This document shows, one piece after another, positions 1 to 64,000 of a stretch of DNA of 64,000 nt (its first letter is position 1; the number at the start of each line of letters is the position of its first letter). This stretch comes from Sphingorhabdus sp. M41. GTDB taxonomy: Bacteria > Pseudomonadota > Alphaproteobacteria > Sphingomonadales > Sphingomonadaceae. The stretch lies in the NCBI RefSeq assembly GCF_001586275.1, contig NZ_CP014545.1, positions 248,001 through 312,000 of the forward strand. The letters are read 5' to 3'. The notes under the pieces were generated by a model. It was not told where the DNA came from. It ran no database searches and was given only the letters and a program-made list of their open reading frames with translations. A program made the translations under genes and the position numbers.

Positions 1-621
1 GCGCTGCTGACCACGTTCAACGATGTCGACATGACTGCGGTGATCGAAACACGCAGCAAATATAAGGAGCTGTTCGCCAAGAAACATGGCGTGAAGCTCG
101 GCTTCATGGGCTTTTTTGTCAAAGCGGCCTGCATGGCGCTGAAAGACGTGCCTTCGGTCAATGCGCAGATTGACGGCGAGGAAATCGTCTATCACGACTA
201 TGCCGATATTTCGGTCGCGGTGAGCGCGCCCAATGGTCTGGTCGTACCGGTCATCCGCAACGCCGAGACAATGAGCTTTGCCGATGTCGAGAATACGATC
301 GGCGATTTCGGCAAGCGGGCCAAGGACGGCAGCCTGACCATGGCGGACATGAAGGGCGGTACCTTCACCATCTCCAACGGTGGTGTGTTCGGCTCGCTGA
401 TGTCGACGCCAATCATCAACCCGCCGCAGTCCGCCGTGCTCGGCCTGCACCGGATCGAGGATCGCGCTGTCGTCGTCGATGGCGAGATTGTCGTTCGTCC
501 GATGATGTATCTGGCGCTGAGCTATGACCATCGCCTGATCGACGGGCGGGAAGCAGTGACCTTCCTGGTGCGAATGAAGGAAGCGATCGAGGATCCGGCG
601 CGGCTTTTGATTGATTTGTAA
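1..621 (+). CDS. sucB: Dihydrolipoyl succinyltransferase, E2 of 2-oxoglutarate dehydrogenase (5' truncated by window edge)
   Basis: This is the C-terminal catalytic domain of the E2 core of 2-oxoglutarate dehydrogenase, which moves succinyl from lipoamide to CoA in the TCA cycle. The frame is open from base 1, so the lipoyl and E1/E3-binding domains lie upstream of the window. The visible 206 residues begin [11 protein letters not shown], typical of SucB rather than the pyruvate enzyme, and end with the catalytic [12 protein letters not shown] segment, whose His and Asp are the active-site pair. The gene is followed by a perfect inverted repeat and then lpdA, the E3 of the same complex, as in many alphaproteobacterial odh clusters. 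Identification is secure; only the 5' end is missing. Confidence 0.95.
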
Positions 622-638
622 GCAGGCAAACCATTGCT

Positions 639-696
639 CGTCATCCTGAACTTGTTTCAGGATCTCGGGAGGTCCTGAAACAAGTTCAGGATGACG
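639..696. repeat. 24-bp perfect inverted repeat between sucB and lpdA
   Basis: Bases 639-662 are the exact reverse complement of 673-696, leaving a 10-base loop (663-672). The arm contains CCTGAACTTGTTTCAGGA. It is not followed by a T-run on either strand, so it is not a classical intrinsic terminator. The shape resembles repetitive extragenic palindromes that I recall as common in sphingomonad genomes (recollection, not searched). In a sucB-lpdA transcript it would fold into a very stable hairpin that could stabilise the upstream mRNA or lower lpdA expression. No second copy was noticed in this window. Confidence 0.85.
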
Positions 697-712
697 GAAT
701 GAGAGACAGAAT

Positions 713-2119
713 ATGACCGACAATTTCGACTATGATCTTCTGATAATCGGCTCCGGCCCCGGCGGTTATGTCGCGGCGATTCGGGCGGCGCAACTCGGTC
801 TGAAAACGGGCTGCATCGAGAGCCGCGAGACGCTGGGCGGCACCTGCCTCAACGTTGGCTGCATCCCGTCCAAGGCGATGCTGCACGCTTCCGAGCTTTA
901 TCATGAAGCCCATAGTGGCGCGCTGGAGAAATTCGGTGTGAAGCTGACCGGCGCGAAGCTCGATCTGAAGCAGATGCTGGCCGAGAAGGTGAAGGCGGTT
1001 GCGGAGCTGACCGGTGGCATCGAATTCCTGTTCAAGAAGAACAAGGTCGACTGGATCAAGGGCCATGGCGCGTTCGAAGATAGTCACACGGTCACGGTCG
1101 GCGACAAGAGCTATACCGCGAAAAACATCCTGATCGCCACCGGCTCGTCCGTCACTCCGCTGCCCGGCGTCGAAGTCGACAACAGCAAATCCGTCGTGGT
1201 CGACAGCACCGGCGCGCTCGAACTGTCGAAAGTACCCGGTCATCTGGTCGTTATCGGCGGCGGCGTGATCGGGCTGGAACTGGGCTCGGTCTGGCTGCGC
1301 CTCGGCGCGAAAGTGACCGTGGTCGAATATCTCGACCAGATTCTCCCGGGCATGGACGGCGATATCCGCAAGGACGCGAACCGCATGTTCAAGAAACAGG
1401 GCTTTGATATCAGGACCGGGACCAAGGTCACCGGGTGCACGGTCAAGGGCAAGAAAGCGACGCTAACGATGGAACCGGCCAAGGGCGGTGACAGCGAGAC
1501 GCTGGAAGCCGATGTCGTGCTGGTGGCGATCGGCCGCAAGCCGAATATCGACGGTCTTGCGCTGGAGAAGTCCGGTGTGGAAACCAACGGTCGCGGACAG
1601 ATCGAGGTTGGCCATGACTTCCAGACCAAGGTTCCCGGTGTCTATGCCATTGGTGATGTTACTCCCGGTCCGATGCTGGCGCACAAGGCCGAGGATGAGG
1701 GCATTGCCGCGGCCGAATTCATCGCCGGCCAGCAGGGTATCATCAACCACGACCTGATCCCCGGCGTCGTCTATACCTATCCCGAAATTGCCAATATCGG
1801 CAAGACCGAGGAAGAGGTGAAGGACAGCGGCGTCGAATATAAGGTCGGCAAATTCCTGTTCGCTGCCAACAGCCGCGCCAAGACCAATCGCGATACCGAA
1901 GGCTATGTGAAGATCATTGCGGACGCCAAGACCGACCGCGTGCTTGGTGCGCATATCATTTCTTCGCTGGCCGGCACGTTAATCGCGCAGGTCACCCAGG
2001 CGATGGAATTCGGCGCGACCTCGGAAGATATTGCCTATACCTGCCACGCGCATCCGACCCATTCGGAAGCGATCAAGGAAGCGGCGATGGCGGTACAGGG
2101 CAAGCCGATCCACATGTAG
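713..2119 (+). CDS. lpdA: Dihydrolipoyl dehydrogenase (E3)
   Basis: This FAD-dependent homodimer reoxidises dihydrolipoamide with NAD+ for the 2-oxoglutarate and related dehydrogenase complexes. The 468-residue length is normal. An N-terminal FAD dinucleotide motif GSGPGG (about residues 14-19) is followed by the redox-active disulfide in GGTCLNVGCIPSK (C45 and C50). A second dinucleotide fold GGGVIGLELG lies near residue 182, and the C-terminal HPTHSE carries the H447-E452 active-site dyad. The ATG at 713 follows a purine-rich GAGAGACA. The gene sits 91 bases after sucB, behind a strong hairpin. Its TAG stop shares its last base with the GTG of the next gene. Confidence 0.96.
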   Translation: MTDNFDYDLLIIGSGPGGYVAAIRAAQLGLKTGCIESRETLGGTCLNVGCIPSKAMLHASELYHEAHSGALEKFGVKLTGAKLDLKQMLAEKVKAVAELTGGIEFLFKKNKVDWIKGHGAFEDSHTVTVGDKSYTAKNILIATGSSVTPLPGVEVDNSKSVVVDSTGALELSKVPGHLVVIGGGVIGLELGSVWLRLGAKVTVVEYLDQILPGMDGDIRKDANRMFKKQGFDIRTGTKVTGCTVKGKKATLTMEPAKGGDSETLEADVVLVAIGRKPNIDGLALEKSGVETNGRGQIEVGHDFQTKVPGVYAIGDVTPGPMLAHKAEDEGIAAAEFIAGQQGIINHDLIPGVVYTYPEIANIGKTEEEVKDSGVEYKVGKFLFAANSRAKTNRDTEGYVKIIADAKTDRVLGAHIISSLAGTLIAQVTQAMEFGATSEDIAYTCHAHPTHSEAIKEAAMAVQGKPIHM

Positions 2120-2643
2120 TGGCAATACCACCCGCCATAGATCATTTGAGCATTCGCGGACTGATGCAACTTGGCGCGTCTATCGGTGTTGAACTGCGGA
2201 AGCGAAAGATTTGTCGCACCTCCAACAGCCCCATTGGAGATGTGGCAGAATATTTATTCAGCGAAACCTTCGGATGGAACCTAGCGGTCAATTCTAAAGC
2301 GGGCTTTGATGCTATCACCCAAGAAGGCAAAAGGATTCAAATAAAGAGTCGGCGTGTTTGGGCTAAAAATACATCGCGACAGGCCGGGGATATTCGAAAC
2401 TTGAGTCAGCATCTTTTTGACGAGCTGGCAGGCGTGGTTTTCGATGAGAATTATTCAGTGATTCTAGCAATTATCATCCCTCACCATCTCGTGCTGGAGC
2501 AGGCATTGGAAATTACTCATTCAAATAGCCACCGTATTTATCTTCGAGATGATTGGGTAGCGAGAGACGGCGTCAGAGACGTGACTGCGGTCGTCAGGCA
2601 AAAATGGGAACAGTTGAATAGCACGCTTTATGAAACATCATAA
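2119..2643 (+). CDS. Low-GC hypothetical protein with a nuclease-fold-like core (DUF6998-like)
   Basis: I do not recognise a characterised family. The 174-residue product has a central segment GFDAITQEGKRIQIKSRR (about residues 64-81). It resembles the D...(E/Q)xK core of PD-(D/E)xK nuclease folds, with Gln where Glu is usual, and recalls the uncharacterised DUF6998 group. The inferred GTG start overlaps the lpdA stop (TAGTG) and the 3' end overlaps the next gene by 14 bases, so it is probably cotranscribed and translationally coupled. Counted GC over 2161-2580 is 200 of 420 bases (48%), against about 57-58% in sampled lines on either side, which suggests acquisition by transfer. An endonuclease or restriction-related role is speculation. 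Confidence 0.6.
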   Translation: MAIPPAIDHLSIRGLMQLGASIGVELRKRKICRTSNSPIGDVAEYLFSETFGWNLAVNSKAGFDAITQEGKRIQIKSRRVWAKNTSRQAGDIRNLSQHLFDELAGVVFDENYSVILAIIIPHHLVLEQALEITHSNSHRIYLRDDWVARDGVRDVTAVVRQKWEQLNSTLYETS

Positions 2644-3304
2644 ACTCATGCGCTGGCATGTCTGGCTCGGCTGGCTGATCGGGGTGCCGATCATCATCTG
2701 GACGGCGAGCGGATTGTTGATGGTGGTGCAGCCGATCGAAACCGTGCGCGGCAATCATTTGCGGAGCGAGATGCCGGCGCTGGATGCGATAAAGCCGGTG
2801 GCACCCTTGCTCGAGGGGCGTCAGGCGAAGAGCCTGACCCTGCAGCAGAACAGCGCAGGGCCCTTTTGGGTGATTGCCTATGCCGATGGTGGCAAGCGGC
2901 GGGCGGATGCCGAGACCGGTGCCTTGCTGCCGCCGGTTTCGGGCGCTGAGGCCAATCTGCTGGCGAGCGCGGCCCGATCCGACCCGGCAGTGATCCGGTC
3001 CGTTACCTTGTTTGCCGCCGGCCAGGCACCGATGGAACAGCGCAGCGGGCGGCCATCGTGGCAGGTTGTTTTTGACGATGATGCGCGCTTTTATATCGAT
3101 GCGGACAGCGGCGAGTTGCTCGCGGTGCGCACCAAATTCTGGCGGGCCTTCGATTTCATGTGGGGTCTGCATATCATGGATCTGCAGACACGCGAGGACA
3201 CCAGCCACCCGATCTTGATCGGTTCGGCCGCGCTGGCTCTGCTAGGATCGATACTCGGATTTGTGATGCTGTTCACCCGGCGCAGACGAAGGACAACGAC
3301 ATGA
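2630..3304 (+). CDS. PepSY domain-containing membrane protein
   Basis: The 224-residue protein has an N-terminal membrane helix (about residues 10-35), a periplasmic portion with two short PepSY-like beta stretches (one around YADGGKRRADAETG, the other around DDDARFYIDADSGELL), and a C-terminal membrane helix ending in an Arg-rich cytoplasmic tail. Such PepSY-TM proteins are often linked to iron uptake or periplasmic peptidase control, but no specific role can be read here. The ATG at 2630 lies inside the preceding gene; an alternative in-frame ATG lies at 2648. Its stop overlaps the next start as ATGA. Confidence 0.75.
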   Translation: MKHHKLMRWHVWLGWLIGVPIIIWTASGLLMVVQPIETVRGNHLRSEMPALDAIKPVAPLLEGRQAKSLTLQQNSAGPFWVIAYADGGKRRADAETGALLPPVSGAEANLLASAARSDPAVIRSVTLFAAGQAPMEQRSGRPSWQVVFDDDARFYIDADSGELLAVRTKFWRAFDFMWGLHIMDLQTREDTSHPILIGSAALALLGSILGFVMLFTRRRRRTTT

Positions 3305-3933
3305 ATTCGGCCTTTCTGTACAGCGCGCTCGGCTGGCTCGATCTTTTCGGGATAGCGGTATTCGCCATTTCCGGGGCGCTGGTCGCGGCGCGCAACCGGC
3401 AGACTTTGGTGACCTTCGGCTTTTTCGCGCTGGTCACCGGTGTCGGTGGCGGTACCGTCCGCGATCTGCTGATCGGCGCGCCGGTTTTCTGGGTGCAGGA
3501 CGCGCGGGTGCCGATCCTGTGCCTCGGGATCGCCTTGCTGGTTTGGCTGACACCGGTCAAATTCTGGCGACCGGCAGCGGTCGACTGGTTCGACGCGATC
3601 GGGCTGGCGGCCTATTCGGTTTTCGGGGCAGCCAAGGCGCTGCAGCTGGGGATCGATCCCGTCCCGGCTGCGATCATGGGGATCATCACCGCCAGTGTTG
3701 GCGGCGTGATCCGCGATCTGATCTCCGGCGAACCGTCGATCATCGTGCGGCCGGAACTTTATGTGACTGCGGGCGCGCTGGCTGCTTTCGTCTTCGTCTT
3801 GCTGGCGCAAACCGGGATACCGGGCTTCATCGCTGCCCTGATCGCCTTTGTCGCAGGTTTTGCGCTGCGCGCTCTGGCAATTGTCAAAGGCCTGTCGCTG
3901 CCCGCCTATCGCGCCGCCGAAGAGAAGGAATAG
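3301..3933 (+). CDS. Trimeric intracellular cation channel (TRIC/UPF0126) family protein
   Basis: A 210-residue polytopic membrane protein with about seven hydrophobic helices arranged as two related halves. Each half carries a glycine-rich kink motif followed by RDL: GGGTVRDLL (about residues 45-53) and GGVIRDLI (about 137-144), the signature of bacterial TRIC channels (YicG-like). These are monovalent cation channels in structural work on homologues; the physiological role in bacteria is unclear. The ATG at 3301 overlaps the upstream stop (ATGA), so I prefer it to an earlier in-frame start at 3160 that would run through the PepSY gene. The 3' end overlaps the convergent sppA by 28 bases. 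Confidence 0.88.
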   Translation: MNSAFLYSALGWLDLFGIAVFAISGALVAARNRQTLVTFGFFALVTGVGGGTVRDLLIGAPVFWVQDARVPILCLGIALLVWLTPVKFWRPAAVDWFDAIGLAAYSVFGAAKALQLGIDPVPAAIMGIITASVGGVIRDLISGEPSIIVRPELYVTAGALAAFVFVLLAQTGIPGFIAALIAFVAGFALRALAIVKGLSLPAYRAAEEKE

Positions 3934-5801
3934 CTCAGCAGCCGGTCGATCCAGTTTGCTGAAGCATTTGCGTTCCGGGTCACGCCGGTGCTGCATTCGA
4001 GGCACAATGCCTGGACATCTTCGCGTACGAGCAAGCCCTGAGCGGTTGCCAGTGCTTCTCCGAAAATCGCTTTTTGACGCTGTGCGGCCCAGCCGATGAC
4101 GCCGGTTACGGGTGCGCTTTGCTGGCGGACGAAGGGAATGCCTTCAAAGGGAAGCCACGAGAATCTGGGTTGCGGATCGAGATATTGCGGGTGGTAGTCG
4201 CCTTCTGCGAGACCCGCGCGTTTTGCTGCCTCGGCAAGCGCCTCGGTCATCCCGCCAAAGCCGTCGACCAATCCAAGTTGCCGGGCCGTGCCGCCATCCC
4301 AGACGCGGCCCTGTCCGATTGTGTCGACTTCTGCCGGGGTCTTGCCGCGCGCGGTCGCAACCAGTTTGACGAAGTCGCCATAGCTGTCTTCGACACCGGC
4401 CTGCAAAATCGCATTGAGGTCTTCACTGAAGCCGCCGACAAAATTGGGCTCGCCCGATAATGGGGTGGTCTGGACGCCGTCAGCGGTCACGCCCCAATTT
4501 GCCAGTGCTTTTTCAAAGCTGGGCAGAACCGCAAACACGCCAATGGATCCGGTGATTGTATCGGGTTCGGCGAAAATATGGTCGCCCGCCGTAGCAACCC
4601 AATAGCCGCCGCTGGCGGCGACATCGCCCATGGAAATGACGATCGGGAGTTTCTTTTTCCTGGCTTCGAGCAGGGCCAGGCGAATTTCCTCGCTGGCGAA
4701 GGCAGAGCCGCCGGGGGAATCCACCCGGACCACCAGAGCCTTGAGGTCATCCTCATCCAGCGCGGTGTAAATCAGTTCCGCGATCCGTCCGCTGGCGGCC
4801 ATACCCGGACCGGTACTGCCCCCAACAATTTCACCAGCAACGGTGATGACACCGATAGCCGAGCCATTTGAATCAACCGGATGCGCGGCAACGAAATCAT
4901 CATAATCAATGCTCTTGAAACTGTCCGGCGAAGGTTTCTCGTCCGCTCCGACTTGCTCAGCAACAAAACGGTCAAAGGCGGTCTTGTCAGCCAGTTTGTC
5001 GACCAGCTTCTGCTCCATCGCAACGGCTGCAAAATCGCCGCCGGCGGCAGTCACGAACGCGGCGGGATCGTCTGCAAAGGCTTTGACCATTGCTTGTGGT
5101 CGGGCCTTTTTGATTTCGCTGACATAGCTGTCCCAGAGCACGCCGTAGAGCGCCTCGGACGCCTCCCGCGCTGCGGGTGACTGGTCGGCGCGCATATAGG
5201 GCTCAACCGCGCTTTTATAGGTGCCGACGCGGTAGATATTGGCAGTCACGCCAAGCCGGTCGATCAGGCCTTTATAGTAAAGCCGATTGCCGCCAGGGCC
5301 AGCAAAGATCATTCCGCCCATAGGGTCCATCCAGATTTCTGTCGCATGGGCGGCGAGCTGGTAGCTGTCGTCGCTATAGAAGCTTGCAAAAGCGTAGATC
5401 GGTTTGCCCGCCTTCCTAGCCCGAGCGAGCGCTTCCCCGACATCCGTCAGGCTGGTCTGGCCACCGCCGGCGAAGCTGCTGAGATCGAGGACAATGGCTT
5501 TGACCCGGTCATCTTCCACAGTAGCATCAATGGCGTGCACGACGTCTCGCAAGCGATATTCGCGCGGACCGTTGCCCGTATTGCTGGCCAGAAAATCTTC
5601 AAAGGTCGGTGCGGCGGGCTCTTCGACAATCACGCCGTTCAGGTCGAGCAGCAAGGCGCCATCGCGAATGGCGGCGCTATTGGGCTGAGACGACAGCAAG
5701 GCATATAGCGCGCCGAAAAACAGCAACATGGCGATCAGCACCATGCCATCCTTGATTGCGACCAAAAATCGCCAAGCTGCTCGCGCAAATTGCATATTCA
5801 T
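3906..5801 (-). CDS. sppA: Signal peptide peptidase SppA, 67K type
   Basis: This inner-membrane serine protease (S49 family) degrades cleaved signal peptides. At 631 residues it is the long, duplicated form. An N-terminal membrane anchor (about 12-37) is followed by two S49 domains. The general-base lysine is K196 in VGTYKSAVEP, and the nucleophile is S397 in MGDVAASGGYW. This matches the known lysine-serine dyad split across the two halves, with about 200 residues between them. The conserved DSPGGSAFASEE loop is at 361-372. The ATG pair at 5801 and 5795 follows AGGAAT. It lies 51 bases downstream of nrsF on the same strand and could be read through from that operon, but has no known functional link to it. 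Confidence 0.93.
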   Translation of the reverse strand: MNMQFARAAWRFLVAIKDGMVLIAMLLFFGALYALLSSQPNSAAIRDGALLLDLNGVIVEEPAAPTFEDFLASNTGNGPREYRLRDVVHAIDATVEDDRVKAIVLDLSSFAGGGQTSLTDVGEALARARKAGKPIYAFASFYSDDSYQLAAHATEIWMDPMGGMIFAGPGGNRLYYKGLIDRLGVTANIYRVGTYKSAVEPYMRADQSPAAREASEALYGVLWDSYVSEIKKARPQAMVKAFADDPAAFVTAAGGDFAAVAMEQKLVDKLADKTAFDRFVAEQVGADEKPSPDSFKSIDYDDFVAAHPVDSNGSAIGVITVAGEIVGGSTGPGMAASGRIAELIYTALDEDDLKALVVRVDSPGGSAFASEEIRLALLEARKKKLPIVISMGDVAASGGYWVATAGDHIFAEPDTITGSIGVFAVLPSFEKALANWGVTADGVQTTPLSGEPNFVGGFSEDLNAILQAGVEDSYGDFVKLVATARGKTPAEVDTIGQGRVWDGGTARQLGLVDGFGGMTEALAEAAKRAGLAEGDYHPQYLDPQPRFSWLPFEGIPFVRQQSAPVTGVIGWAAQRQKAIFGEALATAQGLLVREDVQALCLECSTGVTRNANASANWIDRLLSYSFSSAAR

Positions 5802-5852
5802 ATTCCTGTTTAGACCGGATGGACCCTTTCTATATGGGATTGGCCCGGGATA

Positions 5853-6491
5853 TTACCAGCGGATAAGAGGGGGAACCAGCAACCGGCCGACAATTGCGCA
5901 TAATGCGACCGCCAGAGAGTACCAGAGCCCGATATAGAATATGCTGTTGAACGGGCAGTGCAGGCTGTAGGCCGCAGCACCCAAAGCGCCGGAAGACATG
6001 CCGACGAGCCAGCCGGCGCGTTCCAGCGCAACCGGCGCGCCACGGCGGAGCCAAAGAACTTGTGCCGCTGCTATGCAAAGGCCCCCCAACATGCTGACTG
6101 CAAGACATTCAAGGCCATAGCGAGGGACCAATATTGTCATATTATCGGGCATGGTCATCATCGCCATGACAGCGGCGGTGACCGGAAACAGCAAGGCGGC
6201 AGCCAAGGCCCATATCCAACCCTTGAAGCTGCTGCCGACGGCCGGCTGGCTCATCGCGATAACCGCATAGCTGCTGGTCAGGCCCAGCAGCAGCAGGGCC
6301 CCGCCCCGCAGAAAGAACATCGGATGCGGCATTCCCATCAGGATGTCCCCGCGAACGCCGGCGATCATGGCGACCAGCACCGTAAGGATAGTTGCAATGG
6401 CCAGCGTAAACGCAAGGCCGTTGCGGTTTTTCAACGGCTTCACCGGCGTCAAATCTTCGACGAGACGATCTATCATCATGTCCGACATCAT
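5853..6491 (-). CDS. nrsF: NrsF (DUF1109) anti-sigma factor for SigF
   Basis: A 212-residue protein with about six membrane helices, the shape of the DUF1109/NrsF membrane anti-sigma factors that hold ECF sigma factor SigF inactive until heavy-metal or oxidative stress. Cysteines are C129, C138, C179 and C198. C129 and C179 are 50 residues apart, the same spacing as the C131/C181 pair I recall as needed for sensing in Caulobacter NrsF. It lies 16 bases after the sigF stop on the same strand, the usual sigma/anti-sigma order. The start is ATG 6491; ATG at 6479 is an alternative. A second identity is unlikely given the neighbour. Confidence 0.88.
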   Translation of the reverse strand: MMSDMMIDRLVEDLTPVKPLKNRNGLAFTLAIATILTVLVAMIAGVRGDILMGMPHPMFFLRGGALLLLGLTSSYAVIAMSQPAVGSSFKGWIWALAAALLFPVTAAVMAMMTMPDNMTILVPRYGLECLAVSMLGGLCIAAAQVLWLRRGAPVALERAGWLVGMSSGALGAAAYSLHCPFNSIFYIGLWYSLAVALCAIVGRLLVPPLIRW

Positions 6492-6507
6492 ATATACTCT
6501 TTTACTG

Positions 6508-7032
6508 TCATTCTGTTTCGACCATCGCGGAAAGCTTTTTCAGCCCCCGGTGGATATTCACTTTGACCAGCGATTCCGATTGCCCGGTCATCGCGGCCGC
6601 CTCGGTGATGCTGAGGCCTTCAATCTTGACCAGGTTGATCACTTCAGCCTGTTTGGGCGAGATCAGGCCAAGCAGCCGTTCGAGACTGACCTTGGCGGTT
6701 ACCGTTTCGTCCTGCGGATCGGCGACCATTTCTTCGTAAAGCTGTTCATGTTCGTGCCGGTAAATCTTCCGCAGACTGTCGATCCAGCGGTAGCGGCCAA
6801 TCGCTGCGAGCCAGGGCAGAAACGCCCTTGCCGGATCATAGCTCGCCCGCTTGCGGTGGAGCGAGATCAGGGTTTCCTGCACCAGATCATCAATCGCCGC
6901 AGGATTTATCTTGCGGGCATAATAGCGCCGCAGCCATTTTTCGCATTCGGTGAGCAGGCTGGAATAGCATTGCTTGTCGCCGCCTTGCGCCTTGACCATC
7001 AAAAGTCGCATGGTTTCCTCATTGGCGATCAT
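6508..7032 (-). CDS. sigF: ECF RNA polymerase sigma factor SigF
   Basis: At 174 residues this is a minimal ECF sigma factor. Region 2 covers about residues 15-90, with DDLVQETLISLHRKRASYDP around the core-binding and -10 recognition part. Region 4 covers about 115-170, with the helix-turn-helix SITEAAAMTGQSESLVKVNI for -35 binding. It is followed by the NrsF-type anti-sigma gene and preceded by the bufferin genes, the arrangement known for alphaproteobacterial SigF. Two exact copies of the Caulobacter SigF promoter consensus occur in this operon, one of them upstream of doxX-sigF-nrsF, implying positive autoregulation (inference). The start at 7032 is 4 bases beyond the doxX stop. Confidence 0.92.
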   Translation of the reverse strand: MIANEETMRLLMVKAQGGDKQCYSSLLTECEKWLRRYYARKINPAAIDDLVQETLISLHRKRASYDPARAFLPWLAAIGRYRWIDSLRKIYRHEHEQLYEEMVADPQDETVTAKVSLERLLGLISPKQAEVINLVKIEGLSITEAAAMTGQSESLVKVNIHRGLKKLSAMVETE

Positions 7033-7036
7033 CGGG

Positions 7037-7477
7037 TCAGCCGAACTTGTGACCGGTCAGCCGGTCGAGCGAGAAGATTCCGCCGCCGCGTACGATCAAT
7101 ATGCCGGCCAGCGCCACCCATAGAATATGCACCTGCCACCAGGCCTCGGGATAGACGAAAAACTGGATCACCAGGGTCATGACCAGAAGGCCCGCGGCCC
7201 CGATGCGGGTGAACAGGCCCAGCACGACGAGGATCGGGAGAAAATGCTCGGCATAAGTGGCCAATAATCCGGTGATTTCCGGCCAAGGCATGCCATATTC
7301 TTCGCGGAACAGAAGGACTGTGGTGTCGCTCATCTGCAGCCAGCTGCCGTCCTCGACCTTGGTGCGGGCCGAGCGCCAGAAAATGCCGGCGAGGGCTATG
7401 CGGGTGAACAGAAGGGCGATTCCCTCCGGCACGGAAGCGCTCACCAGGCGCACTATTTTCCTGACCATGGACTTCAT
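7037..7477 (-). CDS. DoxX family membrane protein (bufferin operon)
   Basis: A 146-residue DoxX-type protein with four hydrophobic helices, including the family-typical first-helix RIALAGIFWRSARTKVEDG and a second helix starting FLPILVVLGLFTRIGAAG. DoxX proteins often accompany bufferin (bufABC) genes, where a redox or quinone-linked role is proposed but unproven. It begins one base after bufC and ends 4 bases before sigF, so it is clearly part of the same transcript. An internal SigF-type promoter 83 bases upstream of its start could also drive it independently of bufABC. Confidence 0.85.
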   Translation of the reverse strand: MKSMVRKIVRLVSASVPEGIALLFTRIALAGIFWRSARTKVEDGSWLQMSDTTVLLFREEYGMPWPEITGLLATYAEHFLPILVVLGLFTRIGAAGLLVMTLVIQFFVYPEAWWQVHILWVALAGILIVRGGGIFSLDRLTGHKFG

Positions 7478-7478
7478 A

Positions 7479-8210
7479 TCATATTTCCTCGGCTGACTTC
7501 AGTGCCCCGGCCTGGATCAGCTTGACAATATGCTGCATTGCCGTGGCTTCATCACTCAGTTCGAGAGCATGTTCCAAAAGGTTACCCATGGTCGCGCTTT
7601 CGGGAAGTTTTTCGGCAATAGCCTGTTCGGTCGCGGTCAGCGGATGGAATAATATCTGCGCATTCGGTCGGGCGATCATCAATGCGCGCGGGTCTGTGCC
7701 GGCCAGCTCCGGCAGCGCCGATGACAGGGGGGCGGTAAGGCCGATCAGGCGAATCGCCGGGTGGGTGACAACAGGGAAAGCCAGCAGATCGGCTTCGGCG
7801 AGCGTGGCGATATCGGTCAGGGCGACGGGCGCGGCTTCGGCGCTGCGATAGCTTTCCAGCCAGGCCCATTCGATCCGGGCTAGATCGATTTCCGTGCCGC
7901 CATATTCCCGCTCGCCCAGAAAATTGGCGAAGTCGACCCCGATATGGTTCAGGTCGCTGGCCATGATGCTATCCTGCTCGACATAGGCGCGGGAAAGGCT
8001 GTGAAAAGCCTCATGGCCCATATGCTCATGCAACCGGGGATAGCAGTCTTCCAGCGCCACCAGCCGGGCGTGGGAAATTGTATTGGCGTGGGCCTTCAGC
8101 CCCAGCAATGCGCGCGCCTTGTCCTGAGCGAACAGGTCATCGGGAAAATGGGCCGGGCCTTTTTGCAGGCAGGCGATGAAGCGAGACTGGCCTTCAGCGA
8201 GCGAGGGCAT
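7479..8210 (-). CDS. bufC: BufC/HvfC-like DUF2063 protein, partner of the DUF692 enzyme
   Basis: A 243-residue protein with the DUF2063 N-terminal domain (about residues 5-95, including LLGLKAHANTISHARLVALEDCYPRLHEHMG), followed by a less conserved C-terminal domain. In bufferin and related MNIO systems the equivalent protein binds the precursor peptide and presents it to the DUF692 enzyme. It overlaps bufB by 17 bases, which suggests coupled translation and supports a physical partnership. The 3' part of the gene carries an exact SigF promoter match (7560-7585), written partly with less-favoured Leu codons CTT and TTG. Function is assigned from family and context. Confidence 0.85.
   Translation of the reverse strand: MPSLAEGQSRFIACLQKGPAHFPDDLFAQDKARALLGLKAHANTISHARLVALEDCYPRLHEHMGHEAFHSLSRAYVEQDSIMASDLNHIGVDFANFLGEREYGGTEIDLARIEWAWLESYRSAEAAPVALTDIATLAEADLLAFPVVTHPAIRLIGLTAPLSSALPELAGTDPRALMIARPNAQILFHPLTATEQAIAEKLPESATMGNLLEHALELSDEATAMQHIVKLIQAGALKSAEEI
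7560..7585 (-). promoter_or_regulatory. Internal SigF-type promoter inside bufC, upstream of doxX-sigF-nrsF
   Basis: On the minus strand, GTAACC (7585-7580) is followed by exactly 16 bases and CGAA (7563-7560). This equals the GTAACC-N16-CGAA consensus reported for Caulobacter SigF. The -10 element is 83 bases upstream of the doxX start codon, so transcription would begin within bufC and carry doxX, sigF and nrsF. A fixed 10-base match is expected about 0.12 times in both strands of 64 kb, so a second one in the same operon is unlikely by chance. It overlaps coding sequence, so function remains inferred. Confidence 0.6.
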
Positions 8211-9108
8211 GGCGCGGTTCCTCCGACAGGAGGTCGCTCAATATCGTGTCGGCCTTGGCAACTTCTGCCATCAGCACGTCATATTCGGGGATATCCGTGT
8301 CCCATTCGATCAGCGTGGCGATCGGGCCCGCGCGTTCGATAAAGCGCCGGTACAGGTTCCAGCTGACATCGCTGACCATCGAGCCGTGATCGTCGATCAG
8401 CAGCGGTCCGCTGTCATGTGTTTCCGTAGCGTGGCCGGCGAGATGGATTTCACCGACGATCGCCGGATCGATCGCGTCGATATAGGCTTCCATATCGAGT
8501 CCGACATTGGTCGCGGTCACCTCGACATTGTTTATGTCGAACAGCAGGCCGCAGCCTGCCTGACGACAGAGCGCATGGATGAAATCGGTCTCGCTCATCT
8601 CGTCGTCCCGATAGGAGAGATAGCGGGACGGGTTCTCGATCAGGATGGGACGCTGCAGCCGGTCCTGGACCTTGCCGATTTCGCCGGCGAAATGGTCGAG
8701 CGCGTTGCGCGTATAGGGGATGGGGAGCAGATCGGGATAGCGGTCATGGGCATGGCCGCTCCAGCTGAGATGGTCGGACACCATCTTTGGTTGGTAGCGG
8801 TCGCAGAGCGCGGCCAGTTTTTCCAGATCGTCATTATTGAGCCCATCGGCGCTGCCCAGGGAAAGGCCGACGCTGTGGAAGCTCAGCGGATAGGCCCCGG
8901 CGATGGCGGTGAGCCAGCGGTGCGCCGGACCGCCATCGCCGAAGTAATTCTGTGGATGAACCTCAACCCAGGAAGGGCGTTTCGTCTCTGCGGCATCATC
9001 CAGCACATTGCCATAATGCACCGACTTCAGACCTATGCCACCCGATGGGGGGAGGGAATGCGGCATAGTCATCACCGAAGAAACAAGGGGTTCAGAAATA
9101 TCGGCCAT
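8194..9108 (-). CDS. bufB: BufB: DUF692 (MNIO) multinuclear non-heme iron oxidase
   Basis: A 304-residue DUF692 TIM-barrel enzyme. The metal-ligand pattern of the MNIO family is visible in order: FHSVGLSLG, SDHLSW, IENPSRY, FDINNVEV, HLAGH, DDHG and IEWD. Characterised relatives (MbnB and bufferin enzymes) oxidise cysteine in a partner peptide into a sulfur-containing heterocycle. Here the substrate is almost certainly the BufA peptide encoded 18 bases upstream, with BufC (17-base overlap downstream) as partner. The start at 9108 lacks a clear ribosome binding site; ATGs at 9072 and 9066 are alternatives. Confidence 0.92.
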   Translation of the reverse strand: MADISEPLVSSVMTMPHSLPPSGGIGLKSVHYGNVLDDAAETKRPSWVEVHPQNYFGDGGPAHRWLTAIAGAYPLSFHSVGLSLGSADGLNNDDLEKLAALCDRYQPKMVSDHLSWSGHAHDRYPDLLPIPYTRNALDHFAGEIGKVQDRLQRPILIENPSRYLSYRDDEMSETDFIHALCRQAGCGLLFDINNVEVTATNVGLDMEAYIDAIDPAIVGEIHLAGHATETHDSGPLLIDDHGSMVSDVSWNLYRRFIERAGPIATLIEWDTDIPEYDVLMAEVAKADTILSDLLSEEPRHALAR

Positions 9109-9126
9109 CCACGGAATTTAGCGCGC

Positions 9127-9414
9127 TCAGCCCTTTTTGGGAACCGGTTTCGCATTGCCCTTGTGCGGGGTTAGCGTGCCGCCGAGTTTGGTGCATTCGC
9201 CCTTGGCAACATATTTCCAGGCATTGCCCTGATAATCGGCGGTCGATGTACCCGCGCAACTGGTACCCGGGCCCGCCGCGCAACCATTTTCTCCGGCCAG
9301 CGCGATGCCGTAGCATTTTTCCTTGGCACCTGCCGCCTGGGCAGGGGTGGCGGACAGGGTTGCAGCAGCGGCCAGGGCGGCAGCGGCGGCGGTCGATTTC
9401 ATCAAAACGGACAT
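9127..9414 (-). CDS. bufA: BufA (DUF2282) bufferin precursor peptide
   Basis: A 95-residue precursor with a signal peptide (about residues 1-28, Ala-rich, cleavage near PAQA-A) and a small core with exactly four cysteines: C34 (KCYGIA), C45 (NGCAAG), C53 (GTSCAG) and C74 (KGECT). This is the DUF2282 bufferin pattern. In the described bufferins the central cysteines are modified by the DUF692 enzyme and the mature periplasmic peptide binds copper, protecting cells. The basic C-terminal tail ([14 protein letters not shown]) is additional. The ATG at 9414 follows GAGAGGA. An exact SigF promoter lies 65 bases upstream, so copper or metal stress induction is expected. Confidence 0.9.
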
Positions 9415-9478
9415 GATATTTCCTCTCTCGAAAAATGGGGTAACAAGTCAGAGTCTGCCAAAGCGGGCTCACAGGACA

Positions 9479-9504
9479 TTCGGCGGGGTCGCCGATCCGG
9501 TTAC
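9479..9504 (-). promoter_or_regulatory. SigF-type promoter for the bufferin operon
   Basis: On the minus strand, GTAACC (9504-9499) is followed by exactly 16 bases and CGAA (9482-9479), identical to the Caulobacter SigF consensus GTAACC-N16-CGAA. The -10 element ends 65 bases before the bufA ATG, leaving an untranslated leader of about 55-60 bases. Position, strand and the presence of sigF in the same operon all agree, so this is a strong candidate for the main promoter. Confidence 0.82.
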
Positions 9505-9635
9505 ACGGCGCCTCCGTAGCAATGCGGATTGCCGACAAAACGAATCGCAATGCCTTGGAAATCCAACAAAAACACATAGAAATATTTTCCGCTCTTTCCC
9601 TTGACGGCGGATGAATAGCTATTACATGGAGCCTG

Positions 9636-9662
9636 TTAGCACTCGGAAGGAGAGAGTGCTAA
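9636..9662 (+). promoter_or_regulatory. CIRCE operator (HrcA binding site)
   Basis: A perfect TTAGCACTC-N9-GAGTGCTAA inverted repeat, the canonical CIRCE element bound by the HrcA repressor, lies 77 bases before groES. A TTGACG hexamer starts at 9601, with possible -10 sequences near 9620-9627, so the operator sits at or just after the transcription start. The hrcA gene itself is not in this window. Confidence 0.97.
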
Positions 9663-9739
9663 TTCACACAAATTCTGCTCTGCCGACCGGCCCAAAAGCC
9701 GGTCTGAAGAGTTTTGGATTGGACAAGAAAGGGAAATCT

Positions 9740-10030
9740 ATGAAATTTCGTCCATTACATGACCGTGTACTGGTGCGCCGCGTTGAAGCGGACGCAAAGA
9801 CCGCTGGCGGTATCATCATTCCGGATAGTGCACAGGAAAAGCCATCCGAAGGTAAAGTTGTCGCTGTCGGCAACGGCCTGAAAGACGACAATGGCAAAGC
9901 TACTCCACTCGACGTCAAAAAAGGCGACAAGATCCTGTTCGGCAAATGGTCCGGCACGGAAGTCACCGTCGACGGCGAAGAGCTGATCATCATGAAGGAA
10001 AGCGATATTCTCGGCATTCTCGAGAAATAA
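9740..10030 (+). CDS. groS: Co-chaperonin GroES
   Basis: The 96-residue lid of the GroEL chaperonin, starting [14 protein letters not shown]. It includes the mobile-loop region around [17 protein letters not shown] and the roof and core segments through [15 protein letters not shown]. Length and sequence are typical. The ATG at 9740 follows AAAGGGAAATCT, so an in-frame upstream start at 9611 is rejected because it would run across the CIRCE element. groEL follows after 47 bases in the same heat-shock operon. Confidence 0.97.
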
Positions 10031-10062
10031 GCGCTTATCCCGTCATCATTTCAATCAACTAA

Positions 10063-11730
<1,668 letters not shown>

Positions 11731-11766
11731 ACCCAACCGTTCAGTCTACGCTGAAATCTACAAGAG

Positions 11767-11795
11767 GGGCTGGAAGGAAACTTCCGGCCCTTTTT
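11767..11795 (+). terminator. Intrinsic terminator after groEL
   Basis: A 10-bp stem (GGGCTGGAAG with CTTCCGGCCC, one G-U pair) closes a GAAA tetraloop at 11777-11780 and is followed directly by five Ts (11791-11795). It begins 36 bases after the groEL stop. Confidence 0.92.
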
Positions 11796-11879
11796 CTGTG
11801 GATCGCCAGATGCGTTTGCAAATTGCGAAACATGTGCGATGAAGCATCGTTGAAAAACACAACGACAGGATGATGTCTT

Positions 11880-13727
11880 ATGCGCACCCGGCTTTCTCTT
11901 TTCAGCTCCGCTTTACTGGTCGGTCTGACTGCTCTGCCCATTGTTCCAGCGACTGCGGCTACCGAGCAAGCTGCAACGCAAGCCGCGAGCGAGACCGATC
12001 GCATCAACGCTTGGTTTGATGAGAAATATGAAGAAGAGCTGGCGTTCAGCCCGATTGAACAGACCTTTGTCGGGCGCAAGACCAGCTATGGCCTGATCGA
12101 CGATTTCAGCGATGCAGGGGCGGACAAGGAACTGGACTGGCGCCGTGCTGCGGTCACGGAAATGCAGAGCCGCTTTGACTATGACAAGCTCTCGCAGGAC
12201 GCGAAGATTTCCTATGATATCTGGATCTATAATCTCGAGCAGGCGGAAGCCGGGCTGCCGTTTCGTTCCAACAGCTATGCGCTGCACCAGCATAATGGGC
12301 TGCAGTCCTTTTTCCCGACGTTTCTGATCAATACGCACAAGGTTGAAACCGAAGCGGATATGCTTGGCTTCATTCAGCGCCTGTCGGGCGTCGCCACCGC
12401 GCTCGACCAGCTGCTGGCGCGGGCGAAAACCAATGCGGCGGCGGGAACCCGCCCGCCACGATTTGCCTATGAAGGGGTGATCGACCAGTCGCGCAAGATC
12501 ATCAGCGGTGCGCCCTTTGGCGATGGAGAGTCATCGGCAATCTGGACTGCGACCGAAGAGAAGCTGCAAGGACTGGTCGACAAGCAGATCATCGACGAGG
12601 CGCGGGCCGAGGTTTTGCGCGCAGAAGCGCGAGCGGCCCTGACCAATGCCTTTGCGCCTGCCTATCAACGGATTATCGCCTGGTATGAGGCCGACATGCC
12701 GAACACCGATGCGATGCCAAGGGGCGTCGGTGCGCTTGCCAACGGGCAGGCCTTTTACAATTACCGGCTGGCCAATCAAACGACGACCCAGTTAACTGCG
12801 GATGAAATTCATAATCTTGGTCTCAGCGAGGTCGCCCGTCTGCGCGCGGATATGGAGGCGATCAAGGACAAGGTTGAATTTGACGGTGACCTGAAGGCTT
12901 TCTTCAAATTCATCCGCGAGGATGATCGATTCTATTTTTCCGATGACGATGCGGGAGCGGATCAATATATCGCGGCAGCCAAGGCGCATATCGATGCGCT
13001 GAAAACAAAGCTGCCGGACTATTTTGGCATTCTTCCCAAGGCGGATCTCGAAGTGCGAAGAGTCGAAGCCTTCCGCGAACGCGATGGCGCAGCGCAACAT
13101 TATCGCAGCGGAACGCCCGATGGTTCGCGGCCCGGCATATATTATGCCCATCTGTCCGACATGCGGGCGATGCCGATCCCGACGCTAGAAGTCATCGCTT
13201 ATCATGAGGGTCTGCCCGGCCACCATATGCAGATTTCCATTGCCCAGGAACTGACCGGAATCCCGGTCTTCCGCACCCAGGCAGGCTATACCGCCTATAG
13301 CGAGGGCTGGGGTCTCTACTCGGAAACACTGGCCAAGGAAATGGGCGGTTATCAGGATCCCTATTCCGAATTTGGCCGGCTCACCAGCGAGATCTGGCGC
13401 GCGATCCGGCTGGTGGTAGACACCGGTTTGCACAGCAAGGGCTGGAGCGAAGAGCAGGCCGTTGCCTATTTCCTGGAAAACAGCTCGATACCGGAAGCGG
13501 CCGTGCGCTCCGAAGTGCGGCGTTATCTGGTCAATCCGGGCCAGGCGACCAGCTACAAGATCGGCATGATCAAAATTCTCGAATTGCGGGCGCGAGCCAA
13601 GGCCCGGCTCGGCGACCGGTTCGACATCCGTGGCTTTCATGACGTGATATTGGGCGGCGGGGCGTTGCCGCTCGGCATATTGGAACAGCGGGTCGATCAA
13701 TGGCTGGACGAAATGGCTCGCTCATAG
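11880..13727 (+). CDS. DUF885 family protein, exported metallopeptidase-like
   Basis: A 615-residue protein with an N-terminal signal peptide (about residues 1-27, ending TAATEQ). The rest matches the DUF885 family, whose members carry a zinc-peptidase-like helix; here it is YHEGLPGHH (about residues 441-449), followed by the conserved AYSEGWGLYSE. DUF885 proteins are thought to be peptidases, but substrates are not known to me. The ATG at 11880 follows AGGATGA. It stands alone between the groEL terminator and the MBL gene 45 bases downstream, which may share its transcript. Confidence 0.85.
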   Translation: MRTRLSLFSSALLVGLTALPIVPATAATEQAATQAASETDRINAWFDEKYEEELAFSPIEQTFVGRKTSYGLIDDFSDAGADKELDWRRAAVTEMQSRFDYDKLSQDAKISYDIWIYNLEQAEAGLPFRSNSYALHQHNGLQSFFPTFLINTHKVETEADMLGFIQRLSGVATALDQLLARAKTNAAAGTRPPRFAYEGVIDQSRKIISGAPFGDGESSAIWTATEEKLQGLVDKQIIDEARAEVLRAEARAALTNAFAPAYQRIIAWYEADMPNTDAMPRGVGALANGQAFYNYRLANQTTTQLTADEIHNLGLSEVARLRADMEAIKDKVEFDGDLKAFFKFIREDDRFYFSDDDAGADQYIAAAKAHIDALKTKLPDYFGILPKADLEVRRVEAFRERDGAAQHYRSGTPDGSRPGIYYAHLSDMRAMPIPTLEVIAYHEGLPGHHMQISIAQELTGIPVFRTQAGYTAYSEGWGLYSETLAKEMGGYQDPYSEFGRLTSEIWRAIRLVVDTGLHSKGWSEEQAVAYFLENSSIPEAAVRSEVRRYLVNPGQATSYKIGMIKILELRARAKARLGDRFDIRGFHDVILGGGALPLGILEQRVDQWLDEMARS

Positions 13728-13772
13728 CGATCAGACCAAATTGCGGCTGAATGCTGCACGGGGGAGAGACGA

Positions 13773-14867
13773 ATGGCGCAGCGCAAAGGGAAGATGAAAC
13801 CAATTCTGGCGGGCCTGCTGCTGTTGGTGGTTCTGCTCGCTGGGGCTGCATGGATTTTTCGGCCACAGATCGGTGAACGGTTATTCGCCCGGGCCGTCGA
13901 AACCGCCGTTTCGCGCGATATTATCGGCGATCTGCCGGACGGTATCAATGTCGCGCTTTGCGGTTCCGGTTCGCCGCTGCCCGATCCGACCCGGGCCGGT
14001 CCTTGCTCGGCTGTGATCATCGACGGCAAGATTTTCATCGTCGACATTGGCGGCGGCGCGGTGCGCAATCTGGGCCTGATGGGGCTGAACCCTGGTGCGA
14101 CCGAGGCTTTGTTACTGACCCATTTTCACAGCGATCATATCGACGGCATGGGGGAATTGATGCTGCAGCGCTGGGCTGGCGGTGGCCGCGACGCGCCTTT
14201 GCCGGTGATTGCACCGGAAGGGGTGGAAGTGATCGTCGACGGCTTGAACGCCGCTTATGCGGCTGACGTTCAGTATCGTATTGCCCACCATGGCAAAGCG
14301 ACGATGTCCCTGACCGGAGCGGGCGGCAAGGCAAAGCCATTTTCTATTCCCGAAGCGCAGCAGATGATGGTGGTATACGAGAAGGATGGCATCAAGATTA
14401 CCGCCTTTTCCGTGGCCCACAAACCGATCTCGCCCGCCGTCGGTTATAGGTTTGATTATAAAGGCCGCTCTGTGGTGTTCAGCGGGGACACGGTCAAACT
14501 CCCGATTGTTGCGAAAGCCTGCAACGGTTGCGACTTGCTGGTGCATGAAGTGCTGAATGCCGAGATGGTGGGAACCGTGGAAGCCGCATTCGAGAAAGCC
14601 GGTCGCAAGCGGATGGTGAAAATCATGTCGGACATTCCGGACTATCACACAACGCCGGTCGAGGCGGCGGAAACGGCGAAGGCGGCAAAGGCGAAAATGC
14701 TGGTCTTCTCGCATATCGTTCCGGCATTGCCGCTCGCCTATCTGGACGGCTATTTCATGAAGGGTGTCGACGTCGCTTATGATGGCCCGACAGTGCTGGG
14801 CAAGGACGGGATGCTGTTCAGCCTTCCCGCCAATAAGGATAGTATCGAACAGGGCGATCTTCTTTAA
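13773..14867 (+). CDS. Membrane-anchored MBL-fold metallo-hydrolase
   Basis: A 364-residue metallo-beta-lactamase-fold enzyme of the RNase Z/arylsulfatase-like branch. An N-terminal hydrophobic helix (about 10-30) probably anchors it outside the cytoplasm. The zinc-binding motif THFHSDHIDG (about residues 115-124) is intact, and further metal ligands appear in FSGDTVKLP and near the C-terminus in VFSHIVP. The substrate cannot be told from sequence. GGGGGAGAG precedes the ATG at 13773. It is followed after 29 bases by the reductase gene, so the two may form an operon. Confidence 0.82.
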   Translation: MAQRKGKMKPILAGLLLLVVLLAGAAWIFRPQIGERLFARAVETAVSRDIIGDLPDGINVALCGSGSPLPDPTRAGPCSAVIIDGKIFIVDIGGGAVRNLGLMGLNPGATEALLLTHFHSDHIDGMGELMLQRWAGGGRDAPLPVIAPEGVEVIVDGLNAAYAADVQYRIAHHGKATMSLTGAGGKAKPFSIPEAQQMMVVYEKDGIKITAFSVAHKPISPAVGYRFDYKGRSVVFSGDTVKLPIVAKACNGCDLLVHEVLNAEMVGTVEAAFEKAGRKRMVKIMSDIPDYHTTPVEAAETAKAAKAKMLVFSHIVPALPLAYLDGYFMKGVDVAYDGPTVLGKDGMLFSLPANKDSIEQGDLL

Positions 14868-14896
14868 GCTGCTATCGATCCAAGGAGAAAGCAGCC

Positions 14897-15901
14897 GTGA
14901 CCACAAACCGTTTTTGGCAATTGAACAGCCGTCCCGAAGCGCAGGATGTCTCGGGCGCGCTGTCACTGGAAAGCGAAGCAATGCCGGAGCTTGCCGATGG
15001 CGAAGTGCTGGTCAAAGCGGCCTATTTGTCAATGGATGCCGGCACCCGGATGTGGATGACCGAGCGCGAGGACAGCTATCAACCGCCCCTCGAGCTGGGC
15101 ACCAAGATGGTCGGGCTGGTGCTGGGCCATATTGCCGCTTCGCGTCATCAGGGATTTGCCGAGGGCGATCTGGTGCGCGGTTTCGGGCAATGGGCCGAAT
15201 ATAGCGTGCTGCAACCGGAATTGGCCGGACTGGTGAAGGTCGATGACAATATCGACGACATCAGGCAGCATTTCGGCGTGCTCGGCTTCAACGGCTGGAC
15301 CGCGCTTTGGGGCATAAAGGAAACGGCGGGTGTGAAGGCTGGCGACAATGTGCTGGTCTCTGCCGCTGCCGGGTCCACCGGCGTGCTGGCCTGCCAGGTC
15401 GCCAAGATATTGGGCGCGAATGTCTATGGTCTGGCGGGCGGCCCGGATAAATGCCGCTGGCTGGAAGAGGAGCTCGGCATCACCAAGGCGATCGATTACA
15501 AGAATGACGATATCGCCGCCGAGCTGGCGAAAGTGGAAGGCGGCATCAACGCCTATTTCGACAATGTCGGCGGGCCGATTCTCGATGCCGTGCTGCCCAA
15601 TATGGCGCTTTATGGCCGGATTGCGCTGTGCGGTCTGCTCGCCCAATATGAGGGCGACGGGCGCGGGCGGGGGCCGGAACATTTCGACCAGATATTGATG
15701 AAGCGGCTGCGCATCGAAGGGTTTTTCTCACCCGATTTTGCCGATCAGGGCGAGCGGCTGACGGTGGAGCTGAAACAATGGCTCGACGAAGGCTTGATCG
15801 ACACGCCCTTCGATGTGACGGACGGAATCGAGAATGTTCTCACCGCTTACGGAAAACTGTTCACCGGCGGCAATATCGGCAAGGTGCTGGTGAAAATCTA
15901 G
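14897..15901 (+). CDS. NADP-dependent medium-chain reductase (leukotriene B4 dehydrogenase/CurA type)
   Basis: A 334-residue zinc-free medium-chain dehydrogenase/reductase. The start NRFWQLNSRPEA and the NADP-binding segment VSAAAGSTGVLACQVAKILGA (near residues 151-171) are typical of the 2-alkenal or prostaglandin reductase branch, which reduces activated C=C bonds and detoxifies aldehydes. A Tyr/Asn pair common to the branch appears in INAYFDNVGG. The GTG at 14897 has a good AAGGAG upstream. Its stop codon forms a CTAG shared with the stop of the convergent MFS gene. Confidence 0.87.
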   Translation: MTTNRFWQLNSRPEAQDVSGALSLESEAMPELADGEVLVKAAYLSMDAGTRMWMTEREDSYQPPLELGTKMVGLVLGHIAASRHQGFAEGDLVRGFGQWAEYSVLQPELAGLVKVDDNIDDIRQHFGVLGFNGWTALWGIKETAGVKAGDNVLVSAAAGSTGVLACQVAKILGANVYGLAGGPDKCRWLEEELGITKAIDYKNDDIAAELAKVEGGINAYFDNVGGPILDAVLPNMALYGRIALCGLLAQYEGDGRGRGPEHFDQILMKRLRIEGFFSPDFADQGERLTVELKQWLDEGLIDTPFDVTDGIENVLTAYGKLFTGGNIGKVLVKI

Positions 15902-17112
15902 GCGTTGGCCTGCCGGAAGCGCATACCCCAGAGCGACAGTCCCATGATGGTCAGTGCATAGCAGATCGCCATGATCGAAATTCCCGACCAGCCGGCATAT
16001 TCGTAAACCGCCGCGCCGAGCCAGCTCGATATGCCGCCACCGATAAACATGATGACGATATAGATGGTCATCAGCCGGGTTCTGATTTCCGGTGCGCGGC
16101 TGAACAATATCGTCCGGCTGCAAATATCAACAGAAGCTCCGCCAATGGTGTTGAAAATAATCGCGATCACCAGAAGCCAGAGATTATGGCCGGCAAAGGG
16201 CAGAAGGCAAGCACCGGCGAGCTGTGCAAGAGAGAAATAGACGCGGGAGCGTTCGGCTCCGATATGGTCCGCGAAGCGGCCGGCATAAGGCGAGCCGAGG
16301 ACATTGATGATGGCGATGATGGCAAGATAGCCGACTGTATCGACACCGTAGCCAGTGCGCGGCAAATGCAGGCCTATTGCCAACCAAAGCGCCAGAAAAA
16401 GTCCGAAGGAAAGCGCCTGTATCAGGCCGCCCAGCGGCACTTCCGGCAGCGACTTCATGATCGGCCAGAGCGAGCGGAGCAGTTCGCTGTAACGCGGCGG
16501 TACGGCGTCAGAGGGCTTCTCGTCCCGTTTGCGCTCCATGATCAGCGGCAGCAGGATGACCAGCAACACCATGCTTGCCACCCCGACCCAATAGGCTGAT
16601 CGCCAGCCGAAATAATGACCGAGCAAGCCGCCGCCGACCCGGCTGCCCAATATTCCCAGAGTCACGCCAGAAGCCATGATCCCGGTAACATGTCCTATCC
16701 GTCCGGGGCCTACGCGGCGAGTCACATAGGCGGGCAGCAAATAGGGCGCGATGGTGACAAAGCCGAGCAGCGAAGAAGCGGCGACAAATGTTATGAAGCT
16801 TCCCGACAAAGCCATCGCCAGCACGGCAAGAAATTGCCCGGCGACAAATATCGTTACCAGCGCGCGGTTGTTGATACGGTCACCCAGCGGTAGCAGCAGC
16901 AATATGCCGAGCGCCAATGCTATCTGGTTGAGCGCCGGGGCAAGCCCGATCGTCGCGCCGCTGACACCGAATTCCTCGGCAACCGGCGTGATCAGCGGAT
17001 GGATATAATAGCCATTGGCAACCACCGCCGCTGTCGACAGCGCGAAGAGGAAAAGCTTGAGTTCGCTGATACGGGCGGGCGCATTGCTTTCGATGGGTTC
17101 GGGACTGCTCAT
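15898..17112 (-). CDS. MFS transporter
   Basis: A 404-residue major facilitator with about 12 membrane helices. The loop 2-3 motif is present as PLGDRINNRALV (about residues 79-90), and a second-half equivalent appears as PYAGRFADHIGAERSR. The overall look is of a drug:H+ or arabinose-efflux (AraJ-like) carrier of DHA type; the substrate is not predictable. It is a single gene, convergent with the reductase and 52 bases upstream of nothing obvious on its own strand. Confidence 0.85.
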   Translation of the reverse strand: MSSPEPIESNAPARISELKLFLFALSTAAVVANGYYIHPLITPVAEEFGVSGATIGLAPALNQIALALGILLLLPLGDRINNRALVTIFVAGQFLAVLAMALSGSFITFVAASSLLGFVTIAPYLLPAYVTRRVGPGRIGHVTGIMASGVTLGILGSRVGGGLLGHYFGWRSAYWVGVASMVLLVILLPLIMERKRDEKPSDAVPPRYSELLRSLWPIMKSLPEVPLGGLIQALSFGLFLALWLAIGLHLPRTGYGVDTVGYLAIIAIINVLGSPYAGRFADHIGAERSRVYFSLAQLAGACLLPFAGHNLWLLVIAIIFNTIGGASVDICSRTILFSRAPEIRTRLMTIYIVIMFIGGGISSWLGAAVYEYAGWSGISIMAICYALTIMGLSLWGMRFRQANA

Positions 17113-17164
17113 TTCCGTTTGCGCTTACGCGATAAGCGTGAAAGCGGAAAACAAAATTCCCGCA

Positions 17165-17848
17165 CTATTGCCTATCAATAATATCTGCGAGATCCGAGGC
17201 CTGCTTTTCATAAACCCGTTCGAGCAGCGCGGCGAGCAATGTGGGGTCGGCGACATCGGGATGGCCGCTGTTGAAGGGCGGATGCGGATCATATTCCAGG
17301 CTGAGCTGGATCGATTCGGCCACCTGTTGCCCGGCAATCTCCGCAACCACGGTCAATGCAAAGTCGATGCCCGAGGTCACTCCGCCAGCGGTAATGACAT
17401 TGCCGTCTTTGACCACGCGCGCTTTTTCATGCGTTGCGCCGAATTTTTCGAGCAATGCGGTATAGGCCCAATGGCTTGTAGCGCGCTTGCCTTCCAGTAA
17501 CCCGGCCGCGCCAAGCGCCAGCGAACCTGTGCATACCGAGGTCACATATTTGGCTTGCGCACCCTGCTTCCGCAAAAATTGCAGCGTGGCTTCATCCTGA
17601 ATGACATCTCTGGTGCCAAAACCGCCGGGAACGCAGAGCAGGTCGGCCTGCGGGCACGCCGCGAAATCGGTCGAGGGGAGAATGGCGAAGCCACTATCTG
17701 TCTGTATCGGCTTGATTGCTTTGGCCGCGGTGTGAACCACGGCACCGGGAATCCGGCACAGCACCTGCGCTGGACCCGTGAAATCCAACTGGGTGATGCC
17801 GTCAAACAGCAGAAAGACGATGTGAAAGGCTTTGGGGCTGTCGGTCAT
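17165..17848 (-). CDS. DJ-1/PfpI family protein, isonitrile hydratase-like
   Basis: A 227-residue DJ-1/PfpI-fold protein. The nucleophile elbow carries Cys in TSVCTGSLALGAAGLL (near residue 105), followed by KRATSHWAY, the pattern of isonitrile hydratase (InhA) and of the N-terminal half of GlxA-type regulators. No C-terminal AraC helix-turn-helix is present, so this is the stand-alone enzyme-like form. Conversion of isonitriles to N-formamides is the known reaction of the closest family; whether this protein does it is an inference. It lies on the minus strand, 52 bases before the MFS gene. Confidence 0.8.
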   Translation of the reverse strand: MTDSPKAFHIVFLLFDGITQLDFTGPAQVLCRIPGAVVHTAAKAIKPIQTDSGFAILPSTDFAACPQADLLCVPGGFGTRDVIQDEATLQFLRKQGAQAKYVTSVCTGSLALGAAGLLEGKRATSHWAYTALLEKFGATHEKARVVKDGNVITAGGVTSGIDFALTVVAEIAGQQVAESIQLSLEYDPHPPFNSGHPDVADPTLLAALLERVYEKQASDLADIIDRQ

Positions 17849-18032
17849 GGGGCTGCTCCGAGTTTCGAGATGCGCCCAGGCGATCGGCTGTAAAAATCGT
17901 CCGCTCCCCGATGGTAAGCCATCCTGATCTCGCCGGTCACGAACCGACGTATCCTAGCAGAAAATCAGCGTGCCAACAAACCGGAAGTGGGTGGCCAGAA
18001 TATATTCATGCTTTCTGTGCTAGATAATATGG

Positions 18033-18752
18033 ATGGATCATCGGACCGAAAATGGCTGGCAGGAGCGTGCCAAATCAATGGCTGGCGTGATCACCATTCA
18101 TGCCGCGATCGGCTATGCGCTGGTCAGCGGCATGGGGTTGGATATGGCGAAGACCGTAACCGCGGGGTTCAAGGTCATCAATATAACTCCCCCGTTGCCA
18201 CCGGAACCGGTTCCTGCCGAAAAACCCGCTGAAGCCTTGGAAGAGGCAGCCTCTCCAGAGAATTTGAGGGCTGCACCAACCCAGATTGTGGTGCCGATAC
18301 CGGAGATCAAGCTCAGGGTAGAATCCCCCGTGATTGCCGCGCCGGTTGCCGGTCCCGGGGACGAGAATATGGCCGGTGCCGCGGATCGGCCAGGCCCCGG
18401 CTCCGGTAGCGGAGGGCAGGGCGACGGCTATGGCGGTGGCGGCATTGTCAGCGGACCGCGCTATCTGTCCGGGACGATTACCCGCAAGGATATCCCGCAA
18501 TCGGTCTGGAAAGCCGGGAATCGGGGTAATGTCGTGGCGCATTTCACTGTCGGTACCGATGGCAGGGCAAGCGATTGCCGAATCCGGCAATCCAGTGGTC
18601 ATCCAGCTCTCGATGCCGTCACTTGCAAGCTGATCGAACAGCGTTTCCGCTTTGAACCGGCGCGGGACGCGCGCGGCCGGGCGGTGGCGCGACCTTATGG
18701 CTGGTTGCAAGAATGGTGGCAGGATGGCCGCGGGCCGCAGCGGACCGACTGA
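18033..18752 (+). CDS. Energy transducer TonB-like protein
   Basis: A 239-residue protein with the TonB layout: a short cytoplasmic start, one membrane helix (about 16-35), and a Pro/Glu-rich periplasmic linker (PPLPPEPVPAEKPAEALEE). A Gly-rich stretch (about 125-145) leads into a C-terminal TonB domain (about 155-235) with NVVAHFTVGTDGRASDCRI and PALDAVTCKLIEQRFRF. TonB links inner-membrane proton motive force to outer-membrane receptors. No exbB, exbD or receptor gene is adjacent, so it is an orphan here. Two cysteines in the C-terminal domain may form a disulfide. It ends 7 bases before the convergent DUF1993 gene. Confidence 0.83.
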   Translation: MDHRTENGWQERAKSMAGVITIHAAIGYALVSGMGLDMAKTVTAGFKVINITPPLPPEPVPAEKPAEALEEAASPENLRAAPTQIVVPIPEIKLRVESPVIAAPVAGPGDENMAGAADRPGPGSGSGGQGDGYGGGGIVSGPRYLSGTITRKDIPQSVWKAGNRGNVVAHFTVGTDGRASDCRIRQSSGHPALDAVTCKLIEQRFRFEPARDARGRAVARPYGWLQEWWQDGRGPQRTD

Positions 18753-18759
18753 TCCAGTC

Positions 18760-19275
18760 TCACATGCCCATATATTCGCGCTTGCCGATCGCGACGCCCT
18801 GCATGCGCAGCAGGTTGTAAGCTGTGGTGACGTGGAAATAGAGATTGGGCAGGAAGAAGCTGAGCACATAGGTCTCGCCGTCGAGCTCCATCGTCTGTCC
18901 CGGACCGACCGGCATGGTGATTTTCATGTCGGCATTGGCATCAATCACTGCATCATCGGCTGCGGCGACCTTTTCCGCACATTCGGCGATCCGCTGAATC
19001 AGGGCGTCAAATGTTTCGCCTTCCATCGGCAGGTTGGGCAGATCATCTTGCGCGGTGCCGGTCATCCGGGCGGCGCCGCGGACGGCAAATTCGGTGATCA
19101 TCTGCACCTGCCATTTCAGGTCGCTCATGTCGGGGAACAGGCGCGCAGAAAGATAGGCTTCTTCGGCGGTGCCAGCGGCTTCGGCTGTTGCCTTGGCCTT
19201 GGTGAGAACCGTGGTCAGGCCGCGAAAGGCCTGGGCGGTCGAGCCTTTGAGGATTTTGGAGAGGCCAATGGTCAT
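18760..19275 (-). CDS. DUF1993 family protein
   Basis: A 171-residue protein matching the DUF1993 family, which has a DinB-like four-helix layout. Recognisable are the start LSKILKGSTAQAFRGLTTVL, the central ADMSDLKWQVQM-type helix and the C-terminal FFLPNLYFHVTTAYNLLR. DUF1993 proteins have no established function known to me. It lies 36 bases downstream of the MAPEG gene on the same strand and may be cotranscribed with it. Confidence 0.8.
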   Translation of the reverse strand: MTIGLSKILKGSTAQAFRGLTTVLTKAKATAEAAGTAEEAYLSARLFPDMSDLKWQVQMITEFAVRGAARMTGTAQDDLPNLPMEGETFDALIQRIAECAEKVAAADDAVIDANADMKITMPVGPGQTMELDGETYVLSFFLPNLYFHVTTAYNLLRMQGVAIGKREYMGM

Positions 19276-19311
19276 AATATGTCTTTCTGAAGGCGGGTGG
19301 AGCGTGAATAT

Positions 19312-19728
19312 CTAGAATATACCGGCGAGCAGATAAGAGCCCAGCGCAATAAAGCTGCCAAAGGTGGCCAATGCACCAATGGCGCGGAAGGCCTGAAAGA
19401 TCTTGCCGGTTTCGGCGCCATGCGATCCGGAAACCGTCGACAGGGCAATGGCGTGCAGGATCCGGCCGACGATGAAGACAATGGCGATGATCCGCACCAC
19501 ATCATTCGGTACCACGGTCATTTCCGCCAGCGCCAGCATGACGATGAACAGCGCGGCATTTTCGGCGAGGTTGCCGTGACGACGGATTTTGCGTTCCAGC
19601 GCCAGATCATCGCCGGTACCCAGATTGACGCGATGGCGGATGCGATGCATGCCGACGAGGATCATCAATATGGCCTGCAATATGATGAGAACGGCGCCCG
19701 CAGCGGCCGCGATAATCGGTATGGTCAT
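19312..19728 (-). CDS. MAPEG family membrane protein
   Basis: A 138-residue protein with four hydrophobic helices. The MAPEG-like pattern is visible, with an R-H-rich first loop (MHRIRHRVNLGTGDD), then ERKIRRHGNLAENAALF and GRILHAIALSTVSG. MAPEG proteins include glutathione transferases and related membrane enzymes; bacterial members of this small type are mostly uncharacterised. The stop sits 36 bases before the DUF1993 start on the same strand. Confidence 0.85.
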   Translation of the reverse strand: MTIPIIAAAAGAVLIILQAILMILVGMHRIRHRVNLGTGDDLALERKIRRHGNLAENAALFIVMLALAEMTVVPNDVVRIIAIVFIVGRILHAIALSTVSGSHGAETGKIFQAFRAIGALATFGSFIALGSYLLAGIF

Positions 19729-19972
19729 TCTGCTTCCTCCTCGTCGGTTTCTTCACCTTTAAGGGACGCGCGGCAGTTACCGACCCAGTCCAAGATTTCT
19801 AGCGGCTCAAAAATGGGAAGTCAAAGCGGCTGATTGCGCAGTATGCATCGCCGCCAGGCAGATGGGCTGCACACAGAACCGTCAGCCTCAAGGTTGAGTG
19901 AACTGAAAAATTGCCGGATTGCCGTTGGTTCGCGCGCCGTCCCGCCGGTCTATGAAAAGGATCGGCCCAGAT

Positions 19973-20908
19973 ATGGACATTATTGGCGCCATTTCACACC
20001 ATTATATTAACCATGCATCTGCACAGCCGTTCAACATGTCTGCGTTATGCAACCGCTTCATGAACACAAATATGTCCAGCTTGTCGCCTGTTCGACAGAC
20101 CGCAATCCTTTCGGCAATAGCCGCTTTATTGTCGGTCACGTTTACCGGATCGGTATATTTTCTGATTTTCGGAATCGACGAGCGATTTTGGCCCGCACTC
20201 AACATGTCGTTCCTGATACCCTGGGCGATCACCATCCCGCTGGGGCTCTATATGTCCAAACAGCGTTTCAAACTGGTCCACCTGACCAACCGGCTCAAGA
20301 TTGCCCAAACCAACTTGCGCCAAGCGAACAAGGCGCTTGAACAGCGGGCAAATTATGACGGGTTGACCGGCTTGATCAGCCGGGACAGCTTTTTTAACAA
20401 GCTGGATCAAATGCGTGCCGATGAAATATCGAATGTGCTGATGATCGTCGACGTCGACCATTTCAAGAATATCAACGATAATTTCGGGCATCCGATTGGA
20501 GATCAGGCGCTGGTCCTGCTTGGTAAGGTGTTCCGCAAAACGCTGCGCCCGAACGATCTGGTCGGTCGAATTGGCGGTGAGGAATTTGGTGTATTCTTGC
20601 CCGATACAACTGCGCCCGAGGGGCAGATTATCGGTGAGATAATTCGCTATGAAATCGAGAACACGGTTTTCGAGCCCTATCATAATATGCGCCATGTGAT
20701 CACTGTTAGTATTGGCGTAACCGAGGTCGCCCCGAATCAGCAACGTGCGGCACTTATGGGCAATGCTGATACGGCTCTGTTCACCGCGAAACGAAGCGGT
20801 CGCAACCAGGTTGTGCTGTTTGAACCGGGCATGCGCGCCAAACCGCGTCCGGTCCATGACAAGGCACAGGATTTCAAACGGGACCTGGCGCATTCAAATT
20901 TCCGATGA
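19973..20908 (+). CDS. GGDEF diguanylate cyclase with membrane anchor
   Basis: A membrane-bound enzyme that makes cyclic di-GMP from two GTP. Two hydrophobic helices near the N-terminus (around AILSAIAALLSVTFTGSVYFL and the following segment) lead through a short coiled linker to a complete GGDEF domain. It has DVDHFKNINDNFGH, an intact active site GGEEF, and an RPND inhibitory I-site five residues before it, so it should be active and subject to product inhibition. I chose the ATG at 19973 because AAAGGAT precedes it. In-frame starts at 19919, 20036 and 20060 are possible. Confidence 0.88.
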   Translation: MDIIGAISHHYINHASAQPFNMSALCNRFMNTNMSSLSPVRQTAILSAIAALLSVTFTGSVYFLIFGIDERFWPALNMSFLIPWAITIPLGLYMSKQRFKLVHLTNRLKIAQTNLRQANKALEQRANYDGLTGLISRDSFFNKLDQMRADEISNVLMIVDVDHFKNINDNFGHPIGDQALVLLGKVFRKTLRPNDLVGRIGGEEFGVFLPDTTAPEGQIIGEIIRYEIENTVFEPYHNMRHVITVSIGVTEVAPNQQRAALMGNADTALFTAKRSGRNQVVLFEPGMRAKPRPVHDKAQDFKRDLAHSNFR

Positions 20909-20958
20909 CGTGGAATTTGAAATGACGAAGCCTGTCGGCGCTGCTAGTGCTGGCGGCT

Positions 20959-23763
20959 ATGACGGACCCTACAGACAGCAAACCCAATCATCTCTATCTC
21001 GTTGACGGCTCGGCCTATATTTTCCGCGCCTATCATCGCCTGCCGCCGCTGACCAATGTGCGCGGCGAACCAGTTGGTGCGGTCTATGGCTATACCACCA
21101 TGTTGTGGAAACTGGCCGACGAACTCAACAAGGCGGACGGTCCGACCCATATGGCGGTGGTGCTGGACAAGGCGGGTACCAGTTTCCGTAATGATCTCTA
21201 CGATCAATATAAAGCCAATCGTCCGGAAGCACCGGAAGACCTGAAACCGCAATTCCCGATGATCCGCGACGCGACGCGTGCTTTCTCGTTACCCCTGATC
21301 GAAGAAGAGAATGTCGAGGCCGACGATATGATCGCCTCCTATACCAAGGCTGCACTGGCAAAGGGCTGGCATGTCACGATCGTATCGTCCGACAAGGACC
21401 TGATGCAGCTGATCGAGCCCAATGATGAAGGCCGGGTCGACATGCTCGACACGATGAAGAACGCGCGGATGAACCGGGCTACGGTCGAAGAGAAATTTGG
21501 CGTCGGTCCGGAGAAGCTGGGCGATGTGCTCGGCCTTATGGGCGACAGTTCGGACAATATCCCCGGCGTTCCCGGTATCGGGCCGAAAACCGCGTCAAAA
21601 CTGATCAACGAATTTGGTGATATTGAAAGCGTGCTCGCCGCCGCGCCGGAGATGAAGAAATCCAAGATGCGCGATAATCTGATCGAATTTGCCGATCAGG
21701 CACGATTGTCGCGGGTGCTGGTGACTTTGCGGGACGATTGCCCGCTGCCCGACACGCTGGAGAGTTTCCTCATTCAGGATATTCCCGATGCGCCGCTGCG
21801 CGAATTTCTTGCGGATCACGGGTTCAACAGTCTGCTCAAGAAACTTGGCGGCGATGGCCATGTCGAGCCGCAAAACCCCGATGTGGCGGACAATTCTTCG
21901 GCCGCCCCGGTTCCCAAATTGCCGGATGCCCCGGCTATTGACCGGTCGAAATATGAATGCGTGCAGACAATGGCGGCGCTCGATCAATGGATCGCTCGTG
22001 CGACTGAAAATGGCGTCTGTGCGGTCGATCTGGAGACCGACAGTCTCGAAAGCGTGACCGCGCGGATTGTCGGCGTCTGTCTGGCCACTGGCCCCAACGA
22101 AGCCTGCTATATTCCACTCGGCCATGGCAGCGGCGATATGTTTGGCGAGACCCCGGATCAGATCGGTCTGGATGAAGCACTGGCCAGGCTGAAGCCGTTG
22201 CTCGAGAATGATGCGGTGCTCAAGGTCGGGCAGAATCTGAAATATGACATGGGCGTGCTGGCGCAGCATGATATCCGGATTGCGCCGTTTGACGACACAT
22301 TGGTGATGAGCTTCAATCTCGATGCCGGCTTGCACGGCCATGGCATGGACGAACTCAGCAAGTTACATCTCGGTCATGAGTGCATCAGTTTCAAATCGAT
22401 CACCGGTACAGGCAAGAAGGCGATCGGCTTTGCCGAAGTGCCGCTTGACAAGGCGACCGAATATGGCGCGGAAGATGCCGATGTCACGCTGCGCCTTTGG
22501 GAAATCCTGCGCTTGCGGATGGTCCCGGAACGGGCGACCCGCGTCTATCAGATGGTTGACCGGCCGCTGGTGCCGGTAATCGCCGGAATGGAGGCCACCG
22601 GCGTGCTGGTCGACCGCGAGGAACTGGCGCGGCTGTCCAAGACATTTGCCGAGGAAATGGAAAAGCTGGAAGCACAAATTCATGAGCTTGCCGGAGAGCC
22701 TTTCTCCATTGGCAGTCCCAAGCAATTGGGCGAAATCCTGTTCGGCAAGCTTGGCCTGAAAGGCGGCAAGAAGGGCAAGTCGGGGCAATATTCAACCGAT
22801 GTAACCGTGCTCGAGCGGCTGGCTGGAGACGGCGAACCGATTGCGCAGAAGGTCGTCGACTGGCGGCAGTTGGCGAAGCTGAAATCCACCTATACCGATG
22901 CGCTGCAGGAACAGATCAACACCAAAACAGGGCGTGTGCACACGTCCTACAGCCTCAGCGGAGCACAGACCGGACGACTGTCCTCGACCGAACCGAACCT
23001 GCAGAACATCCCGATCCGAACAGAGATCGGGCGGCAGATAAGGCAGGCCTTTGTCGCTGCGCCGGGCAATGTCATTCTCGCTGCCGATTACAGCCAGATC
23101 GAACTCAGGCTGGCGGCGCATATCGCCGATGTGGAGACGCTGAAAGAGGCTTTTGCAAACGGCGAGGATATCCATAACCGAACCGCGCGCGAACTGTTCG
23201 GCACGGAAGACCGTGATGCACGCGCTCGGGCCAAGACGATCAATTTCGCGATCCTGTATGGCATTTCGCGCTGGGGTCTGGCCAAGCGGCTCGAGGTCGA
23301 TGCGGACGAAGCGCAGAATATGATCGACACCTATTTCGAGCGTTTTCCCGGCATCAACCAATATATTTCGAAGACGCTGCAATCGGTTCGCGAGACCGGC
23401 TATACCGAGACATTATTCGGTCGCAAGACATGGTTCGAGCGGATCAAATCCCCCAATCAGGCTGAACGCCAGGGCAGCGAGCGGGCTGCGATCAACGCGC
23501 CGATCCAGGGCACCAGTGCGGACATCATCAAGCGGGCGATGGCTCGAATGCTGCCGGCATTGGCCGAGGCCGGCCTGGGCAAGGTCCAGATGCTGATGCA
23601 GGTCCACGATGAACTGGTTTTCGAATTGCCCGAGGGTGATGTTGAAGCTGCCAGCGAAGTGATCCGTTCGGTGATGTCCGGTGCGGCGGAACCGGCGGTG
23701 AAATTATCCGTGCCGCTGGATGTGGATATTGGCACCGGCAAGAGCTGGGACCAGGCGCACTAG
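20959..23763 (+). CDS. polA: DNA polymerase I
   Basis: A 934-residue repair and Okazaki-fragment polymerase with all three domains. The 5'-3' exonuclease spans about 1-290 (LYLVDGSAYIFRAYHRLPPL near the start). The 3'-5' proofreading exonuclease spans about 325-520 and keeps the DLETDSLES metal site. The polymerase domain holds ADYSQIELRLAAHIA (motif A), RARAKTINFAILYGIS (O-helix) and MQVHDELVFELP (motif C). The exonuclease site suggests real proofreading, unlike Taq-type enzymes. I prefer the ATG at 20959 to a GTG 12 bases earlier. It is convergent with the cytochrome bd operon, with only 26 bases between and no terminator seen. Confidence 0.96.
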   Translation: MTDPTDSKPNHLYLVDGSAYIFRAYHRLPPLTNVRGEPVGAVYGYTTMLWKLADELNKADGPTHMAVVLDKAGTSFRNDLYDQYKANRPEAPEDLKPQFPMIRDATRAFSLPLIEEENVEADDMIASYTKAALAKGWHVTIVSSDKDLMQLIEPNDEGRVDMLDTMKNARMNRATVEEKFGVGPEKLGDVLGLMGDSSDNIPGVPGIGPKTASKLINEFGDIESVLAAAPEMKKSKMRDNLIEFADQARLSRVLVTLRDDCPLPDTLESFLIQDIPDAPLREFLADHGFNSLLKKLGGDGHVEPQNPDVADNSSAAPVPKLPDAPAIDRSKYECVQTMAALDQWIARATENGVCAVDLETDSLESVTARIVGVCLATGPNEACYIPLGHGSGDMFGETPDQIGLDEALARLKPLLENDAVLKVGQNLKYDMGVLAQHDIRIAPFDDTLVMSFNLDAGLHGHGMDELSKLHLGHECISFKSITGTGKKAIGFAEVPLDKATEYGAEDADVTLRLWEILRLRMVPERATRVYQMVDRPLVPVIAGMEATGVLVDREELARLSKTFAEEMEKLEAQIHELAGEPFSIGSPKQLGEILFGKLGLKGGKKGKSGQYSTDVTVLERLAGDGEPIAQKVVDWRQLAKLKSTYTDALQEQINTKTGRVHTSYSLSGAQTGRLSSTEPNLQNIPIRTEIGRQIRQAFVAAPGNVILAADYSQIELRLAAHIADVETLKEAFANGEDIHNRTARELFGTEDRDARARAKTINFAILYGISRWGLAKRLEVDADEAQNMIDTYFERFPGINQYISKTLQSVRETGYTETLFGRKTWFERIKSPNQAERQGSERAAINAPIQGTSADIIKRAMARMLPALAEAGLGKVQMLMQVHDELVFELPEGDVEAASEVIRSVMSGAAEPAVKLSVPLDVDIGTGKSWDQAH

Positions 23764-23789
23764 GTGACTGACCGAACCGTGACGATGCC

Positions 23790-23939
23790 TCAGGTCTTGA
23801 TCCAGAAACGGATGAAATAGCCAACCGTACCGACGACTGCGACGCCCATCGTCCAATAAGACAGCATCCAGAGCAGGCGCTTGGGCAAGGGTGCGCCATC
23901 CGCAGTCTTTCCGTTGGACGAGAGCGGATCAAAAGCCAC
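23790..23939 (-). CDS. DUF2474-like small membrane protein of the cytochrome bd operon
   Basis: A 49-residue protein with a single C-terminal membrane helix (LLWMLSYWTMGVAVVGTVGYF) preceded by a basic KR. This fits DUF2474 peptides that are encoded after cydB and may be the CydX-like accessory subunit of cyanide-insensitive-type bd oxidases (inference). The GTG start shares one base with the cydB TAG stop (TAGTG), which indicates coupled translation; a longer in-frame start at 23990 would lie deep in cydB. It is too small to be certain, but position and shape are characteristic. Confidence 0.75.
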   Translation of the reverse strand: MAFDPLSSNGKTADGAPLPKRLLWMLSYWTMGVAVVGTVGYFIRFWIKT

Positions 23940-24943
23940 TAGTGGTAACCGTCCGATCCGACCTTGCCGCGGAACACCCAATAGGCCCATGCAGTATAGG
24001 CGAGGATGACCGGTACCATGATGCCCGCGCCGATCAGCATGAATATCTGGCTTTCATAAGGGGCAGCGGCTTCCCAGATCGTGACCCGGCCGGGGATGAC
24101 ATCGGGCCACATCGAAACCGCGAGGCCAACAAGGCTCAGTCCGAACAGTCCGAGGGCGTAGAAAAAGGGTGCAGCTTCCTGGCGTTTGGACAGGCTGCGG
24201 AAAAACAAAATGGAGATGATCAGCGTCGCGAGGGGGATTTGGGCGGTCGCGATGACGCCGGGATAGGCGAGCCAGCGGGTATAATATTCGGTCTCCAGAA
24301 ACGGCGTCGCGATGCTGACTGCGGCGATGGCGAGCAGCAGCAGGATGCCGAGGCGGCCAGCATAGCTGTAGCACTGGCGCTGTAAAGGGCCTTCGGTTTT
24401 CCAGATCAGCCAGCAGCAGCCGAGCAAGGCATAGCCAGCCAGCAGAGCGAAGCCGGTGAGCAGGCTGAACGGGGTCAGCCATTCCCACCAGCCACCGGCA
24501 TAGGCGCGGCCCTCGACCGTGATCCCCTGCAGCAAGGCACCAAGCGTGACGCCCTGCGCAAAGGTCGCGATGACCGATCCGGCGGTAAAGGCGAAATCCC
24601 AGCGGGCGCGATGGGCCGGGTCGCGCCAGCGGAATTCAAAGGCCACGCCGCGCAGGACCAGGCCCAGCAACATGGCGATCAGCGGCGCGTAAAGGGCTGG
24701 CAGGATGATCGCATAGGCAAGCGGAAAGGCGGCCAATAGTCCGCCGCCGCCCAATACCAGCCAGGTTTCATTGCCATCCCAGACCGGCGCGATGCTGTTC
24801 ATCGCCGTATCGCGATCCTGCCCTACCTTGAAATTGGGAAATAATATGCCGATGCCGAGATCGAACCCGTCCATGATCACATAGACGACCACGGCGAAGG
24901 CGATGATGCCAGCCCAGATGACGGTCAGGTCGATGCCGTTCAT
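23939..24943 (-). CDS. cydB: Cytochrome bd ubiquinol oxidase subunit II
   Basis: The 334-residue polytopic subunit of cytochrome bd (quinol to oxygen, inner membrane). It starts with the typical first helix VIWAGIIAFAVVVYVIMDGFDLGIGILFP-like region, followed by NSIAPVWDGNETWLVLGGGG, the conserved CydB segment. The start overlaps the cydA stop as ATGA. At 334 residues it fits the short cyanide-insensitive (CioB-like) form. It belongs to the apparent sulfide-oxidation operon, where a sulfide-resistant oxidase would be useful. Confidence 0.94.
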   Translation of the reverse strand: MNGIDLTVIWAGIIAFAVVVYVIMDGFDLGIGILFPNFKVGQDRDTAMNSIAPVWDGNETWLVLGGGGLLAAFPLAYAIILPALYAPLIAMLLGLVLRGVAFEFRWRDPAHRARWDFAFTAGSVIATFAQGVTLGALLQGITVEGRAYAGGWWEWLTPFSLLTGFALLAGYALLGCCWLIWKTEGPLQRQCYSYAGRLGILLLLAIAAVSIATPFLETEYYTRWLAYPGVIATAQIPLATLIISILFFRSLSKRQEAAPFFYALGLFGLSLVGLAVSMWPDVIPGRVTIWEAAAPYESQIFMLIGAGIMVPVILAYTAWAYWVFRGKVGSDGYH

Positions 24944-26361
24944 GACGCTGCTCCTTCTTCATGATCGCCTTCGAGCACCGCTGCCGCCGGGGTGATCCCG
25001 GCCGAACGGATCGGGGCGTCGTCGGGCGTCGGTTCGTGCGCCTCGGGCGTTTTTGCTGCCAGCTTGAAAATATAGACGATGCCGGCACCGAAGACGATGA
25101 AATAGACGACGACAAAGGCGAGCAGCGAAATCGCGACGGCCGGCGCGTCCAGCGGCGCGGCGCTCTCGCTGGTACGCAACAGGCCATAGATGGTGAAGGG
25201 CTGGCGCCCGACCTCGGTCGTTACCCAGCCGGCCAGCACGGCGATGAACCCTGACGGCCCCATCGCAATGGCTGCGCGGTGCAGCCAGGGCCAGTCATAG
25301 AGTTTCTTGCGCGAACGGGCGAACAGGCTCCACAGGCCGATTCCCAGCATCGCAAAACCCAGGCCGACCATGATCCGGAACGACCAGAAGACGATCCCGA
25401 CCGGCGGTTCGTCCTGATCGGGAATCGTATCAAGCCCGGCCAGTGGCGCATTGAGATCATGTTTGAGGATCAGCGAGGACGCCTTGGGTATTTCGATGGC
25501 ATAATCGACGCGCTTTTCCTTGCTGTTGGGGATACCGAACAGGATCAGTGGGGCGCCATCGGGATGGCTCTCATAATGGCCTTCCATGGCCATAACTTTT
25601 GCCGGCTGATGCTCGAGCGTGTTGAGCCCGTGCAAATCACCCATGAATATCTGGGCCGGTGCGATCAGCGCCGCCATCCACATCGCCATCGAGAACATCT
25701 TGCGGGCGCCGGGGTTGGTCCTGTCTTTCAGCAGATGCCAGGCGCCGACTGCGCCGACGGCAAAGGCGGTGGTCAGATAGGCCGCCAGCACCGTGTGCAC
25801 GAGGCGATAGGGGAAGCTCGGATTCCAGACGATATCCCACCAGCCGGCGGCGGGTACGAACTGGCCGACATCGTTGATGGCATAGCCGACCGGCGTCTGC
25901 ATCCAGCTGTTCACCGAGAGGATCCAGAAGGCGGAAATGAAGGTGCCGATCGCCACGGCCAGTGTGGCGACGAAGTGCAGCTTGCGTCCGACCTTGTTGA
26001 TGCCGAACAGCATCACGCCGAGGAAACCGGCTTCCAGAAAGAAGGCGGTCAGCACCTCATAGGCCATGAGCGGGCCGATGATCGGTCCGGCCTTGTCGGA
26101 GAAAACCGACCAGTTTGTGCCGAACTGGTAGGACATGACGATGCCGGACACGACGCCCATGGCGAAAACCACGGCAAATATTTTCAGCCAATAGCGGTAG
26201 AGGTTGGCGTAAACACCCTTGTCGGTTTTCAGCCAGAGGCCCTCCAAAACAGCGAGATAGCTGGCGATGCCGATGGTGAAGGCCGGAAACAGGAAATGGA
26301 AACTGACGGTAAAGGCAAATTGTACTCTGGCCAGATTAATGGCGAGATCATTTTCTATCAT
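24940..26361 (-). CDS. cydA: Cytochrome bd ubiquinol oxidase subunit I
   Basis: The 473-residue heme-carrying subunit, which binds b558, b595 and d hemes and oxidises ubiquinol. The N-terminal NLARVQFAFTVSFHFLFP holds the conserved heme-ligand His, and GRQPFTIYGLLRT is the variant of the CydA GRQPW motif seen in cyanide-insensitive oxidases. The quinol-binding loop looks short. I chose the ATG at 26361, because it overlaps the sulP stop as ATGA, over an in-frame start 21 bases earlier. The oxidase is set between SulP and cydB in a compact unit with SQR, suggesting that it drains quinol produced by sulfide oxidation. Confidence 0.94.
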   Translation of the reverse strand: MIENDLAINLARVQFAFTVSFHFLFPAFTIGIASYLAVLEGLWLKTDKGVYANLYRYWLKIFAVVFAMGVVSGIVMSYQFGTNWSVFSDKAGPIIGPLMAYEVLTAFFLEAGFLGVMLFGINKVGRKLHFVATLAVAIGTFISAFWILSVNSWMQTPVGYAINDVGQFVPAAGWWDIVWNPSFPYRLVHTVLAAYLTTAFAVGAVGAWHLLKDRTNPGARKMFSMAMWMAALIAPAQIFMGDLHGLNTLEHQPAKVMAMEGHYESHPDGAPLILFGIPNSKEKRVDYAIEIPKASSLILKHDLNAPLAGLDTIPDQDEPPVGIVFWSFRIMVGLGFAMLGIGLWSLFARSRKKLYDWPWLHRAAIAMGPSGFIAVLAGWVTTEVGRQPFTIYGLLRTSESAAPLDAPAVAISLLAFVVVYFIVFGAGIVYIFKLAAKTPEAHEPTPDDAPIRSAGITPAAAVLEGDHEEGAAS

Positions 26362-28127
26362 ATCAGGCCTCTTGCGCTCCAAATATCAACCGGACTGTCG
26401 GCTTTGTCTTCGCTGTCCGCAATTGCAATTAGTGCAGAATAGGCTCCATTTTGCGAAAGATAGACATTACCCGACAATTGGTCGAGAAAATGCGAGCGAT
26501 CCAGCCGGTCCATTACCGGACCCTTGACTTCGGACAGATGCAGCGAAATGCCGCCGTCCTCGAGCCGGTGGTTGATCGCCTCGATACTTTCCAGCGCCGA
26601 GGCATCGATCTCATTGACCGCCGAGCACATCAATATGACGTGGCGAACGGTCTTCTGTTCGGCGACTTGCTCAAGTATGAATTCTTCCAGCCAGCGCGCG
26701 TTGAGATAGGTCAGGCTTTCGTCGATGCGGATAGTTAATATTCTGGGGTCGGTGAAAACCTTGTGGCGATTGACGTTGCGGAAATGCTCGGTCTCGGGGA
26801 CCCGGCCGACGATGGCGGCATGGGGTCGCGAACTGCGCCACAGGAATAGCGCGAGGCTCAGGCCGACACCCGCGATCACGCCCGGCTCGACGCCGGCGAG
26901 AAGAGTGACAATGATTGTCGCCGCCATGGCGGCAAAGTCCATTTTCGAATAGCGCCAGATCGTTTGCGGGGTCTTGAAATCAACCAGGCTCAGCACGGCG
27001 ACTATGATGGTCGCGGCGAGCGTGGCGATGGGAAGGGATGCGAGAAGCGGGGTGAGAAACAGCGCTGCCAAGGCGATCCCGACCGCGGTGAAGGCTCCGG
27101 CGGCGGGCGTCTCGGCGCCGGCATCGAAATTCACCACCGAACGGGCAAATCCGCCGGTGACCGGATAGCCGCCCGAGAAAGCGGCCGAGATATTGGCTGC
27201 ACCGAGGCCGATCAGTTCCTGATCGGGGTCGATCCGCTGACGCCGCTTGGCCGCCAGTGTCTGGCCGACAGAGACGGATTCGACAAAACCGATGATGCTC
27301 AACAATAACGCCGGTATCGCTAGCGTTTTCCAGAGCTCCATATCGATCAGGGGCACGGAGAAGGGCGGCAGGCTTTGCGGGATGTCGCCGACCACCTTGA
27401 CCCCCTGGGCCTCGAGATCGAACAGGATCGTCGCAAGGGTCGAAACGGCGACGGCGGCAATCGGTCCGGCCTTGGCGATCAGTTCGGCCGGACGGGCCGG
27501 AAGGCCAAGACGCATCAGCAATGGCTTCAGGCCCTTGCGGACCCAGAAGAGAAAGGCGGTCGCAGAGACGCCGATGATCAGCGTCGGCATATTGGTTGTA
27601 CCGATGGTCGCGGCAATGCTGGAAACCAGTTCGGGCATGGCGGCCCCGCTCGCCTTGATACCGAATATCGATTTCAGCTGGCTGGTGGCGATGATGATGC
27701 CGCTGGCGGTGATGAATCCGGACACCACCGGATGGGACAGCAAATTGGCCAGAAAGCCGAGCTTGAATATGCCGAGAAGCAGGAGGAACAGGCCCGAAAG
27801 CAGCGCCAGTACCAAAGCGGCCGCGATAAATTCGGCGCTGCCGGGAGGAGCGACGGCGCTGGCGGCGGTCAGGGTCATCAGCGACACCACCGCAACCGGT
27901 CCGACCGCCAGGGTCCGGCTGGTGCCGAATATCGCATAGGCAATCAGCGGCAGGATCGAGGCGTAGAGCCCGATCTCCGGCGGCAATCCGGCGAGCATGG
28001 CATAAGCCAGGCTTTGCGGGATCAGCATGATCGTGACGATGATCGCGGCCACACCGTCATTGGTCAATGTGGTGCTGTTATAGCGGCTGCCCCAATCGAG
28101 GATCGGCAAATAGCGGGAGATTTTCAT
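26358..28127 (-). CDS. SulP family anion transporter with STAS domain
   Basis: A 589-residue SLC26/SulP carrier. A membrane domain of 10-14 helices (about 20-430) starts with the family motif around IVTIMLIPQSLAYAMLAGLPPEIGLY. A C-terminal cytoplasmic STAS domain (about 450-560) carries VRHVILMCSAVNEIDASALESIE. SulP proteins move sulfate, bicarbonate or other anions. In this setting, next to SQR and persulfide dioxygenase, export or exchange of sulfite, sulfate or thiosulfate is the natural guess, not shown by sequence. It starts 9 bases after the SQR stop and overlaps cydA by ATGA. Confidence 0.92.
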   Translation of the reverse strand: MKISRYLPILDWGSRYNSTTLTNDGVAAIIVTIMLIPQSLAYAMLAGLPPEIGLYASILPLIAYAIFGTSRTLAVGPVAVVSLMTLTAASAVAPPGSAEFIAAALVLALLSGLFLLLLGIFKLGFLANLLSHPVVSGFITASGIIIATSQLKSIFGIKASGAAMPELVSSIAATIGTTNMPTLIIGVSATAFLFWVRKGLKPLLMRLGLPARPAELIAKAGPIAAVAVSTLATILFDLEAQGVKVVGDIPQSLPPFSVPLIDMELWKTLAIPALLLSIIGFVESVSVGQTLAAKRRQRIDPDQELIGLGAANISAAFSGGYPVTGGFARSVVNFDAGAETPAAGAFTAVGIALAALFLTPLLASLPIATLAATIIVAVLSLVDFKTPQTIWRYSKMDFAAMAATIIVTLLAGVEPGVIAGVGLSLALFLWRSSRPHAAIVGRVPETEHFRNVNRHKVFTDPRILTIRIDESLTYLNARWLEEFILEQVAEQKTVRHVILMCSAVNEIDASALESIEAINHRLEDGGISLHLSEVKGPVMDRLDRSHFLDQLSGNVYLSQNGAYSALIAIADSEDKADSPVDIWSARGLI

Positions 28128-28136
28128 GCGGCTGTC

Positions 28137-29732
28137 TTATTCCGCGCCGATGCGGTGGGGCCTGACCATCCATTCCCGCCCCTTGAGCATGCCATGCCAG
28201 TAGACCGGTGGCAGGATCGTGTCCTTGAGCAGCCACGAGAGCCGCGATGGCCGCGTGCCGTCGATCAGCCAGTTGGGGAAGCTCGGCAGCAATTTGCCGC
28301 CATAGCCGAATTCGGCCAGCACGACCTTGCCGCGCTCCACGGTCAGCGGGCAGCTGCCATAGCCATCATAGTCGGCCACGGGCGGCTTGCCGTCCAGAGC
28401 AGCCAGAGCGTTGACCGCAACGATCGGGGCCTGTTTGCGGACCGCTGCCATCGTCTTGGCATTGGGGGCGCTGCACGCATCTCCCAGCGAGAATATATTG
28501 GCATATTTTGTGTGTCGCAGAGTGGCCGGGTCGACATCGACAAAGCCGCTTTCCGCTGCCAGCGGGCTAGAGCGGACAAAATCGGGAGCCATTTGCGGCG
28601 GGACGACATGGATCATGTCGAACTTCACTTCGACCCTTTTGGTTTCTTCACCCTGTTTCTGTTCAAATGTCGCAATCCGGGCTGGACCGTCGACTGCGAC
28701 CAGCGTGGATTCAAGGTTCAGATGGGCGTTGTAGCGCTCGATATATTCCATCAGCGCCGGCACATATTCCTTGATCCCGAACAGCGCCGCACCGCTATTG
28801 TGGAACTGGACGTCGATATTGTTCAGGACGCCCTGGCTTTCCCATTTGCTGCAGGACAGATACATCGCCTTTTGCGGCGCGCCGGCGCATTTTATCGGCA
28901 TCGGCGGCTGGGTGAACAGGGCAGTCCCGCCGGCCATGTCTTTGACCAGGCGATAGGTATAGGGTGCGAGATCGAAGCGGTAATTGGATGTGACACCGTT
29001 TTTGCCCAGCGTATCGGGCAGGCCGTCAATCGCTTCCCAGTCTAGCTTGATCCCGGGGCAGACGATCAGCACGTCATATCCGACTTCCTGTCCGTCAGCC
29101 GTGAGGACGGAGTTGTTTTCGGGATCAAAGGAACTGACCGCAGATTTTATCCATTGCGCGCGGGCAGGGATCAGATCCTTTTCCTTGCGGTGCGTGAATT
29201 CCGCAGAAAAGGCGCCGCCGCCGACCATCGTCCAGCCGGGCTGGTAATAATGGTCGTCGGCCGGGTCGACGATCGCCAGCGAAATATTTTTGTTGCGCTT
29301 CAGCATGCTGGCCGCGGTGGCGATACCGGCGGAGCCACCGCCGACGACCACGACATTGAAGCGGCTGGATTTTGACGGGGTCTTCGCTGAACTGGCCTGC
29401 GCCATTTCGGTCAGTTTCGTCGACCGTGCGCCCGAACGGCAATAGGCAAGGACCGGGGCGGGAAGGTTCGCCAGCGCGGCAGCCATTTTCTCGCCGTCTT
29501 GGTCGGTGATCGAACCGGACACCGCCGGAACATAGGCAAATTGCAGACCGGATTTCTTTGCCGCCCCAGCCATTGCATCGGAACGAGGGTGATCGCCTTC
29601 CTCTGCATCGGGCCGGTTGCAGATGATCGACTTGAAGCCGGCTTTCGCCAGTGCCGCGACATGTTCAAGCTCGAGCTGCGGCGATACGCTTATGGCGTCG
29701 TTCAACTTCGTGATTTCTGGCTTGCTTGTCAT
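28137..29732 (-). CDS. Fusion of a rhodanese/phosphatase-like DUF442 domain and sulfide:quinone reductase
   Basis: A 531-residue two-domain protein. Residues about 1-115 form the DUF442 (beta-lactamase hydrolase-like) domain, with the active loop AYCRSGARSTK of rhodanese/dual-specificity phosphatase type. From about residue 126 follows an FAD-binding SQR with VVVGGGSAGIATAASML. The redox cysteine region KCAGAPQKAMYLSC and GDACSAPNAKT resembles mitochondrial-type (type II) SQR. It oxidises H2S, passes electrons to ubiquinone, and gives a persulfide that the fused domain may transfer. Persulfide dioxygenase upstream and cydAB downstream fit the pathway. Confidence 0.92.
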   Translation of the reverse strand: MTSKPEITKLNDAISVSPQLELEHVAALAKAGFKSIICNRPDAEEGDHPRSDAMAGAAKKSGLQFAYVPAVSGSITDQDGEKMAAALANLPAPVLAYCRSGARSTKLTEMAQASSAKTPSKSSRFNVVVVGGGSAGIATAASMLKRNKNISLAIVDPADDHYYQPGWTMVGGGAFSAEFTHRKEKDLIPARAQWIKSAVSSFDPENNSVLTADGQEVGYDVLIVCPGIKLDWEAIDGLPDTLGKNGVTSNYRFDLAPYTYRLVKDMAGGTALFTQPPMPIKCAGAPQKAMYLSCSKWESQGVLNNIDVQFHNSGAALFGIKEYVPALMEYIERYNAHLNLESTLVAVDGPARIATFEQKQGEETKRVEVKFDMIHVVPPQMAPDFVRSSPLAAESGFVDVDPATLRHTKYANIFSLGDACSAPNAKTMAAVRKQAPIVAVNALAALDGKPPVADYDGYGSCPLTVERGKVVLAEFGYGGKLLPSFPNWLIDGTRPSRLSWLLKDTILPPVYWHGMLKGREWMVRPHRIGAE

Positions 29733-29760
29733 TGGACATCCTTCATGGTCGTGTCTTTTG

Positions 29761-30168
29761 CTAACTGGTAACCCGATGTACGATCATGCCCGCCAGCAAT
29801 GCGCCAACGAAGGCCAGGGCGGGCATGGGATTGATCGCCAGATCGGCCAGACCAGGCCCCGGGCAGAGGCCGCCAATGCCCCAGCCGGCACCAAATAATA
29901 CCGCGCCGATTGTCAGTTTACGATCGATGAGCGTGGTGCCGGGCAGCGAGAAATGGGCGTCGGCAAAAGGCTTGTCGAGCCGTCGCTGGACGATCCAGGC
30001 AAATGCCATCGGAATCATCGCTCCGCCCATCACAAAGGCCAGCGTCGGGTCCCAATGGCCGAAGAGATCGAGAAATCCCTGCACCCGCGCAGGATCGGCC
30101 ATGCCCGAAAAGGCAAGGCCGGCGCCGAATAATGCTCCGGCAAAAAGAGCGACCAATATCTGTCTCAC
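29761..30168 (-). CDS. YeeE/YedE-type (DUF6691) sulfur-transport-like membrane protein, second half
   Basis: A 135-residue membrane protein with four hydrophobic stretches and the motif [18 protein letters not shown], with Cys in the GxCPGPG loop. With the preceding gene it forms the split YeeE/YedE pair found in BigR-type sulfide operons, thought to move thiosulfate or other sulfur species. The GTG start at 30168 is preceded by AGGAGG and overlaps the upstream stop as GTGA, so I prefer it to a longer in-frame start at 30270 inside that gene. The SQR fusion follows after 28 bases. Confidence 0.86.
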
Positions 30169-30605
30169 AAGAAACCTCCTGCGCGCATCAGCGCGACCGT
30201 GACAAAACCACTGGCCATGAAAATTGCCGTGGCGATCAACGAGCGCGGGGACAGGCGCGACATGCCGCAAACGCCGTGGCCGCTGGTGCAGCCGGAACCA
30301 AGCCGCGTGCCATAGCCGACCAGCAGGCCGCCGATGATCAGCGGAATGACCGATGGCGGAAAGCGGGTTTCGATACCGCCGGTCATCGCGGAGATGATTA
30401 GCGCTCCCAGCGGCAGGCCGATGACGAAGGCGATGGCTATGCCGCGCGGCGCTCCGCTATCGGCAATGCCGGTGGCGCGCGCCGCCAGTCCACTCACTCC
30501 GGCGATGCGGCCGAGGCCGAGCAGCATCAATGCGGCGGCGACGCCGATCATCAGTCCGCCGATCAGGCCTTCCAGCGGCATGGCATGGGGAAATGCAGCG
30601 AGCAT
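30165..30605 (-). CDS. YeeE/YedE-type sulfur-transport-like membrane protein, first half
   Basis: A 146-residue membrane protein with the conserved [20 protein letters not shown] motif, which places two cysteines in a pore-like loop as in the thiosulfate channel YeeE. It is encoded immediately after persulfide dioxygenase (its start shares base 30605 with that gene's end) and is followed by its partner half through a GTGA overlap. The role in sulfur-species transport is inferred from family and operon. Transport direction is unknown. Confidence 0.87.
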
Positions 30606-31522
30606 CAGACGCCGTTCAACGGAACTTTGAGGTACCGCACTCCATTGTCTTCTTCCGGCGGCAGATGGCCGGCCCGCATATTGACCTGGACCGAGGGCAG
30701 GATCAGCCGCGGCATATTCAGCGTCTTGTCCCGTTCGGTCCGCATTTTGACAAATTCGTCCTCGGTGATGCCGTCATGGGCATGGATATTGCCTTTCCGC
30801 TGTTCGGCAACGGTGGTTTCCCAGACATATTCGGTCCGGCCAGCAGGCAGATAATCGTGGCACATGAACAGGCGGGTCGTATCGGGCAGCGACAGCAGGC
30901 GCCGCATTGACTGGTAGAGCTTGCGCGCATCGCCCCCGGGGAAATCAGCCCGGGCCGTCCCGTAATCCGGCATGAACATCGTGTCACCGACAAATACCGC
31001 GTCGCCTATGACATAGGCGATATCCGCAGGCGTATGGCCGGGAACGTGCATTACCGTCACATCGAGATTGCCGATCTTGAACGTGTCGCCATCGGCGAAC
31101 AGATGATCAAAATCCGATCCGTCGCGCTGGAATTCGGTTCCGGCGTTGAACAATTTGCCAAATACATCCTGCACCGTCACGATATGCTCGCCGATGGCGA
31201 TCTTGCCACCGAGCTTTTCCTGCAGATAGGGCGCAGCCGACAGATGGTCGGCATGAGCGTGCGTCTCGAGCAGCCATTCGACCTTCAGACCATGCTCGTT
31301 CACATAAGCGATCACTTCATCGGCGGAATCGAACGAGGTCCGGCCGGAAGCCGGATCGAAATCAAAAACGCTGTCGATGATGGCGGCGCATTTGGTCTCG
31401 GCATCATGCACCACATAGGTGACCGTATATGTCGGCTGATCAAAAAATGCCTTGATCACCGGGATATTGCGCTGCGCATGGGAGATCTGCTCTGCCGCAT
31501 GAATCAATACCGAATCAGTCAT
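30605..31522 (-). CDS. Persulfide dioxygenase (ETHE1/Blh-like MBL-fold enzyme)
   Basis: A 305-residue MBL-fold enzyme of the ETHE1 group, which oxidises glutathione persulfide to sulfite with a mononuclear iron. The metal motif LETHAHADHLSAAPYL (near residues 85-100) and the later HVPGHTPADIAYVIGD and MCHDYLPAGRTEYVWET are characteristic. It is the first gene of the minus-strand sulfide unit and is read away from a 17-base palindrome shared with the divergent peroxiredoxin-ArsR genes. Product sulfite could leave by the YeeE or SulP proteins encoded downstream. Confidence 0.92.
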   Translation of the reverse strand: MTDSVLIHAAEQISHAQRNIPVIKAFFDQPTYTVTYVVHDAETKCAAIIDSVFDFDPASGRTSFDSADEVIAYVNEHGLKVEWLLETHAHADHLSAAPYLQEKLGGKIAIGEHIVTVQDVFGKLFNAGTEFQRDGSDFDHLFADGDTFKIGNLDVTVMHVPGHTPADIAYVIGDAVFVGDTMFMPDYGTARADFPGGDARKLYQSMRRLLSLPDTTRLFMCHDYLPAGRTEYVWETTVAEQRKGNIHAHDGITEDEFVKMRTERDKTLNMPRLILPSVQVNMRAGHLPPEEDNGVRYLKVPLNGV

Positions 31523-31543
31523 AGATATTTCCTCAAATTCATA

Positions 31544-31583
31544 TTTACATAAACTATGTAATACACTATATGTGTTGCGTCAA
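31544..31583. promoter_or_regulatory. Divergent promoters with a palindromic ArsR-type operator
   Basis: Bases 31545-31561 form a perfect palindrome TTACATA-AAC-TATGTAA, AT-rich as for ArsR/BigR sites. On the minus strand TTGACG (31583-31578) with a 17-base spacer reaches TACATA (31560-31555) inside the palindrome. On the plus strand TTTACA (31544-31549) with a 17-base spacer reaches TATATG (31567-31572). One bound dimer would therefore cover the -10 of the dioxygenase promoter and the -35 of the peroxiredoxin promoter. The ArsR-family gene at 32252 is the obvious candidate regulator. Confidence 0.65.
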
Positions 31584-31622
31584 TATGCCAACGCTGCCAA
31601 TTCTCGAGAGGAGCCGAAATTA

Positions 31623-32255
31623 ATGTCAGACGAGTTGCGGGTAAAGTCAGGGTCATTGCGTATTGGAGACAGGGCGCCGGACTTTCAGGCACGCACTACC
31701 CATGGACCGGTTAAACTGTCTGACTATCGCGGCCGGTGGCTGCTCTTCTTCTCGCACCCGGCCGATTTCACACCGGTATGCACGACCGAATTTGTCGCTC
31801 TCGCGCGCCATCAGGAGCAGTTCGAAGCGCTGGACTGCGCTTTGCTGGGCCTGTCTGTGGACAGCCTTTACGCCCATCTCGCCTGGGTCCGCGCCATTGA
31901 AGACAGGTTTGACGTCAAGATACCTTTCCCGATCGTTGAAGATCCGAGCATGGCGGTGGGCCGTGCCTTTGGCATGATCGACGAAAATGCCTCCGACTCT
32001 GCGGCGATGCGGACCAGCTATTTTATTGATCCCGAAGGCATTGTCCGGGCGACCACATGCTATCCGCACAATGTCGGGCGGTCCGTCGAAGAGATGCTTC
32101 GCTTGCTGGCAGCCCTCCAGCTGACGGAAGAGAAAGATGTGCTGACGCCGGAAGGGTGGCGGCCCGGAGATGACGTGCTCGCGATACCGGCACTATCGGC
32201 AAAAGAAACCGTCCGTGAAGATGACTGGTTCTGCCATCTGGTAAAAACCCCATGA
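31623..32255 (+). CDS. Peroxiredoxin, 1-Cys (Prx6)-like
   Basis: A 210-residue thiol peroxidase that reduces H2O2 and organic peroxides. The peroxidatic cysteine is C53 in the canonical ADFTPVCTTEF. The C-terminal extension with TCYPHNVGR and LTPEGWRPGDDV is typical of the Prx6/AhpE-like 1-Cys branch; further cysteines could serve in resolving. The ATG at 31623 follows GAGAGGAG, so a start at 31572 inside the promoter region is rejected. The end overlaps the ArsR start by 4 bases (ATGA), so it is cotranscribed with the regulator and divergent to the sulfide genes. Confidence 0.9.
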   Translation: MSDELRVKSGSLRIGDRAPDFQARTTHGPVKLSDYRGRWLLFFSHPADFTPVCTTEFVALARHQEQFEALDCALLGLSVDSLYAHLAWVRAIEDRFDVKIPFPIVEDPSMAVGRAFGMIDENASDSAAMRTSYFIDPEGIVRATTCYPHNVGRSVEEMLRLLAALQLTEEKDVLTPEGWRPGDDVLAIPALSAKETVREDDWFCHLVKTP

Positions 32256-32650
32256 CAGCGATCTTTGAAAGCCGTGATCGGGCCAATCAGGCAACCGAAA
32301 AGCTGAAAATCTATGCCCAGCCGCAGCGGTTGATGATCCTGTCCTATCTGCTGCGCGGCGAAAGCAGCGTCAGCGAAATTGATGCGGCTACGGGCATCGG
32401 CCAGCCGGCGCTCAGCCAACAACTTGGGGCTCTGAGGCAGGCAGATGTCGTGAAAACACGCCGTGAGGGAAAGCAGATCTGGTACGATCTTGCCGATGAC
32501 GCCTCACGTCTCTGTGTCAGAACGATGGAAGCCTTGCTGACCGACCAGCCAGACCCGAAACGGGTTATGGCCGCAGCCACCCTGCTCGGCACTTCGACTG
32601 AAAAACCACTGGCCGGCAGCGGAACCGCCGGTTTTGCGAAAATTCTGTAG
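32252..32650 (+). CDS. ArsR-family winged-helix regulator (BigR-like, single cysteine)
   Basis: A 132-residue ArsR-type repressor with the recognition helix IGQPALSQQLGALRQADVV (residues 49-67) and the wing TRREGKQIWYDL. It resembles the BigR/YgaV/SqrR group that derepresses sulfide operons when two cysteines become linked by persulfide. Here only one cysteine, C88, is present, and the position in the first helical segment where SqrR/BigR carry the other is Ser or Tyr (LSYLLRGESSV). Sensing by an intramolecular sulfur bridge is therefore not possible, and an intermolecular link or another signal is needed. The gene is coupled to the peroxiredoxin (ATGA) and faces the operator at 31545-31561. 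Confidence 0.88.
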   Translation: MTAIFESRDRANQATEKLKIYAQPQRLMILSYLLRGESSVSEIDAATGIGQPALSQQLGALRQADVVKTRREGKQIWYDLADDASRLCVRTMEALLTDQPDPKRVMAAATLLGTSTEKPLAGSGTAGFAKIL

Positions 32651-32666
32651 GAAGGGAAAATTTGTC

Positions 32667-33542
32667 ATGAGCAATGATAGCAGCACTTCAAACAAGCAGC
32701 CTGAAGAGCTGAAACCTGAAGACTGGGCCGGTGAAATGGGATTGAAATGGCTCGCTAGCCTTTCCCTGTTCGAAGAAATGATTGCTCCGATCGGCGACGC
32801 ATTGCTGGCCCGGGCCGATTATCAGGATGGCGAGATGGTGATTGACCTTGGCTGCGGGGGTGGCGCGACGACGATTGCTATTGCAACTGCGGTTGCTCCT
32901 TCCGGCAAAGTCATGGGCGTCGATATTTCACCCGACCTGATTGCGGCGTCACGAAAGCGGGCAATGAAAAGCGGTGCGACCAACATTGATTTCACTTGCG
33001 CCGATGCGTCGACTGTCAAATTGCCGGAAGCGCCTTATGACCGCCTCTTCTCCCGCTTTGGCAGCATGTTTTTCGAAGATCCGGTTAGCGCCTTTTCAAA
33101 CCTGCATGCTTTGGTCCGCAAAGGTGGCCGTATCGATCTGGCGGTATGGGGACCGCCGCGCGAGAATCTGTGGATGATGGAAATGATGGGCGTCGTGAGA
33201 AATCATGTTGAAATTCCACCAGCGGTTCCCCGCGCGCCCGGGCCGTTTGCCTTCGAAGACCTCGAATATCTGGGCGAGATACTGGACAGCAGCGGGTTTA
33301 CCGATGTCGATATTGTCGGTTATAAAGGTCTGCAACCCGTCGGTGGTATCGGCGCAACGCCGGAGAAAGCCGTCGAATTTGCTTTCGCATCCATGGCCGT
33401 TGGACGCGCGCTGAGGGACAAGGGCGATGCGATATTTGCAGCGGCCAGCAAAGAATTGACAGAAGTGTTCGCGAAGCACCACCAGCCGGGAAAAGGCGTG
33501 ATGATGCAAGGAAAAGCCTGGTTGGTTTCGGCAATCGCATAA
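32667..33542 (+). CDS. Class I SAM-dependent methyltransferase
   Basis: A 291-residue Rossmann-fold methyltransferase. Motif I is VIDLGCGGGATTIAIA (near residue 59), followed by KVMGVDISPDLI with the ribose-binding Asp. The C-terminal half looks like the small-molecule methyltransferases related to ArsM or UbiE, but no substrate can be named. The ATG at 32667 has GGAAGGG upstream and is 16 bases after the ArsR stop, so it is probably the third gene of the peroxiredoxin-arsR unit. A link to sulfur or metalloid chemistry would be inference only. Confidence 0.85.
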   Translation: MSNDSSTSNKQPEELKPEDWAGEMGLKWLASLSLFEEMIAPIGDALLARADYQDGEMVIDLGCGGGATTIAIATAVAPSGKVMGVDISPDLIAASRKRAMKSGATNIDFTCADASTVKLPEAPYDRLFSRFGSMFFEDPVSAFSNLHALVRKGGRIDLAVWGPPRENLWMMEMMGVVRNHVEIPPAVPRAPGPFAFEDLEYLGEILDSSGFTDVDIVGYKGLQPVGGIGATPEKAVEFAFASMAVGRALRDKGDAIFAAASKELTEVFAKHHQPGKGVMMQGKAWLVSAIA

Positions 33543-33678
33543 GGTCGCGTATCTCTGCCATACCGAGCGGTATGTGACCGCAATCTGGGCCAAGTCTGCA
33601 GCGCGAACCGACTGGAATTTAGGATAAAATAGTCTTGTCAGCTGGATGCCGCGCAACACAGAGCAGCAAATTGAAATA

Positions 33679-33754
33679 TGGTGCCGCTTAGAGGATTCGA
33701 ACCTCTGACCCCCGCATTACGAATGCGATGCTCTACCAACTGAGCTAAAGCGGC
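33679..33754 (-). tRNA. tRNA-Thr (anticodon CGT)
   Basis: A 76-base cloverleaf on the minus strand. The acceptor GCCGCTT pairs with AAGCGGC and the D-arm is GCTC..GAGC. The anticodon stem TCGCA/TGCGG closes the loop TTCGTAA (anticodon CGT, reading ACG), and the T-arm is AGAGG-TTCGAAT-CCTCT. The 3' CCA is encoded (33679-33681). It sits in a 440-base stretch without protein genes (33543-33983); I saw nothing else in the remainder (33543-33678 and 33755-33983). Confidence 0.97.
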
Positions 33755-33983
33755 GTCGATGAAATGAATGAGCGCAGGCCCGATGCATTTTCAGCGATCG
33801 CGCGCCATTACCAGCAGAGCATTGCTGTGACAAGTCCGTGTGATTGTTATTTCGAGTGGTCGTTGCGCGCCATTTGATAGCTCCCGGCCATTCAGGCCAA
33901 AAGGGATGGCCATGAAATTTACCAGATATTTACCATGAGCAGTGCAGACCGTTGTGAAATCGACGCAACCGCATTGGGGCAGT

Positions 33984-35345
33984 ATGGAAAACCTAGATAA
34001 TTACGGCGAACTGAACGGTCAGGATGTGGCTTCGGCACCCGACTATACGGCCTTCGAGGATGATGACTGCGCGGTGGAACCGCCGCCGACCATCGGTCAG
34101 GATGAGCGCCGTATGCATGTGCGTGCCTATAATTTCTGGGCAGGCTTGTTGGGGGAACGGCAGTTTCCCAGCGTTGAGGATCTGTCCCCTGAAACCGACA
34201 GTGATTTTGGACCGAATAGCGTATTGCTCGACTTCACCAATGGTATAGAAAATCCAACGATCCAGTTTCTCGGCCGATCGTTGCGCGAAGAGTGCCAGAT
34301 TGATGATTCGATCACCACAGTAGCCGATGTACCAGCACGCTCTCTGCTGTCGCGAATCACTGACCATTTTCTGCAGATTATCGCCAATCAGGCGCCTATT
34401 GGTTTTGAAGCCGAATTCGTGAACCAGCAGGATGCCACAATCATGTATCGCGGTATCCTGCTGCCTTTCTCGACCGACGATGAAACCATTGATTTCATCT
34501 ATGGTGTGATCAACTGGAAAGAAGTCGCCACAGATGCCGTCCGGCTGGACATTGAAGATGAGGTAACGGAAGCAATGTTGTCCGCCCCGGCGCGGATCAT
34601 AGCGGGACCCGTCTGGGAAGATGGGCCGCATTCGGCCAATCTCGATGAGCAAGAAGCGATACCGCAATTGGAACTCACGCCAGAGTTGGAAATCGTGCAG
34701 GATGAAGTCGAACCGCCATTTCCCGACGAACCGGCCGAGGATGCAAGCCTGGCTGACTGGCTGTCCGCTGCACGGAGCAGTGCCGACAATGCGGCCCATT
34801 GCCAGCAGCGCAGTCGTGCGGCGCTTTATGCCGCGATCAGCCACGCTTATGACTTCTACCTGATGACCGAGCTGCATCCAGAAGATTACCAGATGCTGCT
34901 CAAAGATTCCGGCCTGGTGGTCCAGGAGCGGGCGCCGATGACGCCGATTGTCAAACTGGTATTTGGTGCCGGATATGACAAGACGCGCCTGACAGAATAT
35001 GCCGCCGCGCTAAAATATGCAGCGCGCAACGCTATCGAAAAGGGTGCTTTTGCAGATTTTCTCGGTCAGCATGCCGGCGGGCTGAAAGCCATTGTCTATG
35101 CCGAACGCGAAACAGGCAAGTCGCCTGGCCTGCTGTCCCAAGCGCGCGCCATCGGCGAATGCCTGCTGGCGAAGCTGCGCTCGGCACCGTCACGGCAATT
35201 GAGAGATATTGACGCAGGTGAGTCGGAATTTGTCGTGCTGGTCGCCCGCAAGGATGTAGATGGAGAGCTGGCCATTGTCGGACCGGTTCGCGGCAATGAC
35301 AAGCTGACCAGTCAGGTGCTCAAGCATACCCAGTTGTCAGAGTGA
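33984..35345 (+). CDS. PAS_5-like domain protein of unknown role upstream of NAD-GDH
   Basis: A 453-residue cytoplasmic protein. Residues about 40-170 look like the alphaproteobacterial PAS_5 fold, with RAYNFWAGLLGERQFPSVEDL, then NPTIQFLGRSLREEC and DFIYGVINWKE. The middle (about 180-250) is acidic and Pro-rich, probably a linker, and a helical C-terminal domain (about 265-450) follows. No enzymatic motif was recognised. I prefer the ATG at 33984 over an in-frame GTG at 33942. It precedes the NAD-glutamate dehydrogenase gene by 189 bases on the same strand, so a sensor role linked to that enzyme is possible but unproven. Confidence 0.72.
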   Translation: MENLDNYGELNGQDVASAPDYTAFEDDDCAVEPPPTIGQDERRMHVRAYNFWAGLLGERQFPSVEDLSPETDSDFGPNSVLLDFTNGIENPTIQFLGRSLREECQIDDSITTVADVPARSLLSRITDHFLQIIANQAPIGFEAEFVNQQDATIMYRGILLPFSTDDETIDFIYGVINWKEVATDAVRLDIEDEVTEAMLSAPARIIAGPVWEDGPHSANLDEQEAIPQLELTPELEIVQDEVEPPFPDEPAEDASLADWLSAARSSADNAAHCQQRSRAALYAAISHAYDFYLMTELHPEDYQMLLKDSGLVVQERAPMTPIVKLVFGAGYDKTRLTEYAAALKYAARNAIEKGAFADFLGQHAGGLKAIVYAERETGKSPGLLSQARAIGECLLAKLRSAPSRQLRDIDAGESEFVVLVARKDVDGELAIVGPVRGNDKLTSQVLKHTQLSE

Positions 35346-35534
35346 TAACTGCAGGTTCAAGCCATCCGGCACGCAAGCTATAGTTGCGTATGTAACCAAA
35401 ATATCACTATTTGCGATATTCACCGATATGGATCTGAAAAGGACCGGCTAATCTCTTGAGCGTGTGCTGGAATAAGCGCATAGCATCGGGATGCCGACGG
35501 GATTTTGACTCGTCCAGATCCACTTGGGGGAAAA

Positions 35535-38500
35535 ATGGCAGCCAAGCGCGAACGGAATAAAACGCAATCCAACGCAAGCGTCGACGGCCTCGAAAAAGCA
35601 CTGGTATCAGCTTTTCGCGAGAGCGCATTGCCGGGCGAGAATATCGGTTTTGACGAGAAAGCATGCGAAGAAGCGGCGCGGTTCACCTTGCGATGCGCCC
35701 AGGAACGCGAAGGTAGCGATGCGAAGCTTTCGCTGGAAAGCGTCAGCGGTCATCAGAATCACCGGCATTTGCGTCTCGCGATTGTCAATGATGACATGCC
35801 ATTTCTGGTCGATTCTGTATGCGCGACGATCGCGGGTTTCGGCTTGACCATCGAACGGCTGATCCACCCGGTTGTCGCTGTACGGCGCGATGCCAAAGGC
35901 CATCTTATCGGGTTTGTCGAGCAGGCAACCGGCGGTGAGAAGCGCGAATCCATAATCTATATCGAACTCGAACGGACCGAAGCCCGCATTCGCCGGGAGC
36001 TAGTCAAAACGCTGCGCACGAACCTCAAGGATGTCGCCGCAGCCGTTGCTGACTGGCTGAAATTACAAATCGTGCTGCGTGAAAATGCTGATGCGCTGCC
36101 AGAAGGAGAGGGCGCAACCTTGCTGCGCTGGTTCCTTGATCGCAATCTCACATTGCTGGGCCATGAAATTGTCGATGCCAGCGGTGACCGCACACAAGAG
36201 CTGGGTATCGCCCGGATGCGAGCGCAACCGATATTGTCCGATGAAAGCCGGAGGCGTGCTTTCGAATGGTTCGAAAATGGCGGCAAGGCACCGCTGATCA
36301 TCAAATCAAACCAGCTGTCCACGGTGCATCGGCATGTCCTGATGGACCTGATCATCGTGCCGATACGGAACAAGAACAAGATTAGCGCGCTATCGATCAT
36401 TTCCGGGATGTGGACCAGCGCCGCGCTTGCAGCTGCGCCTGAAAATATCCCGGTGTTGCGCACCCAGCTTACCCGGTTGTTTGACAAATTTGAATTTTCG
36501 GTAGCGGGCCATGCCGGGAAAAGTCTGACCCATGCGCTGACATCCCTGCCGCATGATCTGCTGATCACCTTCGCACAGGATGATCTCGAGAAACTGGCTC
36601 TGATCTCGATGTCCCTGATCGACCGGCCGCGTCCCAAATTGCACAGCGTGATTTCGCCCCTGGCTCGCCATTTATTTGCCTTTGTATGGCTTCCGCGTGA
36701 ACAGCTTTCTACCGAGCGACGGTTGAACGTCGAAAATATGCTGACGCAGGCGACCGGGGCCAAAATATTGAGCTGGTCCAATACGCTTGAAGAAGGCGGT
36801 GTCTCTTCCCTGCGCTATACGCTCGACATGGGGACCAATGGCAGGGTGCCAGACCCTGATTTGCTCGATCAGGAACTGGAGAATATGGTTCGGGGCTGGA
36901 AGCCGGAAGTCGAACGGAACCTGCGGGAAGCCGGGCAGGAAAACCGCGCTGCAGTCCTGGCGCAACGCTATGCCAATTGTTTCCCGGTCACCTATCAGAC
37001 AACTTATGGTGCCCTGGAAGCTGCCAAGGACATCATGCGGCTGTTCCGGCTTGAGCGCGGCGGTCAGCGGTCAACCCGGCTCTACCGGCTCGCCAGTGAT
37101 GCAGATCATTTGCTGCGACTGAAAATTTATCATCTGGGCGGCGCGCTGCCGCTGTCAAATGCGGTACCGACGCTGGAGAATTTCGGTTTTACCGTTCTTG
37201 AATCTGTTCCGACTCCGTTGGAAGATGGCCGACTAGGCTATATTCACGATTTCATGCTTGAACTGCGGTCGGAGGAAAGATGTGAAAATCTGATTGCCCG
37301 GTCCGAAGAGATCGAGGCGGCAATCACCAGCGTGCTGGAAGGAGAGGCGGAAAATGACGCCTTTAACCAGCTGATCATTTCTGCCGGCATCGACGCTCGA
37401 TCGACGGTGTGGATGCGCGCCTGGTTTCGCTACTTGCGCCAGACCGGCCTCAGCTATGGCTTGGTAACTGTCGTCGACGCATTGGCAGAGGCGCCCGACG
37501 TCACCGCGGCATTGATAAAGCTGTTCCGTGTCATGCATGACCCCAATTTCGCAGGCGATCGATCGAAAGGCGCAATCGCGGCGACACATGAGGTGGATGC
37601 CGCTCTGGTCAGCGTCCACGCGATTGACGATGACCGTATCTTGCGCCTGTTCCGGGCGGTAATCGAATCCATATTGCGGACCAACGCTTTCGCTTATCAG
37701 GCCGGTGAAGCACTGGCTTTCAAGATTGAAAGTGCCAAAATTCCGGAACTGCCCGCTCCGGTGCCCTGGCGGGAAATATTTGTCTACAGTCCGCGTGTCG
37801 AAGGCATCCATTTGCGGGCCGGCCCAGTGGCTCGGGGTGGCCTGCGCTGGTCGGACCGGAGGGACGATTTCCGCACCGAAATATTGGGTTTGATGAAAGC
37901 CCAGCGAGTCAAAAATGCGGTTATTGTTCCGACAGGTGCGAAGGGGGGCTTTTTTGCCAAGCAATTGCCCTCGGGTGACGACCGCGATGCGTTCATTGCA
38001 GAAGGCATTGAAGCTTATAAAATATTCATCACCGCGCTTCTGTCCGTCACCGACAATATTGTTAAGGGCAAAGTTGTCCCCCCCGCACAGGTGGAGCGGC
38101 TGGACGAAGATGATCCTTATTTCGTGGTGGCGGCTGACAAGGGAACCGCAAGCTTTTCCGATATTGCCAACCAGATCGCCATCGATCGCGGATTCTGGCT
38201 CGGTGATGCTTTTGCCAGCGGTGGCAGCAATGGCTACGATCACAAGGCGATGGGTATTACCGCGCGAGGCGCCTGGGTTTCGGTGCAGCGGCATTTTGCG
38301 GAATCGGGCGTAGATGTGCAGACTGCGCCGATAAGGGTTGTCGGTGTCGGTGACATGTCGGGTGACGTGTTCGGTAACGGCATGCTGCTGTCGAAAAGCC
38401 TGAAGATCGTGGCCGCCTTTGATCATCGGCATATTTTCATCGACCCTGATCCCGATCCGGCAACAAGCTGGATAGAGCGCAAAAGGCTTTTCGATTTGCC

Positions 38501-40211
38501 GCGTTCCAGCTGGGATGACTATGACAAGAATTTAATATCCAAGGGCGGCGGCGTATTTTCCCGCAGTTCGAAGACTATCAAAATCTCGAAACAGATTGTC
38601 AAATTGCTGGGCCTTCCGGATGATGCCGAGACGACGCCGACAAATTTGATGTCTGCCATATTGGCGTGCAATGCTGACCTGTTGTGGTTTGGCGGGATCG
38701 GTACATATGTGAAGGCCGCGTCGGAGAATCACATCGAGGTTGGTGACCCTGCCAATGACAAGATTCGCCTGGATGCGGAGCAATTGCGCGTGAAGGTGAT
38801 CGGCGAGGGCGCAAATTTGGGGATTACCCAAGCTGCACGGATCGCCTTTGCGGCCAATGGCGGAAGGGTCAACACCGACTTTATCGACAATAGTGCCGGC
38901 GTCGATTGCTCCGATAATGAAGTCAATATCAAGATCGCGCTCAATCCGGAACTGGCCAGCGGTACTTTACAGCCCGACATGCGCAATAGCCTGCTGGAAT
39001 CCATGACCGATGACGTTGGCGCGCTGGTGCTGGAAGACAACCGGCTGCAGGCCTTGGGTCTGTCCATCGCCGAAATGGGGGGGGCGAAATCGCTGCCTTC
39101 TTACATTCGCCTGATTGAGCAGTTTGAGGAAAAAGGCCAATTGAACCGGGCCGTGGAAGGACTGGCGAGCAATGAGGACCTGATCCGCAGGGGCCAGGAA
39201 AATCGAGGACTATACAGGCCCGAACTGGCCGTGCTGATCTCTACCGCCAAGCTGGTGCTGCAGGATGCCATTGAAAATAGTGATCTGGGTGATGATCCCG
39301 GACTGAACAGCGAGTTGCTCCAGGCCTTCCCGGCCGCGATGCAGGAAGGGCATGAAGCGGCCATACTCAACCATCAATTGCGTCGAGAGATTATTGCCAC
39401 CAAGCTGGCAAACCGGATGATCAACCGGCTTGGTCTGATCGATCCGTTTGAATTGGCCGAAGAAGAAGGCTGTGCATTAGGAGAAGTGGCGCGCGCCTTT
39501 GTCATGGCCGAGCGCCTGTTCCACGCAGACCGACTATGGCACGCGCTGGAAACAGCCGACATTGCGGAAGATATCAGGATCATTCTCTTTGATCGCCTCG
39601 CTTATGTTTTGCGATCGCACATGGCAGATCTGATGCGGATCGGAGTCTCGGATGACCGGATTGACGATACCGTCAATATGCTGGCGCCGGGCGTGACCCT
39701 GCTCAACGAAAATGTCGAAAATCTGATTACCGCCGAAGGGCGCCTGCAGGCAACCAAGCAGATGAAAGCTCTGGTCGAGGCTGGAGCCACGCCGGAAATT
39801 GCGAACAAGATCGCCAATATATACAAGAATGATGGGGCGGCGGGCATTGCCTTTCTCGCCCACAGCCGGGGGATTGATGCTCTGGATGTTGCGGCTGCCT
39901 TTACCAAGCTGGGCAGCCAGCTTGGTCTCGACTGGGCACAAATAACGGCGACCCGAATCAATCCATCCGATCCCTGGGACCGCCTGCTTGTTACAGGCCT
40001 GGCGCGTGATTTTCAGCAGATGCGTCTCGATTTCCTGCGCCGGACCCGGGGCAAGGATATGCAGCAATTTGTAGAAAGCTGGGGCGAACGCAATATCGAC
40101 CGCGTAGCTCAGTTCAGAAAAATCATGGACCGGGCGCAGCAAACACCCACACCGTCGATTGCCATGCTGGCGCAAATCGCAGGGCAGGCGCGGCTATTGC
40201 TCTCGCGTTAA
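35535..40211 (+). CDS. gdhB: NAD-specific glutamate dehydrogenase, large (GDH-1500/180 kDa) type
   Basis: A 1558-residue catabolic glutamate dehydrogenase (glutamate + NAD+ to 2-oxoglutarate + NH3 + NADH). The long N-terminal part (about 1-700) holds ACT-like regulatory segments. The catalytic domain follows, with RVEGIHLRAGPVARGGLRWS, the Lys-bearing VPTGAKGGFFAKQLP, ADKGTASFSDIANQIA and the nucleotide-binding GVGDMSGDVFGNGML. A helical C-terminal region completes it. The ATG at 35535 with GGGGGA upstream is preferred over a TTG at 35505. The stop forms a TTAA shared with the stop of the convergent DUF445 gene. The gene name follows usage for this large class. Confidence 0.93.
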   Translation: MAAKRERNKTQSNASVDGLEKALVSAFRESALPGENIGFDEKACEEAARFTLRCAQEREGSDAKLSLESVSGHQNHRHLRLAIVNDDMPFLVDSVCATIAGFGLTIERLIHPVVAVRRDAKGHLIGFVEQATGGEKRESIIYIELERTEARIRRELVKTLRTNLKDVAAAVADWLKLQIVLRENADALPEGEGATLLRWFLDRNLTLLGHEIVDASGDRTQELGIARMRAQPILSDESRRRAFEWFENGGKAPLIIKSNQLSTVHRHVLMDLIIVPIRNKNKISALSIISGMWTSAALAAAPENIPVLRTQLTRLFDKFEFSVAGHAGKSLTHALTSLPHDLLITFAQDDLEKLALISMSLIDRPRPKLHSVISPLARHLFAFVWLPREQLSTERRLNVENMLTQATGAKILSWSNTLEEGGVSSLRYTLDMGTNGRVPDPDLLDQELENMVRGWKPEVERNLREAGQENRAAVLAQRYANCFPVTYQTTYGALEAAKDIMRLFRLERGGQRSTRLYRLASDADHLLRLKIYHLGGALPLSNAVPTLENFGFTVLESVPTPLEDGRLGYIHDFMLELRSEERCENLIARSEEIEAAITSVLEGEAENDAFNQLIISAGIDARSTVWMRAWFRYLRQTGLSYGLVTVVDALAEAPDVTAALIKLFRVMHDPNFAGDRSKGAIAATHEVDAALVSVHAIDDDRILRLFRAVIESILRTNAFAYQAGEALAFKIESAKIPELPAPVPWREIFVYSPRVEGIHLRAGPVARGGLRWSDRRDDFRTEILGLMKAQRVKNAVIVPTGAKGGFFAKQLPSGDDRDAFIAEGIEAYKIFITALLSVTDNIVKGKVVPPAQVERLDEDDPYFVVAADKGTASFSDIANQIAIDRGFWLGDAFASGGSNGYDHKAMGITARGAWVSVQRHFAESGVDVQTAPIRVVGVGDMSGDVFGNGMLLSKSLKIVAAFDHRHIFIDPDPDPATSWIERKRLFDLPRSSWDDYDKNLISKGGGVFSRSSKTIKISKQIVKLLGLPDDAETTPTNLMSAILACNADLLWFGGIGTYVKAASENHIEVGDPANDKIRLDAEQLRVKVIGEGANLGITQAARIAFAANGGRVNTDFIDNSAGVDCSDNEVNIKIALNPELASGTLQPDMRNSLLESMTDDVGALVLEDNRLQALGLSIAEMGGAKSLPSYIRLIEQFEEKGQLNRAVEGLASNEDLIRRGQENRGLYRPELAVLISTAKLVLQDAIENSDLGDDPGLNSELLQAFPAAMQEGHEAAILNHQLRREIIATKLANRMINRLGLIDPFELAEEEGCALGEVARAFVMAERLFHADRLWHALETADIAEDIRIILFDRLAYVLRSHMADLMRIGVSDDRIDDTVNMLAPGVTLLNENVENLITAEGRLQATKQMKALVEAGATPEIANKIANIYKNDGAAGIAFLAHSRGIDALDVAAAFTKLGSQLGLDWAQITATRINPSDPWDRLLVTGLARDFQQMRLDFLRRTRGKDMQQFVESWGERNIDRVAQFRKIMDRAQQTPTPSIAMLAQIAGQARLLLSR

Positions 40212-41491
40212 ATCCAGAGACCCAGTGTATGAAGGGACAAGCCGACCAGCCCGCCGACAAGGGTACCGTTCACCCGAATGAACTGTAAGTCGCGACCCAC
40301 GGCATTTTCCACCCGGTCGGTGATGGTCTGGGCGTCCCAGCCGCGGATCGTCTCAGACACAAGTTTGACAATATTGTCGCCATAGCTGGCGACCACGCCA
40401 ATGACTGCGCGCCTGCCGAACCGGTTGATCTGGAGATTGAGCTGCTTGTCCTGCTGCAGACTGTTACCCAGCTGGATCAGGGCGTCGCCAAATTGGCCAG
40501 CCAGCGCTGCATCAGGGTCGCGGGCCGCTCGGAGCAGCGCTTCCCGACCTTGCTCCCAAATGCCGTCAAGCCAGGAAGCGATGGCGGGATTTTCGATCAT
40601 CTCGAGTTTCCACTCGTTCACTTTTTGGCGAAGCTCTGGATCATGCTGTAATTCGCCGGCGAGTTGCACGAGGCTCTCTTCGGTTTTGGCGCGGACCGGA
40701 TGATGCGGGTCGGCGGCCATGTCAGCGAGCAGTTTGTAAAGGCCGTCGAGTACTTCATTCGCGACTCGGTCATCAAGACCAGTCCAGCGCATCACCGCAT
40801 TGGCACGGTCAGTAACAATGTTGCGAATCACCGGTTCATTGCTGTCCAGCGTCCGATAGGCCCAGCGGATGGTGGAATCGATCAGTGGACCATGCCGTTT
40901 TTCAGCCATGACCGCAGCCAATATCTGTCCCATAGGTGTCGCGATGTCGAGGCCGACTGCCTGCGTCTTCACCGCACCTTTGAACATGGTTCCGAGGCGA
41001 TCCTTGTCGAGTGATGCAATGGCGTCGCCCAGCAGTCGCGAGGCGCCGAATTTGAGTCTTCCTTCACCGCCGCTGGGTGATTTCAAAAAGCGTCCAATTC
41101 CGCTGGCCAGATCGACATTTCGCATGCGTTGGGCGACCAGACGCGAGATCAGGAAATTGTCCTTGAGAAAATTGGCCAGCGTGTCGCCGATCCGGTCCTT
41201 GTTCCGCGGAATGATCGCGGTATGGGGTATCGGCAGTCCCATGGGATGACGGAACAGGGCGGTAACGGCAAACCAGTCTGCCAGTCCGCCAACCATCGCT
41301 GCCTCAGCGAAAGCGCGGACAAAGCCTAGCGCCGGGTGAACCGCTTCATAGCTTTTCGAAGCAAAATAGATGACGGCCATGACCACCAGCATGCCGGTGG
41401 CGATAATTTTCATATCCCGGCCGGCATTATTGGCTTTCGTAGCAGAAGTTGATCCGTCGCCGCTGCCTGTTTGAGAAGAAATTGGCTTCAC
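40208..41491 (-). CDS. DUF445 family membrane protein
   Basis: A 427-residue protein with an N-terminal helix (MLVVMAVIYFASKSYE), a second near FAEAAMVGGLADWFAVTALF, a long helical middle, and a C-terminal hydrophobic end (NGTLVGGLVGLSLHTLGLWI). The GGLADWFAVTALFRHPMGLPIPHTAIIP segment is the signature of DUF445 (YjiN-like) proteins, whose function is unknown. The start overlaps the RND transporter stop as ATGA, so it is the third gene of the efflux operon. Whether it serves the pump is not known. Confidence 0.88.
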   Translation of the reverse strand: MKPISSQTGSGDGSTSATKANNAGRDMKIIATGMLVVMAVIYFASKSYEAVHPALGFVRAFAEAAMVGGLADWFAVTALFRHPMGLPIPHTAIIPRNKDRIGDTLANFLKDNFLISRLVAQRMRNVDLASGIGRFLKSPSGGEGRLKFGASRLLGDAIASLDKDRLGTMFKGAVKTQAVGLDIATPMGQILAAVMAEKRHGPLIDSTIRWAYRTLDSNEPVIRNIVTDRANAVMRWTGLDDRVANEVLDGLYKLLADMAADPHHPVRAKTEESLVQLAGELQHDPELRQKVNEWKLEMIENPAIASWLDGIWEQGREALLRAARDPDAALAGQFGDALIQLGNSLQQDKQLNLQINRFGRRAVIGVVASYGDNIVKLVSETIRGWDAQTITDRVENAVGRDLQFIRVNGTLVGGLVGLSLHTLGLWI

Positions 41492-44400
41492 TCGGCGGGC
41501 TGAACCTCTGCGTCAGGATTGTCGTGCCGATCATCGCCGGGTTCGTACGTCAGCATTTTCCTGCGCAACCACGGTCCGGCCCGTCGCTCGAAACCGTCCG
41601 CCAGACTGAAGCCTGCGGGAACAATGACCAGGGTCAACAAGGTCGACACAATCAGGCCACCGATCACCACGATGCCCATCGGCGCGCGCCAAGCACCATC
41701 GCCTGACAGGGAAAGAGCGGTCGGCACCATACCCGCGGTCATGGCTACGGTGGTCATCACAATCGGCTGCGCACGCTTGTGTCCCGCATCCATGATCGCC
41801 TCGAACTTCGGCACGCCCTTCTGCATTTCCTCGATTGCGAAATCGATCAGCAAAATGGAGTTCTTACTGACAATTCCGAGCAGCATGAGAACGCCGATCA
41901 GTACCGGCATGGATACGGATGTGCCGGTAGCCCAGACCAGCAACATGCCGCCGAGCGGTGCCAGCGCGAGTGATCCCATGTTGACCAGCGGCGACATCAG
42001 CCGCTTGTAGAGCAGGACGAGCGTCGCGAACACCAGCAATATGCCGGCAATCAGAGCGATGATAAAATTGACCGCCAGTTCTGCCTGCCACTCGTCTTCG
42101 CCAAAGGCTTCATTAGACACGCCGGTTGGCAGGTTTTTCATGATCGGCAGTTCGAATATTTTGCCCATCGCCTCACCCTTGATCACATCTGGGGCCAGGT
42201 CGGCACCGACAAAAGTCCGGCGATTCTGGTTATAGCGCTGGATTGATGTGGGCCCCGAGCCGAAACTAACCGAAGCCACACGGCTGAGTGGCACGGTGCC
42301 GCCACTGGCAATCGGGATTGGCAGGTTTTGGATAGTGTTCAGATCAGTTCGCGATTCGAGCGGCAGCATGACGCGAATCGGAATCTGCCGATCCGACAGG
42401 GAAAATTTTGCCGCATTCTGATCGATTTCGCCCAATGTCGCGATCCGGATCGTCTGGCTGAGCGACGCTGTGGTCACGCCCAACTGGGATGCCAGATCCA
42501 TATAAGGGGTAATGATGATTTCTGGCCGGCTGAGATCCGCTGCGACACGTGGTGCCCGCACCAGATTGATGTCTTTCATCTGCTCCACCAACTCGGCCGC
42601 CGTTGCATCAAGCAGGTTCGGGTCAGACCCGGTCAGCATGATGGAAATGTCGCGTCCCGTTCCACCACCGCCGCTTTGCGACTGAAAGGAAATCCGGGCA
42701 TCGGGAATTTTCTGAAGCTCTGGCGCTAGGTCGCGTTCGAACTCGATCGATGTTTTCTTGCGATCTTCCTTCAAGCTGACGAAAACCGTTGCGTTCGTTT
42801 CGCGAACGCGTGTGAGAGCGCGATCGACTTCGGGCTGCGCATACATCAGCTCTGAAACCCGATCGGCGATTTTTTCGGTCTGTTCGAGCGTCGTACCGGG
42901 CACAACCTCGATCTGGACGCGGCTGTTATCTTCGTTGGTTTTCGGCTGAAATTCTGCGGGCGTGATCGCAAATAATATGACCGTCAAACCAAAGGCGACG
43001 ATACCTGTACCCATCATCCACATGCGGTGATCATGGCCGCGCGCCCGGAAACGACCGGACCTATAGGCATACCAAAGAGCAAAACGGCCGCCAATGATAC
43101 TCACCACGCGGTTGATTGCTTTGACCAGCAGAAGCGTAGCGAAGAAGCCAACCGCAACGCCGCAGATCAGGCTCAATATCGCTCGCAAAAAGTCGCTTGG
43201 CATCAAACTCGTCAGCATACCGTAGATCGAGACGCCTATCGCGCCTGATATTCCGGCGAAGACTGCAAAAATCAGTGCGAACAGAACAAAGCCTATCACA
43301 TATTGCCACCACGCAGCTTTGGCTGGGACAAGTGTCTGCCGGATGCGATCGGCCTCTGAACGGTCCAATACCCACTGCAGCAACTGCATATATCGGTCCA
43401 TCCAGACCCCTCCGCCATGCTCGGCCTGGCCTTTGGCCTTGAGGAAATAGGCCGCAATCATGGGCGTTATCATGCGGGCGACAGCGAGGCTCATCAGCAC
43501 CGATATCACTACGGTGATGCCGAAATTCTTGAAAAACTGACCGGATATGCCGGGCATCAGGCCAACCGGCAGGAATACGGCGACGATACAGAATGAGGTA
43601 GCCACAACCGCGAGGCCAATTTCATCGGCCGCATCGATGGAAGCCTGGTAGGCGGATTTCCCCATGCGCATGTGGCGCACGATATTCTCGATCTCGACAA
43701 TGGCATCGTCGACCAGCACCCCTGCAACCAGACCCAGCGCCAGCAGTGAAAGAAAATTGAGATTGAAACCGAGCAGATCCATGAACCAGAAGGTCGGTAT
43801 CGCCGACAAAGGTATCGCGATGGCCGAGATGACCGTTGCTCGCCAGTCGCGCAAGAAGATGAAGACCACGACAACCGCCAATATGGCGCCTTCGATCATG
43901 GCCAGCATCGAGCTTTTATATTGCGATTTGGTGTAGGTAACGCTGTTGAAAAGCGGAATGAACTCGATTCCCGGCACTTCCGTTTTGATTTTGTCCATGA
44001 CCTCTATCGCATTGTCATAGACGGTAACATCGGACGCGCCACGCGCGCGCGACATCGAGAAATTGACAACCTCGACGCCCTTGACCTTGCTGATGGAACT
44101 GCGCTCGCCAAATGAATCGTTCACCTCTGCGACATCGCTCAACTTGATCGTCTGGCCATTGCCCAGGGATATTTGTGTCTGTGACAGATCATACGCATCG
44201 TCAGCATTGCCCAAGACCCGGACCGACTGTCGCGTGCCGCCCACTTCTGCCCGTCCGCCGGCAGCATTGATGTTGATCTGGCGCAATGCGGCGTTCACCT
44301 GACTTGCTGTAACACCCAGTGCCTGCATCCGTTCGGGACGCAGAATGACCCTGATTTCCCTGTCGACGCCACCAAACCGGTCAACCTCCGCCATACCATC

Positions 44401-44913
44401 GACGGACAGCAGCCGCTTGGCGACGGTGTCATCGACGAACCAGCTAAGCTGTTCGACGGTCATGTCATCGGCTTTGACAGCAAAAAACGCGATCGGGCCA
44501 CCCACTGCGTCGACCTTTGCGACTTGCGGTTCCAAAATACCTTCTGGCAAGGATCCGCGAACCTGATCGACCGCATTTTTCACTTCGTTGACGCTGTTGT
44601 TTACGTCCGCGCCAATTTCAAATTCTACAAATGTCCGGCTGCTGCCTTCGCTTGCCGTTGAGCTGATATTCTTGACGCCGCTGATCGAACGCACTGCTGC
44701 TTCCACCCGCTGGGTAATCTGGCTTTCGATCTCCGTCGGCGCAGCGCCCGGCTGGGCGATCTGCACAGAAACAGCCGGAAACTCGACCTCCGGGTTGTTT
44801 ACGACATCCATGCGGTTGAAGCTTAGCAGACCCGCAAAAAGCAGGCCGGCGAAGAGTACCAAGGGGGCGACTGGATTGCGCGTGCTCCAGGCGGAAATAT
44901 TGCGAAGGTTCAT
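41488..44913 (-). CDS. RND efflux permease with an extra membrane insertion
   Basis: A 1141-residue inner-membrane RND pump subunit of the multidrug (HAE1/AcrB-related) class. Proton-relay aspartates D402 and D403 are in GVLVDDAIVEIENI, and the second-half motif GVLMLLGIVSKNSILLIDFA is present. Between the Ialpha helix (YMQLLQWVLDRS) and TM7 (MWMMGTGIVAFG) there are about 112 additional residues (about 519-630) with two or three hydrophobic segments not found in AcrB, explaining the extra length. The periplasmic adaptor gene lies upstream, and no outer-membrane channel gene follows. Confidence 0.93.
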   Translation of the reverse strand: MNLRNISAWSTRNPVAPLVLFAGLLFAGLLSFNRMDVVNNPEVEFPAVSVQIAQPGAAPTEIESQITQRVEAAVRSISGVKNISSTASEGSSRTFVEFEIGADVNNSVNEVKNAVDQVRGSLPEGILEPQVAKVDAVGGPIAFFAVKADDMTVEQLSWFVDDTVAKRLLSVDGMAEVDRFGGVDREIRVILRPERMQALGVTASQVNAALRQININAAGGRAEVGGTRQSVRVLGNADDAYDLSQTQISLGNGQTIKLSDVAEVNDSFGERSSISKVKGVEVVNFSMSRARGASDVTVYDNAIEVMDKIKTEVPGIEFIPLFNSVTYTKSQYKSSMLAMIEGAILAVVVVFIFLRDWRATVISAIAIPLSAIPTFWFMDLLGFNLNFLSLLALGLVAGVLVDDAIVEIENIVRHMRMGKSAYQASIDAADEIGLAVVATSFCIVAVFLPVGLMPGISGQFFKNFGITVVISVLMSLAVARMITPMIAAYFLKAKGQAEHGGGVWMDRYMQLLQWVLDRSEADRIRQTLVPAKAAWWQYVIGFVLFALIFAVFAGISGAIGVSIYGMLTSLMPSDFLRAILSLICGVAVGFFATLLLVKAINRVVSIIGGRFALWYAYRSGRFRARGHDHRMWMMGTGIVAFGLTVILFAITPAEFQPKTNEDNSRVQIEVVPGTTLEQTEKIADRVSELMYAQPEVDRALTRVRETNATVFVSLKEDRKKTSIEFERDLAPELQKIPDARISFQSQSGGGGTGRDISIMLTGSDPNLLDATAAELVEQMKDINLVRAPRVAADLSRPEIIITPYMDLASQLGVTTASLSQTIRIATLGEIDQNAAKFSLSDRQIPIRVMLPLESRTDLNTIQNLPIPIASGGTVPLSRVASVSFGSGPTSIQRYNQNRRTFVGADLAPDVIKGEAMGKIFELPIMKNLPTGVSNEAFGEDEWQAELAVNFIIALIAGILLVFATLVLLYKRLMSPLVNMGSLALAPLGGMLLVWATGTSVSMPVLIGVLMLLGIVSKNSILLIDFAIEEMQKGVPKFEAIMDAGHKRAQPIVMTTVAMTAGMVPTALSLSGDGAWRAPMGIVVIGGLIVSTLLTLVIVPAGFSLADGFERRAGPWLRRKMLTYEPGDDRHDNPDAEVQPAE

Positions 44914-44940
44914 CGATCAGGCCTCAAATTGGCGCACAAT

Positions 44941-46119
44941 TCACGTGCCGCTGGCTTTCTTTTGGACTTTCGGCTGAACGGTTTCGCCGGGGCTCAGGAA
45001 GCCGCCTGCCCGGAGCACCACCTTCTCGTTTCCGGTCAAGCCGGAAGTGATGGAAAGTCCTGCTGCCGATACTGCACCGATGACAACGTCGCGCCGCACT
45101 GCCTTGTTGTCCGGTCCGACAATATAGACAAAGCTGCCCTTGCTGTCATTTTGCAGCGCCGATTCGGGCAAAATTGCGACCTCGGAAGTTCCGCTCTGTA
45201 TGCGTGCACTGGCGAAACCACCGGGTCGCAGGGCACTATCATAGCCCAGAGAAATTCTGGCGATGCCCTGACGGGATTGCGGATCGATCATCGGGGAAAT
45301 CTGCCAGACATGTCCAGTCAGGACCTTGTCGGTGCCGACCGGGGTGACTTGCGTGGAAATGCCCACCGAAATATTGGCCAGATCACTTTCGCCCAGTTGC
45401 GCCTGCAATTCCATTTCGCCGTCTTGTGCCAGCAAGAATAATGTGCCGCTTCCTTGGGTTACCGTTTGTCCCGGTTCGACATTCCGTTCCAGAACAAAGC
45501 CAGATTTGGGAGCCACGACGTTCAATCGACTGTTGCGCGCACGGGTTTCGTTCAACTGGGCCTGCGACAGCCGCAAGCGGGCGGCAGCGGAATCGCGGGT
45601 TGCGGTCAACCGGTCCATATCAGCCTTGGAAATAAACCCCCGGTCCACCAGCTTTGCCGCACGATCCAGATTGGACTGCGCCAGATTGAGATCCGCGCGA
45701 GAAACGCCGACCGAAGCCTCAAGGCCAGCGGCTTGCTGGGACTGAACGGACCGATCGATGCTGGCCATGATCTGACCCTGTTTGACCCAGTCGCCAGCGT
45801 CGACAAAGACACTGGTTACCCGTCCGCCTTCACCCACGACACTGACCGGAATCTCTCGCCGTGCTGCAAGCGTTCCGGTCGCATTGATCGTTCTTGTAAC
45901 CTGCTGTTTCCCGGGGGACATGACGGTAACCGTTGGGGCCTGGCTTGCAGAGTCATCTTCGACCGCACCGCCCGCAAAATAGTGATAGCCCATATATGCT
46001 AGCAGAAGCGCCACGACGACAACGCCAGCGATAATCAGCCGCCTACGGTTGGTAGCGCGTGCTTCGGTATCGTCCAGAATCGCGATATCTTCGCTGGGGA
46101 TGGTGGATTCATAATTCAT
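44941..46119 (-). CDS. RND efflux periplasmic adaptor subunit
   Basis: A 392-residue membrane-fusion protein. One membrane helix (about 23-45) is followed by the lipoyl halves, around EIPVSVVGEGGRVTSVFVDAG and NVVAPKSGFVLERNVEPGQ. A coiled hairpin (about 115-185) and beta-barrel and membrane-proximal domains complete it. It would bridge the permease downstream (27 bases) and a TolC-type channel encoded elsewhere. I chose the internal ATG at 46119 (MNYESTIPSED) over an earlier in-frame start, since the extension is not adaptor-like. About 250 bases upstream contain no other gene except the terminator of the small gene at 46371. Confidence 0.92.
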   Translation of the reverse strand: MNYESTIPSEDIAILDDTEARATNRRRLIIAGVVVVALLLAYMGYHYFAGGAVEDDSASQAPTVTVMSPGKQQVTRTINATGTLAARREIPVSVVGEGGRVTSVFVDAGDWVKQGQIMASIDRSVQSQQAAGLEASVGVSRADLNLAQSNLDRAAKLVDRGFISKADMDRLTATRDSAAARLRLSQAQLNETRARNSRLNVVAPKSGFVLERNVEPGQTVTQGSGTLFLLAQDGEMELQAQLGESDLANISVGISTQVTPVGTDKVLTGHVWQISPMIDPQSRQGIARISLGYDSALRPGGFASARIQSGTSEVAILPESALQNDSKGSFVYIVGPDNKAVRRDVVIGAVSAAGLSITSGLTGNEKVVLRAGGFLSPGETVQPKVQKKASGT

Positions 46120-46305
46120 TTTATTACTCTTCAGTCGGGCTCTTATCGCATTTTCGCACTGCAATACATAAAAGAATCGCTGATTTCCCGGCCAATCCGG
46201 TTTTTCATCAGCTGTGTTACATCAATATGGCACTAGCAGCAAGCCGGAACAGTATTCGGCCAGTTTTTCAAGTCCAGGTTCGACCAACGACCAATGTCAT
46301 CTTAC

Positions 46306-46334
46306 AAAAAGGCCGATTCGCGAACGAACCGGCC
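46306..46334 (-). terminator. Intrinsic terminator after the GlsB/YeaQ gene
   Basis: On the minus strand GGCCGGTTCG (46334-46325), loop TTCG, CGAATCGGCC (46320-46311) form a 10-bp stem with one G-U pair, followed by five Ts (46310-46306). It lies 37 bases beyond the stop of the small membrane-protein gene. Confidence 0.9.
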
Positions 46335-46370
46335 CTTGATATTTCCAAGTTACGTGCCGAAAAGCGGCTT

Positions 46371-46634
46371 TTAGCGCACCCGGCCACGTTGGATGAGGTT
46401 GAGTATCAGCAACAGAACAACCGCGCCGACAAAAGCGGTGAGCAGCCCGGCGATCGAAAATTCCTGAATACTTCCGCCGAAGCCGAAATAGGCGCCGACG
46501 AAATTGCCGATCACCGAACCGATGATGCCGACGATAATATTCCAAAAGACGCCCATGGACGCATCACGCCCCATCACCATGCTAGCCAGCCAGCCTGCGA
46601 TGCCACCGACGATCAATGCAATAATCCAACCCAT
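46371..46634 (-). CDS. GlsB/YeaQ/YmgE family stress-response membrane protein
   Basis: An 87-residue protein with three hydrophobic glycine-rich helices: MGWIIALIVGGIAGWLASMV at the N-terminus, then VFWNIIVGIIGSVIGNFVG, and a last helix ending VVLLLILNLIQRGRVR. This is the transglycosylase-associated (GlsB/YeaQ) family, often induced by general stress; the molecular function is unknown. GGAGGAAC directly precedes the start. No general-stress (EcfG-type) promoter was seen upstream. Confidence 0.92.
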   Translation of the reverse strand: MGWIIALIVGGIAGWLASMVMGRDASMGVFWNIIVGIIGSVIGNFVGAYFGFGGSIQEFSIAGLLTAFVGAVVLLLILNLIQRGRVR

Positions 46635-46721
46635 ATGTTCCTCCTGATTTTATGCGAGCGGAAATTTCTTGTGCTCGTAAATTCAGCTACATAGCGAATT
46701 ATTGTGATGACTTGAAGGAAT

Positions 46722-46754
46722 AAAAGGGACCGCCGGCATCCCGCCGACGATCCC
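46722..46754 (-). terminator. Intrinsic terminator after sciP
   Basis: On the minus strand GGGATCGTCGGC (46754-46743), a 5-base loop, then GCCGGCGGTCCC (46737-46726) form a 12-bp stem with two G-U pairs, followed by TTTTA. It starts 28 bases after the sciP stop. Confidence 0.88.
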
Positions 46755-46782
46755 TTCAATATTTTATGTGATTAAAAGCCCG

Positions 46783-47082
46783 TCAATATTTCTGCTGGCG
46801 CTCATACAAGTCGCGATAATGTTGGATTCGCGTGACCCGCAGCCCGGGCATGCCGGAACGGTCAACGGCCCGCTGCCAGGATGCAAATTCTTCCAACGAA
46901 AGATCGTAACGATCGCAGACTTCATCGACGGACAGCAAGCCGCCGTTGACTGCCGCGACGACTTCCGCCTTGCGGCGTACTACCCAGCGAGTCGTACCGG
47001 GTTTCGGCAAATCATCAATGGTGAGTGGTTCACCAAGGGGCCCGACAACTTGCGCTGGTTTTATTTTCTGGTTTTCAATCAT
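46783..47082 (-). CDS. sciP: CtrA inhibitor SciP (DUF1153)
   Basis: A 99-residue small helix-turn-helix protein. The family core GTTRWVVRRKAEVVAAVNGG, LSVDEVCDRYDLSLEEFASW and GLRVTRIQHYRD is almost fully recognisable. In Caulobacter SciP accumulates in G1 cells and blocks transcription by the cell-cycle regulator CtrA, so this gene marks the genome as alphaproteobacterial. I prefer the ATG at 47082 (MIENQKIKPAQ) to one 27 bases upstream. It has its own terminator, and no CtrA box was recognised in the 120 bases upstream. Confidence 0.93.
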   Translation of the reverse strand: MIENQKIKPAQVVGPLGEPLTIDDLPKPGTTRWVVRRKAEVVAAVNGGLLSVDEVCDRYDLSLEEFASWQRAVDRSGMPGLRVTRIQHYRDLYERQQKY

Positions 47083-47202
47083 ACTACCCTCAATTTTGCC
47101 TTGCGGCATTTTACCCCGTTTTCCGTTACGTCTGGCCTTCGTAACGGTAGAGATTTTCGATTACCTGAACTGCCAAGGTAAACGTCGCGTTTATCAATTT
47201 GA

Positions 47203-47535
47203 CTATTCTTTCATCTTGTTGATTTCCTGTTGGGCCAGATCAGGCCGAAAACTACCGGTCCTGAACAATATTTCTTCCTCTTGGCCGGCCATTTCGGAAC
47301 GAGGCCTTCCGGCAAAAAAAGCCATCCGGTCATCCATGAAGGAGGCGCTGATCGCTCTCTTTGCACTTCCCAGTTCCTGCTTGGCCGCCACAAATTGCTG
47401 AGCCGACTGGCTGGATGTCTGTCTGGCAATGGCCTTCGCAAGCAACGCCTGTTGATCCGCGAACTGATCGGATACATCCTGGCCTTCATCAAGAACCAGC
47501 CATTCCAGGCCTTTATGGGGGAAGTTCATGTCCAT
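47203..47535 (-). CDS. Hypothetical small protein upstream of sciP
   Basis: I do not recognise this 110-residue protein. It is predicted soluble, Gln- and Glu-rich and mostly helical (QFADQQALLAKAIARQ and QQFVAAKQELGSAKRAI could form short coiled helices). It has no cysteine, no signal peptide and no membrane segment. An alternative start lies two codons in (47529). It lies on the same strand as sciP with a 120-base gap, and is divergent to mnmA with about 190 bases between, in which no element was recognised. Codon use looks normal for the region, which argues for a real gene. Confidence 0.55.
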   Translation of the reverse strand: MDMNFPHKGLEWLVLDEGQDVSDQFADQQALLAKAIARQTSSQSAQQFVAAKQELGSAKRAISASFMDDRMAFFAGRPRSEMAGQEEEILFRTGSFRPDLAQQEINKMKE

Positions 47536-47724
47536 AAATGTTGGTCTAGCAGCGAAGGTATAAGCTAGTGTAAAAGGGATGTTTACGAGGTCTTAGGACA
47601 AGTTAATCAATCCTTCCTTGTATCGCACCAATTCGTACCAAAATGGATCATATCGGGGCTCGGAAAGGGAAATGTTCGCTGCGCTGGCGCAAGCGGCGGG
47701 ATTTCTTTAAGGGATGCAATTGTG

Positions 47725-48858
47725 ATGATGGATTATATTAACGGAAATTTTCAGCTCGGCGACGATCTGACGGGCAAGCGCATTGTAGTGGCCATGTCGG
47801 GTGGTGTTGATTCAAGCGTCGTAGCGGCCCTGGCGGCCCGAACCGGTGCGGAAACCATTGGCATTACCCTGCAGCTTTATGACCATGGTGAAGCGGTCGG
47901 GCGCGTCGGCAGCTGTTGCGCTGGACAGGATATTCGCGATGCCCGCGCCGTAGCTGACCGGCTTGGCATCGCCCATTATGTCTTTGACCACGCCAGCCGG
48001 TTCAAGGATTCGGTGATGGATGTCTTTGCTGATGAATATATGGCCGGCCGGACACCGATTCCCTGCGTGCAGTGCAATATGGGTGTAAAATTCACCGATC
48101 TGCTGCAATTGTCCCGCGAACTGGGTGCTGACTGTCTGGCTACCGGTCATTATGTACGACGCGTTGCCGGTCCGGAAGGCGCAGAATTGCACCGGGCGCT
48201 CGATCCGGCGCGCGACCAGAGCTATTTCCTGTTTGCAACCACGCAGGATCAGCTGGATTATCTGCGTTTTCCGCTGGGGGACATGCCCAAGACGAAAGTG
48301 CGCGAAATTGCCGAAGAAATGGGGCTGGCGGTGGCCTTCAAGCCGGACAGTCAGGACATCTGCTTCGTGCCCAATGGCGACTATGCCAGCGTCGTACGCA
48401 AATTGCGCCCGGACGCAGACGATGACGGCGAGATTGTGCATATTGATGGCACGACTATGGGGCGACACAAGGGGCTGATCCATTATACTGTCGGGCAGCG
48501 CAAGGGACTGGAAATTGGCGGCCAGGCCGAACCGCTCTACGTTATTCGGCTGGAACCGGAAGCAAAACGCGTCATCGTTGGACCGAAAGCGGCTCTGGCG
48601 GTGGCCTCAGCATCGCTGCGAGATATCAACTGGATTGGCGGAGACTATGTCGGCCCGGTCGAGGTTAAGGTCCGTTCGATGGCCAAGCCAACCCTCGCTC
48701 GTTTAGAAGGGCAAGAGCTGCGATTCCACAACCCGGAATTCGGCGTTTCGCCAGGGCAGGCAGCGGTTTTTTATCACAAGGATCGGGTGTTGGGCGGAGG
48801 CTGGATCGACAGTACTGCTGCGGTTGAACAGCAGTGGCTGGCGGGCGTCGAAGTATAG
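47725..48858 (+). CDS. mnmA: tRNA-specific 2-thiouridylase MnmA
   Basis: A 377-residue enzyme that places sulfur on U34 of tRNA-Lys, -Glu and -Gln using ATP. The PP-loop [18 protein letters not shown] (near residue 22) binds ATP. The catalytic cysteine pair appears in [14 protein letters not shown] and in [14 protein letters not shown], with the tRNA-binding and C-terminal barrel domains following. The start is ambiguous between a GTG at 47722 and ATGs at 47725 and 47728; AGGGA lies upstream. Monocistronic, convergent with the small gene at 48860. Confidence 0.95.
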
Positions 48859-48859
48859 T

Positions 48860-49228
48860 TTACTCGTTCGCCAGCTGATTGTCGGTGAGCATCACGCAGC
48901 CCCAGCCCTCGCGAAATTCAGCTGTAGCCGATTTTATCAACGGTACCGAAGCCGTCACCCTTTTGCGTTCTTCATCCACCGACAGGCCGATCAATTCCAT
49001 GCCGGGTTCAAAATCTTTCCGGCAATCGTCGATATCGCGCCCTCCCACATAGTGGCAGGAACAGGCCACCCGGGCGCCATAAGCGGTGCCGACATTCAGC
49101 TGCCCTTTGATAAACGCATAATTATACGCCAGCACAGCGATCAGAATGAGCAGGAAAAGCGCTCCAATATGGACTGCCAGACGCCTTTTGGACAGCGGAG
49201 CACGTGATGTTCTTTTTACGGTTGCCAT
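48860..49228 (-). CDS. Hypothetical single-pass membrane protein with CSC motif
   Basis: A 122-residue protein of unknown function. A basic N-terminus, one membrane helix (LAVHIGALFLLILIAVLAYNYAF, about 18-40) and a periplasmic domain with four cysteines: VACSCHYVGGRDIDDCRKDF and GWGCVMLTD. Such a cysteine pattern could form disulfides or bind a metal. Its stop is one base past the mnmA stop, and its start is 29 bases from that of the divergent serine hydrolase, leaving almost no room for separate promoters. A functional pairing with that hydrolase is possible but only inferred from position. Confidence 0.68.
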   Translation of the reverse strand: MATVKRTSRAPLSKRRLAVHIGALFLLILIAVLAYNYAFIKGQLNVGTAYGARVACSCHYVGGRDIDDCRKDFEPGMELIGLSVDEERKRVTASVPLIKSATAEFREGWGCVMLTDNQLANE

Positions 49229-49257
49229 GGTGGCTTCTATTGGTGCAACGACATCGC

Positions 49258-50400
49258 ATGCACAAGATTAAACTCGCTTTGATATCGGTTCTGACACTTG
49301 CTGTTTCCGGATGCGGCGGCACTCGGGATTCAGAGGCCGCACCGCATAAGACCGCTGCTGAACTAGCCTATATTTCTGACGCCAGCCCGATCGCCAAGGC
49401 ACGGCTGGATGCAGCGATCGCACCGCTGTTCGAAAATCCTGAAATGGCTGAAACGCGGGCTTTCCTGGTTATGTACCGGGGAAAAATCATCGCCGAACGC
49501 TATGGTGAGGGCTATGATGAAGATACACGGTTCATCAGTTGGTCAATGGCGAAAAGCTTTACCGGAGCGCTGATCGGCTTTCTGGTTGCCGATGGCCGGC
49601 TGGTGCTTGACGATCCGGCACCAGTGCCAGCATGGCAAAGGCCTGGCGATCCGCGGGGCGAGATCACTTTGCGGCATTTGCTCCACATGTCCTCCGGTCT
49701 TGATCATACGGAAGTGCCCGAAGAGGGAGGCAAAACGATTTTCGAGGCTGACACCAACCGGATGCTGTTTCTGGATGGCGCTCAGGATGTTGCGGCTTAT
49801 GCCGAAGCTCGCCCTATGGAGGCCAAAGCGGGAGAGAAATTCGAATATAGTACCCCAACCAGCATCATTCTCTCCGACATCATCACTCGGACGCTGACGA
49901 AGAGCACCGACCCGCAGGTCCGGCGCGATATCACCCTGCGCTTCATCCGCGGCCGACTGCTCGAGCCATTGGATATGGGCGGCACATTTCCGGAATTCGG
50001 GCCAAGCGGGACGTTTCTGGGCGGCAGCTTCATCCATGCAACCGCACGCGACTATGGCAAGTTCGGAGAATTTCTGCGCCACAATGGCGCTCGCAAAGGC
50101 GCTCAGCATTTACCCGTCAGCTGGGTGCGGTTCATGAAAAATTCGTCGCAAAATGATCCTGCCTATGGCGGCCATCTCTGGCTGAACAAAAGACGACCCG
50201 AGGGCCGCGGTCAGGTGCTGTTTCCGGACAATGGACCGGACACCATTTTTGCGGCACTAGGGCATCTTGGTCAGCAGATTGTGGTCTCTCCCGAACAGCA
50301 ACTGACCGTGGTCCGGCTTGGCAAGACCCAGGACGATGTTCTGGAACCGATGAGTAACCAGATTGGCCGGATCATGGCGCTGTTCCCTATAAACGGGTAA
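49258..50400 (+). CDS. Serine hydrolase, beta-lactamase/6-aminohexanoate-dimer hydrolase-like lipoprotein
   Basis: A 380-residue exported serine hydrolase of the class C beta-lactamase fold. The lipoprotein signal ends in LAVSGCGG (lipid-modified Cys at about residue 18). The catalytic Ser-Lys pair is in SWSMAKSFTGALIG, a Tyr motif appears as FEYSTPTS, and GHLG near the C-terminus is the third-box equivalent. Members hydrolyse amides, esters or cyclic oligomers; the substrate is not known. I chose the ATG at 49258 because it starts a clean lipoprotein signal; a GTG at 49204 would add residues within the divergent gene. Confidence 0.85.
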   Translation: MHKIKLALISVLTLAVSGCGGTRDSEAAPHKTAAELAYISDASPIAKARLDAAIAPLFENPEMAETRAFLVMYRGKIIAERYGEGYDEDTRFISWSMAKSFTGALIGFLVADGRLVLDDPAPVPAWQRPGDPRGEITLRHLLHMSSGLDHTEVPEEGGKTIFEADTNRMLFLDGAQDVAAYAEARPMEAKAGEKFEYSTPTSIILSDIITRTLTKSTDPQVRRDITLRFIRGRLLEPLDMGGTFPEFGPSGTFLGGSFIHATARDYGKFGEFLRHNGARKGAQHLPVSWVRFMKNSSQNDPAYGGHLWLNKRRPEGRGQVLFPDNGPDTIFAALGHLGQQIVVSPEQQLTVVRLGKTQDDVLEPMSNQIGRIMALFPING

Positions 50401-50420
50401 CTCCAGCCTCTATCAGGCTG

Positions 50421-51215
50421 CTACAGGCGAAACACGCCTTCCACTACGGTTATACATTTTCCGCCCAGCCAGGCGCGGTCGCCATCGAGGCGGCAATTGA
50501 CGTAGCCTCCACGCTGGCTCGCCTGATAAGCGGTGAAACTATTGCGGCCCAACTGCTTGGCCCAAAAGGGTGTAAGCACCGCATGCGCAGATCCGGTTAC
50601 GCTATCTTCGTCGACCCCGCCGCCTGGCACAAAAACCCGGCTGAGCACATCGGTGTCTTTTCCCGGCGCGGTGCAAATAAATTGCGCGTCACCGAGCGCA
50701 GCCAGCGCTTTCAGGTCGGGTTTTAGCGCCAGCACTTCATCGGCATTGGCATAGCGCAGCACATGATAACGCCCTTCGTGGAACTGGGTCTCGACAGGGC
50801 TGCCGCCAACCAATGCGACAATTTCGGGCATTTCTTTTGGCGCGGGGGCGTAAGAAGGCAAATCCAGTGCATAGCCGTCACCATCGCGCTTGACGGTCAA
50901 AATGCCTGCTTTTCTCGTCCGGAACGTGACTTGTTGCCGTTCGGGTTGTTGCGACAATATTATATGTCCGCTGGCCAGCGTTGCATGGCCGCAGAGTGCG
51001 ATTTCCACCGTGGGAGTGAACCAGCGTAATTCGTAATCGGCATCGCCGCTCACATCGGGGAGATAAAATGCGGTCTCGGCGAAATTATTCTCTTCGCCGA
51101 TTGCTTGCAGGACGTGATCCTCGAGCCAGCTCTCCAGCGGCATGACAGCCGCCTGGTTACCGGTGAAGGGGCGGTCGGCAAAGGCGTCTACATGATAATA
51201 AGGCAGGTTTGTCAT
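50421..51215 (-). CDS. PhzF family isomerase-like protein
   Basis: A 264-residue member of the PhzF/diaminopimelate-epimerase fold, built of two similar halves. The family start YYHVDAFADRPFTGNQAAV and the catalytic Glu in NNFAETAFYL (about residue 45) are present, as is the second-half GGGVDEDSVTGSAH. Apart from true phenazine genes, most bacterial PhzF-like proteins have no known substrate, and no phenazine genes are nearby. It follows pdxH with an ATGA overlap and ends 20 bases from the convergent hydrolase gene. Confidence 0.9.
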   Translation of the reverse strand: MTNLPYYHVDAFADRPFTGNQAAVMPLESWLEDHVLQAIGEENNFAETAFYLPDVSGDADYELRWFTPTVEIALCGHATLASGHIILSQQPERQQVTFRTRKAGILTVKRDGDGYALDLPSYAPAPKEMPEIVALVGGSPVETQFHEGRYHVLRYANADEVLALKPDLKALAALGDAQFICTAPGKDTDVLSRVFVPGGGVDEDSVTGSAHAVLTPFWAKQLGRNSFTAYQASQRGGYVNCRLDGDRAWLGGKCITVVEGVFRL

Positions 51216-51787
51216 GGGTAGAGCAGTCCTTCCGTCCAGTCGTCACCGTCGCGGACAAAGGTCCGCCGTTCGTGCAGCCGGTGCGCCCGGTCCTGCCAGA
51301 ATTCAAACCGCGCGGGCGTCAGGCGATAGCCAGACCAGTGCGGTGGTCGCGGCACATCGCTTCCTTCGAATCGCTTGGTCATTTCCGCGAACCGATCTTC
51401 AAAGGTGGCACGATCCGCTAGGGAACGGGACTGATCCGATGCCCAGGCGCCGAGCTGCGAATCCCGGCTGCGCGAGGCAAAATAGGCATCTGCCAGATTA
51501 TCTGCAACGGTCGAGATATGGCCTTCGATCCGGATCTGGCGGCGCAGGCTTTTCCAGTGAAACAGGATAGCTGCCTTGGGATTTTCCGCGATGTCGCCAG
51601 CCTTGCGGCTTTGCTGGTTGGTGTAGAAGATAAAACCATCGGGGCCGTGACCCTTTAGCAGCACCATCCGCGCCGACGGTTGTCCGTCGGCATCGGCGGT
51701 CGCGATGGTCATGGCGTTGCTGTCGTTGATCTCGGTTTCGCGCGCTTCGGCGAACCAGATCTCGAAAAGGGAAAATGGATCGGTCAT
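51212..51787 (-). CDS. pdxH: Pyridoxamine 5'-phosphate oxidase
   Basis: A 191-residue FMN enzyme making pyridoxal phosphate from PNP or PMP, the last step of vitamin B6 synthesis and salvage. Typical segments are NAMTIATADADGQPSARMVLLKG, GFIFYTNQQSRKAGDI, and near the C-terminus HRLHERRTF, which keeps the substrate-binding Arg and His. The terminal motif, usually RLAP, is LLYP here, an unusual ending. The ATG at 51787 follows AGAGGAAG. It is cotranscribed with the PhzF-like gene (ATGA overlap). Confidence 0.93.
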   Translation of the reverse strand: MTDPFSLFEIWFAEARETEINDSNAMTIATADADGQPSARMVLLKGHGPDGFIFYTNQQSRKAGDIAENPKAAILFHWKSLRRQIRIEGHISTVADNLADAYFASRSRDSQLGAWASDQSRSLADRATFEDRFAEMTKRFEGSDVPRPPHWSGYRLTPARFEFWQDRAHRLHERRTFVRDGDDWTEGLLYP

Positions 51788-51889
51788 GGCGCTTCCTCTA
51801 ACATCCTGCCGGCGAGCGGCAAACAAACAAAATTTTGCCCGGCGACAAAGCGCTGTTTTCTGCTAGAAGCGCGGTATAGAGGGGGAGTT

Positions 51890-52348
51890 ATGAACTGGGA
51901 CCTGATATTTACGATCCCCAATAATTATGCATTGTTGATGTGGTTGATCCTCGCATTTGCACCGCGCACGAAAGCGATACTGACGGGGCTGTTCTATGGT
52001 GGCATCGGCCTACTGGCCTGTACTTATGCGCTGACCATCATCCCGTTGATGACGGGAATTGTCGACGGTGGCACCGCGGGTGTTCCTGATTTTTCGAGCC
52101 TGGCGGGTGTTCAGCAATTGCTTGCCAGCCCAGGCGGAGCGACCGTGGGATGGATCCACTATCTCGCCTTTGATCTGTTCGTCGGCCTGTGGGTCGCGCG
52201 CAATGCGGATAAATACGGGTTTGCACGCTGGATACAGATACCTATCTTGGCTTTTGTTCTGATGCTGGGGCCATTGGGACTGGTTCTTTATCTGCTGCTG
52301 CGTTTCACGCGACATAACAAGGTTGCAGATGCCGTTATACCCGAATAA
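51890..52348 (+). CDS. ABA4-like (DUF4281) membrane protein
   Basis: A 152-residue protein with four hydrophobic helices, starting WDLIFTIPNNYALLMWLIL, with GWIHYLAFDLFVGLWVARN in the centre and a helix ending GPLGLVLYLLLRF. This is the ABA4-like family, named after a plant protein needed for neoxanthin synthesis; the bacterial role is unknown, perhaps carotenoid-related. GGGGGAG precedes the ATG at 51890. It stands 69 bases before the DnaJ-like gene on the same strand and may share its transcript. Confidence 0.88.
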   Translation: MNWDLIFTIPNNYALLMWLILAFAPRTKAILTGLFYGGIGLLACTYALTIIPLMTGIVDGGTAGVPDFSSLAGVQQLLASPGGATVGWIHYLAFDLFVGLWVARNADKYGFARWIQIPILAFVLMLGPLGLVLYLLLRFTRHNKVADAVIPE

Positions 52349-52417
52349 GACAGTGGAGTTGAAAATTGGCGATAAATGCCAATCTCTGCATGGTAAGGAT
52401 TTGAAAAAGGTCAAATA

Positions 52418-53332
52418 ATGATAGATCCCTATCAAGCATTGGGTGTTGCCAAGGGTGCAAACGACAAGGAAATCAAGAGCGCCTATCGCAAGCTCGCCAA
52501 GGAACTGCACCCCGACAAGAACAAGGATAATCCCAAGGCGACGGAGCGTTTCTCCGACGTCACCAAGGCTTATGACCTGTTGCTGGACAAGGACAAGCGC
52601 GCGCAATTTGATCGCGGAGAGATCGATGGGGAGGGCAATCCTACCGCACCGTTCGGCTTCGGCGGCGGGGGCGGCTATCAGCGCGGTCCGGCTGGCCAGC
52701 AACATGATTTTGGCAATGCCGGTGCCGATTTTGGCGATATTTTTGAAGGCCTCTTTGGCGGCGGCGGCGGCGGTTCGCCTTTCGGGAGTCGTCAACGCAG
52801 CGCGCCGCCGCAAAAAGGCGCCAATGTAGCCTATCGGCTGAAGGTCGAATTTATCGCTGCAGCAACGCTACAGAAACAGCGTATCACGCTTGAAGATGGT
52901 AAAACCATTGATCTCAGCCTGCCCAAAGGTGTCGAGGAAGGCACGCAGATGCGGCTTAGCGGAAAGGGCCGTGCGGGTCCGGGCGGCAATGGCGACGCGA
53001 TCGTGACGATTCATATCAATCCTCACCCATTTTATAAGCGCGATGGCGACAATATCACGCTGGAACTGCCGATCAGTCTGAAAGAGGCAGTGGAAGGTGC
53101 CAAGATCAAGGTGCCCACAGTGGATGGACCCGTGATGCTTTCCATTCCCGCTGGCTCGGATTCGGGCAAGACACTGCGCTTGAAAAACAGGGGTTTCCAC
53201 GGAAAATCCGGTGCGCGTGGCAATCAGCTGGTCACTTTGATGATCACCTTGCCTGAAAAAGACGACAAGCTGGCAGAATTTGTGAAGGACTGGAATCCGA
53301 AAGACAATCCGCGCGCCAGTATGGGGGTTTAG
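52418..53332 (+). CDS. DnaJ-like co-chaperone without zinc finger (CbpA type)
   Basis: A 304-residue J-protein. The J domain (1-70) has the HPD motif in LAKELHPDKNKDN, which stimulates DnaK ATPase. A Gly/Phe-rich stretch (about 75-130) follows, and then the two beta-barrel C-terminal domains (about 140-295) without the cysteine-rich zinc domain, as in CbpA or type II J-proteins. It would deliver substrates to DnaK in parallel with a canonical DnaJ. Gene position gives no further clue; the BrkB-like gene follows after 18 bases. Confidence 0.93.
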   Translation: MIDPYQALGVAKGANDKEIKSAYRKLAKELHPDKNKDNPKATERFSDVTKAYDLLLDKDKRAQFDRGEIDGEGNPTAPFGFGGGGGYQRGPAGQQHDFGNAGADFGDIFEGLFGGGGGGSPFGSRQRSAPPQKGANVAYRLKVEFIAAATLQKQRITLEDGKTIDLSLPKGVEEGTQMRLSGKGRAGPGGNGDAIVTIHINPHPFYKRDGDNITLELPISLKEAVEGAKIKVPTVDGPVMLSIPAGSDSGKTLRLKNRGFHGKSGARGNQLVTLMITLPEKDDKLAEFVKDWNPKDNPRASMGV

Positions 53333-53350
53333 GCTTGGCCGGGAATTTCC

Positions 53351-54280
53351 ATGCCTGAACTCTCTCCCGAGGCTCGGCGCCGGGGCCAGAGGGATTTACC
53401 CGGCAATCGAACCGGAGAGGTGCTGGCCGATGAAGATCTGGCCGGTCGTGCCGCCATCATTATCAAGCGCACCGCAGTAGGTGTCTATTATGATGGTTTC
53501 ACTTTTGCGGGGAATTTTGCCTATCTTTCGCTGCTGGCCGTATTTTCCTTCTTCATTGTTGCGGCTGCGGTAGTCGGCAGTTTCGGCCAGACCGCTGTCG
53601 GTACCGATTTTGTCGAGGCCTTTCTGGTGACCGTTCCGCCCTCGGTCGCAGCGGCGCTGCATGATCCGATCAATGACGCGATGACCGCCCGGACCGGCGC
53701 ATTATTATGGTTCAGCGCAATCGTCGGATTGTGGACTACAACCAGCCTGATCGAGACGATCCGGCAAATTCTCCACCGTGCCTATGGTGTTCAGGCGCAA
53801 CGCGCTTTCTGGGAATATCGCCTGACATCAATTGTGCTGATTTTATTCTCGGTGTTCTTTGCGATGCTGGCGCTCAGCGCGCAGTTTGTGGTGGCCGCTA
53901 TCAGCGGGTTTCTGGGAACCTATTTCCCGGCGGTCGAGAGCGATGCGCTTTGGCTGTCGCTTTCCAACGCGATCCCTTTTCTGGTGCTGTTTGCGACTTT
54001 ATATCTTTTGTTCCGCTTGCTTACGCCTCGCCAATATCGGTATCGCCAATATCCCAAATGGCCGGGTGCTGTTTTTATCAGCGGCTGGTGGCTGTTGATC
54101 ACCGGATTGCTACCGGTATTTCTAAAATATGCGGCAAATTACCAGCTTACCTATGGCAGCCTCGCCGGGGTTATCATCACGCTCATTTTTTTCTACCTCG
54201 TCGGCCTCGGTATGGTTATTGGGGCAGAGATAAATGCTGCTTTGGCCGAGCGACCGTCGCGAAACGGGGCTAGTGAATGA
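53351..54280 (+). CDS. YihY/BrkB family membrane protein
   Basis: A 309-residue protein with six hydrophobic helices, starting with the family-typical TAVGVYYDGFTFAGNFAYLSLLAVF. GALLWFSAIVGLWTTTSLIETI and RQYRYRQYPKWPGAVFISGWWL are further YihY/BrkB signatures. Despite the old name ribonuclease BN, these are membrane proteins of unclear function. The start lies 18 bases after the DnaJ-like gene; fabI follows after 66 bases, so all three may be one transcript. Confidence 0.9.
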   Translation: MPELSPEARRRGQRDLPGNRTGEVLADEDLAGRAAIIIKRTAVGVYYDGFTFAGNFAYLSLLAVFSFFIVAAAVVGSFGQTAVGTDFVEAFLVTVPPSVAAALHDPINDAMTARTGALLWFSAIVGLWTTTSLIETIRQILHRAYGVQAQRAFWEYRLTSIVLILFSVFFAMLALSAQFVVAAISGFLGTYFPAVESDALWLSLSNAIPFLVLFATLYLLFRLLTPRQYRYRQYPKWPGAVFISGWWLLITGLLPVFLKYAANYQLTYGSLAGVIITLIFFYLVGLGMVIGAEINAALAERPSRNGASE

Positions 54281-54346
54281 TCCGCTGGAAAATCATCCGG
54301 ATAGCGTTTATCAGCAGCGATTATCTGATTTCAGGAGACCGGGGCA

Positions 54347-55150
54347 ATGAGTGATTTAATGCAGGGCAAGCGCGGCTTGATCATGGGGCTTGCCAATAAC
54401 AAGTCACTGGCCTGGGGTATCGCTCAGCGTCTGGCTGCGGATGGAGCCGAACTGGCGATCAGCTATCAGGGCGAGGTGATGGCCAAGCGCGTCAAACCGC
54501 TGGCAGAACAACTGGGCTGCGATTTCCTGATTGACTGTGACGTCAGCGATATGGACCAGCTGGATACGGCATTTGCCGAGCTTGAAAAACGCTGGGGCAA
54601 GATTGATTTTGTCGTCCACGCGATCGGTTTCACCAACAAGGAAGCGCTGCGCGGCAAATATTATGATGTGACCCTGGACGATTTTCTGATGACGATGAAT
54701 ATCAGCGTGTACAGCTTCACCGCCGTTGCCAAACGGGCTGCAGCACTGATGAGCGCGGGCGGATCCATGCTCACCTTATCTTATTATGGTGCCGAAAAAG
54801 TCATCCCTCACTATAATGTCATGGGTGTGGCTAAAGCGGCTCTTGAAGCCTCGGTCAAATATCTTGCGAATGATGTCGGTCCTGATGGCATTCGGGTGAA
54901 CGCGATTTCCGCTGGGCCGATCAAGACACTGGCCGCTTCCGGAATTGGCGATTTCCGCTATATTCTGAAATGGAACGAGTTTAATGCACCGCTCCGGCGC
55001 AACGTGACAATTGACGACGTGGGTGCCTCGGCTCTTTATTTCCTGTCCGATCTATCCGCAGGCGTCACTGGCGAAACCCATCATGTAGACGCAGGCTATC
55101 ATACTGTTGGCATGAAGCAGGAAGACGCGCCGGATATTGCGCTGGATTGA
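54347..55150 (+). CDS. fabI: Enoyl-ACP reductase (NADH)
   Basis: A 267-residue short-chain-type reductase performing the last reduction of fatty-acid elongation, the target of triclosan. The start GKRGLIMGLANNKSLAWGIA binds NADH. The catalytic pair is in YYGAEKVIPHYNVMGVAK, with Tyr and Lys in the YX6K spacing of FabI. ISAGPIKTLAASGI is the substrate-loop region. Length is normal. aroC follows after 62 bases on the same strand. Confidence 0.96.
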   Translation: MSDLMQGKRGLIMGLANNKSLAWGIAQRLAADGAELAISYQGEVMAKRVKPLAEQLGCDFLIDCDVSDMDQLDTAFAELEKRWGKIDFVVHAIGFTNKEALRGKYYDVTLDDFLMTMNISVYSFTAVAKRAAALMSAGGSMLTLSYYGAEKVIPHYNVMGVAKAALEASVKYLANDVGPDGIRVNAISAGPIKTLAASGIGDFRYILKWNEFNAPLRRNVTIDDVGASALYFLSDLSAGVTGETHHVDAGYHTVGMKQEDAPDIALD

Positions 55151-55212
55151 TGGGCCACCAACCGTTGATGAATCGGTTTGTCTTTGAGCTTGGTTCCCAT
55201 TAGGTAAATTCC

Positions 55213-56280
55213 ATGAGCTTCAACACCTTCGGTCGCACCTTCCGCTTTTCCACTTGGGGAGAGAGCCACGGGCCTGCATTGGGCGCGCTGGTCGACGGCT
55301 GCCCGCCGGGACTGGCTCTGAGTGAAGCGGATATTCAGCCTTTTCTCGATGCCCGCAAACCCGGCCAGTCGAAATATACCACGCAGCGCAAGGAACCGGA
55401 TGAGGTTAAAATCCTTTCCGGTGTGTTCGAGGGCAAAACGACTGGCACACCGATTTCGCTGATGATCGAGAATGTCGACCAGCGATCCAAGGATTATAGC
55501 GAAGTGGCGAAGGCCTATCGTCCCGGTCATGCCGACTATGCCTATGACCAGAAATATGGCTTTCGCGACTATCGTGGTGGTGGCCGGTCCAGTGCCCGGG
55601 AAACGGCGGCGCGGGTTGCGGCCGGTGCCGTGGCGCGGCTGGTGCTTCCGGATGTGACGATCCGGGCATGGGTTGCCGAAATCGGCGGCGATGCGATTGA
55701 TCCGGCGAATTTCGATGCCAATGAAATTGGTAATAATCCCTTTTTCTGTCCAGATGCCGTTGCCGCGAAGCGCTGGGAAGCACTGGTCGATGGTGCGCGC
55801 AAGGATGGCAGCAGCCTCGGCGCGATAGTCGCCTGCGAGGCAACCGGTGTGCCCGCTGGTTGGGGAGCGCCCGTCTATGCCAAAATGGACAGCGAGATTG
55901 CCGCTGCGATGATGACGATCAACGCGACCAAGGGTGTCGAAATCGGTGACGGCTTTGCTGCCGCCCGTCTGCGCGGTGAAGAAAATGCCGATGCGATGCG
56001 GCCCGGAGCCAATGGTCCCGAATTCCTGGCCAACCACAGCGGCGGTACTGCTGGCGGGATATCTACCGGCCAGCCAATTTTCTGTCGAGTGGCGTTCAAA
56101 CCGACCAGTTCCATATTGACGCCGGTAGCAACGATTTCGCCGGAAGGTGAAGCGACTGAAATATCGACCAAGGGCCGTCACGATCCCTGTGTCGGTATTC
56201 GGGGCGTTCCGGTTGTCGAAGCGATGCTGGCGCTGGTACTCGCCGACCAGAAACTGCTTCATCGAGCGCAATGCGGATGA
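55213..56280 (+). CDS. aroC: Chorismate synthase
   Basis: A 355-residue FMNH2-dependent enzyme that converts EPSP to chorismate, the end of the shikimate pathway. The three family signatures are visible: [18 protein letters not shown] near the start, [18 protein letters not shown] in the middle, and [17 protein letters not shown] near the end. A tiny reading frame overlaps its stop as ATGA. Upstream fabI may be in the same unit. Confidence 0.97.
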
Positions 56281-56354
56281 AGAATCTGCTGGCAATCGCG
56301 GCCCTGTGGTTCTCGCTTTTCTACCCAGCGACCCCTGTTCAAGGTTATTCCTGA
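56277..56354 (+). CDS. Possible 25-residue leader or membrane peptide after aroC
   Basis: An ATG overlapping the aroC stop (ATGA) opens a 25-codon frame encoding [15 protein letters not shown] then [10 protein letters not shown], a positively charged start with a hydrophobic core like a signal peptide or membrane peptide. It stops 3 bases before the ATG of the next transporter gene. Translational coupling on both sides is plausible, so it may serve to pass ribosomes along or be a true small protein. Its length makes chance occurrence quite possible. Confidence 0.3.
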
Positions 56355-56357
56355 TCC

Positions 56358-58157
56358 ATGTTCGATCTGATCCTTCACATCATCGATGAATATATTCAGC
56401 AGCATAAGGCGATAATCGGTCTCGTCATTCTGGTGTGTCTATTTGCCGGGTTCATAATGGAGCGCTTTCCCGCTGCCGTGGTCGCGGTGCTCGGGGCTTG
56501 CATGTTTCTGTTCCTCGGGATCATCGATTCCGATGGCCTGTTTTCGGTCTTCTCCAATACGGCTCCGATCACGATTGCCGCGATGTTCATTCTGTCCGGT
56601 GCCTTGCTGCGAACGGGGACGATTGACGCGATCGCCGGGTTCATCATCAAGCGCGCCAAACGGCACCCCAAATTGGCAGTCGCCGAGATGTTTCTGGGTG
56701 CTTTCGTCGCGTCCGCTTTCATGAACAACACGCCGGTGGTGATCGTCCTGATTCCGATCATCCTCCGCCTGTCGCGGGCAACCGGCTTCTCGTCAAAGAA
56801 ACTGCTTATCCCGCTGAGCTTCATCTGCATATTGGGCGGCACGACCACGCTGATCGGTACTTCGACCAACCTGATCGTCGATGCGGTTGCGCGCGATCAG
56901 GGTCTGGACGGATTCGGGATTTTCGAAATCACGCCTTACGGACTGATCGCTGCCGTCGCGGGTACGGTGATGATGGTATTGTTCAGCAGCTGGCTGCTTC
57001 CGAGCGGCGATGTCAAAGGCCAGTTTGACAGCAGCGATGAAAGCGATTTTCTCACTGAACTGACGGTGCGTCGAAATGCATCGGTGATCGACAAGCAATT
57101 GTCTGCGGTGCCCGAACTGCGACGGGCGGGTATTACCGTGACTGCGGTGAAGCGCCTCAGCAGCTATATCCGTCATGAACTGGATTTTCATGTGCTGCGG
57201 GCAGGCGACCGGATTGTCGCACAACTCGATCTCGCCGAGCTTATATCGCTGCGGAAATCGGAAGATTTCAAGGTCGGAATCGTTCGCTCCGGTGATGCTG
57301 GGCCCATGGGCGAGGAACTGGTCGAGGCCACGGTGGCGCCGAATCATCCCAGCATCGGTAACAGACTATTCGACATTCCCTTCCTGTCTCGACTCGATGT
57401 CCGGATATTGGGCATGACCCGCTATCGGAATTTGCCGCGGTCTGACCTGACCAATGCACGCATTCACGCGGCGGACAGATTGCTGGTGACGGGCTCCAGT
57501 GAAGATATCAACCGCATGTATCAAAACCCGAATTTGTTCGGGGTTGGACAGACAAAGATCCGTGCTTTTCGTCGGGACCGCGCACCGATTGCCATTGGAG
57601 CCCTGGTTGCGGTGGTGGTGCTCGCCGCGCTCAATGTCATTCCGCTGGCGGTCGCCGCCATTTTGGCGGTCGGTGCGATCTTGCTGGCTCGCTGTATTGA
57701 CGCGGAAGAAGCCTGGGGCTCGATCGACGGCAATGTTCTGGTCCTGATATTCGGCATGCTGGCGGTGGGTCTGGGCTTGCAGCAGGCCGGCAGCGTTGAC
57801 CTGATTGTCGCCGAATTGACGCCTTATCTGCGGGAAGTGCCGCCCTGGGGTCTGGTCTTCGCAATTTATGTCCTGTCGGTGATCATGACCGAGATTGTGA
57901 CAAATAATGCGGTCGCCATCATCATCACACCGATTGCCATCGCGCTCGGCAATGATCTGGGTGTCGATCCCCGGCCTCTGGTCATCGCGGTCATGTTCGC
58001 AGCTTCCGCCAGCTTCGCGACGCCGATCGGCTATCAGACCAACACGCTGGTCTATGCAGCGGGCAATTACCGGTTCACCGACTTCTTCAAGGCCGGTATC
58101 CCGCTGACCTTTGGCGTCGGACTGTCGACCTGTCTGGCGATCAGCTTCTGGATGTAA
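56358..58157 (+). CDS. SLC13-family permease with RCK/TrkA-C domains
   Basis: A 599-residue carrier of the divalent-anion:Na+ symporter group (SLC13/ArsB-NhaD superfamily). Membrane halves (about 20-215 and 410-599) hold the repeated motifs AFMNNTPVVIVLIPI and MTEIVTNNAVAIIITPIAIA. The middle (about 220-390) contains two TrkA-C regulatory domains, with ELRRAGITVTAVKR and LDVRILGMTRYRNLPR. Such proteins transport sulfate, dicarboxylates or other anions, but the substrate here is unassigned. It follows the 25-residue frame after aroC; the DAACS symporter follows 73 bases later. Confidence 0.9.
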   Translation: MFDLILHIIDEYIQQHKAIIGLVILVCLFAGFIMERFPAAVVAVLGACMFLFLGIIDSDGLFSVFSNTAPITIAAMFILSGALLRTGTIDAIAGFIIKRAKRHPKLAVAEMFLGAFVASAFMNNTPVVIVLIPIILRLSRATGFSSKKLLIPLSFICILGGTTTLIGTSTNLIVDAVARDQGLDGFGIFEITPYGLIAAVAGTVMMVLFSSWLLPSGDVKGQFDSSDESDFLTELTVRRNASVIDKQLSAVPELRRAGITVTAVKRLSSYIRHELDFHVLRAGDRIVAQLDLAELISLRKSEDFKVGIVRSGDAGPMGEELVEATVAPNHPSIGNRLFDIPFLSRLDVRILGMTRYRNLPRSDLTNARIHAADRLLVTGSSEDINRMYQNPNLFGVGQTKIRAFRRDRAPIAIGALVAVVVLAALNVIPLAVAAILAVGAILLARCIDAEEAWGSIDGNVLVLIFGMLAVGLGLQQAGSVDLIVAELTPYLREVPPWGLVFAIYVLSVIMTEIVTNNAVAIIITPIAIALGNDLGVDPRPLVIAVMFAASASFATPIGYQTNTLVYAAGNYRFTDFFKAGIPLTFGVGLSTCLAISFWM

Positions 58158-58230
58158 TCCCGGCCTAAAGGCTTGCCGCGCTCTCTTGCTGACGATAGGC
58201 ATGGTCCGGGAAAAATACGGGGAAAATCAC

Positions 58231-59469
58231 ATGCTGGCATTCTGGTTCAAGATTCCGCTTTGGCAGCGAGTCATCGCGGCGCTTATCCTTGGTGTCATGT
58301 CCGGCCTGATATGGGGCCCCGAAGCCGAAGCCATCAAGTGGATTGGCGATTTCTTCATCAAGGCGATCAAGATGCTGGTCGTCCCGCTGATCTTTTTCTC
58401 GCTGGTGGCCGGCGTGGCTGCGCTTGGAGATCTCAAGAAACTGGGCAGCGTTGGCGGACGGGCGATGATTTTGTTCGTGATCACCGGTCAGATTGCCGCC
58501 TGGCTGGGGCTGGCGCTCGGCACCTTCTTTCAACCCGGGAACGGCGTCGATACCAGCGCGATAGAGAAGGGCGATACGCCGGTTCCCAATGACACGACTG
58601 CCGTTGACATGATCCTGTCGATCGTTCCGGACAGTCCTGTACAGGTCATGGCCGATGTCAGGGTTCTGCCGCTGATCGTCTTTGCCCTGCTCATCGGGAT
58701 CGGCATATTGATGGCCAAGGAGGACGGCAAGCCACTGGCAAAGATTTTTGATAGCGGCGCGATCGTCATGCAGAAAGTCACCATGATCGTGATGGAATTG
58801 ACGCCATTTGGCGTGTTTGCGCTGATGGCATGGGTCGCCGGAACACTCGGCATGGATGCCTTGCTCTCGCTGGCGCAGCTGGTCGGGCTTAATTATCTCG
58901 GCTGCCTGCTGATCATTGGAATAGTATATTCCGGGATGATCAAATTTATCGCGAAGCTCCCGGTGCGGGATTTCTTTCGCGGGATCATCGATGCAATGGC
59001 GGTCAGCTATTCCACAGCCTCGTCCAACGCGACCCTGCCGGTGACCCTGCGCTGCGTCGAACGCAATCTCGGCGTCAGCAATTCGGTGGCGAGTTTTGTC
59101 GTATCGCTTGGTGCGACGATCAACATGAACGGCACCGCCATGTATCTCGGCCTCGCCACATTGTTTGGCGCGCAGATATTCGGCGTGGATTTGAGCTGGG
59201 GCGACTATTTCCTGATCTCGATCACTTCGACGCTCGGCGCGATTGGTGCAGCAGGCATACCGGGCGCAGGCCTGATCATGATGGCGCTGGTGTTCGGCAG
59301 CGTTGGCGTCCCGCTGGAAACCATCGCCTTCGTGGCTGGCGTCGACCGGATCATGGACATGATGCGCACGACCACCAATGTCTCGGGAGATGCTGCAGTG
59401 GCGGTGACGGTGGCTTCGATGACCGGCGAGATCGACCGCGAGGAAATGATCTCGGCGGACGATGTTTGA
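58231..59469 (+). CDS. Dicarboxylate/amino acid:cation symporter (DAACS)
   Basis: A 412-residue GltP/DctA-type secondary carrier for glutamate, aspartate or C4-dicarboxylates, coupled to H+ or Na+. Present are the conserved hairpin SYSTASSNATLPVTLRC, the NMNGTAMY sequence of TM7 and the second hairpin AAGIPGAGLIMMALVFGS, with VDRIMDMMRTTTNVSGDA in TM8, whose Asp/Arg pattern fits acidic substrates. I chose the ATG at 58231 (MLAFWFKIPLWQ) with GGGGA upstream; in-frame starts at 58201 and 58111 are earlier. About 143 bases separate it from convergent purA, with only a 6-bp inverted repeat seen there. Confidence 0.92.
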   Translation: MLAFWFKIPLWQRVIAALILGVMSGLIWGPEAEAIKWIGDFFIKAIKMLVVPLIFFSLVAGVAALGDLKKLGSVGGRAMILFVITGQIAAWLGLALGTFFQPGNGVDTSAIEKGDTPVPNDTTAVDMILSIVPDSPVQVMADVRVLPLIVFALLIGIGILMAKEDGKPLAKIFDSGAIVMQKVTMIVMELTPFGVFALMAWVAGTLGMDALLSLAQLVGLNYLGCLLIIGIVYSGMIKFIAKLPVRDFFRGIIDAMAVSYSTASSNATLPVTLRCVERNLGVSNSVASFVVSLGATINMNGTAMYLGLATLFGAQIFGVDLSWGDYFLISITSTLGAIGAAGIPGAGLIMMALVFGSVGVPLETIAFVAGVDRIMDMMRTTTNVSGDAAVAVTVASMTGEIDREEMISADDV

Positions 59470-59612
59470 TATCTGGATATTGCCGCCGATCGTGTAGATA
59501 TGGCGGGTCCAGAGGATAGAGCCCTTGGGTCTCTAGGAGATTCCCAAGAAATTTATGAAGCAAACATCACAGAGCATTTTGGCCACATTTCTTGCGAAAT
59601 TAGCGAATTAGC

Positions 59613-60902
59613 CTAATCCGCAAATGGATCGGTCACCAATATCGTATCGTCCCGCTCCGGCGACGTGCTCACCAATGCCACAGGACACTGGATCAGTTCT
59701 TCCACCCGCCGGATATATTTGATCGCCTGCGCCGGCAGATCGGCCCAGCTGCGGGCACCGGCGGTGGATTCGCTCCATCCTTCCAGCGTCTCGTAGACCG
59801 GTTTGACCGCAGCCTGATCCTGATGATGGGGCGGCAGATAGTCGTAGGTCACGCCGTTCAGATCATAGCCAACGCAAATTTTCAATTCCGCGAAACCGTC
59901 GAGCACGTCGAGCTTGGTCAGCGCAATACCGGCAACGCCGGAGACCGCCAGAGCCTGCCGCACCAGCACGGCATCGAACCAGCCGCAGCGCCGCTGGCGG
60001 CCGGTGACGGTACCAAATTCATGCCCCCGTTCGCCAAGCCGCTGACCGATATCGTCATTCAGCTCGGTCGGGAAGGGGCCGGAGCCGACGCGGGTTGTAT
60101 AGGCCTTGGTGATCCCGAGCACATAGCCGGTGCCGGACGGGCCGATGCCGGAGCCACCCGCAGCAGTGCCCGAAATCGTATTGGAACTGGTGACGAACGG
60201 GTAGGTGCCGTGATCGACATCGAGCAACACGCCTTGCGCGCCTTCGAACAGGATGCGCTTGCCGTCGCGCCGCGCTTCGTTGAGGCGCTTCCAGACCGGC
60301 TGTGCATATTGCAGCACGCTGTCGGCAATTTCCTTCAGATCATCCAGCAGCCGTTCGCGGTCGACTGGTGGTTCGCCAAAGCCCGCTCGGAGCGCGTCAT
60401 GATGGGCGCACAGCCGGTCAAGTTGCGGGCCAAGATCGTCGAGATGAGCCAGATCGCAGACACGTATCGCGCGGCGACCAACCTTGTCTTCATAGGCGGG
60501 GCCAATGCCGCGCCGCGTCGTACCGATCTTGCCCTTGCCGCTGGCATCTTCGCGCATGGCGTCGAGATCGCGGTGGATTGGCAGGATCAGCGGGCAGGTT
60601 TCGGCAATGCCGAAATTATCGGTATTGATCGCGACGCCCTGGCTTTCCAGCTTCGCAATTTCTTCACGTAAATGCCAGGGATCGAGTACCACGCCATTGC
60701 CGATGATCGACAGCGCTCCGCGGACGATACCCGAAGGGAGCAGCGAAAGCTTGTAGACGGCGCCGTCGACAACCAGCGTATGACCGGCGTTATGGCCACC
60801 CTGAAAGCGAACCACGACATCGGCGCGTTCGGACAGCCAGTCGACAATCTTGCCTTTGCCTTCATCACCCCATTGTGCGCCGATTACCGTTACATTGGCC
60901 AT
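59613..60902 (-). CDS. purA: Adenylosuccinate synthetase
   Basis: A 429-residue GTP-dependent enzyme joining IMP and aspartate, the first committed step to AMP. The start [20 protein letters not shown], with the catalytic Asp and the P-loop-like GDEGKGK, is classic. [11 protein letters not shown] holds the catalytic His, and [19 protein letters not shown] and [13 protein letters not shown] are further signatures. It is 15 bases after hisZ on the same strand and ends the serC-serA-hisZ-purA run. Confidence 0.97.
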
Positions 60903-60917
60903 TGATGAGTCACTTTC

Positions 60918-62033
60918 TTATAATGGTTCCGGCTGATCGCCGTTCAAGATATGAGAACAACCAAGCGCTTCTGCCTGGTCTTTGTCTGAAAGGGCCGCGA
61001 CCGTGCGCCAACCATCGGTTCGGAGACGCGCTGCCACAGATTGGTTATGGCCAAGGGGCAAGAATATCTGTTCGCTGGTATGGGCGCCAAAGCCGGCATC
61101 GATCAGCGGATTGGGATAGAGCGAGAAGCCAACCGCCGCTTCCGATTTTCCATCGGAGTGCATGATTTCATAGCTTCCGCCGCGACCCAGCGCGCCGATA
61201 AATGTCTCCGCATAGAGCGTGAATCCGAACCAGTTCTGATATTCAAAGCCGTGCCGTTCGGTAGGGTCGAGAGTCAGGCTGGCTTTTCCCTGGATGCTCG
61301 CCGCGATCTGGGAAACACCGTCCAGCCGGGAATCCAGCAGGCCGCCCGTGTCAAATTTGCGCAGTTTTGCCATCGCTTCGTCAAACGGGCCGGTTGCCTC
61401 TATCAGAGGAAGATAGCCGGTCGCGCCCATGGCGCTCAGGCCACCGGCATCCTTCATATCCAGTTCTCCGCGCACTTCGCCAATCTGGGCTTCGTTCAAT
61501 GGCAATGGGCCTGCCGCCAAAATGTCGATCAGGTCGGGCAAGGTAAAATCTACGGTGATGCCAGTGACGCCCGCTCGTTCCAGCGCCTCGATCGCGACCG
61601 ATACAATTTCACTGGCGGCAATGACACTATCACTGCCGACAAGTTCCGCGCCAATTTGCAACCGGCTGCGCTCCGGTTGCAGCTGTCCCGAGCGCAGTTT
61701 CAAGACCTGTCCTGAGTAGCTGAGCCGGAGTGGACGCGGCCGATCGGCCAGGCTTGTCTTGGCAATACGGCCAATTTGCATGGTCATATCAGGTCGTAAC
61801 GCCAATGTGCGCTGCGAAATAGGATCGACCAAGCGCATCAGGTCGTTGCGAGAAGTCCCCTGCATCCGATCGGTCAGGCCGTCTTCATATTCCGCCAGTG
61901 GCGGCGTCACCCGGGCATAGCCATGGCTGGCCAGCGTGTCGAGCACATCGCGTTCCAGTCGCGACGCCGCCTCGGCATAAGGCGGCAGCGCGTCGTGGAA
62001 CCCTTCGGGCAAGAGATTGGATGGCTTTTGCAT
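60918..62033 (-). CDS. hisZ: ATP phosphoribosyltransferase regulatory subunit HisZ
   Basis: A 371-residue catalytically inactive homologue of histidyl-tRNA synthetase that partners the short form of HisG in the first step of histidine synthesis. It begins NLLPEGFHDALPPYAEAASRLE and keeps class II synthetase-like motif 2 (ALRPDMTMQIGRIA), but lacks the anticodon-binding domain expected in HisS. hisG is not in this window. I prefer the ATG at 62033 to one 24 bases upstream. It sits 65 bases after serA and 15 bases before purA. Confidence 0.9.
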   Translation of the reverse strand: MQKPSNLLPEGFHDALPPYAEAASRLERDVLDTLASHGYARVTPPLAEYEDGLTDRMQGTSRNDLMRLVDPISQRTLALRPDMTMQIGRIAKTSLADRPRPLRLSYSGQVLKLRSGQLQPERSRLQIGAELVGSDSVIAASEIVSVAIEALERAGVTGITVDFTLPDLIDILAAGPLPLNEAQIGEVRGELDMKDAGGLSAMGATGYLPLIEATGPFDEAMAKLRKFDTGGLLDSRLDGVSQIAASIQGKASLTLDPTERHGFEYQNWFGFTLYAETFIGALGRGGSYEIMHSDGKSEAAVGFSLYPNPLIDAGFGAHTSEQIFLPLGHNQSVAARLRTDGWRTVAALSDKDQAEALGCSHILNGDQPEPL

Positions 62034-62098
62034 GGCCCTGCTCCATAGCCCAAGCACAGGCTCAGGCCATCTTTTTTCTTTGGTAAGGTGCTATCAAA

Positions 62099-63682
62099 TC
62101 AAAACTTCAGCGCCTTGACCGTCTTCACGCCTTCGAGCTGGCAAATCGACCATAGTACCGGCTCTTTCACCGGCGAATCGATCGAGAGCAGCAATACCGC
62201 TTCTCCCCCTGGTGCGTCACTGCGACGGCCCAGGTGGAAGGTGCCGATATTGACGCCTGCTTCGCCGAGCGTCGAACCGACGCTGCCGATGAAGCCGGGC
62301 TGATCCTGGTTGACGATATACAGCATATCACCTTCGAGATCCGCTTCGACCTTGATCCCGAACATCTCGACCAGACGTGGTCCGGATGATCCGAACAGAG
62401 TGCCGGCAACCGATTTCTCGCCTTCGTCGGTGGTCACGGAAACCCGCACGAGAGTGTGATAATCGCCTTCGCGTTCATGGCGGATCTCGCGGACATCGAG
62501 TCCGCGTTCCTTCGCCAGATAGGGCGCGTTGACCATATTCACGGTGTCGCTATAGGCCCGCATCAGACCAGCCAGGACGGCTGCCGTAATCGGCTTCTGG
62601 TCCAGTTCGGCCGCCGCGCCTTCCACTTCAACGGCAACGCCCTTTATCTGGTCGGCAGCGAGTTGGCCTACGAGAGAGCCCAATTGTGTCGCAAGCGCCA
62701 TATAGGGTTTCAGCTTCGGTGCCTGTTCTGCCGAAAGGCTGGGCATGTTGAGCGCATTTTCGACGCCGCCATTGACCAGATAGTCGGCCATTTGCTCGGC
62801 CACCTGGATAGCAACATTTACCTGTGCCTCGCTGGTGGAAGCGCCGAGATGCGGTGTGCAAATCAGGTTGGGAGCGCCAAACAGAGGGTTTTCCTTTGCC
62901 GGTTCCTGCGCAAAAACGTCGAGGGCTGCACCTGCGACCTGGCCGGATTCCAACGCCTCCTTCAATGCCACTTCGTCGATCAAGCCGCCGCGAGCACAAT
63001 TGATGATCCGGACACCGGGCTTTGTTTTGGCAAGGGCTTCGGCCGAGAGGATGTTGCGGGTTTGGTCGGTGAGGGGCGTGTGCATGGTGATAAAGTCGGC
63101 GCGGGCGAGCAGATCGTCCAGCGAGACTTTCTCGACGCCCATTTCAACTGCCCGCTCTTCGGTCAGGAACGGATCATAGGCGACAACCTTCATCCGCAGG
63201 CCAATGGCGCGTTCGGCGACAATCGAACCGATATTGCCGGCGCCGATCAGGCCGAGCGTCTTGCTGGTCAGTTCCACGCCCATGAATTTCGATTTTTCCC
63301 ATTTGCCGGCCTGGGTCGAGGCGTCGGCGGACGGCAGCTGGCGAGCGAGCGCGAACATCAACGCGATGGCGTGTTCAGCTGTGGTGATGCTGTTGCCGAA
63401 CGGCGTATTCATGACTACGACACCCTTGGCAGAAGCGGCCGGGATATCGACATTGTCGACGCCGATGCCGGCACGGCCTACCACTTTCAGGTTGGTTGCG
63501 GCTTCCAATATTTCGGGTGTGACCGTGGTGGAAGAGCGGATGGCAAGGCCATCATAGTCGCCGATGATCTTCATCAGCTCTTCGGGAGTCTGACCGGTGA
63601 TTTCGTCCACTTCGCAACCGCGCTCGCGAAAAATCTCGGCGGCTTTCGGGTCCATTTTGTCGGAAATAAGTACTTTTGGCAT
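62099..63682 (-). CDS. serA: D-3-phosphoglycerate dehydrogenase
   Basis: A 527-residue long-form enzyme oxidising 3-phosphoglycerate to 3-phosphohydroxypyruvate, opening serine synthesis. The substrate domain and the NAD-binding fold carry GLIGAGNIGSIVAERAIGLRM-type sequence (near 147), RIINCARGGLIDE, and the catalytic His in CTPHLGASTSEAQ. An intervening (ASB) domain and a C-terminal ACT domain (about 455-527) follow, where serine feedback usually acts. The ATG at 63682 (MPKVLISDKMDP) is preferred to an earlier in-frame start. serC lies upstream beyond three hairpins. Confidence 0.96.
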   Translation of the reverse strand: MPKVLISDKMDPKAAEIFRERGCEVDEITGQTPEELMKIIGDYDGLAIRSSTTVTPEILEAATNLKVVGRAGIGVDNVDIPAASAKGVVVMNTPFGNSITTAEHAIALMFALARQLPSADASTQAGKWEKSKFMGVELTSKTLGLIGAGNIGSIVAERAIGLRMKVVAYDPFLTEERAVEMGVEKVSLDDLLARADFITMHTPLTDQTRNILSAEALAKTKPGVRIINCARGGLIDEVALKEALESGQVAGAALDVFAQEPAKENPLFGAPNLICTPHLGASTSEAQVNVAIQVAEQMADYLVNGGVENALNMPSLSAEQAPKLKPYMALATQLGSLVGQLAADQIKGVAVEVEGAAAELDQKPITAAVLAGLMRAYSDTVNMVNAPYLAKERGLDVREIRHEREGDYHTLVRVSVTTDEGEKSVAGTLFGSSGPRLVEMFGIKVEADLEGDMLYIVNQDQPGFIGSVGSTLGEAGVNIGTFHLGRRSDAPGGEAVLLLSIDSPVKEPVLWSICQLEGVKTVKALKF

Positions 63683-63710
63683 GATATATGTTCCTTGTCG
63701 GAATGATCGC

Positions 63711-63783
63711 GCCGGCACGGGCCGGCTTCGAGACCAATGACGCTATCGCAGGACATTGGTCTGGCCCCGGCTCTCGCCGGGGC
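63711..63783. repeat. Cluster of three inverted repeats between serC and serA
   Basis: Three neighbouring palindromes lie in the 111-base gap. They are GCCGGC-ACGG-GCCGGC (63711-63726), GACCAATG...CATTGGTC (63732-63739 with 63754-63761, 14-base loop), and GCCCCGGC-TCTC-GCCGGGGC (63764-63783). None has a T-run on the minus strand, so they are not typical terminators. They look like a dispersed intergenic element of the sphingomonad type (inference) or an RNA processing or attenuation region between the two ser genes. Confidence 0.7.
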
Positions 63784-63793
63784 GACACAAATA

Positions 63794-64000
63794 TTAGGAA
63801 AGTTCGGCTTTCACCTGGGCATAAGCCCATTCGATCCACAGCAGCAGACGGCGAACATCTTCCTGCTCGACGGTCGAGCCGCACCAGATGCGCAACGACG
63901 GCGGTGCGTCGCGATAGCCGTTGAAATCATAGGCAATGTCCATCTTCTCGAGCATTGCAGCGATTTTCTTGGGCACGGAGGCCTTTGCATCATCATCGAG
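63794..64000 (-). CDS. serC: Phosphoserine aminotransferase, C-terminal end (truncated by window edge)
   Basis: The last 68 residues of an aminotransferase. The sequence DFNGYRDAPPSLRIWCGS followed by DVRRLLLWIEWAYAQVK matches the C-terminus of the alphaproteobacterial SerC class, which converts 3-phosphohydroxypyruvate and glutamate to phosphoserine. The frame is open to base 64000, so the rest lies beyond the window. Immediate succession by serA supports the assignment and the serC-serA order. Confidence 0.88.
   Translation of the reverse strand, partial: LDDDAKASVPKKIAAMLEKMDIAYDFNGYRDAPPSLRIWCGSTVEQEDVRRLLLWIEWAYAQVKAELS

Follow-up and report, generated by a model that had tools for sequence, protein, structure and literature searches.

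A probable sigma-F promoter within the bufC coding sequence, kept in Sphingomonadaceae ahead of doxX-sigF-nrsF

The 3' part of bufC in Sphingorhabdus sp. M41 very probably holds a second sigma-F-dependent promoter, which would serve doxX-sigF-nrsF and is kept in Sphingomonadaceae. We refer to this predicted promoter as P2 and to the one in front of the operon as P1. The window, that is, the whole stretch of DNA analysed, comprises 64,000 nucleotides of a genome consisting of a single contig of 3.34 Mb. The operon runs on the minus strand of the window in the order bufA-bufB-bufC-doxX-sigF-nrsF, with the following features:

9479..9504, minus strand: P1, predicted sigma-F promoter upstream of bufA (exact motif)
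9127..9414, minus strand: bufA, bufferin-type precursor (DUF2282; Pfam DUF2282, 81.2 bits, cut-off 22.4)
8194..9108, minus strand: bufB, MNIO maturase (NCBIfam MNIO_BufB, 345 bits, cut-off 310; Pfam MbnB_TglH_ChrH above cut-off)
7479..8210, minus strand: bufC, DUF2063 partner protein, with P2 in codons 209–217 (Pfam DUF2063, 43 bits, cut-off 27.2; translation)
7560..7585, minus strand: P2, intragenic sigma-F (ECF16-type) predicted promoter in bufC (consensus and conservation)
7553..7555, minus strand: predicted P2 transcription start (about 6 bases past the -10 element, inferred from the B. japonicum EcfF start)
7037..7477, minus strand: doxX, first gene past P2 (Pfam DoxX, 61.2 bits, cut-off 23.6)
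6508..7032, minus strand: sigF, ECF sigma factor (Pfam Sigma70_r2 and Sigma70_r4_2 above cut-off)
5853..6491, minus strand: nrsF, anti-sigma factor (Pfam NrsF, 153 bits, cut-off 26.8)

The DUF2282 precursor, MNIO enzyme, DUF2063 partner and DoxX follow each other in the order of a bufferin (Buf1) operon, and the ECF sigma gene is followed by an NrsF-type anti-sigma gene, the arrangement of a SigF-NrsF (ECF16) pair. Matches to the NCBIfam models BufA2, HvfC and HvfX in the operon all stay under the models' own cut-offs, and the nrsF product scores below the cut-off of the NCBIfam NrsF equivalog (75 against 300). An sppA-like gene (3906-5801) lies after nrsF. A sigma-70 promoter scan of the region gave one plus-strand consensus match, with 1.7 expected from shuffles, and a scan for attenuation between P1 and sigF gave seven terminator-like sites on both strands, with 2.8 expected; three of the seven are on the operon strand. 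Positions 9636-9662, ahead of groES-groEL and between the divergent bufferin and chaperonin genes, read TTAGCACTC-N9-GAGTGCTAA, which we take to be a CIRCE/HrcA operator.

P2 reads GTAACCTTTTGGAACATGCTCTCGAA in the window. Its -35 element GTAACC (7585-7580) and -10 element CGAA (7563-7560) are separated by a spacer of 16 bp, and both elements and the spacing are those of the ECF16 consensus, quoted as tGTAACc-N16-CGAA (PMC3420878). The distance from the end of the motif to the doxX ATG on the same strand is 83 bases, as the earlier note on this DNA had stated; for the P1 motif and the bufA ATG it is 65 bases. The start of transcription is placed by analogy with EcfF of B. japonicum, for which a start 6 bp downstream of the -10 element is reported (PMC3420878). 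P2 has G instead of T before GTAACC, a position given in lower case in the quoted consensus and thus not strictly defining. G precedes 83% of 70 intragenic sites, whereas T is the preceding base in 72% of the 60 sites ahead of bufA and in 91% of the 22 ahead of sigF. The presence of G rather than T suggests that P2 may be a weaker promoter than the sites with T.

Just two exact motifs occur in the window (7560-7585 and 9479-9504, both minus strand) and both belong to the sigF operon, in agreement with the earlier note, whose chance estimate of 0.12 per 64 kb is also of the right order: dinucleotide shuffles of the window contain a mean of 0.06 exact motifs, and one of 100 shuffles contains two or more. 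Nevertheless, the whole 3.34 Mb genome has 12 exact matches to GTAACC-N16-CGAA against 10 for a reversed-pattern control. The motif count alone is therefore no evidence, motif statistics were rejected as the sole basis for P2, and the evidence is conservation across relatives. Two of the other ten matches in this genome lie shortly upstream of same-strand open reading frames. One (C1:493981-494006, minus strand, L003) is 61 bases before a 119-residue bufA-like frame that has 11 protein letters in common with bufA and is likely a second bufferin precursor under SigF. The other (C1:1773801-1773826, plus strand, L008) is 20 bases before a 214-residue lipoprotein-like frame, a possible further SigF target.

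Within the genus, bufC was found in 28 of 32 genomes, and the exact motif is present in all 28, including L039. In 27 aligned sequences with 61–100% protein identity, it is written GGT AAC CTT TTG (TTA in two), then CTC or ATC, then GAA. CTT and TTG are indeed less favoured leucine codons, as had been claimed (11.5% and 16.1% against 49% for CTG in 31 long open reading frames of the window). The earlier note had also asked for a comparison of synonymous sites in relatives; here, the motif is undiverged, being exact in every genus genome with bufC found and nearly always present in family members with sigF downstream.

We widened the survey by a family search (199 genomes, 33 with a bufC match, 30 loci used), by an order search (296 genomes, 90 with a bufC match, 40 stretches used, mostly the stronger matches) and by named sigF loci, of which the best 80 of 319 were used (45 with bufC upstream and 35 without). 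For 31 of the 35 genomes that have no bufC upstream at the named sigF locus, bufC was sought in the rest of the data, and nine gave a match. The pooled set comprised 149 bufC records, from which 34 duplicates were dropped to leave 115 distinct sequences; loci added later are left out of the counts. Where sigF is found downstream of bufC (82 sequences), 71 have the exact motif, three have one mismatch (L108, L042 and L044) and eight have none. Where no sigF is seen downstream (33 sequences, of which 29 leave 1200 bases or more of room and four leave less), two have the exact motif and 31 have none. The presence of P2 follows the gene order bufC-doxX-sigF (Fisher p = 1.6e-16, uncorrected for relatedness).

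The position of the site is kept as well. All 71 exact intragenic sites share a reading frame; in 70 the distance to the bufC end is 66–132 bases, and in L058 it is 201. The doxX match begins 78–202 bp past the site and is the nearest following gene in all 71 sequences. Among the best 80 of 319 named loci, those with bufC upstream of sigF have the exact intragenic motif in 44 of 45 cases and a one-mismatch version in the remaining one, P2 starting 551–822 bp before the sigF match in 44 of 45. In 36 of these 45 loci, the 400 bases preceding the bufA match contain a P1-type exact motif, and in 37 an exact P1 starts 2.5–2.9 kb before the sigF match. bufC keeps the site down to about 38% protein identity.

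In the 35 named loci without bufC upstream of sigF (again from the best 80 of 319), an exact motif is present before sigF or bufA in 29. In 22 of the 35 it starts 35–322 bp ahead of the sigF match, and in seven it stands before the bufA of a bufA-doxX-sigF operon; the other six have no exact motif before sigF or bufA, and in three of these the contig ends just upstream. In one bufA-doxX-sigF operon (L125:4940-4965), an exact motif begins one base past the doxX match and may be a promoter for sigF that overlaps the doxX 3' end. Three Blastomonas loci (L110:5522-5547, L124:3285-3310 and L134:5522-5547) have an exact motif between the sigF match and nrsF, close behind the former, which would fit a third promoter dedicated to nrsF. 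L042 (3548-3573) and L044 (3443-3468) have a motif after sigF, too; nrsF is unmatched in these cut loci. Among 20 loci from outside the order, taken from a class search of 385 genomes, neither a motif in bufC nor a sigF match after bufC was found; sigF is divergent in four and doxX follows bufC in 18.

Two groups depart from this pattern. Genus g78 (nine sequences) keeps bufC-doxX-sigF, but the site is absent in eight, and one sequence has an exact motif elsewhere in bufC. These eight are all of the motif-less sequences with sigF downstream, and the segment is deleted in them. An exact motif upstream of bufA is present in 8/9 of the genus, and L166/L220 has a one-mismatch site. With exact sites still standing before bufA and a deletion in bufC, drift of the motif was rejected as an account of the missing P2. 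The predicted promoter P2 is thus dispensable in this genus. Two genomes of genus g2 (L199 and L200) represent the opposite case: the exact site is kept, but bufC-doxX is followed by sppA and not by sigF-nrsF, and an ECF16-like gene lies elsewhere in the genome. A further genome of this genus, Blastomonas aquatica (L110/L203), has sigF at the locus. The sppA-like gene directly after doxX in L199 and L200 corresponds to the one after nrsF in the window, which is consistent with loss of the sigF-nrsF pair; alternatively, since the site remains, doxX may itself be a target. The two genomes thus suggest either that sigF-nrsF was lost from the locus or that doxX alone benefits.

We tested the codons of bufC for constraint at the DNA level in 73 sequences, many of them from the window's own genus; the nine of genus g78 were left out. 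When codons are replaced at random by synonyms according to local codon use, 1.33 exact motifs are expected, whereas 70 are seen, in support of the suggestion in the earlier note that the promoter constrains the coding sequence. The residue before the asparagine is G, R, S or C, yet its codon is always nGT (GGT 59, CGT 6, AGT 4, TGT 4); asparagine is AAC and glutamate GAA in 73/73; and the residue before the glutamate is of nine kinds (I, L, A, T, G, D, V, C and S, in ten codons), with C as third base in all 73. By parsimony on the bufC tree of these sequences, the third base of a codon column changed at least 23 times in the median of 231 columns, and the only columns with no such change are two tryptophan codons and four motif codons (209, 210, 216 and 217). 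The codon before the glutamate underwent at least 23 amino-acid changes with its third base constant, and the codon before the asparagine underwent at least nine with GT constant. In a thinned set of 47 sequences below 75% identity, codons 209, 210, 217 and 211 (the last only partly inside the motif) rank first, third, fourth and fifth of 118 columns for excess synonymous conservation. The second rank is held by the codon of Ala42, in HANT, with an identity of 0.80 against 0.29 expected. The site in bufC thus shows DNA conservation beyond protein constraint and a tie to the downstream gene, as expected of a conserved intragenic promoter that constrains its host gene.

Selection on the DNA would leave its mark on the protein, since fixing the codon series nGT-AAC-C ... 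nnC-GAA also fixes Asn and Glu in BufC. Asparagine is found at the site in all 73 sequences of the site-bearing group, three of which have the one-mismatch motif, and at the aligned place in none of the 31 bufC sequences that have no motif and no sigF seen downstream. Those 31 are mostly distant relatives, in which phylogeny and context are confounded; genus g78, within the family, has Asn at the aligned place in 0/9, with E, A, R or D there and the segment deleted. Across the family, the autoregulatory promoter has probably reshaped part of the C-terminal region of this RiPP partner protein: residues such as Asn210 and Glu217, and the limit to G, R, S or C before the asparagine, would be set by the promoter and not by protein function, with other residues taken where the promoter is absent.

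The converse, that the letters are conserved only through constraint on the BufC product (G-N-L-L ... E) and through codon bias, draws on the invariance of Asn and Glu in the 73 segment-bearing sequences. It is very improbable and was rejected on the codon data: flanking residues vary while nGT and the third-base C stay fixed, AAC and GAA are used without exception, recoding yields far fewer exact motifs than seen, and Asn is missing from both the 31 sequences and genus g78. A chance match, for which the near-equality of 12 genome-wide matches and 10 in the control might speak, is hardly credible for a motif that 70 of the 73 relatives in the site-bearing group have in exact form and in the same frame.

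Two further explanations accept the site as a genuine target of SigF. SigF-RNA polymerase could bind without making productive mRNA, the site acting as a pause, a roadblock or a titration site, and intragenic PhoB sites in E. coli are reported to be mostly inert (PMC10294691). The same report describes the PhoB sites as mostly unconserved, whereas the bufC site is retained even where protein identity drops to about 38%, is spaced from doxX as a promoter would be (78–202 bp in all 71 sequences) and tracks the downstream sigF; we thus regard an inert site as improbable. Less easily dismissed, but still unlikely, is an active sigma-F promoter that mainly yields doxX, or else a short RNA arising at the 3' end of bufC, with read-through into sigF-nrsF incidental. 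The constant position of doxX next to the site and the retention of the site in L199 and L200 agree with this. Nevertheless, these two are the only site-bearing sequences among the 33 without sigF seen downstream, even though a doxX match follows bufC in at least 13 of the remaining 31, and outside the order doxX follows bufC in 18/20 loci while the site occurs in 0/20, albeit in phylogenetically distant comparisons. Taken together, the sequence comparisons support an intragenic SigF promoter that serves doxX-sigF-nrsF.

In this mechanism, metal or redox stress would inactivate NrsF, by analogy with Caulobacter, and the freed SigF would drive both P1, giving bufA-bufB-bufC-doxX-sigF-nrsF, and P2, giving doxX-sigF-nrsF in an autoregulatory manner. 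We infer that SigF-RNA polymerase starts transcription at P2. P2 would hold sigF and its anti-sigma gene near an autoregulatory promoter despite the 2.5–2.9 kb that separate them from P1, and its benefit would presumably be separate control of the regulator genes, perhaps with the uncoupling of sigma/anti-sigma dosage from peptide production that the earlier note proposed. Elsewhere in the family, the predicted sigF promoter is often directly in front of the gene, as is often the case in alphaproteobacteria examined by experiment; it would lie inside bufC where doxX-sigF-nrsF sits behind bufC.

The closest parallel is SigF-NrsF of Caulobacter crescentus, for which the same -35 and -10 elements, the 16-bp spacer, a sigF promoter of the same type and the same target genes (DUF2282, DUF692, DUF2063 and DoxX) are reported (PMC3511200), and whose SigF regulon is described as copper-induced (PMC8224329). 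There, however, sigF-CC3252 and CC3254-CC3257 are reported to be transcribed separately, and sigF is preceded by its promoter (PMC3511200), whereas here the promoter would lie inside bufC. Own promoters or autoregulation of ECF16 sigma genes are reported from experiments in other alphaproteobacteria (PMC3511200, PMC3420878, PMC6180224); as predicted for sigF here, the sigma genes of S. meliloti RpoE7-EcfR7 and B. japonicum EcfF-OsrA are said to activate their own promoters (PMC6180224, PMC3420878). In Sinorhizobium meliloti, rpoE7-ecfR7 is likewise described beside a DUF692-DUF2063 operon, but divergent from this target operon (PMC6180224). Bufferin gene clusters with sigma and NrsF genes have been surveyed (PMC12452194), and intragenic promoters and binding sites are reported to be many but mostly poorly conserved (PMC10294691). 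The open-licence literature searched, as far as its accessible parts go, names no promoter inside a DUF2063/bufC gene.

The site in bufC, kept over a family and tied to gene order, offers a test case for regulatory DNA that constrains a coding sequence, and it also bears on why a sigma/anti-sigma pair should keep its own promoter inside an operon controlled by SigF. If our reading is true, conservation of residues in the P2 part of BufC should not be taken as a sign of a role in peptide maturation.

An intragenic FliA promoter in enterobacteria, reportedly described by Fitzgerald et al. in 2018, is said to be broadly conserved and to constrain its host protein. The predicted P2 would likewise be a promoter for an alternative sigma factor that is embedded in a gene, broadly kept, and limits the encoded protein; it differs in sigma class and genes, and SigF would act there on the genes of SigF itself. 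ECF16 promoters under autoregulation are known, as are promoters inside genes, and what appears to be new is that such a promoter has become fixed inside a coding sequence across a family, with consequences visible in the protein.
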